A stretch of 48,954 nt of DNA from a virus: IMG/VR virus record IMGVR_UViG_3300025137_000065, positions 1-48,954 of that record; one strand, 5' to 3'. Below the pieces are notes generated by a model. That model was given only the letters and a program-made list of their open reading frames with translations. It did not search any database and was not told the origin of the DNA. A program made the position numbers and the translations under genes. Shown one piece after another: positions 1 to 48,954 of this stretch. Each line of letters opens with the position of its first letter. Position 1 is the first letter of the stretch.

Positions 1-118
1 GCCAGATAGCCTCTGAAACTTTATAGTCTAATTCAAGGGCAGCTTTCCGCTCCTGCATAAAGTTATCAAAGTTTAGGTTGGCTCTCTCTTGGGAGAGTTC
101 AAATGCTGTGTCAGTCAT
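1..118 (-). CDS. Hypothetical protein, 3' part outside the window
   Basis: An open frame runs leftwards from an ATG at 118 and leaves the window still open after 39 codons, so only the N-terminus is visible. The peptide begins MTDTAFELSQERANLNFD and is rich in charged residues, probably helical. It lies in a short minus-strand run with the two small genes to its right, 39 bases from the next. No family is recognised. The start is chosen because it is the only ATG near the frame's left-to-right limit; no Shine-Dalgarno sequence precedes it. Confidence 0.55.
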   Translation of the reverse strand, partial: MTDTAFELSQERANLNFDNFMQERKAALELDYKVSEAIW

Positions 119-157
119 GGGAGTATTCTAGTATAGAGTTGGGGCTAGTGTAAAGAT

Positions 158-322
158 TTATTTTGATTTTTTAAAGACTACTTTGCCAGTCTCCATAGTA
201 GCAGCCCAGTCGATAGGGTTGGCCTTGCGCTCCTCTTCGCGCTTCATTGTGTCCTTGGCAAGTGACTCGCGAGCATCTAAAACTCTTTCGTGGTAAGTAC
301 GGCCTGTGTTGTTTGCTTTCAT
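158..322 (-). CDS. Small hypothetical protein, 54 residues
   Basis: Reading leftwards from the ATG at 322 gives a 54-residue basic and acidic peptide starting MKANNTGRTYHERVLDARES and ending in KVVFKKSK before TAA at 158. It is highly charged (KREEERK near residue 27) and looks helical. It shares strand and orientation with the neighbours on both sides, which supports its reality. No domain is recognised and function is unknown. Such short charged proteins are common in accessory regions of large phages. Confidence 0.5.
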   Translation of the reverse strand: MKANNTGRTYHERVLDARESLAKDTMKREEERKANPIDWAATMETGKVVFKKSK

Positions 323-380
323 GTGAGTAGTTTACTTTGTTTTCCTGAGTAGTGCAAGCTTTCTTTGCTATTATTTTGAT

Positions 381-608
381 TTATTTACTTATCCAACCGA
401 ACTTAAAAAAGTCAAAGTGGCCATTGTCATCGCCGTACTTCAGATATTCCTTGGCGATCTCTGAACCATACTTGTCTTCGATGTCTTTATAAACACTGCC
501 AGCAAAAACCTCGTCCATGATCTGGAAGAATAAACTCTTGTTCATGCCTCCACCATCTTCGTTGGCGTAGTTAAAAGATTGCGTCTCTTCTTGTTTCTTC
601 ATGGGCAT
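381..608 (-). CDS. Small hypothetical protein, about 75 residues
   Basis: The frame reads leftwards to TAA at 381. The protein has a hydrophilic N-terminus, then MNKSLFFQIMDEVFAGSVYK and a compact acidic/aromatic end (GHFDFFKFGW). I start it at the ATG at 608; another ATG at 602 is in frame, and a longer form from 629 is less likely. TGTATACT overlaps the bases just upstream of the start and resembles the GTGTA promoter-like motif found elsewhere in the window, which would give a very short leader. No family is recognised. Confidence 0.5.
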   Translation of the reverse strand: MPMKKQEETQSFNYANEDGGGMNKSLFFQIMDEVFAGSVYKDIEDKYGSEIAKEYLKYGDDNGHFDFFKFGWISK

Positions 609-829
609 AGTATACAATAAGCAGCTCACAATTAAAAGCTTTTTTTTGTACTATTTAAACTTTTTTGCATAGGGGAGGGGTTTTCTGAAAATTTTTGACT
701 TTTGTACTTGACACACAAAGCGCGGGGGGTGGTGAATACTATATAGAAAGTTATTTTTATAAATTAGGGGATGCGCCATATAATAAAATACAGCTACAAG
801 GTTAGAACCCGTGTAATAGATAAAAACCA
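609..829. other. Non-coding gap between divergent units
   Basis: About 220 bases separate the minus-strand gene ending its leader at 608 from phoH. The stretch is strongly AT-rich with a G-rich run at 722-729. A TTGACA at 708-713 has no -10 box at a usable distance. TATAAATT at 758-765 resembles a T4 late promoter by one mismatch. The most convincing signal is CGTGTAATA at 810-818, listed separately. A long minus-strand frame crosses this gap but has phage-atypical composition and lies antisense to phoH. Confidence 0.5.
810..815 (+). promoter_or_regulatory. GTGTA-type promoter-like motif before phoH
   Basis: CGTGTA followed by AT lies 14 bases before the phoH ATG. The same core, GTGTA plus A/T, precedes at least nine other plus-strand units in the window. 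No -35 box accompanies it. Role as a phage-specific promoter is inferred. Confidence 0.4.
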
Positions 830-1504
830 ATGGCAAAAGACAACAGCTTATTATTGGGTCATATTGAATTGACAAAGAAACAAAAAGATTTTTACGACAT
901 AATGACTGACGATAAAACACGGATAGTGTTTGTTGGAGGTCCAGCAGGAACAGCAAAGACATTTTTATCGGTTTATAGTGCATTAGATTTATATAATAAC
1001 GACAAAAACTTAAAAATATTATATTTGAGGAGTGTTGTTGAGAGTGCGGATAGGGGGATAGGTTTTCTGAAAGGAGACATTGATGATAAGTTTGGGCCAT
1101 ATATGGCACCCCTTTTAGATAAGATTGATGAGTTATTAAATAAGCCAGAGAAAGAGCAATTAAAAAATAAAAGGGTACTGGAAGCGGAACCGATAAACTT
1201 TTTGCGCGGATGTACTTGGAGAGATAAGGTGGTTATTGTTGATGAGGCTCAGAATATGAGTGTGAGAGAATTGACTACTGTGCTTACAAGGATAGGTCGT
1301 GGGAGTAAGTTGTTTATATGTGGAGATAGTTTGCAGAGTGACATTAGGAATAGTGGTTTTGATAGGCTTAAGTCTTTATTTGAGGACGAGACTAGTTCCA
1401 AAAAAGGGGTATGTAGTGTATCATTTGGGAAAGAAGATGTGATAAGAGATAAAATTATCAGTTATCTTGTAGAAAAAATTGAATTATTAACCCCGAAACA
1501 ATAA
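830..1504 (+). CDS. phoH: PhoH-like P-loop ATPase
   Basis: PhoH-family proteins are P-loop ATPases common in aquatic phages; their role in infection is unsettled, with proposals in RNA metabolism and the phosphate-starvation response. The 224-residue protein shows GGPAGTAKT (Walker A, residues 36-44), VVIVDEAQN (Walker B, 134-142) and a CGDSLQSD sensor-type motif near 164-171. The length fits the stand-alone phage form. The start at 830 follows a GTGTAATA motif; no Shine-Dalgarno sequence is seen. It heads a plus-strand run that continues, with small gaps and overlaps, into the terminase genes. Confidence 0.93.
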   Translation: MAKDNSLLLGHIELTKKQKDFYDIMTDDKTRIVFVGGPAGTAKTFLSVYSALDLYNNDKNLKILYLRSVVESADRGIGFLKGDIDDKFGPYMAPLLDKIDELLNKPEKEQLKNKRVLEAEPINFLRGCTWRDKVVIVDEAQNMSVRELTTVLTRIGRGSKLFICGDSLQSDIRNSGFDRLKSLFEDETSSKKGVCSVSFGKEDVIRDKIISYLVEKIELLTPKQ

Positions 1505-1513
1505 AATTTCTAT

Positions 1514-1882
1514 ATGAATAAAGTATTTTGTTCTTCCTGCGGCCACAAGAATGTGTACGAGGTGACTAAACCAAAGTTTTGTGCTGATTGTGGCGCTCCT
1601 ATTGGGTTATCCTCTGCCCTTCCTGAAAAAAAAGTGGAAGCCGACATTGAGTATGAGGTAGAACAACCTCGTAAGCTTGATCTTAGGAGATTAAAAAATG
1701 ATATTGTTGCCGAAGTTGGGGATAACCAAGGAACTACTCTAACTGATTTGTGGAAATCTGCTACTCCAGATTCCGCTAATCGTTTTGATCGTCCAGCGCC
1801 CAATCTACCTGATGGTGAAGCTATGATCAAACAGAGTCAGGCTGATTGTGCTTCCTCAAGAGTTCAAGATATTGATGGATAA
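1514..1882 (+). CDS. Zinc-ribbon protein, 122 residues
   Basis: The N-terminus has two CxxC pairs, CSSC at residues 6-9 and CADC at about 23-26, spaced as in a short zinc ribbon (CGHKN...CGAPIG). The rest is hydrophilic, with an acidic stretch, a LDLRRLKNDI helix and a proline-rich tail, and is probably disordered. It begins nine bases after phoH and its end overlaps the start of the sigma-like gene, so the three genes are probably co-transcribed. Zinc ribbons of this type often mediate nucleic-acid or protein binding, for example to RNA polymerase. The specific function is not known. Confidence 0.75.
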   Translation: MNKVFCSSCGHKNVYEVTKPKFCADCGAPIGLSSALPEKKVEADIEYEVEQPRKLDLRRLKNDIVAEVGDNQGTTLTDLWKSATPDSANRFDRPAPNLPDGEAMIKQSQADCASSRVQDIDG

Positions 1883-2549
1883 AAGGTACGAAGACCTTGT
1901 CCCAGAGATAGAAGCACTTTTAAATAGATATAGAGCGAAGTGGCAACTTAACTCTCTTGCGTGGTTAGATTATGACGATGTGTCTCAAATAATTCGCGTT
2001 CATTTATTTAATAAATGGCACCTATGGGATCAGAAAAGAGCATTTAAGCCTTGGGCTTCTATGGTGATGGGAAATCAGATTAAAAACCTGATAAGGAATC
2101 ATTATGGTAATTTTGCTAAACCTTGTCTAAGGTGTGACCATTACATGGGGGGTGAAGAATGTGCTATGACTAAAAGTGGCAATCAAGATGATTCATGTTC
2201 ATTATTTTCTAAATGGAAAAATAAAAAACAATCTGCTTATCATTTAAAGATGGCGGTATCTTTGGATTCTTTAATTGCGGTTAAAGATGAGGTTTTTGAT
2301 GAAGAGTTTGATTATGATACCAAATCTTCTAAGATTCACGGTTTAATAATGAAACAATTGGGGGATAAGCATAAGGAGATATATAGGTTGTTATACATAG
2401 AGCATTGGGATGAAGAAAAGGTGGCTCAGAAGTTTGGGTTTAAAAAAGACACTAGTAAGAGAAAAACCCCTAGATATAAACAAATAAATAACTTGAAAAA
2501 GAAATTTTACAACATAGCATTGAAGGTAATAAAAGAGGAGGATCTATGA
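1875..2549 (+). CDS. Sigma-70-like factor with a four-cysteine insert
   Basis: The 224-residue protein has the arrangement of a divergent sigma factor. Residues 30-78 resemble region 2: an acidic DYDDVSQII helix, then a W-rich helix and a MGNQIKNLIRNHYG helix. A cysteine cluster follows (C84, C87, C96, C108), probably a zinc-binding insert. Residues 160-220 resemble region 4: HKEIYRLLYIEHWDEEKVAQKFG and a basic C-terminus like a helix-turn-helix. I prefer the ATG at 1875 to an in-frame GTG at 1848, because the latter would overlap the upstream gene by 35 bases. Its likely role is to direct host RNA polymerase to phage promoters. Assignment rests on pattern, not on an alignment. Confidence 0.55.
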   Translation: MDKRYEDLVPEIEALLNRYRAKWQLNSLAWLDYDDVSQIIRVHLFNKWHLWDQKRAFKPWASMVMGNQIKNLIRNHYGNFAKPCLRCDHYMGGEECAMTKSGNQDDSCSLFSKWKNKKQSAYHLKMAVSLDSLIAVKDEVFDEEFDYDTKSSKIHGLIMKQLGDKHKEIYRLLYIEHWDEEKVAQKFGFKKDTSKRKTPRYKQINNLKKKFYNIALKVIKEEDL

Positions 2550-3604
2550 TATACGACTTAACAGAAGAGCAGAAAGAACAGATTTTAAAACTATTTAAAA
2601 AGAACCCTGACTTAATGTTTATAACCCGGAAGATATTTAATGATGAGAATATTGACGGTAGATCTAAACAAGGCAGAGCGGTTAGGAAGTTTCTAGCTCA
2701 ACAAGATAAAAAAGCAAATACTACATTGTCCCCGAAGGTAGAGCAAATTTATTTAAATAAAGAACAAAAAGAGTTCTTAATGACTGATAATGTTGAAGCG
2801 GGGATGAATGCTTTAGAAATAGCCAGACTTACCTTCAAAGATAGGGGTATACAGTCGTTGAGCATGAAACATCGAGTTATTGTTGATTTCCTAAAAACTT
2901 ATCGTCCTGAAATAGTTGATGACAATGAAATAGTGACAAAAGAAAAATGGGTAGCTCCAAAATCACTAAGCAGAGCTATCACTAAAGTAAATAATTTTTG
3001 CTCGGCACAATTAGAAGAATTATCCCTTCAAACAAAGCAAAAGAAATTAATAGAGCAATTAATCATATATTTACGTAGCCCAAGGTTCAACCACTTCATA
3101 AATCAATATACAACTCTAGCTGACCGCAACTTATTCGAAAGTGAGTTTGTTAGGGCTGTTTGGGATAAGCCTGACCTAACTAATGACGAATTGAACTTGT
3201 ATGTGACCGTGTGTACCAACTACGTGCGCCAAAAACACATCCAGCAGCGCATTGACAAGCTTAATGCACTACTGGACGACCAAGACAACGAAAGAGACAT
3301 CACAATGCGTCTGACGGAGATTATCAAGGCTACTAGCGATGAGCTTAACCAGTGCGAAAAACGGATTGAATCCTTGACGAAGGATCTTAATGGATCTAGG
3401 ACTGCTCGACTTAAAGCTAAGGGAGAAGAAAACGGATCTATCTTTGCTTTGGTTGAAGCGTTCCAAGAACGAGAAGAAAGAGACCGTATGATCATGATGG
3501 CTGAACTCCAAAATAAATTAATTGAAGAAGAAGCTGACAGGTTGGAGAGTATGGACGATTATAAAGCAAGGATATTGGGGATATCCAAAAAAGAATTGTT
3601 ATGA
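2546..3604 (+). CDS. Helical protein, possible small terminase subunit
   Basis: The 352-residue product has two helix-turn-helix-like segments (about residues 5-50 and 85-118, the latter with NALEIARLTFKDRG) and long charged helices likely to form coiled coils from about 225 to 340. A small terminase needs a DNA-binding N-terminus and an oligomerising helical body, and the gene lies two genes before the large terminase, so that role is plausible. It overlaps the sigma-like gene by four bases (ATGA) and is preceded by GAGGAGG, one of the few strong Shine-Dalgarno sequences here, although that stretch also encodes the upstream C-terminus. Base composition turns more GC-rich from about 3190 to 3480. 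Alternative: an unrelated DNA-binding protein. Confidence 0.4.
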   Translation: MIYDLTEEQKEQILKLFKKNPDLMFITRKIFNDENIDGRSKQGRAVRKFLAQQDKKANTTLSPKVEQIYLNKEQKEFLMTDNVEAGMNALEIARLTFKDRGIQSLSMKHRVIVDFLKTYRPEIVDDNEIVTKEKWVAPKSLSRAITKVNNFCSAQLEELSLQTKQKKLIEQLIIYLRSPRFNHFINQYTTLADRNLFESEFVRAVWDKPDLTNDELNLYVTVCTNYVRQKHIQQRIDKLNALLDDQDNERDITMRLTEIIKATSDELNQCEKRIESLTKDLNGSRTARLKAKGEENGSIFALVEAFQEREERDRMIMMAELQNKLIEEEADRLESMDDYKARILGISKKELL

Positions 3605-4551
3605 ATAACTTTGTTTGTAAAGAATGTGGTAAGGCTTACGATAGCCGAAGAGGGTTCCACGCTCACCTAAAAGCACACAGCGTTTCCATAGGGGAGTACT
3701 ATGTGGAACATTACGCCAAAAGAGATTTATTTACGAACGAGCTACTAAAATTTAAAAACTACGACCAGTATTTTATGGAGGATTTTAATCAACCAGAGAA
3801 TTACATGTCTTGGTTAAAAACAACCTCACCAATAAAAGCTAAAAATCACCTTATAGAGTATACAAAAAGAAAATTTGGGAATAAAGATGTTAAGTTTACC
3901 CCTCCTGATCTTTACTATATGTTAGCTAAACTACCGAATATAGATTACTATAGAAAAATGTGGAGTTCTTACTCTGACTTTTCAAAAGATTTAGGCATAG
4001 AGTCTTGGTTCTCTAAAAACCTACCAAAAGACTTCTGGGAGAAGAACCACAATGACCTTCCTATTTTTGTAGATACAAGGGAGCAAAAACCACTAAAATT
4101 TGAAAACGGCGTAAGCAACAAGTTAGACTTCGGTGATTATACAGCCGCAGGTAAATATTACTCAAAAACATTCGTAGATAGAAAAGCACAAGATGACTTC
4201 AGGCAAACATTCGGGAAAGATATTAAAAGATTTAGGCGGGAAATGGATCGTTGTGTCCAGTTTAATTCTTACATGTTCATTGTTGTCGAGTCTTCTATTG
4301 AAAAAATCGAAGAAGACAACAAAATATCGAAGTTTAAATCGAACCTAGGTTATTTGTGGCACAATGTGCGAGATCTAATGCTCGATTACCCAGAGAATGT
4401 ACAATTCATTTTTGCATACTCAAGGGCGGGAGCTAAAAAGATAATCCCCAAAATATTATATCACGGCCAAGGCTTATGGCATGTTGATGTACAATATCAT
4501 TTAGAGAAAAAAGTTCATGGCATGGCAGAAAGGAAAACAGCGGTATCGTAA
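3601..4551 (+). CDS. C2H2 zinc finger fused to ERCC4-type nuclease
   Basis: Residues 4-30 form a C2H2 finger (CKECGKAYDSRRGFHAHLKAH). The middle, about 30-150, is not recognised. From about 155 the protein has the ERCC4/XPF nuclease pattern: VDTREQKPL, then LDFGDYT, then FVDRKAQDDF, matching the family signature GDxnERKx3D with D in place of E. ERCC4 nucleases cut branched or flap DNA in a metal-dependent way. The gene overlaps its upstream neighbour by four bases and the large terminase by 35, suggesting tight coupling with packaging. It may resolve branched replicative DNA before packaging, as T4 gp49 does with an unrelated fold; this is inference. Confidence 0.72.
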   Translation: MNNFVCKECGKAYDSRRGFHAHLKAHSVSIGEYYVEHYAKRDLFTNELLKFKNYDQYFMEDFNQPENYMSWLKTTSPIKAKNHLIEYTKRKFGNKDVKFTPPDLYYMLAKLPNIDYYRKMWSSYSDFSKDLGIESWFSKNLPKDFWEKNHNDLPIFVDTREQKPLKFENGVSNKLDFGDYTAAGKYYSKTFVDRKAQDDFRQTFGKDIKRFRREMDRCVQFNSYMFIVVESSIEKIEEDNKISKFKSNLGYLWHNVRDLMLDYPENVQFIFAYSRAGAKKIIPKILYHGQGLWHVDVQYHLEKKVHGMAERKTAVS

Positions 4552-6412
4552 TGATTACTCCGCTACGGAATTTAATTCTTATTTAAAAACACTCGACGGC
4601 GACTTGCCTGACGAGGAAGCAAAGTATTTATTATATAAGTTCTTAAGGGCTAATATTGCATTTACCTCTGAGTTATTTTTAGGGGTAAAATTATTTCCAT
4701 TTCAGGCTATGGCTATTAAGGGGATGATGGTATCGGACTATTCTATGTTCGTATTCTCCCGTGGTATGTCTAAAACATTTTCTACAGCTATTTATGTGCT
4801 ACTTGAGTGTCTTTTAAACCCTACCGCAAATATAGGTGTTATTGCAGGTAGCTTTAGGCAATCAAAACAAATATTCCAAAAGATGGAGGATATACTCAGC
4901 AAGCCCGAAGCAAAGTTAGTAAAAGAGTGCGGAGTTAAAATCACGAAAGGAACTGACCAATGGACCCTCAAAATTGGTAATAGCCGTGCGATAGCCCTTC
5001 CGTTAGCTAATGGAGAACGACTGCGTGGATTTCGATTTAATAGGATAGTGCTAGATGAGTTCTTAACAATACCAGAAAAGATATTCAATGAAGTTATTAT
5101 TCCATTCCTTGGCGTAGTGGAAAATCCAATTGAAAGAGAGGAACTGCATAAACTAGAATCCCGCCTAATCGACAAGGGCGAGCTGAAAGAAAATGAAAGG
5201 TATGTATGGCCTAATAACAAACTTATAATACTTTCATCTCCATCCTTCAAATTTGAATACATGTTCAAACTCTACAAGAAGTATGAGGGGCTTATTCTTG
5301 GAGAATTTGATTTAAATAAAGATGATGATGAAGAGCAAGCTGCTGATGATGCTTATAGATTAATTATGCAATTAAGTTATGATTGTGCTCCTACTAGGCT
5401 GTATGATCAAAACCTGCTTAAACAAGCTAAAGCTACGATGTCTGAGATGCAGTTCAAACGAGAGTTCGGTGCTCAATTTGTAGATGAGAGTGATGGTTAC
5501 TTTAGATTATCTAAAATGGCGGCTTGCACTATTGCTGATGGAGAATTTCCTGCTGTTGAAGTTGTAGGTAACCCAAGTGATGAATACTTACTTGCTTTTG
5601 ACCCTAACTGGGCTGGCAATACAAGTGCTGACCACTTCGCTATGCACGTATTTAAGGTTCTGAAGGACGAACAGAAGATTTGCCTTGTTCATAGCTACGC
5701 TTTGGCTGGAGTGTCCTTAAAAGACCACATGAGGTATTTTCTCTACCTTATAAAATCTTTTAATATTGTCGGTATATGCGGTGACTACATGGGAGGAGTC
5801 CAATTTATTAATTCTTGCAATGAAAGCCAATTGTTTAAAAGAGCAAAAGTTGATATAGGAATTATAGAAGTGGATTTAGAAAAACCCGATCAATGGCACA
5901 ATGATATACTTAGTTTTAAGGGTCAATATAATCAGAAAGAAAGGAGGTATTGTATCTTAAGGAAACCTACAGTTAACTGGATCAGAAGTGGCAATGAGAT
6001 GTTACAAGCAGCTATAGACCATAAAAGAATACTATTTGCTTCCAGAGCGGTAGACGATCACTTTGATCAACAAAGGAAAAAGAACTTACCTATTGATGAG
6101 ATAAAGTGGGATAATAAAATTACAGCTACTTCCAAAGGAGCAAAAATGATTGACTTCCTTGATCAACAAAAAAGTAACATTGAACTTACAAAGTCAGAAT
6201 GTGCTAACATTGAGGTCACCACAAACCCCCAAGGTTCACAATCGTTTAACTTGCCTCAAAACATTAGAAGACAAAAAGGGCCGAATAAAGCTCGTAAAGA
6301 CTCTTATTCTGCTTTAATTTTGGGGAATTGGTTTGCCAAAGTATATTTTGATTCTTTACATGTTGAGCCTAAGAAAAAACCTACTGCTTCATTTATACCG
6401 TTTACTATTTGA
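4517..6412 (+). CDS. terL: Terminase large subunit
   Basis: This is the ATP-driven motor and nuclease that packages DNA through the portal. The 631-residue protein has an ATPase domain with SRGMSKTF (Walker A-like, residues 81-88), RIVLDEF (Walker B, 176-182) and LIILSSPS (coupling motif, about 236-243). The RNase H-like nuclease domain shows FDPNWAG (D362), GDYMGG (D423) and a late acidic residue in RKDSYSALILGNWF near residue 597. The start lies within the ERCC4 gene, 35 bases before its stop. A perfect 11-bp inverted repeat follows the stop codon. Confidence 0.93.
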   Translation: MAWQKGKQRYRNDYSATEFNSYLKTLDGDLPDEEAKYLLYKFLRANIAFTSELFLGVKLFPFQAMAIKGMMVSDYSMFVFSRGMSKTFSTAIYVLLECLLNPTANIGVIAGSFRQSKQIFQKMEDILSKPEAKLVKECGVKITKGTDQWTLKIGNSRAIALPLANGERLRGFRFNRIVLDEFLTIPEKIFNEVIIPFLGVVENPIEREELHKLESRLIDKGELKENERYVWPNNKLIILSSPSFKFEYMFKLYKKYEGLILGEFDLNKDDDEEQAADDAYRLIMQLSYDCAPTRLYDQNLLKQAKATMSEMQFKREFGAQFVDESDGYFRLSKMAACTIADGEFPAVEVVGNPSDEYLLAFDPNWAGNTSADHFAMHVFKVLKDEQKICLVHSYALAGVSLKDHMRYFLYLIKSFNIVGICGDYMGGVQFINSCNESQLFKRAKVDIGIIEVDLEKPDQWHNDILSFKGQYNQKERRYCILRKPTVNWIRSGNEMLQAAIDHKRILFASRAVDDHFDQQRKKNLPIDEIKWDNKITATSKGAKMIDFLDQQKSNIELTKSECANIEVTTNPQGSQSFNLPQNIRRQKGPNKARKDSYSALILGNWFAKVYFDSLHVEPKKKPTASFIPFTI

Positions 6413-6440
6413 AAAGTTATAAAGTAACTTTTATAACTTT
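6413..6440 (+). terminator. Hairpin after terL, possible terminator
   Basis: AAAGTTATAAA (6413-6423) and its exact reverse complement (6430-6440) flank a six-base loop. The stem is AT-rich and the run of T after it is only three bases, so termination would be weak. It abuts the GTGTA motif at 6441, so it could also shape that promoter. Confidence 0.4.
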
Positions 6441-6446
6441 AGTGTA
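6441..6446 (+). promoter_or_regulatory. GTGTA-type motif before the portal gene
   Basis: AGTGTA followed by AC starts directly after the inverted repeat and lies 12 bases before the portal ATG. It matches the recurring intergenic motif. Confidence 0.45.
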
Positions 6447-6458
6447 ACAATTGTTAGC

Positions 6459-8423
6459 ATGGCCAAGAAGCGTAAGTATACAAAGAGATCAGAATATTGG
6501 AGTAAGTTTAAAGATAGCACTCCTAATCACAATTTAGAAGATATAACTAACCAATCTTTGGCGGAAGAATTTTCTCCTGAGCTGGTTGGGGAATCGTTGT
6601 ATGAGACTACAGCTTCTCGTCTTGCAGACCCCTCAAAGCGCTCTAGCTCAAGAACTAATAGTATTACCCAGAGTTATACTAAAAATAGATTTAAAAATAT
6701 TGAGGATGGCTTATTGCCATTTGATTACTCTCGTGACTCAGTAAATTCTCGTGATGCTATCCAACTATGCCAGAAAGCTTACTTCAATGTGCCTTCATTC
6801 CGTAGTACGATAGATCTATTATCAGATTTTGCTGATTCTGATTTATATTTGGATGGAGGTTCTGAGAAATCTCGTAACTTCATTAATGCTTGGTTCAAAA
6901 GAATCAAGATGCATGATTTAAAATCTCAATACTTCCGTGAATACTATCGATCTGGCAATGTGTTTATGTACCGCATGGATGGTAGAATTAAAACCAGTGA
7001 TACGGGTAAGGTTTTAGAGACTTATGGTGCAACTAAAAATGTACCTATACCAATTAAGTACTTAATAATGAACCCTACAGATATTGCTACCAAAGGCTCT
7101 ATCTCTTTTAATGACTTCCAGTATTTTAAAGTACTTACGCCATATGAAATCTCTAGGCTTAAAGAACCTAAAACAGAACATGAGATTGAGATGTATAACT
7201 CTTTACCAGAAGATGTTCAAGTAAGAATTCAAAACAACACGGCCACAACCACTGAACGTTTATACATTAAATTAGCTTCTGAACTACTACATGTAGTATT
7301 TGCTAAAAAACAAGACTATGAACCTCTTTCAGTCCCTTATGGTTTCTCTGTCTTAGACGATATCAATAAAAAATTAGAACTTAAAAAAATTGATCAAGCA
7401 ATATCTCGTTCTATTGAAAATGTCGTTCTCTTGGTCACTATGGGTGCTGAACCAGATAAAGGAGGAGTTAATCATAAAGCTCTGGCTGCTATGCAGAACA
7501 TCTTTAAAAACCAAAGTGTCGGTCGAGTACTCGTATCTGATTATACAACAAAAGCTGATTTTGTTATACCCGATCTCCGTAAGGTCATTGGACCCGAAAA
7601 GTATGAGATACTTAATCGTGATATTCAGGAAGGTCTCCAGAATGTTCTAATTGGAGACAATAAGTATGCTGACGGTCAGCTTAAGATGAAGGTATTTATT
7701 CAAAGACTTGAAGAGTCCCGTCAGCAGTTCTTAAAAGATTTCCTCCAGCCAGAAATTCGTCGTATTTGTAAGGCTGCAGGTATGCGTTCTTGGCCCGAAG
7801 CGAAGTTTGTCAAGACAGACACTTTAGATAATTCAGACATGACAAAGCTTGCTACTCGCATGATGGAACTAGGAGTGCTAACCCCTCAACAGGGCATGGA
7901 AGTTATTCATACTGGAGAATTCCCTAAATCCGAAGATATGGGCAAGGCTCAAGAAGAATTTAAAGAGCACAGGGAAGAAGGGCATTACTTACCTTTAGTT
8001 AACAGTATAAACCTATATCAAGAGGATCAGGACGGGGGTGAGCCAGTTAAACCGGAAGCGGCCCCTATCGCCCCATCTGGAGGTCGCCCTATAGGAGTAT
8101 CAAACTCTAATTTTTCTAAAAAGAATATCATTGAGGCCACTAAAATGGTCAGTGAGTTTGAACTGAAAGCTTATGCAGACTTCGCAATAAAGTATGGGTT
8201 GGATGAATTAGATGATCAAAGAAGAGATTTAGTATCTCAAGCTTGTGAATCAATCGTTGTTTCTAAAGTAAAAGAAGAGTGGGATGATACTTTGGCTGGT
8301 ATCGTCGAAAATATAGAAAACTTATCTGAGTTGAATGTAGATAAAGATGTTCTCGATTTAGGGTGCAAACATCAACTTGATGATATGTCTGCTGCGATTT
8401 TATATCACTCTACTAAAATTTAA
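6459..8423 (+). CDS. Portal protein
   Basis: The 654-residue protein lies between the large terminase and the protease, the usual portal place, and has the length of large myovirus or siphovirus portals. Supporting features are a basic, disordered N-terminus (MAKKRKYTKRSEYW), a mixed alpha/beta core with repeated aromatic segments such as EYYRSGNVFMYRMDG near residue 165, and a long helical part ending in a charged, proline-containing linker near residue 530. The final 110 residues form an acidic helical domain. The portal forms the dodecameric ring at the packaging vertex and docks terminase, then neck. No Shine-Dalgarno sequence is present. Confidence 0.8.
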   Translation: MAKKRKYTKRSEYWSKFKDSTPNHNLEDITNQSLAEEFSPELVGESLYETTASRLADPSKRSSSRTNSITQSYTKNRFKNIEDGLLPFDYSRDSVNSRDAIQLCQKAYFNVPSFRSTIDLLSDFADSDLYLDGGSEKSRNFINAWFKRIKMHDLKSQYFREYYRSGNVFMYRMDGRIKTSDTGKVLETYGATKNVPIPIKYLIMNPTDIATKGSISFNDFQYFKVLTPYEISRLKEPKTEHEIEMYNSLPEDVQVRIQNNTATTTERLYIKLASELLHVVFAKKQDYEPLSVPYGFSVLDDINKKLELKKIDQAISRSIENVVLLVTMGAEPDKGGVNHKALAAMQNIFKNQSVGRVLVSDYTTKADFVIPDLRKVIGPEKYEILNRDIQEGLQNVLIGDNKYADGQLKMKVFIQRLEESRQQFLKDFLQPEIRRICKAAGMRSWPEAKFVKTDTLDNSDMTKLATRMMELGVLTPQQGMEVIHTGEFPKSEDMGKAQEEFKEHREEGHYLPLVNSINLYQEDQDGGEPVKPEAAPIAPSGGRPIGVSNSNFSKKNIIEATKMVSEFELKAYADFAIKYGLDELDDQRRDLVSQACESIVVSKVKEEWDDTLAGIVENIENLSELNVDKDVLDLGCKHQLDDMSAAILYHSTKI

Positions 8424-8428
8424 GTGTA
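8423..8428 (+). promoter_or_regulatory. GTGTA-type motif before the protease gene
   Basis: AGTGTA lies four bases before the ATG at 8433 and overlaps the end of the portal stop codon. Its GTG could be mistaken for a start codon. It matches the recurring motif. Confidence 0.4.
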
Positions 8429-8432
8429 TAGA

Positions 8433-9962
8433 ATGAATATGGACTTAAAAGATTTTGAGGTAAGTAGCTTTGATTGTAATATCAGAGCGCTTAAAGAGAG
8501 TGATTATGATAAGTTTGGAATATCAGAAGGTTCTATTGCAGAAGCAGCTAAATCTTTACTACCTGAAGATTTCGATCCATCAGCAAATGTAGATGTACTT
8601 CCTGTAGTATTCAACCTTGCTGTAGTAAATGAATTTAATAAAAACGGCGACGGTATTGATTCAGAAACAGCAGTATCAGCAGTAAAGAGATTTATCAATA
8701 AGCCTATCAACATTGAACATAAGAAGCATAAAATCGTCGGTCACATGATTAATGCTTCTTTTTCTGTAGAGGAGATGGATTTTAAGGATAACGCTGTTGA
8801 CTCTTATGCAGACAAAAAAGAACCGTTTTATATCAACGCTGCTGGTTTAATTTATAAAAATATCTTCCCAGAACTTGCTTATGCTATTCAGGAAGCTGCC
8901 AACGAAGAAAATGAAGAGTATCAGAGTATTGCTACTAGTTGGGAACTTGCATTTAAAAACTATAAAGTTGTCTATGGATCAGATAGATTGGATGAGTGTG
9001 AGATCGCCGAAGGTTCACAGGAAGAGGAACTTAAGCAGTACGTAAAGGGATTTGGAGGTAAGGGAGTTGATAAAGAAGGCACTCCGGTTCATAGATTAAT
9101 TTATGGAGAGACTTACCCTTTGGGGGCTGCATTGACGTATAAACCTGCAGCAAGAGTTAAAGGAATTTATACTTCAGAACCAAATAAAAAAGAAAAGCCT
9201 GTTGATAATTCTTTAGCGAAAGAAGATAATATTAATATTAAAAATTCCCTAAAGGAAGAAAACAATGTAACAAATAACAAAATCGATATTTTTGATATGG
9301 ATAAAGAACAATTCGAAACACTAATGACACAAGTTGCAGAAAGCGTAGCTTCCGTTGTCAAGAAGGACGATCAAGCCGCTTCTGTCGGTGAGATTATGCG
9401 TGATGCCCTTAACGAGCATTCTGAAAACTGGAAATCCAAGGTTCAACTTGAAACTGAAGCTCGTGAAAAGGCTGAAGTTGAGGCGACTGAGATGAAAGCT
9501 TCTCTTGAGGCTGTTCAATCTGAGTTATCCTCTCTCAAGTCTGAGGTTGAAGCTCAAGCTGCTGTTGAGTTATTTAATTCTCGTATGACCTTTATTGATT
9601 CCACATATGAACTAACCGAAGCTGAGCTTAAGTTAGTCGTAGATGAGTTAAAGTCTGTTGAAGCTTCTGACGAAGCCTTTGATACCTTTAAAGGAAAACT
9701 TTCTATTCTTTTCGCTAGCAAGACCAAAGAGGCCATTGCTGCTCAGGAGGAAGAAGTCAAAGCTAAGATTGAAGAAGCTATCGCTTCTAAACTCCAGCAA
9801 GACGAGCCTGAAGAGAAAGAGGAAGTTAAAGCTAGCGAAGATGAGCTGGAAGTCGAAGAGGTTGAAGCCGCTCCGATTCCGAACAACAACGCTGAAGCTT
9901 CTGAACAAATCTCTTTGGTTGAGAAACTTAAAGAAAACTTCTCTGTTGAAGTAACAAAATAA
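8433..9962 (+). CDS. Prohead protease fused to scaffold
   Basis: The first 240 residues look like a prohead serine protease: NIEHKKHKIVGHMINASF (residues 93-110) offers the catalytic His and EEYQSIATSWELAF (161-174) the nucleophile region. From about 285 to 490 the chain becomes a long, acidic, Ala/Glu/Lys-rich coiled coil typical of a scaffold core, ending SVEVTK. Such fusions make a protease that cleaves its own scaffold during head maturation. I start at ATG 8433 (509 residues); an upstream in-frame GTG at 8424 is part of a promoter-like motif. A second ATG at 8439 is also possible. An internal start making scaffold alone, as in some phages, would have to lie near the DIFDMDKEQ segment (9298). 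Confidence 0.7.
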   Translation: MNMDLKDFEVSSFDCNIRALKESDYDKFGISEGSIAEAAKSLLPEDFDPSANVDVLPVVFNLAVVNEFNKNGDGIDSETAVSAVKRFINKPINIEHKKHKIVGHMINASFSVEEMDFKDNAVDSYADKKEPFYINAAGLIYKNIFPELAYAIQEAANEENEEYQSIATSWELAFKNYKVVYGSDRLDECEIAEGSQEEELKQYVKGFGGKGVDKEGTPVHRLIYGETYPLGAALTYKPAARVKGIYTSEPNKKEKPVDNSLAKEDNINIKNSLKEENNVTNNKIDIFDMDKEQFETLMTQVAESVASVVKKDDQAASVGEIMRDALNEHSENWKSKVQLETEAREKAEVEATEMKASLEAVQSELSSLKSEVEAQAAVELFNSRMTFIDSTYELTEAELKLVVDELKSVEASDEAFDTFKGKLSILFASKTKEAIAAQEEEVKAKIEEAIASKLQQDEPEEKEEVKASEDELEVEEVEAAPIPNNNAEASEQISLVEKLKENFSVEVTK

Positions 9963-9985
9963 AAATCTAATTATAATATAAAATT

Positions 9986-10564
9986 ATGGCTAATGAAATT
10001 ACCAAAATGCTGCCATTTCGCCAATATGATGACAACGATGTTGTCAACATGTTCGCTTATGACGGCACTAATGTAGGGGCAGGTACTGTTGTTAAAGTAT
10101 CTGCTGCTAACCTCAATGATGATCTTATCGATCTCGTTGACGGTGGAAGCGCATTCCTGACTTCTCAGGGCAATGCTTACTCTCCACTTGCTGTTAATCC
10201 ACTTCGTGTCGCTACTGCCGCTTCTGGCAATGCAGCTCTCGGAATCATCCTTCGTGACGTTCGTGACACAGATGAAAATGGTGAGAAGCTTCGCTTCTAC
10301 CCTGAAAAGAAAGAAGAGCTTCAGTGCGTTCTTTCTGGAGAGTCTGTACCCGTCGCAACAAAAGGAACGTTCACTCTTTTAGCAGGAGCTTTCTCTGGAG
10401 CACTTCTCCCAGCACCTAACAAGGAGCTTGGAGTCCGCGCTGACGGAAAACTTGCTGAAGCTGTTGCCGCTGACACTGTTGTCGGTAAGGTTCTCGCTAC
10501 TGGATCTCGTGCTGCTGGTGATACCCATGCAGGAGGATACGCAATTGTTAACATTAACTTCTAA
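9986..10564 (+). CDS. Capsid decoration protein
   Basis: The 192-residue product lies between the protease/scaffold and the major capsid gene, where head decoration or stabilising proteins are usual. It is small, beta-rich and Gly/Ala/Val-rich (for example AALGIILRDVRD near residue 82 and VVGKVLATGSRAAGD near 165), like proteins that trimerise on capsid surfaces. Codon use is more C-ending than in the flanking regulatory genes, as in the capsid gene, which suggests high expression. The leader is AT-rich (TATAATATAAAATT before the ATG) without a Shine-Dalgarno sequence. Function rests on position and composition. Confidence 0.6.
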   Translation: MANEITKMLPFRQYDDNDVVNMFAYDGTNVGAGTVVKVSAANLNDDLIDLVDGGSAFLTSQGNAYSPLAVNPLRVATAASGNAALGIILRDVRDTDENGEKLRFYPEKKEELQCVLSGESVPVATKGTFTLLAGAFSGALLPAPNKELGVRADGKLAEAVAADTVVGKVLATGSRAAGDTHAGGYAIVNINF

Positions 10565-10578
10565 TTCACTCACAGATT

Positions 10579-11682
10579 ATGAAAATTACTATTAAAAGAA
10601 CTGAAGATCAGTTAGCCCTAGTTCGCGCTATGGGTTCAAATAATCGTGAAGAGGCTTACGAGGCACAGGCAGCTGTTGCAGAACTTCTTGGGCCAGTGGT
10701 CAGCGAAGTTATCAATAATGCTGTTACCGTTGGAAATCTTTTCACCACTCTGACTTATCAGGCTGATGACAATCCTTCCCTTCCTCTTGATCTCTTCCAT
10801 GACATTACTGAAGAGGATTATGTGCAAGTTTACTCTCAGCAAGTTGCTGGAGGACTTCCATACAATCAGGTATTCCCAGCTCACAACGAACTTAAATTTA
10901 GCACTTACACTCTTGATAGCGCACTCGCTTTCGACCGTAAGTACGCTAAGAAGGCTCGTGTTGACGTTGTTTCTAAAACCTTCACTCGTATGGCTCAAGA
11001 AGTCATGCTTAAGCAGGAGCGCACCGCATTCAACGTGCTTGCTTCCGCTCTTGTAGGTGGAGACAGCTTGACTGCTTCTGCAGGTGATCATATCATCGCT
11101 GCTGCTGGAACTTCACTTGTGCTTGACGACTTAAATCAGCTTATCACTACTTCTAAGCGTATCAACAGCTCTTTCGTTGGTGGTACTCCTACTGGTGGTA
11201 GTAAAGCTGGAGTTACTGATCTTTTGGTTTCTCCTGAAGTTGTTGCAGACATTCGTGCTATGGCATATAACCCAATCAACACCAAGACTGCTCCTATCGC
11301 ATCTGCGATTAAGGACGGTATTGCTGCTCCTGAAGATCTTCGCTCTCAGCTTTACAGCGGTGCAGGACTTCCAAGCTTCTATGGTATCAATATCATCGAA
11401 GTTCTTGAGTTGGGTAGTGGTCAGCGTTTCAATAAGATCTTTGATGCTGTTAAGGGTGGCGTAAGCTTCACTGAAGCATCTGAGCAAATCCTTATTGGAG
11501 TTGATCGTTCTCGTGATGCCCTTGTCCGTCCTGTCGTTCTTGACGAAGGTTCTACTGGTGAACTCAACATTCTCGTTGATGATCAGTTTTCCGTTCGCCA
11601 GAACAAGATCGGATACTACGGTAAGGTCGAAGAAGGTCGTGTTTGCATCGATGACCGCGCTCTTTGCGGAATCATTCTGTAA
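10579..11682 (+). CDS. Major capsid protein (HK97 fold likely)
   Basis: The 367-residue product follows the protease and decoration genes and has the order and size of an HK97-fold capsid protein: a helical N-arm (residues 1-45), a central region with VGNLFTTLTYQ and FDRKYAKKARVDVVSKTFTR, a spine-like helix (TRMAQEVMLKQERTAFNVLA, about 133-152), and a beta-rich axial domain ending RPVVLDEG...FSVRQNKIGYYGK. Codons are strongly biased, as expected for the most abundant virion protein. A GNRA-loop terminator follows 27 bases after the stop, so transcription ends here at least partly. Confidence 0.85.
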   Translation: MKITIKRTEDQLALVRAMGSNNREEAYEAQAAVAELLGPVVSEVINNAVTVGNLFTTLTYQADDNPSLPLDLFHDITEEDYVQVYSQQVAGGLPYNQVFPAHNELKFSTYTLDSALAFDRKYAKKARVDVVSKTFTRMAQEVMLKQERTAFNVLASALVGGDSLTASAGDHIIAAAGTSLVLDDLNQLITTSKRINSSFVGGTPTGGSKAGVTDLLVSPEVVADIRAMAYNPINTKTAPIASAIKDGIAAPEDLRSQLYSGAGLPSFYGINIIEVLELGSGQRFNKIFDAVKGGVSFTEASEQILIGVDRSRDALVRPVVLDEGSTGELNILVDDQFSVRQNKIGYYGKVEEGRVCIDDRALCGIIL

Positions 11683-11709
11683 TCCACTGGATAAATTATT
11701 AAATATTAA

Positions 11710-11741
11710 GGGTCGCCTCGAAAGGGGCGGCTCTTTTTATT
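11710..11741 (+). terminator. Rho-independent terminator after the capsid gene
   Basis: GGGTCGCCTC, a GAAA tetraloop (11720-11723) and GGGGCGGCTC form a ten-pair stem including G-T wobbles, followed by TTTTTATTT. It separates the highly expressed capsid gene from the neck genes. Confidence 0.85.
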
Positions 11742-11751
11742 TGATTTTTCT

Positions 11752-11757
11752 AGTGTA
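11752..11757 (+). promoter_or_regulatory. GTGTA-type motif after the capsid terminator
   Basis: AGTGTA followed by AA lies ten bases after the terminator T-run and 17 bases before the next ATG. Its place between a terminator and a gene supports a promoter role. Confidence 0.5.
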
Positions 11758-11774
11758 AACCTTTAATATAAGTT

Positions 11775-12149
11775 ATGTCCGATGAGAAAGAATTTCTAGA
11801 AGAGTTCCAATTAGCTGATGGTAAAGACCGTACAGAAAAGGAAAATCAAATTAGTAAAGCAAAAGAACTCGAAAGCTTACTTGGTATTCAAGACATGAAT
11901 CCATACAAAACTTTAAACAAAAGTATTTTTGCAGAAACCTTGGGGTCCATGTCTATTTCTCAAATGACTGAGCTGGCACAAAGGGTAGGGATTTCAGGAA
12001 TGGAAATGAGTTCCAAGCCTTCTTTGAAAAAAGCTTTAGAAAAGTCATTTGATATATATTTAAGGCAGCATAATGTGTCTGTTGCTGGACCACCTACACC
12101 TGTAGCTAAAGATGTCAGTGACGAAGTTAAGAAGCTCTTTGAACTGTAG
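11775..12149 (+). CDS. Small helical protein of the neck region
   Basis: The 124-residue product is helical and charged. Residues 66-102 (SQMTELAQRVGISGMEMSSK followed by a Lys-rich helix) resemble a SAP or HeH helix-extended-helix fold. It lies between the capsid gene and the neck genes, after a terminator and a promoter-like motif. A SAP-like domain could bind DNA at the portal vertex, but the role is unknown. Confidence 0.55.
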   Translation: MSDEKEFLEEFQLADGKDRTEKENQISKAKELESLLGIQDMNPYKTLNKSIFAETLGSMSISQMTELAQRVGISGMEMSSKPSLKKALEKSFDIYLRQHNVSVAGPPTPVAKDVSDEVKKLFEL

Positions 12150-12186
12150 AGTTCCCTGAAGCTCTATTTAACTGTAAGATTATTTA

Positions 12187-12708
12187 ATGAATGATCTTGG
12201 GGTTCTTGCTACAAAAATTGTAAATTACGAGTTTTCAGAAGACCGTCAGAGGTTTCCTGTATCTTATGTTTCTGGTTGGCTAGAAACAAATATAGGAGAG
12301 CTTAACGGGCTTACCAATGAAGAATTTTATATTAATAATACTGGCGCTATTGAAATAGACACTGGTTCTGGTCTAATGCCTGTAGAAGAAAATATTTATA
12401 CTACATTATACGAAATACACTATTATGAAAAAGCCGCAAGGGATTCTCTCCGTGGATTCACTTATGGTAGTGATACTGACTGGTTGACTTTAAAAGAAGG
12501 AGATACAACAATCCAAAGGCAGAACAAAAACTCTGTAGCTAAGACTTTCAGAGATTTAAAGGTTGATGCGACCGATAGATTAAATGATTTGGTTGGCAAA
12601 TACAATACATATAAATCCTCGCCACTTCAGGTATTCGGTCGAGATGGTATTGATCCAGTAGATAACATTAATGCTTACAGCTCTACAAACTCTTATAGAT
12701 CCTTCTAA
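12187..12708 (+). CDS. Putative head-tail connector protein
   Basis: The 173-residue product comes just after the capsid region and opens an overlapping set of four genes that lead to the tail tube. It has a helical first half with a conserved-looking RFPVSYVSGWLETNIGELN segment (residues 22-40) and a second half with charged helices, compatible with an adaptor that binds the portal. CTGTAAGATTA lies 14 bases before the start and resembles the GTGTA motif with one mismatch. No family is recognised with certainty. Confidence 0.45.
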   Translation: MNDLGVLATKIVNYEFSEDRQRFPVSYVSGWLETNIGELNGLTNEEFYINNTGAIEIDTGSGLMPVEENIYTTLYEIHYYEKAARDSLRGFTYGSDTDWLTLKEGDTTIQRQNKNSVAKTFRDLKVDATDRLNDLVGKYNTYKSSPLQVFGRDGIDPVDNINAYSSTNSYRSF

Positions 12709-13157
12709 TGGCGTCTCTCCTCACATCTTCCCAAAAACAAGCGATCCAATCTGCCTTGTCTGAAGTGCATGATACCTTTGCTCGTGACATCTTTGTTTAC
12801 ATAGAGAAGCAAGTGGCTACGAGACCCGCTACATTGAACTATAACCCCCTATATGGACGAGCTAAAGATTCCGCTAAGGTAAGCTCTCAAACAGAGTTAA
12901 CCAAGCACACAGTTAAAGCTAGGGTGAGCTACACCCCAAGCCAAGGGGAGTCCGTTGTTGATGCAGGAGCGCAATTTAATTTAACAGCGTCCCAAGGTAA
13001 AATTAGAATTAAAATAGATTCTGCTGGGTACGAGAAAGTAAAAGACAGTACTCGCATTGAAATTGACGATGAACTTTATGTTTTAGATTCTGACGCTAAA
13101 AATTTAGGTCCGTTTTCGACACAATATTATACTGTATTTCTTAAAAGAGAAAACTAA
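12708..13157 (+). CDS. Putative neck or head-closure protein
   Basis: The 149-residue protein has a helical N-terminus (residues 6-35) and a beta-rich second half (VDAGAQFNLTASQGKIRIKI, then IEIDDELYVLDSDAKNLGPF), as in small head-closure or stopper proteins. It starts on the last base of the upstream stop codon and ends on the first base of the next gene, so translation is probably coupled. Assignment is by position. Confidence 0.45.
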   Translation: MASLLTSSQKQAIQSALSEVHDTFARDIFVYIEKQVATRPATLNYNPLYGRAKDSAKVSSQTELTKHTVKARVSYTPSQGESVVDAGAQFNLTASQGKIRIKIDSAGYEKVKDSTRIEIDDELYVLDSDAKNLGPFSTQYYTVFLKREN

Positions 13158-13801
13158 TGTCTAAAGCCTTTCTGTCAGCTACTAAATTTGAAGTGAGTAT
13201 CAATAAGGCTGCTCTTCTTAAATCTATCTCAACGAATCGAAATGGTCAAATAACAGGCAGAGAAGTTAGGTCTTACGTACTACCTATCATGGAGAAAGCC
13301 CAGCAAGATTTGATTAAAGATTTCCATCAACATTCTATTACAAAAGAAGTAAAAGGCGGGGCTTCTGCATCAAATTCTTCTGGAACCTTAGGAGGATACG
13401 GAAACTTATTCTCTTTTATTGGTTTTGAAAAGGGAAACAACCCAACCCTAGCTGTAGAAAAAATTTTAAGTGAAAAGCTTTTGGTCACAGTTCGGGCAAT
13501 AGGAAACGGTAGATTTAGAATATCATTATTAAATGCCCCTTCAAAAGAAGATATATTTAAATCAACCCCTATTCCTTGGGCAGATGGATCTAGTTGGGCG
13601 GAAGGAATGGAAAAAGGAATATCTAACTTAGGTTCTTTCTTGTATCGTCGCGGAGGGATTCGTGGATCTTCATCTGGCTCCTTTTCTAGATCAGGAACAG
13701 GAATACAATTAAAAAATAATCTTAGAGCAACTAATTTAAAAACAACACCCTATATCTCTAATATTATAGATAAATTTCTAAAAAGGGTAACTAATTTTTA
13801 A
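13157..13801 (+). CDS. Putative neck/tail-completion protein
   Basis: The 214-residue protein begins with a segment rich in K and S, then helices around MEKAQQDLIKDFHQHSIT (residues 45-62), a Gly/Ser loop (GGASASNSSGTLGGYGN) and a basic C-terminus with a second Gly/Ser-rich stretch (GGIRGSSSGSFSRSGTG). This mix resembles HK97 gp10-type tail-completion proteins. It overlaps the upstream gene by one base and is followed four bases later by the next gene. No firm family match. Confidence 0.42.
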   Translation: MSKAFLSATKFEVSINKAALLKSISTNRNGQITGREVRSYVLPIMEKAQQDLIKDFHQHSITKEVKGGASASNSSGTLGGYGNLFSFIGFEKGNNPTLAVEKILSEKLLVTVRAIGNGRFRISLLNAPSKEDIFKSTPIPWADGSSWAEGMEKGISNLGSFLYRRGGIRGSSSGSFSRSGTGIQLKNNLRATNLKTTPYISNIIDKFLKRVTNF

Positions 13802-13804
13802 GAT

Positions 13805-14683
13805 ATGAAAGCACAATTTGACCAGAACCTTTTGTCCAGCTTTTATTTGTGGTTAGAGAATAGACTTCTAAAATCAGATACTAAAGCATACATTACAGGA
13901 CTTAGTAATAATTTCCGTTATGTTGATTTTGATGATATTCCTTCAGATATGGTTGGGTATCAAGGTGAGTATAGACAACTAGTAGCAGAGTCTAATATAG
14001 ATATAGTTAATTCAGGTTTTTTTGTTGGAAATGATTTTATTACGGGAGATTCAAGTGCAAATGGAAATGTGTATACAGATTATAACAATGGTCGTATCTT
14101 ATTCCCTGCGGCTTCTGGGACTGGGTTGAGTGTTTCGGGGGACTACTCTGTCAAAGAGGTCAATACTTACATTTCTCATGATGATGATTTAGACTTCTTG
14201 CTTCATTCTGATTTTATTGAAAATGGACAAAGCTCACCTTATTTCTATACAAAAGACTCTTTAGCTAGCGAAAGCGCTTATTTTCTACCAGCTTGTTTTG
14301 TTTCTTTAGCTTCGTCTGAGAACCAAGAATTTGCTTTTGGGGGAGAAGAAGACACTCAAAGCCGAGTTAGGGTTATGGTTTTAACAAAAGACTCTTATAT
14401 TTTAGACTCTGTCATATCTAGATTCAGGGATACAGTAAGAGAGCGAATAACCCACATCCCATATGAAAATTTTCCTTATGCTTACTCTTTCTCTGTAAAA
14501 GACTTCCCTTATAAGTATGATGAAACCGTATCAGGGCAGGGGAGTAACGCTATGGCATCGCATATCGATAGAGTTACGGCTTCGAAAGTGGTTTCCGAAA
14601 GTTTAAGGGAAAAGTTAAATACCGACTTTTCAATAGGCTTTGTTGACTTTGATTTGTCTACTTATCGTTTCCCAAGGGCATGA
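13805..14683 (+). CDS. Virion protein, possible tail terminator
   Basis: The 292-residue protein is the last gene before the tail-tube pair. It is acidic and mixed alpha/beta, with a middle part rich in D and S (HDDDLDFLLHSDF) and a later DSVISRFRDTVRERITHIPY helix. Tail terminators sit here in many long-tailed phages, but they are usually shorter (about 130-180 residues). So this may be a larger neck protein or a fusion. It is not recognised directly. Confidence 0.4.
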   Translation: MKAQFDQNLLSSFYLWLENRLLKSDTKAYITGLSNNFRYVDFDDIPSDMVGYQGEYRQLVAESNIDIVNSGFFVGNDFITGDSSANGNVYTDYNNGRILFPAASGTGLSVSGDYSVKEVNTYISHDDDLDFLLHSDFIENGQSSPYFYTKDSLASESAYFLPACFVSLASSENQEFAFGGEEDTQSRVRVMVLTKDSYILDSVISRFRDTVRERITHIPYENFPYAYSFSVKDFPYKYDETVSGQGSNAMASHIDRVTASKVVSESLREKLNTDFSIGFVDFDLSTYRFPRA

Positions 14684-14686
14684 TAA

Positions 14687-14692
14687 AGTGTA
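14687..14692 (+). promoter_or_regulatory. GTGTA-type motif before the first tail-tube gene
   Basis: AGTGTA followed by TTTAATTTAAA lies just after the upstream stop codon and 30 bases before the tail-tube ATG. It matches the recurring motif; the downstream TTTAATT also recurs at 19479. Confidence 0.45.
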
Positions 14693-14722
14693 TTTAATTT
14701 AAACCATTCTAATTTTTAAAAT

Positions 14723-15949
14723 ATGTCTGCTAATAATAGAACACGAGTAATTTCTCAATCAAAAGCTGTTTACGTTGCACCTACGGGGTGGAATGCTTCT
14801 ACAGCCAGAACCGTCCACGCAGCTCAACTCCACGGAGTTGACACATTTTCTTTTGAAATGGATCTAGCGGGAAGCCGTCAAGATGTTAGAGAATTTGGCC
14901 AACTTGCTAGAATCGGAACTGTAAGAATGTCAGAAATAAATCCGACTTTGAGCCTTGGGTATTACCTCCAAGATGGGGCTAATGAGAAAGGCTTAGGCTT
15001 CACTGCGGGAGATGGCGCTCAATGTATCAATGCCATGTTGACAGAAGATGCGACTAAAAGAGAAAGTAATGTTTTTATTCTTACAGCAAAAGAAGGAGAC
15101 GACGCTTTCTCATATGCGAACAATGCAGCTTTTGAAGCTGCCAAAGGAGATCATGATGTAATAGGGTTTGGTAACGCTTTTGTTAGTAGCTATTCTGTAA
15201 ATATGTCAGTTGGAGAAATACCTAGGGCGGATGTTGAAATGCAAGCTTCAAACGTTGTTTTTTATAATGATATACACTCTGGTATCATTCCTCCTAGTCT
15301 AAATTTAAATGGAAGTAGGGCAAAGCCTCACGCAGATGCTAATATAGCGTTGCCTGTACCAACAGTTTGTGATGATTTAGCGGGCGGCCTTAAGGTTTTA
15401 AAACCTCATGATGTTACGATTGCATTCTCTAGCAACCAAGGTGTAACTAGTGGCCCTAATGAAACTGGAATTGGTGGGCAAAGTTTCACGACTACAATCA
15501 ACGCCGTTCAATCTTGCTCAATAGATCTCCCACTTTCTCGCGAAGTTATTGATGCTATTGGGTCTAAACTCGCTTACGCTAAACCTCTAGAATTCCCAAT
15601 TGATGTTACTTTAAGTATCTCTGCTCTAGTCACTTCATTCGGACAAGGAGCCTTGGAAAAGGCTTTAACTGGCACTGCTGGAGATAGAACCACAACAATC
15701 ACAGTTACATTAAAATCGAATACGACTAGTGAAATGGTATTTACTCTAAAAGGCGCGGTACTAGATAGCCAGTCATTCTCTCAAGGGTTAGATGACAATG
15801 AGACTGTCGATCTTACCTTCTCTGCTCAAATCGGAGGAGCTACTACCACCACCCAAGGATTATTTATGAGCACCTTAGCAGGGGCCGATCCTCGTGCTAC
15901 GGCAGGATCTCATACAGTTGCTTCTCCTGCTGGACAACCAATTACCTAA
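14723..15949 (+). CDS. Major tail tube protein, paralogue 1
   Basis: The 408-residue product and its downstream neighbour are clear paralogues: both begin with TRTRVISQ-KAVYV and share DLAGSRQDVREFGQLAR near residue 49-65 and a near-identical late block, LDSQSFSQGLDDNETVDLTF. Beta-rich, highly expressed proteins directly before the chaperone-position and tape-measure genes are normally the tail tube. An N-terminal tube fold with a C-terminal surface domain would fit. This copy ends in a short Ala/Gly/Thr-rich tail. A sheath protein is the alternative, but the size and paralogy favour tube. Confidence 0.65.
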   Translation: MSANNRTRVISQSKAVYVAPTGWNASTARTVHAAQLHGVDTFSFEMDLAGSRQDVREFGQLARIGTVRMSEINPTLSLGYYLQDGANEKGLGFTAGDGAQCINAMLTEDATKRESNVFILTAKEGDDAFSYANNAAFEAAKGDHDVIGFGNAFVSSYSVNMSVGEIPRADVEMQASNVVFYNDIHSGIIPPSLNLNGSRAKPHADANIALPVPTVCDDLAGGLKVLKPHDVTIAFSSNQGVTSGPNETGIGGQSFTTTINAVQSCSIDLPLSREVIDAIGSKLAYAKPLEFPIDVTLSISALVTSFGQGALEKALTGTAGDRTTTITVTLKSNTTSEMVFTLKGAVLDSQSFSQGLDDNETVDLTFSAQIGGATTTTQGLFMSTLAGADPRATAGSHTVASPAGQPIT

Positions 15950-15973
15950 ACTCAATTTAAATTAATTTAAAAA

Positions 15974-17317
15974 ATGGCTAATACAACAACAAGAACGAGA
16001 GTAATCTCTCAAAACAAGGCTGTTTATGTAACACCTACGGATTGGCATTTATTCCAAAATGGAGCTAATGAAGGGCTTGATAGGGATATGATTTCTGGAC
16101 ATCAACTTCATAGGATTGATACATTTTCTTTTGAGATTGATTTAGCTGGGAGCCGTCAAGATGTTAGAGAATTTGGTCAGTTAGCGAGAACTTCTACAAC
16201 TAGATTAAGCGAAATTGACCCGACTTTAAGTTTTGGATATTACTTGGGAAATGGAGAGAATGAGCTGGCTTTAGGATTTAATAATTCTAGCGGCAGCTCC
16301 GATTTCCAAATGATTAAGGATATCTTAATAGAGGAAGCTGGGCAGAAAGAACGAAACGTTTTCGTTGTAGCATCGAAAGAAGGTGTAGACGCCTTTTCTA
16401 CCGAAGCTATCTGGGATACAAATGGTGATGCCGGATATCATGATACAGTTGGCTTTGGTAATTGTTTTATTAATAGTTATTCTGTTAATTTATCTGTAGG
16501 AGAAATCCCAAGGGTTGATGTTGAAATGCAAGCTTCTAATGTTGTATTTTGGACAGGTCAGCAATCAGGACTATTCAACCCTTCTATAGACCTTCAAGGT
16601 CAAAGGACTCACAGTGGGATAGTCACTCTCCCAACGCCAGATACGGGAGCAATAGGGCATCAAGTTCTTCGCCCTAATGATGTTGTAGTCAGTTTTATTG
16701 ACGATCAAATCAGTACAGGCAACGCTGCAGGAGTAGGTGGAGTTAACTTCTCCAAAATGCCTATTCAGTCCTGTTCTATCGATGTTCCTTTATCTCGTGA
16801 GGTTATAGATAAATTAGGGGCAGAGAGGGCTTACGCTAAACCACTTGAATTCCCTATCGACGTAACCATGTCTATGAGCAGCTTGGTAAATGAATTTACC
16901 ACAGGGGCTATAGAATATGCGATCAATGGGACTGCTGGAAACAATAAAACCAATGTCGTTGTTGAACTTAAAGATGGGGCGAATGTTAGAAATAAATTTG
17001 TTTTAAGCGGTGCTGTTTTAGATAGCCAGAGCTTCTCTCAAGGTTTAGACGATAACGAAACTGTCGATCTAACTTTCTCTGCTCAAATCGGAGGAGCTAC
17101 CACGGACGACCAAGGTTTATTCTTTACTGCTGCAACTGGTGCTGCTGGTATAAATGGAATTTCAGAAGTCAACCTAACTGGAGCTGCTGGGGCTAACATA
17201 GTTTCTGGACAAGCAATCCCTCATCAACCGATTTCTGTAATAGGTTGGGCCGATGTAGAATTAGCTGACGGAAGCGCAGGTAGTGATGGTGACCCAGACG
17301 ATGATCGTGGCAACTAA
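15974..17317 (+). CDS. Major tail tube protein, paralogue 2
   Basis: The 447-residue protein is about 40 residues longer than its upstream paralogue. Extra sequence lies near the N-terminus (GANEGLDRDMISGHQLH) and at the C-terminus, which ends in an acidic Gly/Asp tail (GSAGSDGDPDDDRGN). The shared blocks are DLAGSRQDVREFGQLAR, VGEIPRVDVEMQASNVVF and LDSQSFSQGLDDNETVDLTF. It follows paralogue 1 by 24 bases and is closed by a strong terminator, so the pair forms one unit. The two subunits could mix in the tube or mark distinct segments. Confidence 0.65.
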   Translation: MANTTTRTRVISQNKAVYVTPTDWHLFQNGANEGLDRDMISGHQLHRIDTFSFEIDLAGSRQDVREFGQLARTSTTRLSEIDPTLSFGYYLGNGENELALGFNNSSGSSDFQMIKDILIEEAGQKERNVFVVASKEGVDAFSTEAIWDTNGDAGYHDTVGFGNCFINSYSVNLSVGEIPRVDVEMQASNVVFWTGQQSGLFNPSIDLQGQRTHSGIVTLPTPDTGAIGHQVLRPNDVVVSFIDDQISTGNAAGVGGVNFSKMPIQSCSIDVPLSREVIDKLGAERAYAKPLEFPIDVTMSMSSLVNEFTTGAIEYAINGTAGNNKTNVVVELKDGANVRNKFVLSGAVLDSQSFSQGLDDNETVDLTFSAQIGGATTDDQGLFFTAATGAAGINGISEVNLTGAAGANIVSGQAIPHQPISVIGWADVELADGSAGSDGDPDDDRGN

Positions 17318-17341
17318 TAAATAAACATTGCTATAATTTTC

Positions 17342-17375
17342 AAAGGGGGGCGTTGAAAGACGAGACCCCCTTTTT
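17342..17375 (+). terminator. Rho-independent terminator after the tail-tube genes
   Basis: AAAGGGGG (17342-17349) pairs with CCCCCTTT (17366-17373), with an inner CGTT/GACG stem closed by a GAAA tetraloop, and TTTTT follows. It is one of the strongest terminators in the window. Confidence 0.85.
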
Positions 17376-17381
17376 CGTGTA
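17376..17381 (+). promoter_or_regulatory. GTGTA-type motif after the tail-tube terminator
   Basis: CGTGTA followed by AT begins on the base after the terminator T-run and lies 11 bases before the next ATG. Terminator, motif and gene follow one another directly. Confidence 0.5.
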
Positions 17382-17392
17382 ATACATTAATA

Positions 17393-17767
17393 ATGAAGGT
17401 ATATCAGCAAATCACTGCAACAGAAAGTTCCGTAGTTAATTTGGATATTAACGTCGATGATTTACAGTTAGGTTTTCTCGTCGCAGCTGGAACTGGTAAT
17501 ACTGCAGGAGACGGACTATTAAATAGCGGGTTCGTTTTCTCTGGTTATGAAGGTTACGTTTTTGATCAATCAGGCAGGTTTGTAGGAGGTTATGAACCAA
17601 ATTTACCTATAAATTTATCTGTTCACATGAAAAGTGATGATACTTATTCTTACTTTATTGATAATGTTTTAATAGCTAATAATGTTTCAGGTTCTACGGG
17701 ATTTGATTACATAGAGTTTGACAAGCATAACGACTCGACCTTATACGTAGAATATATTCATGAATAA
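17393..17767 (+). CDS. Small beta-rich hypothetical protein
   Basis: The 124-residue protein alternates hydrophobic and polar residues throughout, with Gly turns (SGYEGYVFDQSGRFVGGYEP near residues 50-69), as in a single beta-sandwich domain. The pattern IDNVLIANNVSGSTGFDYIEF recalls lectin-like jelly rolls such as LamG, but this is weak. It stands alone between the tail-tube terminator and the chaperone-position genes. It may be a tail surface or accessory virion protein. Confidence 0.5.
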   Translation: MKVYQQITATESSVVNLDINVDDLQLGFLVAAGTGNTAGDGLLNSGFVFSGYEGYVFDQSGRFVGGYEPNLPINLSVHMKSDDTYSYFIDNVLIANNVSGSTGFDYIEFDKHNDSTLYVEYIHE

Positions 17768-17815
17768 AAATTGAATTCTTTCGTTATCTCTAGATAATAT
17801 ATAGAGGAATAGCAT

Positions 17816-18598
17816 ATGAAAGAACTGTATTCATTTTTAGTAAAAAGAAAAATTAAACAAAAAGTTTCTTACGAAAAGGAGAATAAGAAAGGTAATGTAG
17901 TTGAGGCATTTAAAACCAAAACCAAAACCATTTCTAATAGGGTTATTTTCCAGAAGCCAAGCTTCTCTGACATCGAAGAAGCTGAATACTTTTATGGGCA
18001 GAAATATAATGAATTGATTAATTCTGGTTATTTAACTCGATTGATGTTAAATAAAAAGCTGGGAGATATAGGCGGGACTTCATCAAAATTATCTGAAGAG
18101 GTATTGCAAAAGGCTTTTTTAGATAATGTAGAGTCAGCAAGAACAATCCAGTTTTACGAAGGTCAAAAAGACCTTGATGAAGATCAAACCCAGAAGCTAG
18201 AGGAGGCTAAAGAATTGTTTGTATCTTCCCAAAAAATAGTTGCTGACATTGAAGAGGTTCATAGAAGTCAATATAATCAAACCGCTGAAGCCAAAGCTGA
18301 ACAAAAAATAATTGAATGGTTTATCTTTAACTTTTCTTTCTATGAAGATGAAGTGGATGGAGATAAGGAAATGTTCCCATTGTTTCTTGGAGATGACTAT
18401 GATTCAAAAAGAGAACATTACTTGATCCTTTGCGAAGACGAAGACGATATTGAAGATAAGGATTTATTGAAAAACAAAGGGGTTTTTGATCAAAGCTTCT
18501 TGACCTTAGCTCGTGTCGCGAATCTTTGGTATAATAAAATGGGGTCAGACCAAAAGGAAATTGAAGAGCAGTTAGAGAGAATATTCCCTAATGAATGA
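17816..18598 (+). CDS. Putative tail assembly chaperone, first gene
   Basis: In long-tailed phages the two genes between tail tube and tape measure encode assembly chaperones. This 260-residue protein has that place. It is acidic and largely helical, with a region of basic residues at the N-terminus and an acidic block (LCEDEDDIEDKDLLKNKG) near residue 207. AGAGGAA lies seven bases before the ATG, a weak Shine-Dalgarno sequence. It overlaps the next gene by four bases (ATGA). I found no slippery heptamer at the junction, so the usual frameshift product is not supported. Confidence 0.5.
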   Translation: MKELYSFLVKRKIKQKVSYEKENKKGNVVEAFKTKTKTISNRVIFQKPSFSDIEEAEYFYGQKYNELINSGYLTRLMLNKKLGDIGGTSSKLSEEVLQKAFLDNVESARTIQFYEGQKDLDEDQTQKLEEAKELFVSSQKIVADIEEVHRSQYNQTAEAKAEQKIIEWFIFNFSFYEDEVDGDKEMFPLFLGDDYDSKREHYLILCEDEDDIEDKDLLKNKGVFDQSFLTLARVANLWYNKMGSDQKEIEEQLERIFPNE

Positions 18599-19464
18599 TT
18601 GAAGAAGGTCCAGAAATACCCTTGCTATTATTAGACATATTGCGGGGTTATAGCAAAATCACATACAAATCTAACACTTATTTCTTAAAGCACTTCAGGG
18701 TTTATGATTCCTTGGAGCTTTTAGAGTATGAGTCTGAAAGTGTAGAGTCTGCTATAAAAAGAGGTATTAAAAGTAAAAAGCAGTTATTAGAAAAGGCTAT
18801 TGAGAGAAAAGTTTGGTCTAAAGAAGAAGAGTCCTCTATAAAAAACTTAGAATGGATGATCTCTAAATCAGAAAAAGCTTCTTCCAAAATTTCTGACTAC
18901 ATGGTCAAAAAAAGTTTCGAAAAGTCAATTAAAGAGCAAAGAGATGAATTAGATGAATTGAACTCAAGGAAGTCTAGCATAATAATGCATAGTGCAGAAA
19001 ATCTAGCATCTAGGAAAAGAAATAAAAAAGAAATTGGCTTTAATCTATTTAAAGACGAGAAAATGGAAACTTTGGTTGATGAAGACGATATATACTTTTT
19101 GATGCCGCTGATCAACGAAAAGATACACCAATTAAGCAAAGAACAAAATTTAATTGCAGCCGCTTTCAACCCTTCTTTTTTCGATACCTATTGTCTGATG
19201 TATAGACAACCTCATGAAATGATTGGTGTTAATGTATTTACGATATCTCTATGGCAGAAAAATTTAATATTTTACGCTTCCGTTTTACTGAATAAATTAA
19301 AAAATCTAGATGTACCTGATGATGTAAGAGAAGACCCAGTTAAATTATTTAAATTCTCTCCAAAAGAGGAAAAAGATACCTCTAATAATGTAGTACATGG
19401 GGTTGAAGACTTAAGAGCAAAAATGGCTGAAAAGGGAGGTAAGTTAGGAGCAGAGGACTTTTAG
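18595..19464 (+). CDS. Putative tail assembly chaperone, second gene
   Basis: The 289-residue protein follows by an ATGA overlap. It starts with a hydrophobic MIEEGPEIPLLLLDILRGYS, then long charged helices (about residues 45-135) and a compact region with two aromatic segments (NPSFFDTYCLMYRQPHEMIG near 195). Position before the tape measure suggests a chaperone that coats it. The C-terminus is Lys/Gly-rich and probably disordered. No family is recognised. Confidence 0.45.
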   Translation: MIEEGPEIPLLLLDILRGYSKITYKSNTYFLKHFRVYDSLELLEYESESVESAIKRGIKSKKQLLEKAIERKVWSKEEESSIKNLEWMISKSEKASSKISDYMVKKSFEKSIKEQRDELDELNSRKSSIIMHSAENLASRKRNKKEIGFNLFKDEKMETLVDEDDIYFLMPLINEKIHQLSKEQNLIAAAFNPSFFDTYCLMYRQPHEMIGVNVFTISLWQKNLIFYASVLLNKLKNLDVPDDVREDPVKLFKFSPKEEKDTSNNVVHGVEDLRAKMAEKGGKLGAEDF

Positions 19465-19472
19465 GCTACTTT

Positions 19473-19478
19473 AGTGTA
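19473..19478 (+). promoter_or_regulatory. GTGTA-type motif before the tape-measure gene
   Basis: AGTGTA followed by TTTAATTA lies ten bases before the ATG at 19489. As at 8424, its GTG is in frame with the gene and could be miscalled as the start. Confidence 0.45.
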
Positions 19479-19488
19479 TTTAATTACA

Positions 19489-22400
19489 ATGGCTGCTCCA
19501 ATTAACATTAACGCTAATTTAAACCTAAATCCAGCTAGCATCAATGCTTCTGCTAGGCAGGTACAGCAAGCTTTAGGTAGAATAACAGGTCAAGCTTCTG
19601 AATTTCAAAAATCTCTAGATGCTTCTACAGCTCGTGTTTTTGCTTTTGGTGCCACCACATCTATTATTAATGGGATTACACAGTCGTTTAAGGCTTTAGT
19701 TTCTACTACGGTCAATGTTCAAGCCAAGCTAACGGAAATAAATAGTATATTAGGGGCGGGGGCTACTGAATTCAATAAATACAGGAACTCCATCTTCCAA
19801 GTTGCTAAAGAGACAGGGCAATCATTTAATACTGTTGCAAGTGGAGCTGCTGAACTGGCGCGTCAGGGACTAGGAGCCACAGAGAGTGCTAAGAGGCTTC
19901 AAGCCGCTTTAATCCTAACTAGAATATCTGGATTAGGGGCAGAGCAATCAGTAAAGGCTCTTACAGCAGCTATGAATGGATTTACTTCTGCTGGGTTAAC
20001 TGCTAATCAAGTTGTGAATAAAATTGTAGCAGTCGATACTGCTTTTGCTGTTTCAGCTCAAGACCTCGCAGACGGATTTAGTCGAGCAGGCTCTACAGCT
20101 GAAGATGCCGGAGTTAGTTTCGATGAGCTTCTTGGTTTAATTACGGCTGTAGAACAAAGAACTGCTAGAGGTGGAGCTGTTATAGGTAACGCATTTAAGT
20201 CTATTTTTACAAGAATCAGCCGTGGTAGCACGATTGAAAAGCTGAAAGAATTAGGTGTCGAAATTGATGCTAATCAGACGGGGGTACAAAAACTTCAAGC
20301 GTTGTCCAAAGCTTTAGAAGGTTTAGCTGACCCTACTATTGCGAGTCAGATAAAAGAACTTGCAGGTGGAGTTTTCCAGATTAACGTTGTCAGTGCTGCC
20401 TTGAAAGACATTGGGTCTCAAACTTCTGTATTCGCAGAAGCTACGAAAGTAGGAATGGGCGCAGCAAATGAGGCTACGGAGAAAAACGCCAAATTAAACG
20501 AAACTTTACTGGCTCAATTGAACAAACTGACAGTAGCTGTTACGAGTTTTGCTGAGAAGTTGGGTGATTTAACTTTAGGGCCACTCTTGAAAAATGTTGT
20601 TGGTTTAGCTACTACCTTATCTGAAGGTTTGGATCGTGCATTAGACCCTGAAAGGGGTAATGCATTTGTTCAGGGTTTATTTAAGATTATTGGCGGTTTT
20701 TTATCTGGTCCGGGTTTAGCTATCTTTACAGTAGCATTTGCAAAAATATTTAAAACTGTCATCAGGTTTGCTAGAGAAGGATTCTCTACCATCATGAAGA
20801 TGGGTACAGCTGCAGAAAAAATAAGCCAGATTGAAACTGGCCTTATTGGATTATTACAAAAAGATGCTGCTTTAAGGAAAACGCTAGAGAGCACTACAGC
20901 CTCTCAAGCAACAAAAGAAAAGGCGGTTATCGATGCTATTAGAAGAGAGAACGCTCTTCTTTCTGCACAGCAACAGATTGTAACAAATATTTCTAATATA
21001 GCTAGGCAGGGAGGTGTCACTGGATATAGCGCCTCTTCTGGCTCTTTTAAAGGCAAGGGGGGCAAGCGATACGCTTCTGGTGGTAATGGTGTAATGGAGC
21101 CAGACTTAATGACCGCAATGGTCAATGAGTCTAGGGACTCTCCAGCAGGGGCATCCCCTTACGTCACTAACTTTAGAGGTAGCCCAGCTGTAATGAATAC
21201 TTCTGAAATGCAGGTAAGTATTGGAGGTCGTGAAGAAATTCTCACAGCTGGTCAAATCCCTAGATTTAACAAAGGCTCTTCTTTAAAAGCAAATAGGAAG
21301 AGGGCTTTAAATAGAGATGGAAAGTTCATCATGATGCATGGCGAACAAACAGGTTATAAATTAAACCGTTTTTATATGGGTCAAAGTCCAAAAAACCCAA
21401 GTAAAGCTGGTCAACCGACTAAAAACCCAACTGAAAATAATAAAACCTTAGTTAATGTCCCTACTTATGGAGTTCCTAGAGATAAAAAAAACTTCGGAGA
21501 TATTAATTCTATAGTAAAAGGGCTAAAAGATAGCAGTGTTAACGAGGCAATAAAAGTAGCTAAAAGAATGTCTAATGGCGTAATGCCGAAAGGGAAAGAA
21601 GGCATTATTAAAGGAGCTGTATCTAAGCAAATTAATGAGGGAACAGTTAAGGCTTTTGCGGGAAACATCCAAGAAATGGGATTAGCGAGTTTGTTGACAG
21701 ATGATAAGTTTAAAGACTACACTAATCAAAGTACTGGGTCTACCTTTGATTTAGATCTATCTGGGCAAAAAGCTCTCAAAGGATTCTATAAAGTAAGGAG
21801 GCATAAGGCTCATACTGGAGAGGTAAAAGGATCAGGGAATGATGGTTTGGCAGGAGATACTGCTCGAAAGATATTTCGAGTTTCAAAACTAGGAGAATCC
21901 ATTCATTCTCATAGAAATGAAAAGGGGATGACTAAATCAGAGTTTAAGAAAAAATTCCCAAATGGTGTCGGACCAAAAGGAACAAAATTCCAAGGAGTGC
22001 AAAGCGCAATCTTCGGGAAGAACAAAGGTAAGCTCCCAAAACTAAGTCAAATTACTTCGAAATTTCCCAGAAACTCGAAAGGCACTATTAGTAATTCTAG
22101 GCTAGCTTCTAGAATTGGAATTCGCCGTTTCAATTCGGGGTCTATGGACAGGAATAAAATGTTTTCTTTTGGCGGACAGGGTAGATTCTCACTAGACGAT
22201 GTTGCAGGTAATGCTGCTTCACAAATCTCACAAGCAAAAAGTAGTAGTGATTTAACTCAAGCATATCGGGAACAGAGGAAGGAAGTAACAAAGCTTGCTA
22301 AGGCTCAAGGATTAACCAAAGAAGCTACTAAAGATTTAATAAAATCCGAACGCAAAAATGCTACCGAAAGGGGTAGAGGCATGAAAAGTGGAGGGTTTAA

Positions 22401-24141
22401 AGGCGCTAGCTCTAATCACAAGAGCTTTAAAATGACTGGCGGTGGCGGAAGAATAGGTAACTCAATAAAATCCGCTATGGGGAATCAATTTGGGGCTGGC
22501 ATGGGCCTTTCTATGGCAGGAAGTGGACTAACAATCGCTGCTGAAAAGTTAAATGAAGCTGGTGAAGAAACTGCAGCTCAATATACTAAAGCTGCAGGGA
22601 CAGTTATGCAATTCGCGGCGACAGGAGCTATGATTGGCGGACCTTGGGGAGCTGCTATTGGTGGCATTGCTGGATTAGGATACGCTGTTTATGATCACTT
22701 TGAGATGGAAGAGAAGAAACTCCAAGCGTTAGAAGATTCTAGAGTAAGCCAAGCTTACGCAGAAGCGGGAGGAAGGTATGTGAAAGGGTCTGCAAACCAT
22801 TATGGATTTAATAGTGCTGAAGGCATGAGCACTAATCTTTCGAACTTTTCTGGCAGGAGTAAAATGACTGGTGGGGTTGCAGCCCCCATAATAGATTCAA
22901 TTCAAAAGCGATTTGTTGAGACTGCAAATAAATTGTCGTCCATGAGTCAAGACGAAAAGGGTTACTTCGAAATGCGTGATAAATTTAATGCTGCTGCGAA
23001 AAGAGCCGCCCAAGTCATGCTTAAAAGAGACGCTATCCTAGAAATTGATGACGCTATTAGTGAAAAAATCAAACAAATTGAGAGCCTTGTAAACGAGGGG
23101 GTTGGAGCCACCTTAGGTAAGCAAATGCAAAGTGCGGCTAAAACCTCGACTAGAAGAAGTTCTTTATTAGGAGCGGTGGGAGGCAATCTTTCAGGCATTT
23201 TGCAAGCAGATAACGCAGCATCTCAAAGTATTGTAGCTACTGGTAATGCTAGAGCTACATACCTTCAGAGTCAGGAAACATTCCGGGGTACCACTGAAGG
23301 TACTGAGGCAAGAGCTGAAGCTAGGAAAAGCATGAAGGATGCCGAGGCAAAGTATGGAGCTAGTCGCGAGCAAACGGCTATAGCTTTAACCAAAAGGAGA
23401 ATGGAGATTGAAAAACAGATCGCTGAAGTAGCAAAAGAAAGAGCCTCCTTGGAAACAAAAGTCACTTCGGATAGAATATCATCAATTTCTAAAAGTGTAA
23501 AGCAAGGGCCAATAGACTTGAGTATAATAAAAGACTTTAGAAGCCAATTCGCAAAGGCAGGAAGTGACCAAGATAAAGCTAGCTTGATTACAGAACTTAA
23601 AGGCACTTTATTGGATAAAGGGGCTAATGAAAAAATGGTAGCTGTTCTCACCAAAATGGCGGGAATTGGAGTTTCCAAACAACAGGGCGGACTTATTGGA
23701 TCTGCTGAACTTCAATCATTGGACCGAAATACTAGTGTTATTGGACAAGAGGGCTTTGGAGAGAAACAACTTGAAGGGTTTTATGCTACAACTAACGCAG
23801 GACAAACAAAGAAAGGAATAGCAGATTTAGACACGAAAGGAGACGCCCTTAATATTTCTTTAGCAAATGCTCAAGAAAGCATTGATACTTTTGCAGGAGC
23901 TTTCAGCGCCGAAACTGTTATGATGAATCTTGATGCCATGGCTGTTAGTTTGAAAAACGCTGGAACAAATATTGACGCATTTAAAACAGCCAGTGATGGG
24001 ATCGCAGCTTTAGTTACTAAAACTAATGAGTTATCCGCTGCAGCGGGAAAGAAAATAGACGAAAACCTAAAGAATATTACAGGATTGAAAGCGGATGTTT
24101 TGGATATGTCTGGACAAATTCAGGAACTCACATCGAGATAA
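19489..24141 (+). CDS. Tape measure protein with internal domains
   Basis: This 1550-residue protein fixes tail length and sits inside the tube. Residues about 35-260 match the TP901/TIGR01760-type core (FAFGATTSIINGITQSFKAL, then GLGAEQSVKALTAAMNGF and SFDELLGLITAVEQRTARGG). A hydrophobic segment lies near residues 400-425 and a stronger one near 1040-1070 (AATGAMIGGPWGAAIGGIAG), as in proteins that insert into the inner membrane. Residues 690-800 look like a PD-(D/E)XK nuclease: TFDLDLSG (D754) and GEVKGSGN (E778, K780). The final 500 residues are coiled coil. An in-frame GTG at 19474 lies in a promoter-like motif, so I start at the ATG. Confidence 0.88.
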   Translation: MAAPININANLNLNPASINASARQVQQALGRITGQASEFQKSLDASTARVFAFGATTSIINGITQSFKALVSTTVNVQAKLTEINSILGAGATEFNKYRNSIFQVAKETGQSFNTVASGAAELARQGLGATESAKRLQAALILTRISGLGAEQSVKALTAAMNGFTSAGLTANQVVNKIVAVDTAFAVSAQDLADGFSRAGSTAEDAGVSFDELLGLITAVEQRTARGGAVIGNAFKSIFTRISRGSTIEKLKELGVEIDANQTGVQKLQALSKALEGLADPTIASQIKELAGGVFQINVVSAALKDIGSQTSVFAEATKVGMGAANEATEKNAKLNETLLAQLNKLTVAVTSFAEKLGDLTLGPLLKNVVGLATTLSEGLDRALDPERGNAFVQGLFKIIGGFLSGPGLAIFTVAFAKIFKTVIRFAREGFSTIMKMGTAAEKISQIETGLIGLLQKDAALRKTLESTTASQATKEKAVIDAIRRENALLSAQQQIVTNISNIARQGGVTGYSASSGSFKGKGGKRYASGGNGVMEPDLMTAMVNESRDSPAGASPYVTNFRGSPAVMNTSEMQVSIGGREEILTAGQIPRFNKGSSLKANRKRALNRDGKFIMMHGEQTGYKLNRFYMGQSPKNPSKAGQPTKNPTENNKTLVNVPTYGVPRDKKNFGDINSIVKGLKDSSVNEAIKVAKRMSNGVMPKGKEGIIKGAVSKQINEGTVKAFAGNIQEMGLASLLTDDKFKDYTNQSTGSTFDLDLSGQKALKGFYKVRRHKAHTGEVKGSGNDGLAGDTARKIFRVSKLGESIHSHRNEKGMTKSEFKKKFPNGVGPKGTKFQGVQSAIFGKNKGKLPKLSQITSKFPRNSKGTISNSRLASRIGIRRFNSGSMDRNKMFSFGGQGRFSLDDVAGNAASQISQAKSSSDLTQAYREQRKEVTKLAKAQGLTKEATKDLIKSERKNATERGRGMKSGGFKGASSNHKSFKMTGGGGRIGNSIKSAMGNQFGAGMGLSMAGSGLTIAAEKLNEAGEETAAQYTKAAGTVMQFAATGAMIGGPWGAAIGGIAGLGYAVYDHFEMEEKKLQALEDSRVSQAYAEAGGRYVKGSANHYGFNSAEGMSTNLSNFSGRSKMTGGVAAPIIDSIQKRFVETANKLSSMSQDEKGYFEMRDKFNAAAKRAAQVMLKRDAILEIDDAISEKIKQIESLVNEGVGATLGKQMQSAAKTSTRRSSLLGAVGGNLSGILQADNAASQSIVATGNARATYLQSQETFRGTTEGTEARAEARKSMKDAEAKYGASREQTAIALTKRRMEIEKQIAEVAKERASLETKVTSDRISSISKSVKQGPIDLSIIKDFRSQFAKAGSDQDKASLITELKGTLLDKGANEKMVAVLTKMAGIGVSKQQGGLIGSAELQSLDRNTSVIGQEGFGEKQLEGFYATTNAGQTKKGIADLDTKGDALNISLANAQESIDTFAGAFSAETVMMNLDAMAVSLKNAGTNIDAFKTASDGIAALVTKTNELSAAAGKKIDENLKNITGLKADVLDMSGQIQELTSR

Positions 24142-24148
24142 TTTTTAA

Positions 24149-25696
24149 ATGAGTCTTATAGTAAATAACGTTGTAAATGCTTCATCTCAGATAAGTTATT
24201 CTTACTTGGGATCGGAAGAGATATTTGGTTATTTGATAACTTCAAATTATTCTATAAAAATTGAAGATATAAGTTTTGATAATGATGATGGAGTTTTATT
24301 ATCTGGAAGGGCTGCAATAAGGCAAGCTTATAAAAAACAAAACATAACTGCTAGAATAGCTGGAGACGAAATACACAATGGTCTTATCACAAGCTTATCT
24401 TTTTCAGAAGGTGCTTTAGTTGGTGAAGAAATCGCTAACGTAACCATAGAAGAAAGAAGAAGGTTGAGCAGTTACAGTTCTAAAGTTTTTTCAAAATACA
24501 TACCAAGCCCTCATTTAATTGAATCATTTGATGAGAACTATACATTTTCAAGGTCTAGCTCCACTTATTCTTATAGTAGAAATATTTCCATTCAATATGC
24601 ACAAGATGCTGGAAGTCAATTTTTAACAAATGCTAAGGTATTTTTAACAAATTATTATTATGAGAATAGACCACAAATAGGTTATTATGAAGACGGCATA
24701 TCTGAAAATGCTAAGTTTAATTCAGGATATAATGGTACACTTTCAGAGAGTATAGACTTGGTTAGCTTAAAGGTCGATTTACAAGAGTCTTTCGAATCTT
24801 CTTTTATTGAATCTTCCCAAGGTGTATCAAAAAAAATCAAAAACTCATTTTCTGTAGATGATACTGGTTATTTGTCGAAAACAATATCTATAGATTTAAC
24901 TTCATTAAAGTATGACTCTCAACGTGTTTTAGAGAAAGCATTAGGTGACACAGTAGATTCTATAATCACACAAGAGTATGCTAGTTTCGGTAATCCTTTT
25001 TCCATAGAGAAGGGGATTAGTAAAGACTCAAATTCTGCGACTCTTTCTATAAAATTTTCGACTAATCCAAGGCTATCCCAAGATAATTCTGTAACCTACT
25101 CCTGCAAAAAGTCAAAGGATGGAGCCTTTTTAAATTATGAATTATCCGCTAGTTATAAAAGTAAGGGTAAAAACATACTGCAAAGGTATGATAATTTGAT
25201 TGCGTTTTGGTCATCCGCCAAGGGCAAAAATGAGGAAAAGGTAAACGGATTATTTCCCGAATCTAGTAACTTAATTTTTGAAAAATCGAGAAGCTCTAGC
25301 ATAAGCAGAACTTCTGGTACTGTAAACGAAACTATTGTTTTTTCGACAGATGACTCTTATAATACAGGAGGCTTGCCTACTGGTATAATAAAATATAAAA
25401 TAAACGTAGACAAACAGGAGAAAAACAAAAGAAACTCTGTGGTTTTAGATTTGATGAATTTAAAAGAAAAGATTGTGAGGTCAAATTTAGATAGTTTAGG
25501 GTCTGCTACAGTTACAGCTACTGCAATAGCTCATCCTAGTTATGGATTACTAAAATCAAAAGATTTTTTAAATTCTAAAACATCTGATATGAATAATTCT
25601 TTAGAAGAGGCTGTTTATTACGCCACAAGTGACGTACTAACTACTGATTTTATTAATGGAACAACAACTCGTGTAATAAACTATATAATAGCTTGA
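24149..25696 (+). CDS. Distal tail protein, beta-rich repeat type
   Basis: The 515-residue protein is the first gene after the tape measure. Its first 110 residues are a beta-rich domain with a conserved-looking HNGLITSLSFSEGALVGEEI. From about 130 it alternates beta strands and a helix such as GSQFLTNAKVFLTNYYYEN or QRVLEKALGDTVDSI, each followed by S/N/Y-rich strands. The same module recurs in the downstream protein, so the two are probably related. Position suggests distal-tail or tail-tip structure. It is not matched to a named family. Confidence 0.55.
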   Translation: MSLIVNNVVNASSQISYSYLGSEEIFGYLITSNYSIKIEDISFDNDDGVLLSGRAAIRQAYKKQNITARIAGDEIHNGLITSLSFSEGALVGEEIANVTIEERRRLSSYSSKVFSKYIPSPHLIESFDENYTFSRSSSTYSYSRNISIQYAQDAGSQFLTNAKVFLTNYYYENRPQIGYYEDGISENAKFNSGYNGTLSESIDLVSLKVDLQESFESSFIESSQGVSKKIKNSFSVDDTGYLSKTISIDLTSLKYDSQRVLEKALGDTVDSIITQEYASFGNPFSIEKGISKDSNSATLSIKFSTNPRLSQDNSVTYSCKKSKDGAFLNYELSASYKSKGKNILQRYDNLIAFWSSAKGKNEEKVNGLFPESSNLIFEKSRSSSISRTSGTVNETIVFSTDDSYNTGGLPTGIIKYKINVDKQEKNKRNSVVLDLMNLKEKIVRSNLDSLGSATVTATAIAHPSYGLLKSKDFLNSKTSDMNNSLEEAVYYATSDVLTTDFINGTTTRVINYIIA

Positions 25697-25697
25697 T

Positions 25698-27296
25698 ATG
25701 GCCACTTCAATTACATACGGGAGTTACAGTTTTCCAACTCCAATACCTTTATTTTCTGAAGAGGATACTTCTATAAAATTTGAAGGAGAGTTGGACCATA
25801 GTGCTATAAGAGTTAATTTAGTTGGTTATTTAACAGGTGCAGACTTATCTTCCTTGGATTCGCAAAAAATGCAGATGATAAATGGATTTTTGAACGAGTA
25901 TGAAGATTTAACTATAACTGTAGAAAATGAATCTAAAGTTTGCCCTTCCGCATTTGTAGAGTCTATCGAGTTTGGAGAGAGCGATCTTACGTCTTTCTTA
26001 CCTTACAGCTTAACAGCTCTATATTATTCTGGAGAAAGTTTTTCTGAATACTTCAGGGTAACTGAGCCTCAAAATTCTTGGTCTTACTCTGAAAATAAAA
26101 ACAAAGTTGTATCAGCGACTCACTCTGTTTCAGCTAAAGGTATAAAAGTAGACTCGACAAGTGCCTTTGATAATGCCCGCTCATTTGTTAATAGTAAGTT
26201 AACTAACGGATATGAAGACGTTTCTCTTTTTAACTCTTCTAGTAATGGTTTCTTAAAGTCTCGTACAGAAAATATAGATAAAAAAAACAACGTATATGGA
26301 GTTACCGAGGTTTATGATTATTCAACTTCCGATAGGCCAATTTCAGATAGTGGAGTTGTTAGTTTATCCACTTCGATTTCTTATAACGTAGACCAAGAGT
26401 TGTCTGTTTCTGTGCAAGGCAGTGTCCAAGGATCTATTGATTCAAATACTGGTTCGCAAGTAGGTCTATTAACAACAGGTAATTTCACTCCAGCTCAAGC
26501 TACGGATGTAGCAATAAATGCCTTGGTTAATTCTTATTCTGATTATGAAACAGGCGTATATGAATTCGTTTCTGATGGTCCTTCTTCTTTTAATTATGAT
26601 TTAGAAACTGGAGCTAACTTGTTGAATTTTTCTTTTAATTTTTCGAACCCAGAGAATGTTGATTTAATTGATGGTAATGTGGTACATAAACATAGTGTGT
26701 CTATAGGTCTTACCAAAGACTCTTCTCTTGCTAATGTTTCCGTAAATGGATCTTTAGCCTATCAGGGTATATCTGTAATTTCTAATACTGGAGTTTATGA
26801 AGAAGGTCCAGTATTTCTAGCTGTCACAGGAGCTTTCGAGACGATTGACCCTTATAATATAGCTAGAACAGCTCTAGAAGATTTTGTTGATATTGCTACA
26901 GGATATAAATTCAATTCATCTTATTTAGACTCAACGCCTAAGAATTTTTCTATTACCAAAGATCCAATTGAAAAAACATTAAATTATTCTTATAATTACA
27001 GTAATAATGTGGATTTATCTCAAGGTCAGTTGGACAACTTGTCTCTTTCTATAAAAGATACAGTTCCAATACAGCTAAGCAGTGTGCAAGAAACAATTAG
27101 TGGAGTTCAAGCTAGCCTAGTGGCTTCCAGAAAAATTGGTCAATACTCGGTGTCTTCTTCTTGTAGTAATCAAGGGGACGACTTGGATACTTTAAAAACT
27201 ATAGTTTCTGGTTATTGCAGTGGGTCAGACATTATTTCTGAATCTTTTTCCACGGGACAAAATTCAATATCGTATAATTTAAGTAAGTATTATTAA
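25698..27296 (+). CDS. Distal tail protein, three repeated modules
   Basis: The 532-residue protein has an N-terminal beta domain (1-120) and then three modules of about 120 residues, each made of a helix and S/N/Y-rich strands: helices near SAFDNARSFVNSKLTNGYED, ATDVAINALVNSYSDYETG and PYNIARTALEDFVDIATGYK, each followed by a strand segment such as NYDLETGANLLNFSFNFSN or TLNYSYNYSNNVDLSQG. The shared architecture with the upstream protein suggests gene duplication. It begins one base after the upstream stop and overlaps the next gene by one base. Likely part of the tail tip. Confidence 0.55.
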   Translation: MATSITYGSYSFPTPIPLFSEEDTSIKFEGELDHSAIRVNLVGYLTGADLSSLDSQKMQMINGFLNEYEDLTITVENESKVCPSAFVESIEFGESDLTSFLPYSLTALYYSGESFSEYFRVTEPQNSWSYSENKNKVVSATHSVSAKGIKVDSTSAFDNARSFVNSKLTNGYEDVSLFNSSSNGFLKSRTENIDKKNNVYGVTEVYDYSTSDRPISDSGVVSLSTSISYNVDQELSVSVQGSVQGSIDSNTGSQVGLLTTGNFTPAQATDVAINALVNSYSDYETGVYEFVSDGPSSFNYDLETGANLLNFSFNFSNPENVDLIDGNVVHKHSVSIGLTKDSSLANVSVNGSLAYQGISVISNTGVYEEGPVFLAVTGAFETIDPYNIARTALEDFVDIATGYKFNSSYLDSTPKNFSITKDPIEKTLNYSYNYSNNVDLSQGQLDNLSLSIKDTVPIQLSSVQETISGVQASLVASRKIGQYSVSSSCSNQGDDLDTLKTIVSGYCSGSDIISESFSTGQNSISYNLSKYY

Positions 27297-28675
27297 TGAG
27301 TGATTTAAGTTTAAATTTAAGAATGCAACAAAGTCTTAGTAATAAAAAGCTTGTAGCTTTTCATGACTTTAATTATGATTCAAGTGAAATAGATGTGTTA
27401 GGTGCAGGACAAAACTTCACAGGAGTTTTGCTAAATAATAGGTTCGCTAATGATCCCTCTTTACACACAGGATATGCCTTGGGTTCATATGATTCTTCTG
27501 AAGCTAATGCGAATACAAAACTCCAATCTTTATTGACTAATTCTGGATTAGATTTATCCCAAGGAAACTTACAAATACCGTTGCATGGATTAGACCCTAG
27601 TTTTATGTCTATGATATTAGATTTTGAATTTAATAAATCTATTCACAACGGAGTTTTGGTTGGTTGTTTAAAAAAAGATAATGAAACTATTGGTGGAGTG
27701 GCTTATAGAAATTCAGAAGGATTTAATGTAGGTGTTACAGATAGAGGGCATTTATTTTGTCAAACTTTTGGGCCAGAAGGAGATGCCACAAAAGTGCTCT
27801 CTGAAATAGAATTATCGAAAAGGAACTTGATTGGTATTTCTATATCTGATCATTCTTTATCGGTTAGTTATTTTGATTACTTCAATAACATTACAAAAAG
27901 TATTGAAGTTCCAGTTGATAAAGATTATATTTCAGACGTAGAATCAATTATGATCGGAGGGTCGGAATATTATTATAGATCTTCCTTAGCTTCAACTCCC
28001 ACTTTTAGTGGTACAATGAATAATTTAGCTATATTTTCTGGTTATTTAGAAGGTCAAGTGCTAAAAGATTATGGAGAAGCTATTATTAGTGATTACACCT
28101 TCACTGCTGAAACTTCCCAGTCACAACAGAGAGTAACTGGATATAATGAGACGATAGTTTATAAAACTGGGATAACTGGTTATGATTATGCTTCTACAGG
28201 CTCTTTAACAATAGAGACGGGGAGAGAAACTTTTACTGGAAGCTTTTCTTCAAGTTCTAGTAGCAATAAGAAAGAAGGTGATAGAATCTATAAATATTAC
28301 ACATTAAATAATGGAGATTCTAAAACCTTCTACAAAGAAGAGTTAGGTCAATTACATTCTAACTCTGGCTCAGTGTATTACCCGACAGGAGAAAATGCTT
28401 ATGATACATTGGGCTTAAATGATATCTCAGAATCCATTCAAACTTACGCCGAAACTACTGGAATGTCTAGGCAGGGGGGAGCTTCAAGCATGAACATAAC
28501 TTTATATGGAAAAACTCCCTTGGCTGGGACATTGTCTGATATAAGCGGAGTACAAAAAACACCTTTACTAGAGACTTATCATATAGTAACTCCAGCTTCT
28601 TCTGGATCTTCGCTTGAAGGAGATTCTGATAAATTAAAAAAGGATTATATTTATTATATGGGGGAGAGATCATGA
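27296..28675 (+). CDS. Tail protein with LamG-like domain
   Basis: The 459-residue protein begins with a short helix and then a domain (about 20-260) with the strand pattern of a concanavalin/LamG sandwich: NKKLVAFHDFNYDSSEI, FMSMILDFEFNKSIHNGVLV, RNLIGISISDHSLSVSYFD and PTFSGTMNNLAIFSGYL. Such domains bind sugars or proteins, and in phage tail tips may contact the host surface. The C-terminal half is S/T/G/Y-rich with no recognised family. The stop overlaps the next start by four bases. Confidence 0.58.
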   Translation: MSDLSLNLRMQQSLSNKKLVAFHDFNYDSSEIDVLGAGQNFTGVLLNNRFANDPSLHTGYALGSYDSSEANANTKLQSLLTNSGLDLSQGNLQIPLHGLDPSFMSMILDFEFNKSIHNGVLVGCLKKDNETIGGVAYRNSEGFNVGVTDRGHLFCQTFGPEGDATKVLSEIELSKRNLIGISISDHSLSVSYFDYFNNITKSIEVPVDKDYISDVESIMIGGSEYYYRSSLASTPTFSGTMNNLAIFSGYLEGQVLKDYGEAIISDYTFTAETSQSQQRVTGYNETIVYKTGITGYDYASTGSLTIETGRETFTGSFSSSSSSNKKEGDRIYKYYTLNNGDSKTFYKEELGQLHSNSGSVYYPTGENAYDTLGLNDISESIQTYAETTGMSRQGGASSMNITLYGKTPLAGTLSDISGVQKTPLLETYHIVTPASSGSSLEGDSDKLKKDYIYYMGERS

Positions 28676-29481
28676 ACTATAATTATATTTTACATACAGG
28701 AGACCCTACTATATCTGGAAGTGCTTTCAATATTTTTGAAAGCAACCAAATTGCATTTTTACAAGATAAGTATTTATCTACCAATTATCATATGATTGGA
28801 GCAGATGGAAAAATTAAAGAAGACCCTTTTTATTATGATGATCTTATCATTACTGGGAGTAACTGTTCTAGACTTTCCTTAAACTCTCAAACAATATTAG
28901 AAGGAAATTTGTCGTCCACGGCTGGTAAAAATCGTTTTTACTACTCTTTTACTGATAAAGGTAGTTATGCTATAGATCAGGAACATTCCGCAAATAAATT
29001 TATTTTTGAAACGGGTTTAATTTTATCTAAATCTGATTTAATTCTTTATGATAAAAAAGCTCAAAGTCCCACCATCTCAGTTTACAAAACTGCTCAGTCG
29101 TCTGATGCGTGGTCGATTTCGTTTACGAGTTTAAAAGATGCAGCTGATTCTATAAGTGTGACTGATAGTATAGCGCAAATGGAAAGTGAGTATGATATAT
29201 TCTTTAATGGCCAAAAGGTTTATCTTTCTGACGATTTAAATGATCCAACAGGAATATTGTTTGGTATTCCTAAATCAGACAATATATCTGAAGTAATCTC
29301 TACTTATCCAGATGTTTACGGCACTGGTTTTGTCGAGAATCATGTAGACCTTTACTTAAATGGTTTAGAGCAGGAAACAAGTAGCTTTCTTGAAATATTT
29401 ACGGGTGTAACTCTTATTGAAACTGGAGTTAACACTTCTTTAAAGTTAATTCAACCCACTACAGAAACCTTTTCTTTATGA
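28672..29481 (+). CDS. Tail-region hypothetical protein
   Basis: The 269-residue product is beta-rich with many S, T, D and G residues, and no recognised motif. GGGGAGAG precedes its ATG, one of the few good Shine-Dalgarno sequences in the tail module, though it also encodes the upstream C-terminus. ATGA overlaps join it to both neighbours, so it is translated together with the LamG-like and hub genes. By position a tail-tip or adaptor protein. Confidence 0.5.
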   Translation: MNYNYILHTGDPTISGSAFNIFESNQIAFLQDKYLSTNYHMIGADGKIKEDPFYYDDLIITGSNCSRLSLNSQTILEGNLSSTAGKNRFYYSFTDKGSYAIDQEHSANKFIFETGLILSKSDLILYDKKAQSPTISVYKTAQSSDAWSISFTSLKDAADSISVTDSIAQMESEYDIFFNGQKVYLSDDLNDPTGILFGIPKSDNISEVISTYPDVYGTGFVENHVDLYLNGLEQETSSFLEIFTGVTLIETGVNTSLKLIQPTTETFSL

Positions 29482-32051
29482 GCAACATTATCCCTGATAC
29501 CGAAACTATAATTAGTGTAGACATAAACTTCTCTAATGGTGGAAGTAGCCATACCGCTAGCGTTCAAACTGTTTTGAAAGCTAAAGACATTACTAACGAG
29601 GAAGATGAATTAGGGTCTTTAATTGGGAGTGGCGGAGGCAGAACTACGTTCTCTAACCCGGACCTCGAAAAATTAATGTTGAACTTCATTATGGTGGAGA
29701 AAACAGAACAAAAAAATGGAAGGCAAAGAACTATATCTAGATCTTATGAAGATATAACTTCGTTAAGACTTAAATCTCATTGTTTCTTGGTGAGAGGTCT
29801 GAGTTCTCATCCTCATGACAAAGGATCTGGGGGAATGCCCTCTAGTACCACTCAAATCTTTGCTACTGGAGGACGACAATATAATGGGCTTGGCGCTACC
29901 TCAACTCAGTATTTATCATCTTCTGGAGGTTCTTATGTAACAATGCCTTATTTTGGTGAACTACCTAACTCGCCGATCACAATTGCAGAACAAAGGTTTC
30001 CTTTTAAGCAGCCAAGACAAAATGGTGGAGTCATCTTAATAGGTAATATTTATAACGAAGAAAGTTCTGTTTCTTCTTCTGGAACAAAGATCTCTTTGGT
30101 TTATCAAAACAAAACATTACAAGAAAATTTAAGTTATCTTGAGGGAGATGGTACAGGTTCACCTGTCAGTATTTTTTACAAACAAAACCCCGATTTAGCA
30201 AATTACAATTTAAAGTATGGGTACACGTTAGCGGAAGCTAAGAAAGGATTTTCGGCAGCTGGAATTAACATAATTGGATTGCCAGAATCTACAACCAACA
30301 AAGTTTTATTTACAGAATCTGGGACTCTAGATTCTATATTGTCTACTATCGCGTCTAAATATGGTTACTATTGGTTTGTTAATCCTTTTAGGCCGGGAGT
30401 TATACAATTTGTCAGTTCTTCCTCGGCTTCTAATTTAAGCGTGACTAATCCTTTAACACAAAGCGGAGCTATTCAATCCAAGTACCTAAACGCCAGTTTT
30501 ACTGAAAACTTCCTTAATCCAAAAGTGGTTAACGGATTCAGTTCTACTATAGAGAAACAGGAGCAGACTTTTGAATTTAATGATTCTAATAGATTTACTA
30601 GATTCCACAAAGTTAATGTCAACCCTTTTTTAAGGGACTTGGGTATTTCTGAAAGTCTATACGCTGTTTTCTATGGAGCTTTCCTCGCTGGGAAACTTGA
30701 TGCTAATTCTTTTGATGTTATAGCTTATATAGCCACTCATTTTGTAGCTAAAGGAAGACCTTTAAAGTTAGATTGGGGAGAAGATTGGTCTGATGCAGAT
30801 GAAGTCCCCGGAGGGAGCCTGTTAGAATGGGAAAAAGTTGCTGGACTAGGGGCAACACAAGAGTTGATGGATGATGCAAATCAATCTGACTTTAATTTAA
30901 AGAAAGGTAAGTTCTTAAAACTTAGGAATGTTAACAATGGTAAGCCTCCACAAAGACCCTCTAAATCCAAGGCTTACATTCTAATTAAAGATGTATTTAG
31001 CGTGATTACAAATTCCATATATTGTTCTAATAAAATGAGATCCTACAGGGCCAAAAGGACTCAATGGAATAATTCCGATATGAATATATCTGGACCTTTC
31101 CAATTAGAGCAGCCTGAGCCAGAAGCTGGAGAACAAAAAGCTGATGATGTTCTCATAAAGGATGTGGACGCTCTACAGGATTTGTTGTCATTTATTGAAC
31201 GACACAAAACAGCTAGTGGAGCCGCCGCTGAAAAATTGAAATTCCTTTTTGAAAAATCTAATTCTAGTGGAGGTGGATCTTATGGTTTCATAGGTCGAGT
31301 ATCCAATAATCAAAAACATTTGGTTGGAAGAGGCAAGGACGAGTTAGATTATGATTTATTGAATGATAAAAATTATCAATTTGTACAGAACCCTCAAACC
31401 AATACCACTTACCTTGGAATATCTGAAAAATTAGAAAAAAAAATAGAGGATCTTATTATTGCGTCTCGAAACATTTGGAACGATATGATGAAAGGGGATA
31501 ATGCATCGACCCCTAATACAATGAAAGCGTTTTTCACAAGGTCTAAAACTCCTACGGATTTATTAGATTCAGAAGACTCTCGTAAGAAGGAAGAGGCTAA
31601 AGCTAGAAGGCAAGATAACTTAGATGCTTTAGCTGAGAAAATACAAGAAGTATCAGAAAGATTCGATATCAGATACTACAGTTTGAAAAGCAATGGAGCT
31701 TCGGGTAATGCTTTATTCCCAATATCCTTGGATTTAAAAGACGGTACCATTTCTGATATACTATCGCTTGAAGCTTCTAATATTTCTAACAGAGCTTCTA
31801 GGGGGCAAACCCTTCAAAACTCTAGTCGAACTATCGTTGGACTTAGCATACCAACCTCTTTTAAGATAACACTTTCTGGGATATCCATTAAATTAGGTTC
31901 TGCTGGGGTTACTACCACTATAAACGAATCCACTCTCAAATTATTACCCCCAGATGAGCAGATAATTATAGATTCTAATTCAAAATCAAATAGAAGCTTG
32001 TCTCCGTTAAACAGATTAAAAGCTAGCCAGAGAAACTTCCTTGGATTATAG
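29478..32051 (+). CDS. Large tail-tip protein, possible hub
   Basis: At 857 residues this is the last plus-strand tail gene. A segment at about 245-320 (YGYTLAEAKKGFSAAGINII, then TLDSILSTIASKYGYYWFVN, then GVIQFVSSSSASN) recalls the hub fold of Mu gp44, T4 gp27 and phage D proteins, in which a helical lid precedes a strand with an aromatic core. The middle has basic loops and a long charged helix near 660-720. The role would be the hub at which tail tip meets membrane. I could not test it by alignment. It converges on, and overlaps by six bases, the minus-strand gene to its right. Confidence 0.45.
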   Translation: MSNIIPDTETIISVDINFSNGGSSHTASVQTVLKAKDITNEEDELGSLIGSGGGRTTFSNPDLEKLMLNFIMVEKTEQKNGRQRTISRSYEDITSLRLKSHCFLVRGLSSHPHDKGSGGMPSSTTQIFATGGRQYNGLGATSTQYLSSSGGSYVTMPYFGELPNSPITIAEQRFPFKQPRQNGGVILIGNIYNEESSVSSSGTKISLVYQNKTLQENLSYLEGDGTGSPVSIFYKQNPDLANYNLKYGYTLAEAKKGFSAAGINIIGLPESTTNKVLFTESGTLDSILSTIASKYGYYWFVNPFRPGVIQFVSSSSASNLSVTNPLTQSGAIQSKYLNASFTENFLNPKVVNGFSSTIEKQEQTFEFNDSNRFTRFHKVNVNPFLRDLGISESLYAVFYGAFLAGKLDANSFDVIAYIATHFVAKGRPLKLDWGEDWSDADEVPGGSLLEWEKVAGLGATQELMDDANQSDFNLKKGKFLKLRNVNNGKPPQRPSKSKAYILIKDVFSVITNSIYCSNKMRSYRAKRTQWNNSDMNISGPFQLEQPEPEAGEQKADDVLIKDVDALQDLLSFIERHKTASGAAAEKLKFLFEKSNSSGGGSYGFIGRVSNNQKHLVGRGKDELDYDLLNDKNYQFVQNPQTNTTYLGISEKLEKKIEDLIIASRNIWNDMMKGDNASTPNTMKAFFTRSKTPTDLLDSEDSRKKEEAKARRQDNLDALAEKIQEVSERFDIRYYSLKSNGASGNALFPISLDLKDGTISDILSLEASNISNRASRGQTLQNSSRTIVGLSIPTSFKITLSGISIKLGSAGVTTTINESTLKLLPPDEQIIIDSNSKSNRSLSPLNRLKASQRNFLGL

Positions 32052-32825
32052 ATTTTTCAATAAAACCCTGATCTTACGGGCCTCTTTAACTGGTATGTCA
32101 GAGAATTGATTCCAATTTTTTGCATCTGGGTTCTGGTACTTTTCTTGGGACCAGAAGGTGCGTAGTAGCTCTTTGAACTCTTCGAACGAACCTCCATTCA
32201 TTTCGTCTACAAAAATCGTTTTAAGCTGAGCGTGAGGCGAAAGAGAAGCTATTGAATTAACTTCATCACTAGAAGATTCTATAGAGAAGGAATTGTCAGC
32301 GTCTTTAGATTTATCAATTTCATCTGCACCTACAATATGGATATTAAGAAAATTACGAACGCAACGCACGAAAGCTCTATTACAAGCTATTGTTTCCAAA
32401 AATTTAGCCGCGAAGGAGTTTGTATTGTATAGAGAAGCATTTGCGACATCTTCGTATGAGATGGGTAACCCATTACTTTCATAATTGCCGATCCAATTGA
32501 TCTTGCAAGTGCTCTTTACATATCCGTCAGCTACATTCTCAGTTTTAAAAGATACAGAGTCGAACCCCCTTAATTTAGCGAGTTCTTTTATACCCCCTAA
32601 CATTATTAAAAGCTGATTATCTTGAAGTCCATCGACAGATGTTGGGACACTTTTCTTTCTAGAATCAAACCAACCTTTGTTCGGATAAAGGAACTCGTCC
32701 TTTACCATTGATCTCCAATCGACAGAACCATCTTCATTGAATAGGTACGTAGCGTTACTGAGGAGACCATGATTGTTTCTCTTGTAGACTTCAGGACCGT
32801 AAATAGTATTCTCACTCATCGCCAT
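32046..32825 (-). CDS. Possible Rad52-like annealing protein
   Basis: The 259-residue protein begins MAMSENTIYGPEVYK (a second ATG, at 32819, is also possible). The pattern at about residues 30-180 (VDWRSMVKDEFLYPNKGW, a short TCKINWIGNYES strand, then an EDVANASLYNTNSFAAKFLE helix and ETIACNRAFVRCVRNFLNI) resembles phage single-strand annealing proteins of the Rad52 superfamily, where a conserved helix rich in A and R ends the core. The helical C-terminus carries FWSQEKYQNPDAKNWNQFSD. It sits in a minus-strand group that also contains an SSB-like gene, the usual partner. Confidence is moderate to low. Confidence 0.4.
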   Translation of the reverse strand: MAMSENTIYGPEVYKRNNHGLLSNATYLFNEDGSVDWRSMVKDEFLYPNKGWFDSRKKSVPTSVDGLQDNQLLIMLGGIKELAKLRGFDSVSFKTENVADGYVKSTCKINWIGNYESNGLPISYEDVANASLYNTNSFAAKFLETIACNRAFVRCVRNFLNIHIVGADEIDKSKDADNSFSIESSSDEVNSIASLSPHAQLKTIFVDEMNGGSFEEFKELLRTFWSQEKYQNPDAKNWNQFSDIPVKEARKIRVLLKNL

Positions 32826-33930
32826 CTTTATAAATCATAAGGTACTCTAGATCAAGAAAAATATCATTTATTTTCTTTTTCCCGTTAGCTTCGTATAAAG
32901 AAGTATGAGCTTCTCCTCCCTTATAATAAAGATTGTAGGATTTAATTTTAAAATTCTCTTCTTTTAATTTAAAATTCTTTTTATTGTCTCGGATCTTCTT
33001 GTGTCTTTCGAAAAGATTTATTTTTTCGTCGAAAAACTTGAATCGTTGTTCTGATATTTTTTTTTCTTTAGTGCAAAACAGGTGTAGATCTAAACCTTTC
33101 TTTTTTACTTTCTCAATAAAGCTCGCGTCGAAACTATTACTAAAATAATGTATTCCTTCTATATTTGGCTTGGATAAAATATCATCACTCAAAGTTTTTT
33201 TTGTTATAATCGAAACTTTATTGTTGGAAAATAAATGCAAAACATTTTCTTCTTTGTGTAAAAGATCTAAACGCAAGTTTATCTTCGCGTTAGAACAACT
33301 ATATTTTTTATCAGGTATTATTTGTATGAGTGGGTTCTTATATTTACCCCCTATATACATGGTTTCCCTACTGCTTTTGTCTCCGCCTAATTTTGTTAAG
33401 ATAGCATTCGATATCTCTTCAGGCTTTATTAAGTTAATTGTTTTAGGCGTCTCCTTTAACGAGAAGGATGGCTTAAAGCCATTTCGGTGAGATTCAATTA
33501 TGCAGTAATTTTCCCTATCCCCCCAAATGGGTTCACAAGTGGAAGCGTAAGTGTGACTATATACAGCTACTATTTTTTTATTAAAGCTCGACGCTATGTG
33601 AACTGGCATGCTATCTATACCAACATGCATTAAAGATTTTTCTATAATATACGCAGATTGTTTTATAGATTCTGTTTTTATAAATTTATCTGCGGTTTTT
33701 ATTATAGGCTCTTTACCAGATCCAATTTGGATGAATTTAATCTCTGGTAATTCTTTTTTAACTATTAAAATCACCTCTTCCCAGTAATCGTATTCTTTTG
33801 CTGGGACTTTATTGTCCGTATGTATTGTTATATAGTTATCCTCTAGGATAGGATAGAAATGAGGTTTAAATATCGGCTCCCCGATTTTCACACCTAAATC
33901 TTTGGCATAAACTTCTACTAAATGACTCAT
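32812..33930 (-). CDS. GT9 glycosyltransferase, C-terminal half plus extra domain
   Basis: The 372-residue protein starts with what should be the second Rossmann half of a GT9 (heptosyltransferase-type) enzyme: ITIHTDN (residues 34-40), KFIQIGSGKEP near 65-74, and MHVGIDSMPVHIASSFNKKI (101-120), the family's sugar-nucleotide site, with W136 following. The first half of GT9 is missing here but forms the end of the gene just upstream; the two overlap by ATGA. From about 190 an additional, Lys-rich domain of unknown function follows. It overlaps the annealing-protein gene by 14 bases. GT9 enzymes act on lipopolysaccharide cores. Confidence 0.65.
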   Translation of the reverse strand: MSHLVEVYAKDLGVKIGEPIFKPHFYPILEDNYITIHTDNKVPAKEYDYWEEVILIVKKELPEIKFIQIGSGKEPIIKTADKFIKTESIKQSAYIIEKSLMHVGIDSMPVHIASSFNKKIVAVYSHTYASTCEPIWGDRENYCIIESHRNGFKPSFSLKETPKTINLIKPEEISNAILTKLGGDKSSRETMYIGGKYKNPLIQIIPDKKYSCSNAKINLRLDLLHKEENVLHLFSNNKVSIITKKTLSDDILSKPNIEGIHYFSNSFDASFIEKVKKKGLDLHLFCTKEKKISEQRFKFFDEKINLFERHKKIRDNKKNFKLKEENFKIKSYNLYYKGGEAHTSLYEANGKKKINDIFLDLEYLMIYKDGDE

Positions 33931-35651
33931 CGTAATTCGAATTGGGTTTTATCTTTACCATTATGAGTATAACTGTAAGTTTTTTGAGTCATACAGTGAG
34001 GCAAGAAGGCTATTTCGAAAAGACCTTCATATGATCCTTGTCCTTCTAAAGAATAAAGGTTTTCAAAAGATTCTGTATATGGAATTGTTTTATATACGAA
34101 GGGATTATCATTGATTAGTTCGTAATATTCTGGGTTTGTCACAAAGAATATTTTTTTATTTGGATAAAGGGATTGCAAATTTTCCATTAAAGAGTTCGCT
34201 ATCAAGACATCTCCTGCTGATCTAGGTAAAACAACAGCTATTCTATCTTTTAATGGTATATCTTTTAATAATTCGTTTAGGATTATTTTTTTATTTCCAG
34301 TATCTTCTTCTTGTTTGACTTCCCCTTGATCTTTTTTTAGTTCTACTGTTTTTATAAAATATTTTAATTTAGATATAGTATTCTCAACCGAAAACTCTTT
34401 TTTTACATATTCTATACCAGTTTCAATAAGTTGAGACCTTGAGGTCTCACTCATATTATAAACCTCTTCAAGCCTTTCACAGATACTATCAGGACAAGTC
34501 GTAGCTTTTATAAACTGAGTACTAGGTTCTCTATATTCATTCCAAGCTAAAGGTAATCCTCCTTGATGTTCATAGGCTGAATCCGTACCACAAGAGTAGT
34601 CGGTTACTAACGTTATTAGTCCTGCAGCCTTAGCTTCTTGAATAGGTAATTCTTGCCCACCACTTGTAAATGGGTGACAGTAGACATCCATTAAGTTATA
34701 GATCTCGTTGAGTTCTTTTTCACCGACTCCCTTAGCGCTATTTTTCGTTTTAACTGATTTTTCTGCGCCACAGCTAGAACAATCTTTGTCCTCTCCTGAA
34801 TATGGTTGCACAAAATAATCATCGCACTTATGGCAAACGTAAGTCGCTAATACTTCTCCATTTTCTAGATCCTTTTCCTTCAAGTATCTTGGGATATCCC
34901 AGCCCATTGATTTTTCTCCCCAGTCTGTATGAAGAAGTAATTTGGTAGAAATTTCTGGATTGCGTTTTTTAAATATTTTGAAACCTTCTAAGAGATTTGG
35001 TACAGATTTTCTTAGTTGATTTTTAAATACAAAACCAATAACGAAATCGCTATCAAGACCATGCAAATTTCGTAGTTCATTTCTATTCTCTAAAGGTTTA
35101 AAGTGGCTGTAATCAACGGCTCCATGTACCGTAGAAACCGTCTTGTGTCCAAGTTTCTTCATAGCTTCTTCTGCGAAAGAAGCCCAAACTAACATTTGAT
35201 CACATTTTGGCTCTGTTTCTAATGCTTGATCTAAGATCGGTAGACTATCTAGGGTTGTCCATATAATTTTTTTAGTTTTAGCCCACCATTTTTTCTTCTC
35301 ATACTCTCGAAATGCCCATACGTCTTCTATACCCAAAAATACGTCAGGTTTTACTTCTTCTACTATCTTATCTATATTGTAAAATCCGTATTGTGCCGCC
35401 CTTTTTTTCGCGGGATCTTTCTCTATTAATTTCAGGATTTTAGGGTCAGATGGGTATGTCCCATATGATTCCCAAGGAGTCCCAGTATCACGCCCGTATG
35501 GTACTCCATTAGAAGCTTCGAAAACTTCAATGTCAGGGTCTTTATGAAGTGCCAGAAGAATATTTTTCATATTCTTCCCAAAGCCAGTTACCATTCGGCA
35601 GTAATTGGACTGCACTAAAACTTTTATCTTAGAATGGGACATCGTCGTCAT
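33927..35651 (-). CDS. GT4 glycosyltransferase with zinc-ribbon insert and GT9 N-half
   Basis: Residues 8-435 form a GT-B, GT4-type glycosyltransferase with PFTSGGQELPIQEAKAAG at about 327-344 as nucleotide-sugar site. A zinc ribbon is inserted at 271-297 (CHKC at 273-276, CSSC at 291-294). A charged linker (437-456) leads to a half GT9 domain: IAVVLPRSAGDVLIANSLME (471-490), then LYPNKKIFFVTNPEYYELI. The chain stops at FELR, just where GT9 would cross into its second half, which is carried by the next gene. The start may be the ATG at 35642 instead; both overlap the SSB gene. Probably lipopolysaccharide or virion glycosylation. Confidence 0.68.
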   Translation of the reverse strand: MTTMSHSKIKVLVQSNYCRMVTGFGKNMKNILLALHKDPDIEVFEASNGVPYGRDTGTPWESYGTYPSDPKILKLIEKDPAKKRAAQYGFYNIDKIVEEVKPDVFLGIEDVWAFREYEKKKWWAKTKKIIWTTLDSLPILDQALETEPKCDQMLVWASFAEEAMKKLGHKTVSTVHGAVDYSHFKPLENRNELRNLHGLDSDFVIGFVFKNQLRKSVPNLLEGFKIFKKRNPEISTKLLLHTDWGEKSMGWDIPRYLKEKDLENGEVLATYVCHKCDDYFVQPYSGEDKDCSSCGAEKSVKTKNSAKGVGEKELNEIYNLMDVYCHPFTSGGQELPIQEAKAAGLITLVTDYSCGTDSAYEHQGGLPLAWNEYREPSTQFIKATTCPDSICERLEEVYNMSETSRSQLIETGIEYVKKEFSVENTISKLKYFIKTVELKKDQGEVKQEEDTGNKKIILNELLKDIPLKDRIAVVLPRSAGDVLIANSLMENLQSLYPNKKIFFVTNPEYYELINDNPFVYKTIPYTESFENLYSLEGQGSYEGLFEIAFLPHCMTQKTYSYTHNGKDKTQFELR

Positions 35652-36219
35652 CCTCTTCTATCGGAGAGGGTTTTGGAGCTGGTTTTTGGTAAGAATTATT
35701 TGAGGTTTTCTTATAGGCTTCCGCTTGAGCAGTAAAACTTTCTTTAATATAGTGTTCTAGCAATATAGCCAAGGCTTCGGCCTCTCCTGCTTCCATAGGT
35801 AGCTTGAAGTATTGTGAAGAGTCTTTTGTAATAGTAAAACCCCAAGCTGGAGTTTTATAATTGGTTTCTGTCCATTCTCCTTGAACGTTCTTATTTTTGA
35901 TCGTCCTGTTCTTATCCCAAGGGGTTAGCTTGATAACTGTTGTTTTTTCTTGAGTTTTATGGAATCCTACAAACGGAATACGGGTTTTGAACGAAGAGAT
36001 GAACTCTCCCGCTTCAACTTCAGTCAACTTGATGGTGGTTGATTTATCTGGATTTTTAGCGTTTTGCTTAAAAGAACCAGTTTTTTTCTGATCATCCCAA
36101 CTATATTGCTGGATCATTGATACAAACAATACTGATTTACCACTATTGTCTTTAGTGGCGTCAAAAGTAAATGCAGACCCTGTATTTTTAGCATTTGGCT
36201 TATAAAGTGTAAATTTCAT
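35629..36219 (-). CDS. ssb: SSB-like single-strand DNA-binding protein
   Basis: The 196-residue protein is beta-rich over residues 1-150 (for example KSVLFVSMIQQYSWDDQ and TTVIKLTPWDKN), followed by a Pro/Ser/Lys-rich linker and the acidic tip EEDDDDVPF. That tip, D-D-D-(I/V)-P-F, is the hallmark by which bacterial and phage SSBs recruit repair and replication partners. The core is not an obvious bacterial OB fold, so the protein may be a distant member. It is the first gene of a minus-strand unit that also contains a possible annealing protein, and its start faces the fibre-like gene. Confidence 0.65.
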   Translation of the reverse strand: MKFTLYKPNAKNTGSAFTFDATKDNSGKSVLFVSMIQQYSWDDQKKTGSFKQNAKNPDKSTTIKLTEVEAGEFISSFKTRIPFVGFHKTQEKTTVIKLTPWDKNRTIKNKNVQGEWTETNYKTPAWGFTITKDSSQYFKLPMEAGEAEALAILLEHYIKESFTAQAEAYKKTSNNSYQKPAPKPSPIEEDDDDVPF

Positions 36220-36225
36220 AGAAAA

Positions 36226-36231
36226 AGTGTA
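36226..36231 (+). promoter_or_regulatory. GTGTA-type motif before the fibre-like gene
   Basis: AGTGTA followed by ATG lies in the 38-base gap between the divergent SSB and fibre-like genes, 26 bases before the latter's start. It points at the fibre gene. Confidence 0.42.
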
Positions 36232-36257
36232 ATGTTCTTTAGATAATCTATTGTATT

Positions 36258-37277
36258 ATGCCGTATAGCAAAATTCAACCACAACAATTACAACTCCCAA
36301 CTTTTATAAGCCATAGCGGGGATATTACATTTACCGATCAAGTAACTGGCGTAAATGCTATTCTTAACAGGACTTTAAATGGAGACTTTAATTTTTCTCA
36401 CTCTTTAACTATCGCCTCTAAGGAGGTTATCACTACGGCCAATTCTAACAATACCTCTAGTACTAGTATAGCTTTAGGTGGTGTAAATAATACCGTGACA
36501 GGGGCTAATAATGTTTTAGTCAATGGTTCGAGTAATACAGCATTTTCGGGAGATTATAACGTTCTTCTGAATGGGATCTCAAATGATTTCGGAGCTAGTG
36601 GGCAAAATAATACCATTGTTGCAGGTAAATCTGTTGTTCTTGGAGATAAAACCACGGGTTGCGTTGTCATTGCAGATCATAAAACATCTATAAGTCATAG
36701 CACTAACGAGTCTTTACTTATAAACTTCGCTAGCGGAACTACCATTGCTGGTGGAGATGTTTCCATAGGCGCTCATCTTGAGGTTACTTCACCTCATTCT
36801 GGGAGATTTAGAGGGAATACTCATTTCGATGGGTCTGCAGAGTTTGACGGGTCTGTTGTTTTCGATGGTGGTATTAGTATGAATGGTAATGTGGTTAGTG
36901 CTGTTACCTTCCAAGGACCATCCGTGAATTTTAATAGCTCTGCAGAATTTAATACGCCGATTACAGGTAATTCTACCGTAACTTTATCTGATGGCACTGA
37001 AGCTGCCTCTCAAGGATGGGCTGGCGTTAGAGTTGCCCATAACCCTTCCTCCTATCTTGTAAATACTCATCATGCAGCGGCAACTAGAGCTAATCAGACA
37101 TCGAAAGGTAGTGCAATTGCTGGCGTAGCAGAAATCGTTACAGGTTATATTATAACAGGATATAATAGTGCTACTAACCCGGCACATAAGGCTCATTTCG
37201 TAGTAGAAACTCCTTCTTTCACAGGAGCCCTGAAATTTGATTATTTTAACACCTCATTGATAGACCAGACTACCTAA
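36258..37277 (+). CDS. Tail fibre-like or adhesin-like protein
   Basis: The 339-residue protein has imperfect N-G repeats at about 65-135 (SIALGGVNNTVTGANNVLV, then NTAFSGDYNVLLNGISN), the beta-roll pattern of trimeric adhesin heads such as YadA. A second group of short FDGS repeats (HFDGSAEFDGSVVFDGG) lies near 193-209, and the C-terminal 100 residues form a separate domain, possibly for receptor contact. It is an isolated plus-strand gene between minus-strand genes, has its own promoter-like motif and converges on an FmdB-like gene with a four-base overlap. The composition fits a virion fibre, but no chaperone or collar gene lies nearby. Confidence 0.58.
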   Translation: MPYSKIQPQQLQLPTFISHSGDITFTDQVTGVNAILNRTLNGDFNFSHSLTIASKEVITTANSNNTSSTSIALGGVNNTVTGANNVLVNGSSNTAFSGDYNVLLNGISNDFGASGQNNTIVAGKSVVLGDKTTGCVVIADHKTSISHSTNESLLINFASGTTIAGGDVSIGAHLEVTSPHSGRFRGNTHFDGSAEFDGSVVFDGGISMNGNVVSAVTFQGPSVNFNSSAEFNTPITGNSTVTLSDGTEAASQGWAGVRVAHNPSSYLVNTHHAAATRANQTSKGSAIAGVAEIVTGYIITGYNSATNPAHKAHFVVETPSFTGALKFDYFNTSLIDQTT

Positions 37278-37657
37278 TCTAGGTCCACTCTTATTTTAGA
37301 AGTTTCTATAGTCTTTTTCCTATCAGAAAGGTGTTTTTTGCCGACACTTTTTTCGTATTCGTTGAACGCCTTCTTTTTTATCGGGTCTTCCCCCCCATTA
37401 GCTTGCGCTCTTTTTTCAGAGAGTTCTGAAGAGTAGTCTAAAACGTCTCCTACTGTCCCCTTCATTTTACCAGTTTTCTCAACAAACCGATTATGATCCC
37501 ATGCATCATCCTTTGTGTCAATTGATGCATGCGGAACTGTAAATACTCTTTTCCATTCTAGACCAAACTCATCAATATAGATGTGTTCTTCTGCCATTGT
37601 TTGGATGACTTCTATGCGTTCGTCTGTGTCTGGGTTTTTGTAAATGTAAATTGGCAT
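37274..37657 (-). CDS. FmdB-like protein without zinc ligands
   Basis: The 127-residue product begins MPIYIYKNPDTDERIEVIQT, like FmdB-family zinc ribbons (MP-Y-Y-C--C). But the expected CxxC pairs are absent: the residues at those places are N, D and E, so it cannot bind zinc in the usual way. FmdB-like proteins of this kind are frequent in aquatic phages. The rest is charged and helical. The gene follows the glycosyltransferase by one base. Regulatory function is inferred only by family name and is uncertain. Confidence 0.5.
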   Translation of the reverse strand: MPIYIYKNPDTDERIEVIQTMAEEHIYIDEFGLEWKRVFTVPHASIDTKDDAWDHNRFVEKTGKMKGTVGDVLDYSSELSEKRAQANGGEDPIKKKAFNEYEKSVGKKHLSDRKKTIETSKIRVDLD

Positions 37658-37658
37658 A

Positions 37659-38741
37659 TTAGTAGATCCTCTCTAGAATTTTTTCAATTGTTTTTTTATA
37701 GGTGAATTCTTCTTGAAGTTTTAGTCCTTCTGTGTTCTCAGACTTAGCCATTTGTATTGATTGATCCATAGCGTCACCTATATGTTCTCCATTTAGTCTG
37801 TAATATTCTCCTTGGTTAAATTGACCACCTTCTCTGAAGAATACATTATCGTAACATGGTTGTTTACCTATAGGATCAACCAAGATCGCGTTATTTTCAT
37901 TAGCCCAATCTTTATGTGAGGTACAATTGCTAACAATGGACCACTTTCCGAGAGCTGTAGCATTAAAAGACGGTAGATTCCAACCTTCTCCATTCGAAAG
38001 ACCTGAAAGGTCTATATCAATAGAATTAATTAATTCATTAACTTCACTATTAGTCTCTAACCTAGGTAAAATATTTACGTTAGAGTAGGTTTCGTTATTT
38101 AGCGATAATTTAATTTGATCATCCATTTGTTCCTTATTCAAGAAGGGGTTTCCAACCAAACAACTAAGTTGATACCTTGGGTTATTGCCAAATTTTCTGC
38201 ACCATAGTTGCATCAAAGCTTGCGTATTTTTTCTACGCTCCATTTTCCCTATAATCCCAAAGTGTATAATATCATCTCCTAAATAACTTTTGTTTGTAAC
38301 ATGGAAGTCTTTATCAAACCCTAATGGAACATAAGATACATTATCACACCCTTTCGATTTAAAAATTTCAGCAGCCTCGGAGCAAGAGAAAAAAACATGA
38401 TTCTGAGCTTTCACTATGTTTATCTCCTCTTCTGTCGGGGAATCAAGCTCATAGAACGAATACAAGAATTGATTATCTGATACTTTCTTCTCAGATCCAT
38501 TGATATGCCAAACCTTTAGTGTGGGGGTGTTTCTATCTAATTTTTTTAGATTATTCAACGCTTTGTCTTTTATCCATTCAAAAAAATCTTGAGACAATTT
38601 ATCGTAGGCTTTTAGATCAGATCTTCCCATAGGGAAGATATTTAAATCTAAGTCTTTTTCTTTTAATTCTCTAGCAAAGTTTAGTGACACATTGCCTAAA
38701 CTAAGGGAATTGAAGGGTACGTCTAAGTTTAATTTACGCAT
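37659..38741 (-). CDS. GT4-type glycosyltransferase
   Basis: The 360-residue protein has the GT-B layout: an N-terminal half ending near SYVPLGFDKDFHV (about residue 137-149), then HFGIIGKMERRKNTQALMQL (161-180) as the start of the nucleotide-sugar half, and GLSNGEGWNLPSFNATALG near 250-268 as the conserved E-x7-E-type site. It belongs to a minus-strand operon with the second sigma-like gene, which it overlaps by eight bases, and the FmdB-like gene. The acceptor is unknown; candidates are host lipopolysaccharide, virion proteins or phage DNA. Confidence 0.7.
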   Translation of the reverse strand: MRKLNLDVPFNSLSLGNVSLNFARELKEKDLDLNIFPMGRSDLKAYDKLSQDFFEWIKDKALNNLKKLDRNTPTLKVWHINGSEKKVSDNQFLYSFYELDSPTEEEINIVKAQNHVFFSCSEAAEIFKSKGCDNVSYVPLGFDKDFHVTNKSYLGDDIIHFGIIGKMERRKNTQALMQLWCRKFGNNPRYQLSCLVGNPFLNKEQMDDQIKLSLNNETYSNVNILPRLETNSEVNELINSIDIDLSGLSNGEGWNLPSFNATALGKWSIVSNCTSHKDWANENNAILVDPIGKQPCYDNVFFREGGQFNQGEYYRLNGEHIGDAMDQSIQMAKSENTEGLKLQEEFTYKKTIEKILERIY

Positions 38742-39324
38742 TGTTCTTAATTTGTTTTTGGAATTCTAGTAAAGTTCTATCGTGTATATTTATACAGCCT
38801 TGAGCAGATAAGCCAAGCCCTTGACTAATCTTTTTCCAAGTTTTTAGCTTACCTCTTTCCCCACCGAAATACCTTTCTTTAAAAATAAATTTTACTCTTT
38901 CATCTGAATGATCATTGATCATATTAATAATATCAAGGAATGCCTCTCCCAATTGACATTTTTCATTTGGTAGTAGTTCGCTTGATTCTTCAGCGTATTC
39001 GATAGAATCGAAGGATAAAGTTTTATTATTCTTTTTACAAGCAGTTTTCTTGCTTAAACATAAGTACTTCGCTTTGTTGCCAACATGAGTAGAAAATTTC
39101 GCCTTACTCTCATCATACTCTAGAGCTGCTTTGTAAATAACATAATCTTTCTCATTCATTAAGTCATAAATCTGATTAATCGATAATGACTTAGATCCGT
39201 ATCTTTTTACCATATCGGCGTAAATACCAGAATGTCTACTTATTAGCATATTTAAAGCATCTTCGTTGTCGTCTTCTTTAACTAGATTTGTTAAATAAGG
39301 GTCTGTTTCTTCTGAGAACTCCAT
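38734..39324 (-). CDS. Second sigma-70-like factor
   Basis: The 196-residue protein resembles a compact sigma factor of T4 gp55 size. Residues 22-95 look like region 2 (EDALNMLISRHSGIYADMVK, then KYDESKAKFSTHVGNKAKY with KAALEYDESK just before). After a short charged linker, 125-193 looks like region 4, with VKFIFKERYFGGERGKLKTW, a KISQGLGLSAQGC turn and an INIHDRTLLEFQ helix. Gp55-type factors direct late transcription from a -10 box alone. Its own leader contains GGTGTAGATTATA on the minus strand, close to the motif found on the plus strand. Assignment is by pattern only. Confidence 0.5.
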   Translation of the reverse strand: MEFSEETDPYLTNLVKEDDNEDALNMLISRHSGIYADMVKRYGSKSLSINQIYDLMNEKDYVIYKAALEYDESKAKFSTHVGNKAKYLCLSKKTACKKNNKTLSFDSIEYAEESSELLPNEKCQLGEAFLDIINMINDHSDERVKFIFKERYFGGERGKLKTWKKISQGLGLSAQGCINIHDRTLLEFQKQIKNNA

Positions 39325-39348
39325 GTTATTTCGTTAAAACGTATAATC

Positions 39349-39354
39349 TACACC
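39349..39354 (-). promoter_or_regulatory. GTGTA-type motif before the second sigma-like gene
   Basis: Read leftwards, GGTGTA followed by GATTATA lies 24 bases before the ATG at 39324. It is the only clear minus-strand copy of the recurring motif before a gene, which suggests the gene could be self-regulated. Confidence 0.35.
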
Positions 39355-39384
39355 TAACCCATTTCTGTCAAGTTATTTTTTTTC

Positions 39385-39412
39385 TTGACAAACCGATTTT
39401 TATTCCGATTAT
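39385..39412 (+). promoter_or_regulatory. Candidate sigma-70 promoter of the iterated leader
   Basis: TTGACA (39385-39390) is a perfect -35 box; GATTAT (39407-39412) is a four-of-six -10 box at 16 bases. Transcription would start near 39419, just before the iterated palindromes. The -10 box is weak, so this is tentative. Confidence 0.35.
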
Positions 39413-39433
39413 CACGTATCGGTATCGTTCTAC

Positions 39434-39495
39434 GGATACGTATCCTACCGTTGTAGTAAGGATACGTATCCTACCAGTGCTGTTAGGATACGTAT
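39434..39495 (+). repeat. Iterated 12-bp palindromes with 26-bp period
   Basis: GGATACGTATCC, a perfect palindrome, occurs at 39434-39445 and 39460-39471; a third copy, GGATACGTAT plus TT, lies at 39486-39497. Spacing is exactly 26 bp both times, and CCTACC plus a TTGTA/GCTGT part also repeat between units. ACGTATC at 39414-39420 is a partial fourth copy, 24 bp further left. Regular palindromes are typical of operator or iteron arrays. Confidence 0.75.
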
Positions 39496-39530
39496 TTTAT
39501 TAATACTCTCTACGTTCGTATTAATAAAAT
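39494..39530 (+). promoter_or_regulatory. 13-bp hairpin overlapping the terminator stem
   Basis: ATTTTATTAATAC (39494-39506) is followed after 11 bases by its exact reverse complement (39518-39530). Its right arm shares 39526-39530 with the left arm of the next hairpin, so both cannot form at once. Confidence 0.6.
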
Positions 39531-39547
39531 GGCTTCGCCATTTTTTT
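39526..39547 (+). terminator. Terminator upstream of nrdB
   Basis: AAAATGGC, a TTC loop and GCCATTTT form an eight-pair stem followed by TTT. The sequence could also work leftwards, since the left arm is preceded by A-rich DNA. It ends transcription arriving from 39419 and insulates nrdB. Confidence 0.7.
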
Positions 39548-39589
39548 ATTGAAATTTTCGTTGACCAAAACGCCAAGATCGATACCATC

Positions 39590-39595
39590 TGTGTA
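39590..39595 (+). promoter_or_regulatory. GTGTA-type motif before nrdB
   Basis: TGTGTA followed by AC lies after the terminator and 12 bases before the nrdB ATG, the same terminator-motif-gene order as at 11752 and 17376. Confidence 0.45.
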
Positions 39596-39607
39596 ACTTA
39601 TTAAGAC

Positions 39608-40579
39608 ATGATTTTCGAAGAGCAAGTATCACGTAAGCCAGACCATTATTCATGGGCTGGGGATTTTATCGAAGCAATGCACAACGGGTTTTGGACCGAC
39701 AAAGAATTTAGTTTCGCTTCTGATATACAGGACTTTAACGTGGTTCTTGATGATCAAGAAAAAGAAATAATTGTGCGGACTTTATCTGCTATTGGCCAGA
39801 TCGAGGTAGCTGTTAAAAAGTTCTGGAGCAAACTTGGTGACAATTTGCCGCACCCCTCTCTTAGTGACTTGGGTTTTGTTATGGCTAACGTGGAAGTTAT
39901 TCACAATAACGCTTACGAAAGGCTACTTGAAGTACTTGGTTTGGAAGAGGTATTCGAAGAAAACCTAAAGTTGGATTTTATCGAGGGACGAGTAAACTAT
40001 TTACGTAAATATACCCACAGGTTTTACAAAAATAGCAAGAAGCAATATGTTTATGCCTTAATCTTGTTTACCCTTTTCGTAGAGAATGTGTCGTTATTTT
40101 CTCAATTTTACGTCATAAACTGGTTTGCTCGTAATAAAAATGTCTTAAAAGATACAGACCAGCAAGTGAAGTATACAAGAAACGAAGAAAATTTACATGC
40201 TCTTGTGGGGATGAAGCTTATAAATACTATCCGTGAAGAGCATCCAGAATTATTTGATGAAGAGCTTGAGGAAAGAATTGCCCAAGAAGCAGTTTGCGCT
40301 TTTGAAGCTGAAAGCAAGATCGTGGACTGGATGATTAATGGCATCCGTCAAAAAGGATTGAACGCCATTGTATTAAAAGAATTTATTAAAAATAGAATAA
40401 ATGAGTCGATGCAACAAATTGGCTTTAAAGAGCCTTTTGAGGTTGACAAAAATCTGCTGAAAGATACCATCTGGTTTGAAGAGGAGTTACTTGGCAATAA
40501 TGCTACAGACTTCTTTTACTCTAGACCCGTGGAATACTCAAAGAATTCACAAACTTACAATGCAGACGACTTGTTCTAA
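39608..40579 (+). CDS. nrdB: Class I ribonucleotide reductase, small subunit
   Basis: The 323-residue protein makes the radical for reduction of ribonucleotides to deoxyribonucleotides, boosting dNTP supply for phage replication. The ligand and radical residues are visible: E66 in QIEVAVKKFW, E96 and H99 in NVEVIHNNAYE with the candidate radical Y103 (matching E115, H118 and Y122 of the E. coli enzyme), E159 in LFVENVSLFS, and E194/H197 in RNEENLHALVG. The first ligand is Glu rather than the usual Asp of class Ia. The stop abuts the nrdA ATG, so the two are one operon. Confidence 0.92.
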   Translation: MIFEEQVSRKPDHYSWAGDFIEAMHNGFWTDKEFSFASDIQDFNVVLDDQEKEIIVRTLSAIGQIEVAVKKFWSKLGDNLPHPSLSDLGFVMANVEVIHNNAYERLLEVLGLEEVFEENLKLDFIEGRVNYLRKYTHRFYKNSKKQYVYALILFTLFVENVSLFSQFYVINWFARNKNVLKDTDQQVKYTRNEENLHALVGMKLINTIREEHPELFDEELEERIAQEAVCAFEAESKIVDWMINGIRQKGLNAIVLKEFIKNRINESMQQIGFKEPFEVDKNLLKDTIWFEEELLGNNATDFFYSRPVEYSKNSQTYNADDLF

Positions 40580-42223
40580 ATGACAAAAAATTATTGGCTT
40601 AACGAGGACTCAAGAGTTTTTCTTGAGAGAGGCTACCTAAAAGGAGAAACCCCAGAAGAAAGGATTGAAGATATAGCGAAGACCGCTCAAGGTTACTTGG
40701 GCATAGACGGGTTCGCTGAGAAATTTGTTTCTTATATGGAGCAGGGGTTTTATTCTCTAGCTTCTCCTGTTTGGTCAAACTTTGGCAGAAAACGTGGTCT
40801 ACCCATTTCCTGTAATGGAGTTTACGTGCCAGACAGGATGGATGGCATCTTAGCTAAGCAAAGCGAAGTGGGTATGCAAACCAAACACGGTTCTGGTACG
40901 TCTGCTTATTTTGGAGATTTGAGGGCTAGGGGAGCTAAAATTAACTCTGGAGGAGAATCTTCTGGAGCGGTGCATTTCATGGAACTTTTTGATAAGGTTG
41001 CTGCTGTAGTTTCTCAGGGTAATGTTCGTCGCGGTTCTTTCGCTGCTTACCTACCTATAGATCACCCAGATATAAAGGAGTTTTTAAGGATAAGGAGTGA
41101 AGGAAACCCAATTCAAGAAATGTCTTTCGGAATTACGGTCGGAGATAATTGGATGAAATCGATGATTGGTGGAGATCCAGATAAGCGTCAGATCTGGGCT
41201 TCAGTGATTAAAAAAAGGTTTGAGACTGGGTACCCATACTTATTTTTCAGGGACACTGCAAATAACCAAGCTCCAGACTGTTATAAGGAAAATGCGATGG
41301 AGATATTTGCTTCTAATCTTTGCAATGAAATCAGTCTTCCTTCGAAAGAGGATGAGTCTTTTGTTTGTTGTTTATCTTCCTTGAATTTAGTTCAGTGGGA
41401 TGAGATTATTAAAACCGATGCGATTGAAACTTTGACTATGTTTCTTGATTCGGTAATGGAGGAGTATATTCAGAAAACGAAAGATTTACCGTTTATGGAG
41501 TCTTCTCATAATTTCGCAAAACGTCATAGAGCATTGGGGATGGGGGTTCTAGGTTGGCATTCTTATCTACAAAGTAAAAAAATTGGATTTGAGAGCATGG
41601 AAGCTAAATTAGCAAATAGTTCTATATTCAAAGAGATTAGGAAGAAGAGTGATAAGGCTACAGGCCAATTATTTCAGCTTCTTGGTGGGCCTTTATATGC
41701 CAAAAAATATTGGCGCAGGAATACAACTACTTTAGCAATAGCTCCTACGACTAGCAGTTCATTTATTTTAGGCCAAGTCTCTCCTTCAATTGAACCCTTA
41801 AACTCAAATTACTTTGTAAAGAACTTGGCGAAAGGGAAATTCACTTATAGAAACCCTTATTTAAAGGAGGCTTTGGCGGAGTATGGTCAGGATAATGATG
41901 AAGTCTGGCTTGGCATACTTAAAACAGGAGGTTCTGTCCAACATTTGAGCTTTATGTCAGAGGATGATAAGGAGGTTTTCAAGACTTTCGAGGAGATTTC
42001 CCAAAAAGAAATCGTAATACAGGCAGCGCAGAGGCAAAAGTATTTGGATCAAGGCCAGTCTCTTAATTTAATGATAGCACCAAAGACCCCAATGAAAGAA
42101 GTTAATCAACTTATGATTTTCGCTTGGGAGAATGGAGTGAAAGGTTTGTATTACCAAAGGAGCGCTAATCCAAGCCAAGAACTATCAAGGTCTTTGATGG
42201 AATGTAAATCTTGTGAGGGGTAA
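40580..42223 (+). CDS. nrdA: Class I ribonucleotide reductase, large subunit
   Basis: The 547-residue catalytic subunit shows ISCNGV (C78, the first redox Cys), SNLCNEIS (N246, C248, E250 around the active thiyl), CCLSSLNL (C264, the second redox Cys), GLYYQRS (Y524-Y525, radical path) and a C-terminal CKSCEG (C542, C545) that receives electrons from thioredoxin or glutaredoxin. It is much shorter than the roughly 760 residues of E. coli NrdA, mainly because the N-terminal ATP cone is missing. That removes overall activity control by dATP, as in some other phage enzymes. No intein or intron is seen. It starts directly after the nrdB stop codon. Confidence 0.92.
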   Translation: MTKNYWLNEDSRVFLERGYLKGETPEERIEDIAKTAQGYLGIDGFAEKFVSYMEQGFYSLASPVWSNFGRKRGLPISCNGVYVPDRMDGILAKQSEVGMQTKHGSGTSAYFGDLRARGAKINSGGESSGAVHFMELFDKVAAVVSQGNVRRGSFAAYLPIDHPDIKEFLRIRSEGNPIQEMSFGITVGDNWMKSMIGGDPDKRQIWASVIKKRFETGYPYLFFRDTANNQAPDCYKENAMEIFASNLCNEISLPSKEDESFVCCLSSLNLVQWDEIIKTDAIETLTMFLDSVMEEYIQKTKDLPFMESSHNFAKRHRALGMGVLGWHSYLQSKKIGFESMEAKLANSSIFKEIRKKSDKATGQLFQLLGGPLYAKKYWRRNTTTLAIAPTTSSSFILGQVSPSIEPLNSNYFVKNLAKGKFTYRNPYLKEALAEYGQDNDEVWLGILKTGGSVQHLSFMSEDDKEVFKTFEEISQKEIVIQAAQRQKYLDQGQSLNLMIAPKTPMKEVNQLMIFAWENGVKGLYYQRSANPSQELSRSLMECKSCEG

Positions 42224-42243
42224 AATTCCCCAAGGGTTTCGTT

Positions 42244-42249
42244 TGTGTA
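42244..42249 (+). promoter_or_regulatory. GTGTA-type motif before the 33-residue ORF
   Basis: TGTGTA followed by TATAC lies 21 bases after the nrdA stop and 12 bases before the small ORF's ATG. The arrangement matches the other motif sites, which also supports the ORF. Confidence 0.4.
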
Positions 42250-42261
42250 TATACATGCACT

Positions 42262-42363
42262 ATGACCGAACCAGAAATTAATTTAACAGACGAGGTAGAA
42301 CTCGATGAAACAATAGCATTTATACTAGATCGTATCGACGAAGCACAATTCGACGAGGATTAA
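42262..42363 (+). CDS. Acidic 33-residue protein
   Basis: The frame from ATG 42262 to TAA 42363 encodes a strongly acidic peptide (MTEPEINLTDEVELDETIAF onward, ending QFDED) that should fold as one amphipathic helix. A promoter-like motif lies upstream at the usual distance. It could inhibit or bind a basic partner, but its function is unknown. Confidence 0.5.
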   Translation: MTEPEINLTDEVELDETIAFILDRIDEAQFDED

Positions 42364-42443
42364 TTTAGTATATCTCTATTGTCTGAGAATTTCCAGTACC
42401 CAAATTGGGGCTAGAAAAACAAAAACTAACTAAAAATAGTAGT

Positions 42444-42869
42444 ATGACAATGATGATAAACAAAATGTTGGCTCCCTTGGTTTTCGAGGGAGATATCTTT
42501 AAGCGTATGCAATCGTTAGCTAATCAAGCTAACACTCCATTTTATTCAGGCTCAGAGCCTTTTGATGCTTATAAAGACAAGGATGATGATTTTATTCTTG
42601 AGTTTGCATTGGTTGGATTAGATCAGGAAGATATTTCTGTATCTGTATCTGGCCAAACCTTAAAGATTGAGGCGGGATCTCAGCAAAAAGATGATGATGC
42701 TGAATTCTACCATAGAAAAATATCTCGACGCTCTGTCAAGAAGCACTTCACCTTGCACCAGAACGTTGATAAGGATTCCATTGAGGCAGAATATAAAAAT
42801 GGCCTATTGAGAATCAAAATACCTCTTGAGAAAGAGGAACAGAAAGATATAATGATCAAAGTTAAGTAA
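42444..42869 (+). CDS. Small heat-shock protein, Hsp20/alpha-crystallin
   Basis: The 141-residue protein has a short hydrophobic N-terminus, an alpha-crystallin domain (about residues 40-128) with EFALVGLDQEDISVSVSG and the hallmark AEYKNGLLRIKIP, and an IMI (IxI) motif at 136-138 in the C-terminal tail. It binds unfolding proteins without ATP and may help capsid folding; Hsp20 genes are common in aquatic T4-like phages. I use the ATG at 42444; an upstream in-frame TTG at 42405 would add 13 residues, but there is no ribosome-binding site. A perfect terminator follows. Confidence 0.9.
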   Translation: MTMMINKMLAPLVFEGDIFKRMQSLANQANTPFYSGSEPFDAYKDKDDDFILEFALVGLDQEDISVSVSGQTLKIEAGSQQKDDDAEFYHRKISRRSVKKHFTLHQNVDKDSIEAEYKNGLLRIKIPLEKEEQKDIMIKVK

Positions 42870-42891
42870 AGCTTTGAGGTGACTTATATCG

Positions 42892-42928
42892 CTCCTTCTA
42901 GGTCGTGCTTACCTAGAAGGAGTTTTTT
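42892..42928 (+). terminator. Perfect-stem terminator that contains the next gene's RBS
   Basis: CTCCTTCTAGGT (42892-42903) and ACCTAGAAGGAG (42911-42922) form a perfect 12-bp stem with a seven-base loop, followed by TTTTTT. AGAAGGAG in the right arm is also a strong Shine-Dalgarno sequence, six bases before the ATG at 42929. Confidence 0.9.
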
Positions 42929-43591
42929 ATGAGTGAACTATTAGAAAGAGATCTTGGTATATTCAAAAAATACCAAAATTTATTAAATAGAATCAACCCG
43001 AACTTCATAAAAAATCTTATTGACGAAACCAATAAGATTGAAGGTTGGTTATGTGGTTATCAAATTCCATTGATGTGGGTTATCTTCTCCACTCTTGAAG
43101 GTAAGGCTATTGAAGTTGGATGCTGGAAAGGTAGAGCCACTTACGCTTTCAAATCCAATATACCAAAAGATCAATTTGAACTATTTTGTGTAGACCCCTT
43201 TTTAGGATCAGCAGAGCACAAAGACTCTTTGCAAGGAGCCTCCACAAGAGCGGATTTCGAGAAGAATTTAAAAGATAGTGGTATTTTAGATTCTATCTCC
43301 GTTATAGAAAAATATTCAGCAGATGCGGCCAAAGATTTTGAAGATAATTCTCTTGATCTAATTTTTATTGACGCAGAACATGATTACGAGAACGTGAAAT
43401 TAGATATACTATCGTGGACTCCTAAATTAAAATCAGGTGGAATTATTTTTGGCCATGACTATCCAGATCCTAAGATAGAAAATGCAGGTTTTGAAGGACT
43501 AGCTCAGGCTGTAAATGAAGAAATTAGGGACAGCGATAAATTTAGTAAGTTTTCTTATCTTTTCGGAATTTGGGGAGCACTTAAAATTTAG
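42929..43591 (+). CDS. Class I SAM-dependent methyltransferase
   Basis: The 220-residue protein has the class I fold: GKAIEVGCWKGRAT (58-71, motif I, SAM site with E62), FCVDPFLGS (about 96-104), and DLIFIDAEHDYENVKLD (about 143-159) followed by GGIIFGHDYPD. The H-D pairs are typical of the Methyltransf_24 family. It opens the surface-sugar cluster, so it may methylate a saccharide. Its start is fixed by the strong AAGGAG sequence, which lies in the terminator stem upstream. Confidence 0.75.
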   Translation: MSELLERDLGIFKKYQNLLNRINPNFIKNLIDETNKIEGWLCGYQIPLMWVIFSTLEGKAIEVGCWKGRATYAFKSNIPKDQFELFCVDPFLGSAEHKDSLQGASTRADFEKNLKDSGILDSISVIEKYSADAAKDFEDNSLDLIFIDAEHDYENVKLDILSWTPKLKSGGIIFGHDYPDPKIENAGFEGLAQAVNEEIRDSDKFSKFSYLFGIWGALKI

Positions 43592-43605
43592 TTATTTGAA
43601 ACATT

Positions 43606-44265
43606 ATGGAAAATTTAATATCTACAGTATTAGAAGAAAGAGATTTATTGAATGTTGTTGACATTGGTCATCATAGAGGTGGTTTTATACGCCAGTTTTT
43701 ATTTAAGATGCGAGGCAAGAAGTTTTATACAATTGGAATAGATCCAATAAATTATGAAACGAACGCTTGCAATAAATTCATTCAGGCTGCAATTTCTACA
43801 AAAACAGGGAAGGCTAATTTCAACACTTATGATGAAGCGGGTTGTAATTCCCTATTAAAAATGAAATTAGAAAATTTAGTAAGGGATAGGTCAAGAGATG
43901 GTTGGTATGCACCGCGCAATATTTCAAAAACTGGAGAAATACAAGTTGATTGTGTTACTTTAAAATCAATTTTAGATAAAACGGATTTTGATAGAGTTGA
44001 TTATATAAAAGTGGATGCACAAGGAAATGATTTAGATTGTATCTTGAGTGCTGGAGACTGGTTACAAAAAACTGTTTTTATACAAATGGAGTCTTGTGTG
44101 TCTTCAACAGATATCGAAATGATGTATGAAGGTCAGACAAATAAAGACCAAGATATTAAAGCCTTAAACGATTTAGGGTTTGAGTTGATTCATGAAAATG
44201 ATTGCTCTTTGGTATCTTGCCCGGAAGCTGATTTAATTTTTATAAATAAAAAGTATATTGATTAG
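43606..44265 (+). CDS. FkbM-family methyltransferase
   Basis: The 219-residue protein shows NVVDIGHHRGGFIRQF (motif I, about 16-31), YTIGIDPINYETN (motif II), and DYIKVDAQGNDLDCI (the FkbM hallmark, normally lKiDvEGaE) near 131-146. FkbM enzymes are O-methyltransferases often found in polysaccharide clusters. It starts 15 bases after the upstream gene. Substrate is unknown; lipopolysaccharide sugar methylation is the likely role. Confidence 0.72.
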   Translation: MENLISTVLEERDLLNVVDIGHHRGGFIRQFLFKMRGKKFYTIGIDPINYETNACNKFIQAAISTKTGKANFNTYDEAGCNSLLKMKLENLVRDRSRDGWYAPRNISKTGEIQVDCVTLKSILDKTDFDRVDYIKVDAQGNDLDCILSAGDWLQKTVFIQMESCVSSTDIEMMYEGQTNKDQDIKALNDLGFELIHENDCSLVSCPEADLIFINKKYID

Positions 44266-44279
44266 AGTCACCAAGTATC

Positions 44280-44885
44280 ATGATTACTTATGGAATAACT
44301 GTAGCAGACGAGTTTTTTGAATTTAAAAGATTAATTAATTCACTTGAACCTTATATTTTACCAGAAGAGGAGGTTATTGTCTTAGCAGATAAAAACAAAG
44401 TAACGAAGGAAATACAAGATTTTTGCGGATATGTTGGATTAACTTTAAAGTATTTTGATTTTCAAAATGATTTTGCAGAATTTAAGAACGAATTATTTAA
44501 ATATGCTACCAAGCCCTTTTTATTCCAAATAGATGCTGATGAGCAAATTCCATTTACCCTTTTGAATTTAATTAGGAATGTAGCTAAGTCATGTCAATAT
44601 GATTTATTTGCTGTTCCTCGGATTAATGTAGTTAGAGGTGCTACAGAAAAAGATATTAAAAATTTTAATTGGCAAATTAATGATATGGGTTGGGAAGGTT
44701 ATCCTGACTATCAATTAAGATTTATGTCCACTCAAGGCCACATTAGGTGGGAGGGTAAGGTGCATGAAATCCCAAAGGGGTTTCGCTCTGGTGGGCAATC
44801 TCAAATAGACCCCATGTTTAGTATTCTTCACGTTAAAGATATAGATAAACAAAAAAAACAAAATCAATTATACGACAAGATATGA
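44280..44885 (+). CDS. GT2-type glycosyltransferase, short
   Basis: The 201-residue protein has the GT-A Rossmann start (YGITVADEFFEFKRLINSLEP) and a DAD metal motif in FQIDADEQIP (D85, D87), then WEGYPDYQLRFMSTQGHIRW and a VHEIP segment typical of SunS-type or beta-1,4-glucosyltransferase-type enzymes. It is short for GT2, so only the catalytic core is present. The stop overlaps the next start by four bases. Confidence 0.7.
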   Translation: MITYGITVADEFFEFKRLINSLEPYILPEEEVIVLADKNKVTKEIQDFCGYVGLTLKYFDFQNDFAEFKNELFKYATKPFLFQIDADEQIPFTLLNLIRNVAKSCQYDLFAVPRINVVRGATEKDIKNFNWQINDMGWEGYPDYQLRFMSTQGHIRWEGKVHEIPKGFRSGGQSQIDPMFSILHVKDIDKQKKQNQLYDKI

Positions 44886-45547
44886 GGGACTTTGATTTAA
44901 ATGATGTCGGAATAGTTATCCAAGGACCAACGAATAACTACGAAAGGGTTTTATCTAACTTAGACCAGAGCTTTTCTTACGTTTGGTCTACTTGGGATAA
45001 TGAGCCAATAGAGAATATAAAAGAGGTTGCCAAGCAAGTCCCTATTATTTTAAATACAACCCCATCGTTTAAGGGTTATAATAATATAAATTTACAATGC
45101 ATGAGTTCTGAGGCAGGTATTCGTGCAATAAATAAACCTTGGATAGTTAAAGTTAGAGGTGATTTATTATGGACAAATCAAAAAGGAGTTATCCGTATGG
45201 CTTTTGAAAAAATGATAAAGGAGGATTCTTTATGCTCGTATCTCAATTACAAACCAAGCATACATGAGATGCATGATTTCGTTACATTTAGTGGGCTTGA
45301 TTACGCTTTAGATTTATGGTCTTACCGTCAAGTTGGTCCTGATTTTAATCAACCAGAAAAACAATTATGTTATAACATAATGAAAAAAAACGGGTGGACT
45401 TATGAGGAAATGGTTGACAAGATGAGTTTTATTAATGTAGACTTAGTAAAGGACTCTTTAGATATCCATTGCATTAGGTATAATTGCGACATGTCTGAAA
45501 ACGCTCATATAACAATTGATGGCAATGAAGCCTTCCCAAAAAGATAA
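44882..45547 (+). CDS. WavE-like lipopolysaccharide protein
   Basis: The 221-residue protein begins VGIVIQGPTNNYERVL (8-23) with VWSTWDNEP (34-42), matching the WavE family of lipopolysaccharide core synthesis, first noted in Vibrio. SSEAGIRAINKPWIVKVRGDL (about 75-95) is another family-like segment, which probably forms the GT-A-type nucleotide-sugar site. It overlaps the GT2 gene by four bases and precedes the phosphatase by one base, so the cluster is a single operon. Confidence 0.68.
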   Translation: MRDFDLNDVGIVIQGPTNNYERVLSNLDQSFSYVWSTWDNEPIENIKEVAKQVPIILNTTPSFKGYNNINLQCMSSEAGIRAINKPWIVKVRGDLLWTNQKGVIRMAFEKMIKEDSLCSYLNYKPSIHEMHDFVTFSGLDYALDLWSYRQVGPDFNQPEKQLCYNIMKKNGWTYEEMVDKMSFINVDLVKDSLDIHCIRYNCDMSENAHITIDGNEAFPKR

Positions 45548-45548
45548 A

Positions 45549-46073
45549 ATGATAAAGCTTTTGATATTGGATGTAGACGGAGTGTTGACTGACGGTAAAA
45601 AGTATTATGATGACACTGGGTTAGCTAAGTATAAGACCTTTTGTGACAAGGATTTTTCTGCAATTAAAAAGTTTAAAGCTTCTTCTTGTAGGGTTATATT
45701 TTTATCAGGAGATAAGAATATCAATGAGTCTATCGCTTTAAATAGAAATTTAGATTTTTATTATGCTCGCGATAAATGCAAGTCTTCTTTTATATCTGAA
45801 TTTAAGAATAAATACTCCGTTACAGAAGATTCAATGTGTTTTATAGGAGATGATATATTTGACGCTCCCATAATGGAAAGAGTTTCTTATAAATTTTGCC
45901 CTAAAGACGCTGTTTCCGAGATAAGAGATATTTGTGGTAATCAGAATACCCTTCATAGCAAAGGGGGAGAAAATGTTTTAGACGAATTGTATAACGTATG
46001 CTCTTCTAGGGGTCTTGTAAAAAAATTCTTACTAAATGATTTCTTAGCTTTAGATAAAGATGAAAAATTTTGA
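45549..46073 (+). CDS. KdsC-like HAD phosphatase
   Basis: The 174-residue protein is a minimal HAD phosphatase: LDVDGVLTDG (nucleophile D8 and acid D10), LSGD near 52-55 (motif II), K78 (motif III) and FIGDDIFDAP (D101-D102, motif IV). The form and length match KdsC (3-deoxy-manno-octulosonate 8-phosphate phosphatase) and NeuA C-domain enzymes. I start at ATG 45549; in-frame codons from 45516 overlap the WavE gene. In this context it may instead hydrolyse another sugar phosphate, as GmhB does in heptose synthesis. Confidence 0.78.
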   Translation: MIKLLILDVDGVLTDGKKYYDDTGLAKYKTFCDKDFSAIKKFKASSCRVIFLSGDKNINESIALNRNLDFYYARDKCKSSFISEFKNKYSVTEDSMCFIGDDIFDAPIMERVSYKFCPKDAVSEIRDICGNQNTLHSKGGENVLDELYNVCSSRGLVKKFLLNDFLALDKDEKF

Positions 46074-46752
46074 AATAAGCTTATATGGCCATCTGACACA
46101 TGATACTATTTTCGATGGGATCAAGATCCATGAAACTGTTGGTGGATTAGCTAATGTTTGGGATGCTCTGATACAAGTGTGTAATCATAAAGTTCATGTA
46201 GAGCCTACTGAAATAGGAGAAGCTTTAATTTACGTTGATACGGATAAGAGTAGAAGATCTTCTAAAGCATCTCTTTCTTTGAAGAAAAGAATTCCATTCA
46301 TACATAATTCAGACTGGTCTCATGTTTTATATTTAAATCAATTAAAGGAGACTGGATTTATCTCAGAGGTTGCTACCAAAAGTAAATTTGTATCTGCGGA
46401 TATTTGCGCTGGTTTAAGCTTAAAAGACGTTGAGTTATTAAAGTATGTGGATTTGTTATTTATTTCTGATGACGATTTATGGTTGCCTGTGGAAGAATTG
46501 AAAAAACTTGTCAAAGGGGACATTTTGGTTCACCACTCTCACGGGAGTTATTTCTACAGAAAAAACGGAGATTTTTTTGAAACGGAAATTGAAAAAACTT
46601 TAACTGATGCGAATATACTTGGAGCGGGCGATATGTTTGCAGCCGCTGTTATAAGTTATTTAATTGATAGCAAAGGTGTTAGTTTAGAAAAAATAATAAG
46701 TGACAGCCATAAAAAAACATTTAATCTAATCAAATCAAAAAATGAAAAATAA
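46060..46752 (+). CDS. PfkB-family sugar kinase
   Basis: The 230-residue protein has the ribokinase-like N-terminal ETVGGLANVWDAL (25-37) and the C-terminal signature TDANILGAGDMFAAAVISYL (182-201) with catalytic D191. It is shorter than usual (about 300), because the lid and inner region are trimmed. PfkB enzymes phosphorylate sugars; the HldE kinase domain makes heptose 1,7-bisphosphate, and its neighbours here match that route. It overlaps the phosphatase by 14 bases and the following gene by 11, so it is tightly coupled. Substrate is unknown. Confidence 0.72.
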   Translation: MKNFEISLYGHLTHDTIFDGIKIHETVGGLANVWDALIQVCNHKVHVEPTEIGEALIYVDTDKSRRSSKASLSLKKRIPFIHNSDWSHVLYLNQLKETGFISEVATKSKFVSADICAGLSLKDVELLKYVDLLFISDDDLWLPVEELKKLVKGDILVHHSHGSYFYRKNGDFFETEIEKTLTDANILGAGDMFAAAVISYLIDSKGVSLEKIISDSHKKTFNLIKSKNEK

Positions 46753-47917
46753 AACAAACATATTAATACCTATCGCCGGGAGGGGGCAAAGATTTGTTGA
46801 TGAGGGTTACGTGATGCCTAAACAATTAATTATGGTTGGTGATACTCAAATGATTGATCTTAGTTTAAGTTCAATTTTAAATAAAGATCGGTGTAATTTA
46901 ATTTTTTGTTTGCGGAGAGACCACGTTAATGATTACTCTTTAGATAAGATTTTAAAACAAAAGTATGGAGAAGACATAAAGTTAATTATTCTAGATCATG
47001 TAACAAGAGGTTCGGTAGAAACTTGTTTAATGGCGAAGAATTATATAAATAATGATAATCCATTAATGATTTACACATTGGATGTTTACTTCGAAGATTT
47101 TTTTGATCCAACTGATATAGAACCAGATGTAGATGGAACGATTCTTACATTCAAGAGTAATAATAATGGTTATAGTTATGCCAAATTAAATGACGAGGGT
47201 TTCGTTACAAAAACAGCGGAAAAAGAAGTTATCAGTGAGAATGCGGCGGTTGGCGTTTACACATTTGGTAGTGGGGCTTCATTCGTGAAGTATGCAGAAC
47301 AAATGATTGATCAGGAAATTATGACTCGTGGAGAGTTTTACATCTGTCCTCTTTATAACCTTATGATTAAAGATGGGGCTAAGGTAAATATAAATGAGGT
47401 TAATAAGATGCACTTGATGGGGACTCCAGAAGAATTAGAGTTTTATTTAACTCACTCCTTAGTTAAATTTGGAGATAAGCCAATAGCAATATGCGCTGAC
47501 CATTCTGGGTTTGACTTAAAAAATGAAGCTTGTAAAATCTTAACTGAAAGAGGTCTCCGTTACGTTGATTATGGAACTTTTGTCGATAAAGATTGTGATT
47601 ACAATGATTATGTTGGGCAAGCTATAGATGCTCTAAATAGAGGGTTCAGTGATCATGTTATAGCTTTTTGTAGGACTGGGCAAGGAGTCAATATAGCGGG
47701 TAGTAAAAATAAAGGTGTAAGAGCCGCTGTTGTTTACGACGAATACGCAGCAGAATATTCGATAAAACATAATTGTGCTAATTATTTTTCAGTACCATCT
47801 AGAGTTGTTGATGCAAGCATGCTTTCAAACATGGTAGATATCTGGGAAAGAACCTCTTTTGACGGGGGTAGGCATATCCCGAGAATCACTAAAGCTGAAT
47901 TCAATGAAAAAATATAA
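46742..47917 (+). CDS. Nucleotidyltransferase fused to RpiB-type isomerase
   Basis: The 391-residue protein is a fusion. Residues 1-240 are a sugar-1-phosphate nucleotidyltransferase: IPIAGRGQRF (9-18), MPKQL (K27), and TLDVYF (D114, metal). Residues 246-391 are an RpiB/LacB isomerase: IAICADHSGFDLK (248-260), FCRTGQGVNIAGSKNKGVRA (C310, as C66 of E. coli RpiB), H343 in IKHN and GGRHIPRI near the end. RpiB enzymes swap aldose and ketose phosphates of five or six carbons. Fused, the two ends of a sugar-activation route lie in one chain. The overlap with the kinase gene is 11 bases. Confidence 0.8.
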   Translation: MKNKTNILIPIAGRGQRFVDEGYVMPKQLIMVGDTQMIDLSLSSILNKDRCNLIFCLRRDHVNDYSLDKILKQKYGEDIKLIILDHVTRGSVETCLMAKNYINNDNPLMIYTLDVYFEDFFDPTDIEPDVDGTILTFKSNNNGYSYAKLNDEGFVTKTAEKEVISENAAVGVYTFGSGASFVKYAEQMIDQEIMTRGEFYICPLYNLMIKDGAKVNINEVNKMHLMGTPEELEFYLTHSLVKFGDKPIAICADHSGFDLKNEACKILTERGLRYVDYGTFVDKDCDYNDYVGQAIDALNRGFSDHVIAFCRTGQGVNIAGSKNKGVRAAVVYDEYAAEYSIKHNCANYFSVPSRVVDASMLSNMVDIWERTSFDGGRHIPRITKAEFNEKI

Positions 47918-48227
47918 GTTGGGTGATATGGTTAATGGGTGGTTGGTTGGAAACTTTGAGCCTTCCATTTTTAAAACTCAAGACTTTGAAGTTGGCTACC
48001 ATAAGTATGATAAGGGTTGTGAAACTCAGAACCATTATCATAAATTAAGCACAGAGATTAATGTTGTCACAAAGGGTGATGTAGAGATAAATGGAGAAAG
48101 GTTTATAGAAGGGGAGGTTTTCGTGATTGATCCTTATATGGTATCAGAGTCTAAATTTCACGAAGATACTCATTTGATTGTGATAAGGACTTCTTCGAAT
48201 ACTGCGGATAAGTATTTAGTAGGATAA
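47904..48227 (+). CDS. Small cupin protein
   Basis: The 107-residue protein has the cupin pattern: GCETQNHYHKLSTEINVVTKG (39-59) with metal ligands H44, H46 and probably E51, then GEVFVIDP and H86/H90 at the second motif. I start at ATG 47904; upstream in-frame codons from 47859 lie inside the fusion gene. Such cupins act as sugar epimerases, isomerases or sensors. It overlaps the fusion gene by 14 bases and ends on the first base of the next start, so it probably serves the same sugar route. Confidence 0.72.
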   Translation: MKKYKLGDMVNGWLVGNFEPSIFKTQDFEVGYHKYDKGCETQNHYHKLSTEINVVTKGDVEINGERFIEGEVFVIDPYMVSESKFHEDTHLIVIRTSSNTADKYLVG

Positions 48228-48640
48228 TGAAGGTTATTTCCCATAGAGGTAATCTAAATGGCCCATCTGATTTAGAAAACCATCCAGAACAAATAAAAAA
48301 AGTTCTAAGTTTAGGGTATGATTGTGAAATAGATCTGTGGTACGAATTTGGTAAACTTTTTCTGGGTCATGATATCCCAGAGTATATTATTCATCCTGCG
48401 TTTCTAGATCAAGAAGGTCTTTGGGTTCATTGTAAAAATGCAGAAGCTCTACAGTATTGCTCAAGCAATGTAAATTATTTTTGGCATGATTCTGATAGTT
48501 ACACCTTAACGTCTAAAGGTTTTATTTGGACATTCCCCAATAAACCTGTTGTCGATAAATCTATTATAGTAGATAATGATAGAAACTGGCGGTCTAAATA
48601 TTACGATTGCTTTGGGGTTTGCAGCGACTATATCATATGA
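48227..48640 (+). CDS. Short GDPD-like phosphodiesterase
   Basis: The 137-residue protein has the glycerophosphodiester phosphodiesterase signature: SHRGNLNGPS (H6-R7), ENHPEQIKKVLSLGYDCEID (E34, D36) and LFLGHD (H48). At 137 residues it is about half the usual TIM barrel (230-300), so it may be a trimmed form or carry only part of the barrel. Phage sugar clusters elsewhere contain similar short forms. The stop overlaps gmd by four bases (ATGA). Confidence 0.6.
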   Translation: MKVISHRGNLNGPSDLENHPEQIKKVLSLGYDCEIDLWYEFGKLFLGHDIPEYIIHPAFLDQEGLWVHCKNAEALQYCSSNVNYFWHDSDSYTLTSKGFIWTFPNKPVVDKSIIVDNDRNWRSKYYDCFGVCSDYII

Positions 48641-48954
48641 AAAAGATTATTATTACAGGGGTAACAGGTCAAGACGGTAGTTTTATGGCAGATTATCTCT
48701 TAAAGAATACTGAGCATACTATTGTAGCTGGTGTCCGCAGATTAAGTGTAAAAAACCACGATAATATTGCTCATCTAATAGACAATCCTCGATTCAAACT
48801 TATTGACTTAGATGTCGCTGATCAAACTAATACAGAGCTGGTGATAGCAGAGCACAAGCCAGATTACTTCATCAATTTCGCTGCTAATTCTTTTGTTGGT
48901 GTGAGTTGGAAGATGCCAGTTAATCATATGGAGACAAACGCAATGGCTGTTCTT
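48637..48954 (+). CDS. gmd: GDP-mannose 4,6-dehydratase, N-terminal part
   Basis: The first 106 codons are visible and the gene runs off the right edge. ITGVTGQDGSFMADYLL (6-22) is the NAD(P)-binding motif, and the sequence continues with VRRLSV, DLDVAD and FAANSFVGVSWKMP, all typical of Gmd, which converts GDP-mannose to GDP-4-keto-6-deoxymannose, the first step to GDP-fucose and GDP-rhamnose. It begins in the last bases of the upstream gene, so the cluster continues into further sugar genes beyond the window. Confidence 0.85.
   Translation, partial: MKKIIITGVTGQDGSFMADYLLKNTEHTIVAGVRRLSVKNHDNIAHLIDNPRFKLIDLDVADQTNTELVIAEHKPDYFINFAANSFVGVSWKMPVNHMETNAMAVL

Follow-up and report, generated by a model that had tools for sequence, protein, structure and literature searches.

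We analyzed a 48,954-nucleotide stretch of viral DNA, hereafter the window, which comprises positions 1 to 48,954 of IMG/VR record IMGVR_UViG_3300025137_000065. Near its start, a block of plus-strand genes extends from a PhoH-like ATPase to the terminase large subunit and includes a gene for a sigma factor with four cysteines between its two domains. The genes of this block and the parts of the sigma factor are listed below.

830 to 1504, plus strand: PhoH-like ATPase (phrog_170, E 2.7e-60), in 72 of 97 loci
1514 to 1882, plus strand: zinc-ribbon protein of 122 amino acids (CX2C...CX2C), in 96 of 97 loci
1875 to 2549, plus strand: sigma-70-family (ECF-like) sigma factor of 224 amino acids, assigned from PF04542, PF08281, TIGR02937, and structure matches to ECF sigma factors
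1875 to 2123, plus strand: sigma region 2 domain, residues 1 to 83, from the model on 4lup_A and 8b3z_F
2124 to 2240, plus strand: four-Cys module CX2C-X8-C-X11-C plus helix 109 to 122, residues 84 to 122, from Cys conservation, spacing, and the modelled helix
2241 to 2303, plus strand: variable linker, residues 123 to 143, starting [PA]-[LV]-x-[LI]-[DE], from the columns of alignment A3 and TIGR02980
2304 to 2546, plus strand: sigma region 4 domain, residues 144 to 224, from structural matches to 2h27_A, 3hug_K, and 6onu_D and from phrog_1740
2546 to 3604, plus strand: conserved gp3 of 352 amino acids, in 118 of 118 loci; no Pfam or PHROG match at E 0.05 or lower
3601 to 4551, plus strand: C2H2 finger plus ERCC4-type nuclease (phrog_3490, E 1.6e-10; zf-C2H2 below its cut-off), in 118 of 118 loci
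4517 to 6412, plus strand: terminase large subunit (phrog_2, E 1.3e-27), in 118 of 118 loci

Upstream genes were counted in loci with 2 kb or more of sequence upstream, and downstream genes in loci with 4.8 kb or more downstream; duplicates were kept, and matches anywhere in a locus were counted. To judge from its position, gp3 is possibly the small terminase subunit. The sigma gene is taken to start at the ATG at 1875, which overlaps the stop codon of the zinc-ribbon gene (ATGGATAA); the GTG start of the ORF listing, at 1848, lies 9 codons further upstream.

An earlier note, made from the sequence of the window, had drawn attention to the zinc-ribbon gene upstream of the sigma factor, and the neighborhood counts bear this out. 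Among the rows shown, the zinc-ribbon frame starts 163 to 490 nt before the sigma frame, and of 133 distinct ribbon sequences, 132 or 133 retain the four cysteines. Gene neighborhood makes the ribbon a candidate partner of the sigma factor; since gp3, the nuclease, and the terminase are equally linked, this neighborhood is not specific to it. Four of the six zinc-ribbon members printed (L144, L135, L154, and L120) end in basic, AT-hook-like C-terminal tails of the GRPRK or RGRKP type, and the window copy has no such tail.

Relatives and family assignment

Three scans of viral contigs yielded 173 distinct loci. The sigma family is common in these contigs: in one scan, 438 of 464 candidate stretches were confirmed as relatives. 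The best 80 of 438 confirmed relatives were used from the second scan and the best 80 of 570 from the third. No pattern used in these later two scans contained a cysteine, and of the six used in the first, one did. These loci, together with the window, the copy in the window's own record (L001), and two unrelated phage stretches, were searched by profile, which gave 175 places, 146 of them distinct. Alignment A3 has 98 rows, namely, the window protein and 97 of the 102 cluster representatives of 171 loci; the lowest identity to the window protein is 37%, and a sample of 800 pairs gives a median pairwise identity of 48%.

Named phages gave little. In tblastn searches of 50,697 phage records with three members of the sigma family, no significant match was found (two matches had E values of 7 to 8). 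Against named phages, tblastn with gp3 and the nuclease also gave nothing significant, the zinc ribbon gave one weak match only (E 0.3), and the terminase gave distant matches (23 to 29% identity among the best 20 of 50). The sigma factor of phage Staley, one of the distant terminase matches, has two cysteines that stand apart and form no cluster. In cyanophage ACG-2014f the A3 profile had no match, and in S-TIM5 it matched just part of region 2 (E 0.0015, model positions 17 to 76). Four relatives come from assemblies with the titles Flavobacteriaceae, Flavobacteriales, Halobacteriovorax, and "uncultured bacterium"; because at least three of the four are labelled as MAGs, these titles give no more than a hint of the host.

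In the window sigma factor, PF04542 (Sigma70_r2) matches residues 5 to 76 with 27.4 bits (Pfam cut-off, 24), phrog_1740 (RNA polymerase sigma factor) matches residues 144 to 202 with an E value of 7.8e-4, and the TIGR02937 score, 41.2 bits, is slightly under the curated cut-off of 42.9. Across A3, at E values of 0.1 or lower, PF04542 and TIGR02937 are each found in all 98 members (best TIGR02937 E value, 3.3e-14), phrog_1740 in 88, and PF08281 (Sigma70_r4_2) in 39, the window protein not being among the latter.

A structure model built from the 98 sequences of A3 has a mean pLDDT of 79. Its residues 1 to 83 superpose on region 2 of Escherichia coli sigma-E (4lup_A; rmsd 2.4 over 77) and residues 2 to 78 on 8b3z_F; residues 144 to 223 superpose on region 4 of sigma-E (2h27_A; rmsd 3.5 over 70), and residues 144 to 224 match solved sigma-4 domains with rmsd values of 1.6 to 3.5. 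The best VIA-align matches include 6dv9_F (Z 8.7), 6kop_F (Z 8.3), and 6jbq_F (Z 7.9); Z values of 7 to 9 are in the middling range for this program, and the 50 rows shown are all sigma chains or complexes by title. Foldseek found no PDB match to the whole model at E values of 0.001 or lower, in our opinion because the two domains are placed differently, the domain-level matches having come from VIA-align. A sequence-profile search for a solved structure found none. By profile match and by model, the window protein is a member of the sigma-70 family. It shares with the ECF sigma factors (sigma-E/RpoE, SigL, and SigH), which are among its best structural matches, the two-domain sigma-2/sigma-4 architecture and, at a score slightly under the cut-off, the TIGR02937 match.

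The four-cysteine module

The window sigma factor contains exactly four cysteines, C84, C87, C96, and C108, with codons at 2124, 2133, 2160, and 2196. These lie between the sigma-2 and sigma-4 domains, because structure comparison assigns approximately residues 1 to 83 to the former and 144 to 224 to the latter. The cysteines named in the earlier note, and their placement between regions 2 and 4, are thus correct when the protein is numbered from the ATG at 1875. In the interval given there for the cluster, 1950 to 2210, the cysteine codons fall in the second half (2124 to 2198, plus strand); the first half is region 2.

The same note had named loss of the cysteines in close relatives as the outcome that would speak against its idea, and the opposite was found. 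The four cysteines were found in every one of the 144 distinct relatives whose sequence spans the site, and the remaining two of the 146 distinct matches are contig ends that start after it. The cysteines are likewise present in 98 of 98 rows of A3, where variation is absent from only 26 of the 224 window positions (hypergeometric P for four given positions, 1.5e-4). Other cysteine columns of A3 reach at most 33 of 98 rows; no cysteine follows C108 in the window protein, and the A3 columns listed after it have at most 4 of 98. Chance occurrence of these cysteines is excluded by the conservation in 144 of 144 and 98 of 98 sequences. Judged by eye, the site also contains four cysteines in four more loci, from genome assemblies, and in one of these 9 rather than 11 residues separate the last two.

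The spacing in A3 is CX2C-X8-19-C-X11-C; the X2 and X11 segments are fixed, and the middle loop alone varies, from 8 to 19 residues, with the X8 form found in 38 of 98 members. Within residues 84 to 143, the invariant residues are the four cysteines and, in the helix that follows them, W114 and K118. The motif C-x-F-T-K-S-G-x-Q-D-x-x-C-P-x-[YF]-x-K-W is strongly kept, with the window copy deviating at several places. A CX2C...C...C arrangement with fixed outer spacing and a loop of variable length is typical of zinc sites. With four conserved cysteine ligands, the sequences point to a C4 metal site, most likely holding one structural Zn2+, which supports the comparison with a small zinc finger made earlier from the spacing; the X8-19 loop looks exposed and variable. 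The models were built without metal, and the module is of low confidence in them: block means of pLDDT are 56 to 73 for residues 81 to 120 in the second model, and residues 80 to 103 are below 50 in the first (28 sequences).

That the module is an insert, as the earlier note had claimed, agrees with two comparison profiles that leave 40 to 50 residues unmatched and with a second phage sigma factor (see below) that lacks it. TIGR02937 aligns 184 residues of the window protein (14 to 197) to 142 profile positions (12 to 153), which therefore leaves about 40 residues extra. The phrog_1740 sigma family is matched by most A3 members, but its alignment to the relative L120 sets 191 residues (24 to 214) against 139 profile positions (77 to 215), leaving about 50 extra. 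Unlike ECF sigma factors, which have a short sigma-2/sigma-4 linker, the phage-borne window protein has about 60 residues (84 to 143) with the conserved C4 module between its two domains, so that its linker is larger by about 40 residues.

The TIGR02980 (SigBFG) match begins at residue 128 of the window protein (E 0.005), and 42 of 98 A3 members match this profile. The linker segment after the module may thus resemble region 3.2, in which case the module would occupy the place of domain 3 in longer sigma factors. We infer from its position and from one Foldseek superposition that the module stands in for sigma-3; hhalign gave no significant match. The superposition is with a 230-amino-acid sigma factor of ACG-2014f, which had the top TMq among the best 50 rows from a viral structure library (TMq 0.51, E 6e-3); this structure was equated by name and length with an ORF in L207 that has scattered cysteines and no such cluster. 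When the window family was compared by hhalign with the ACG-2014f sigma factor, which has a longer, domain-3-like linker, the result was a probability of 2% over 32 columns in region 4.

A second sigma factor and the GTGTA element

The cysteine sigma occurs once in each of 11 records of 49 to 206 kb, which were picked for holding it, are all classed as linear, and are possibly fragments. The beta-subunit polymerase profile RNA_pol_Rpb2_6 was found in none of the 11 records, its control being positive in 14 of 14 genomes, and the sigma factor therefore probably retargets the host polymerase. A search for a single-subunit polymerase (PF00940) gave no match, but its control gave none either, and the negative result therefore carries no weight.

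A second sigma-70-family protein, without the cysteine module, is encoded at 38734 to 39324 on the minus strand (A4 profile and TIGR02937) and was found with the A4 profile in 9 of the 11 records. TIGR02937 matches the window copy weakly (17.1 bits, 170 residues on 164 profile positions) and a relative in L201 above the cut-off (46.6 versus 42.9). The second sigma has no cysteine cluster like C84 to C108, and comparing the profiles of both phage sigma families gave no significant result. Between its gene and the divergent gene at 39608, three copies of GGATACGTAT with an exact 26-nt spacing (39434 to 39495) form an operator-like array.

While reading intergenic gaps, we noticed that GTGTAA recurs before start codons. 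The following copies of the element were located in the window.

811 to 816, plus strand: GTGTAA, 19 nt upstream of the ATG of PhoH; candidate promoter of the gene block that includes the cysteine sigma
6442 to 6447, plus strand: GTGTAA, 17 nt before the portal ATG
8424 to 8428, plus strand: GTGTA, with the GTG start of the ORF listing inside the element
11753 to 11758, plus strand: GTGTAA
14688 to 14692, plus strand: GTGTA
17377 to 17382, plus strand: GTGTAA directly following a hairpin, recognized by eye, and a T-run
19474 to 19478, plus strand: GTGTA, with the GTG start of the ORF listing inside the element
25671 to 25676, plus strand: GTGTAA
36207 to 36212, plus strand: GTGTAA, first of two before the gene at 36258
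36227 to 36232, plus strand: GTGTAA, second of two before the gene at 36258
39349 to 39353, minus strand: GTGTA, 29 nt before the second sigma gene
39591 to 39596, plus strand: GTGTAA before the gene at 39608

The true start of the gene listed at 8424 is probably the next in-frame ATG, at 8433, or the ATG at 8439, and that of the gene listed at 19474 is probably the next in-frame ATG, at 19489. An AT-rich inverted repeat (AAAGTTATAAAGT / ACTTTTATAACTTT; 6413 to 6440) lies directly upstream of the portal GTGTAA and, by eye, recurs in varied form in many relatives.

Counts of 5-mers were made in the 42 nt upstream of the ATG of ORFs of at least 90 amino acids, called with our own script. GTGTA ranked first of all 5-mers in five of five contigs (the window, G003, G001, G009, and G002); in the window it preceded 11 genes, with 0.96 expected. 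Over 16 stretches, it was upstream of 60 of 279 genes; given that both strands together contain it 266 times, 4.04 genes would be expected (P 1e-50). Enrichment at P < 0.05 was seen in 13 of the 16, the exceptions being L192, L195, and L199. Its reverse complement, TACAC, was mildly enriched (12 genes, 4.04 expected, rank 35), perhaps from divergent gene pairs. In two unrelated phage stretches, GTGTA was not enriched (ranks 359 and 296) and GGAGG came first; this Shine-Dalgarno word was second to GTGTA in G001. When 6-mers were counted in 60-nt windows for the window alone, TAGATA was first (9 genes, 1.16 expected) and GTGTAA second.

GTGTA[AT] was present in 65 of 74 distinct sequences upstream of PhoH (2.8 expected) and in 41 of 54 upstream of the portal gene (2.4 expected), with expectations from base shuffles; being related, these sequences are not independent. 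A signal confined to the terminase side of the genome is not supported, as GTGTA is also enriched in stretches far from that region. A crude script placed terminators just upstream of 4 of 60 GTGTA sites and 1 of 217 other genes (Fisher P 0.008); it missed the hairpin at 17377 that is visible by eye. The distance from the G of GTGTA to the ATG peaks at 14 to 17 nt (31 of 68 sites within 100 nt). If the element is of the -10 type, this peak would put the start of transcription at or just before the ATG, and the phage mRNAs are then likely to have short leaders or none. No -35 element accompanying GTGTA stands out.

A translation signal could in principle take this form. GTGTA is a clade-wide promoter-like element, and it is likely that one or the other phage sigma factor reads it. 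That it belongs to the second sigma (38734 to 39324), with the cysteine sigma serving another target, is a substantial possibility, if short of even odds: the second sigma is a sigma-70-family protein of clade-wide distribution, and the GTGTA 29 nt before its own gene would fit autoregulation or a cascade from the first sigma. However, G009 is rich in GTGTA (7 genes, 0.23 expected) and the second sigma was not found there, G009 being possibly a fragment. The -10 element of ECF41, given as CGTC or TGTT in the available part of PMC3426412, is not far from the (A/C)GTGTA seen here, a resemblance that also counts against the second sigma. We infer that the cysteine sigma, rather than the second one, reads GTGTA.

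Possible roles of the module

The observations as a whole are best explained, in our estimate with a probability of about 0.6, by an ECF-like phage sigma factor that carries a C4 module and retargets the host polymerase. The protein encoded at 1875 would, to judge from its sequence, direct host RNA polymerase to phage promoters. We postulate that the phage relies on the host core polymerase and that the cysteine sigma would redirect it. The C4 module would lie between the DNA-opening half (sigma-2) and the half that binds the -35 element and the flap (sigma-4), at the place of domain sigma-3. One structural Zn2+ would make the linker rigid and folded and would help to place sigma-2 and sigma-4 on the polymerase. 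Contact between module and polymerase is plausible from its position, and the module may make contact with DNA immediately upstream of the -10 element. A linker stiffened in this way could fix the geometry for promoters in which the -10-like element is strong. We are doubtful of the fuller scenario in which, across a clade of sigma factors, the zinc module replaced sigma-3 and shapes promoter choice directly, by using a metal site to read the sequence next to the upstream side of -10, with -10-only GTGTA promoters, leaderless or nearly leaderless mRNAs, and perhaps hosts in Bacteroidota.

Other functions of the cysteines have to be weighed against a structural zinc site. They might form a metal- or redox-responsive switch that toggles the sigma factor during infection, as in CorE/CorE2 or OrbS, which show that metal-sensing sigma factors with cysteine motifs exist. 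According to the part of PMC8999054 available, CorE and CorE2 (formerly ECF44, now ECF238) have a CXC motif in the sigma2-sigma4 linker that is essential for activity, and both have a Cys-rich C-terminal domain, which CorE needs as well. OrbS (ECF243), in the available part of PMC9023288, carries a C-terminal CX2CX3CX5C motif as an on-board iron sensor, with Fe(II) inhibiting binding to core polymerase. The window family is like CorE/CorE2 in having cysteines in the sigma2-sigma4 linker and like OrbS in having a four-cysteine metal motif inside a sigma factor. However, it has CX2C, X8-19, C, X11, C in place of CXC, and all four ligands are in the linker rather than shared with a Cys-rich C-terminal domain; the OrbS motif is C-terminal and differently spaced. 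The motifs of CorE and OrbS, which lie elsewhere or are shorter, serve cellular metal homeostasis, and a phage timing factor would not obviously need metal sensing. The absence of conserved cysteines after C108 and the retention of four ligands with a folded-looking motif (C-x-F-T-K-S-G-x-Q-D, W114, and K118) also speak against a switch, which we consider improbable. Redox sensing, which the earlier note had offered as a function, gained no support, as neither a sensory domain nor switch-like variation was found.

Four conserved cysteines would also suffice for an iron-sulfur cluster, and WhiB-type Fe-S proteins act beside sigma region 4; WhiB1-SigA entries are among the structure matches of region 4. 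Such a cluster is nevertheless quite unlikely, given that the fixed outer spacing and variable loop of the CX2C...C...C pattern point to a zinc site and that WhiB is not among the 25 Pfam families listed for A3. The module might instead be a docking site for a phage protein, such as the product of the adjacent zinc-ribbon gene, with no part in promoter recognition. The nearly constant presence of that gene, the conservation of its cysteines, the basic tails of some ribbons, and the exposed look of the variable X8-19 loop in the sigma factor would all fit such docking; gp3, the nuclease, and the terminase are as tightly linked, and we regard docking as possible but not probable. A structural zinc module in a sigma factor that retargets the host polymerase is the reading that we prefer.

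Use of the host polymerase through a phage-encoded sigma factor has also been proposed for the "group 2" jumbo phages, whose sigma factors are thought to recruit it in the absence of a phage RNA polymerase (PMC7824862). This jumbo-phage survey also describes separate zinc ribbons, and its available part mentions no cysteine module in a sigma factor. Among the literature matches listed, from a search with most subscription journals outside its scope, there was no sigma factor, from a phage or otherwise, whose sigma2-sigma4 linker contains a complete metal site. What is new here is a sigma factor of the sigma-70 family into which a C4 module is built. It belongs to a large, widespread phage lineage that is known mainly from metagenomes and has no match among the named phages searched.

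Few bacterial proteins have been studied as thoroughly as sigma factors, and a fixed set of four cysteines between the two working halves is a new variation on this well-known protein type. With a candidate partner in the zinc ribbon and a candidate promoter in GTGTA, the transcription program of a phage lineage for which no isolate is known becomes testable.
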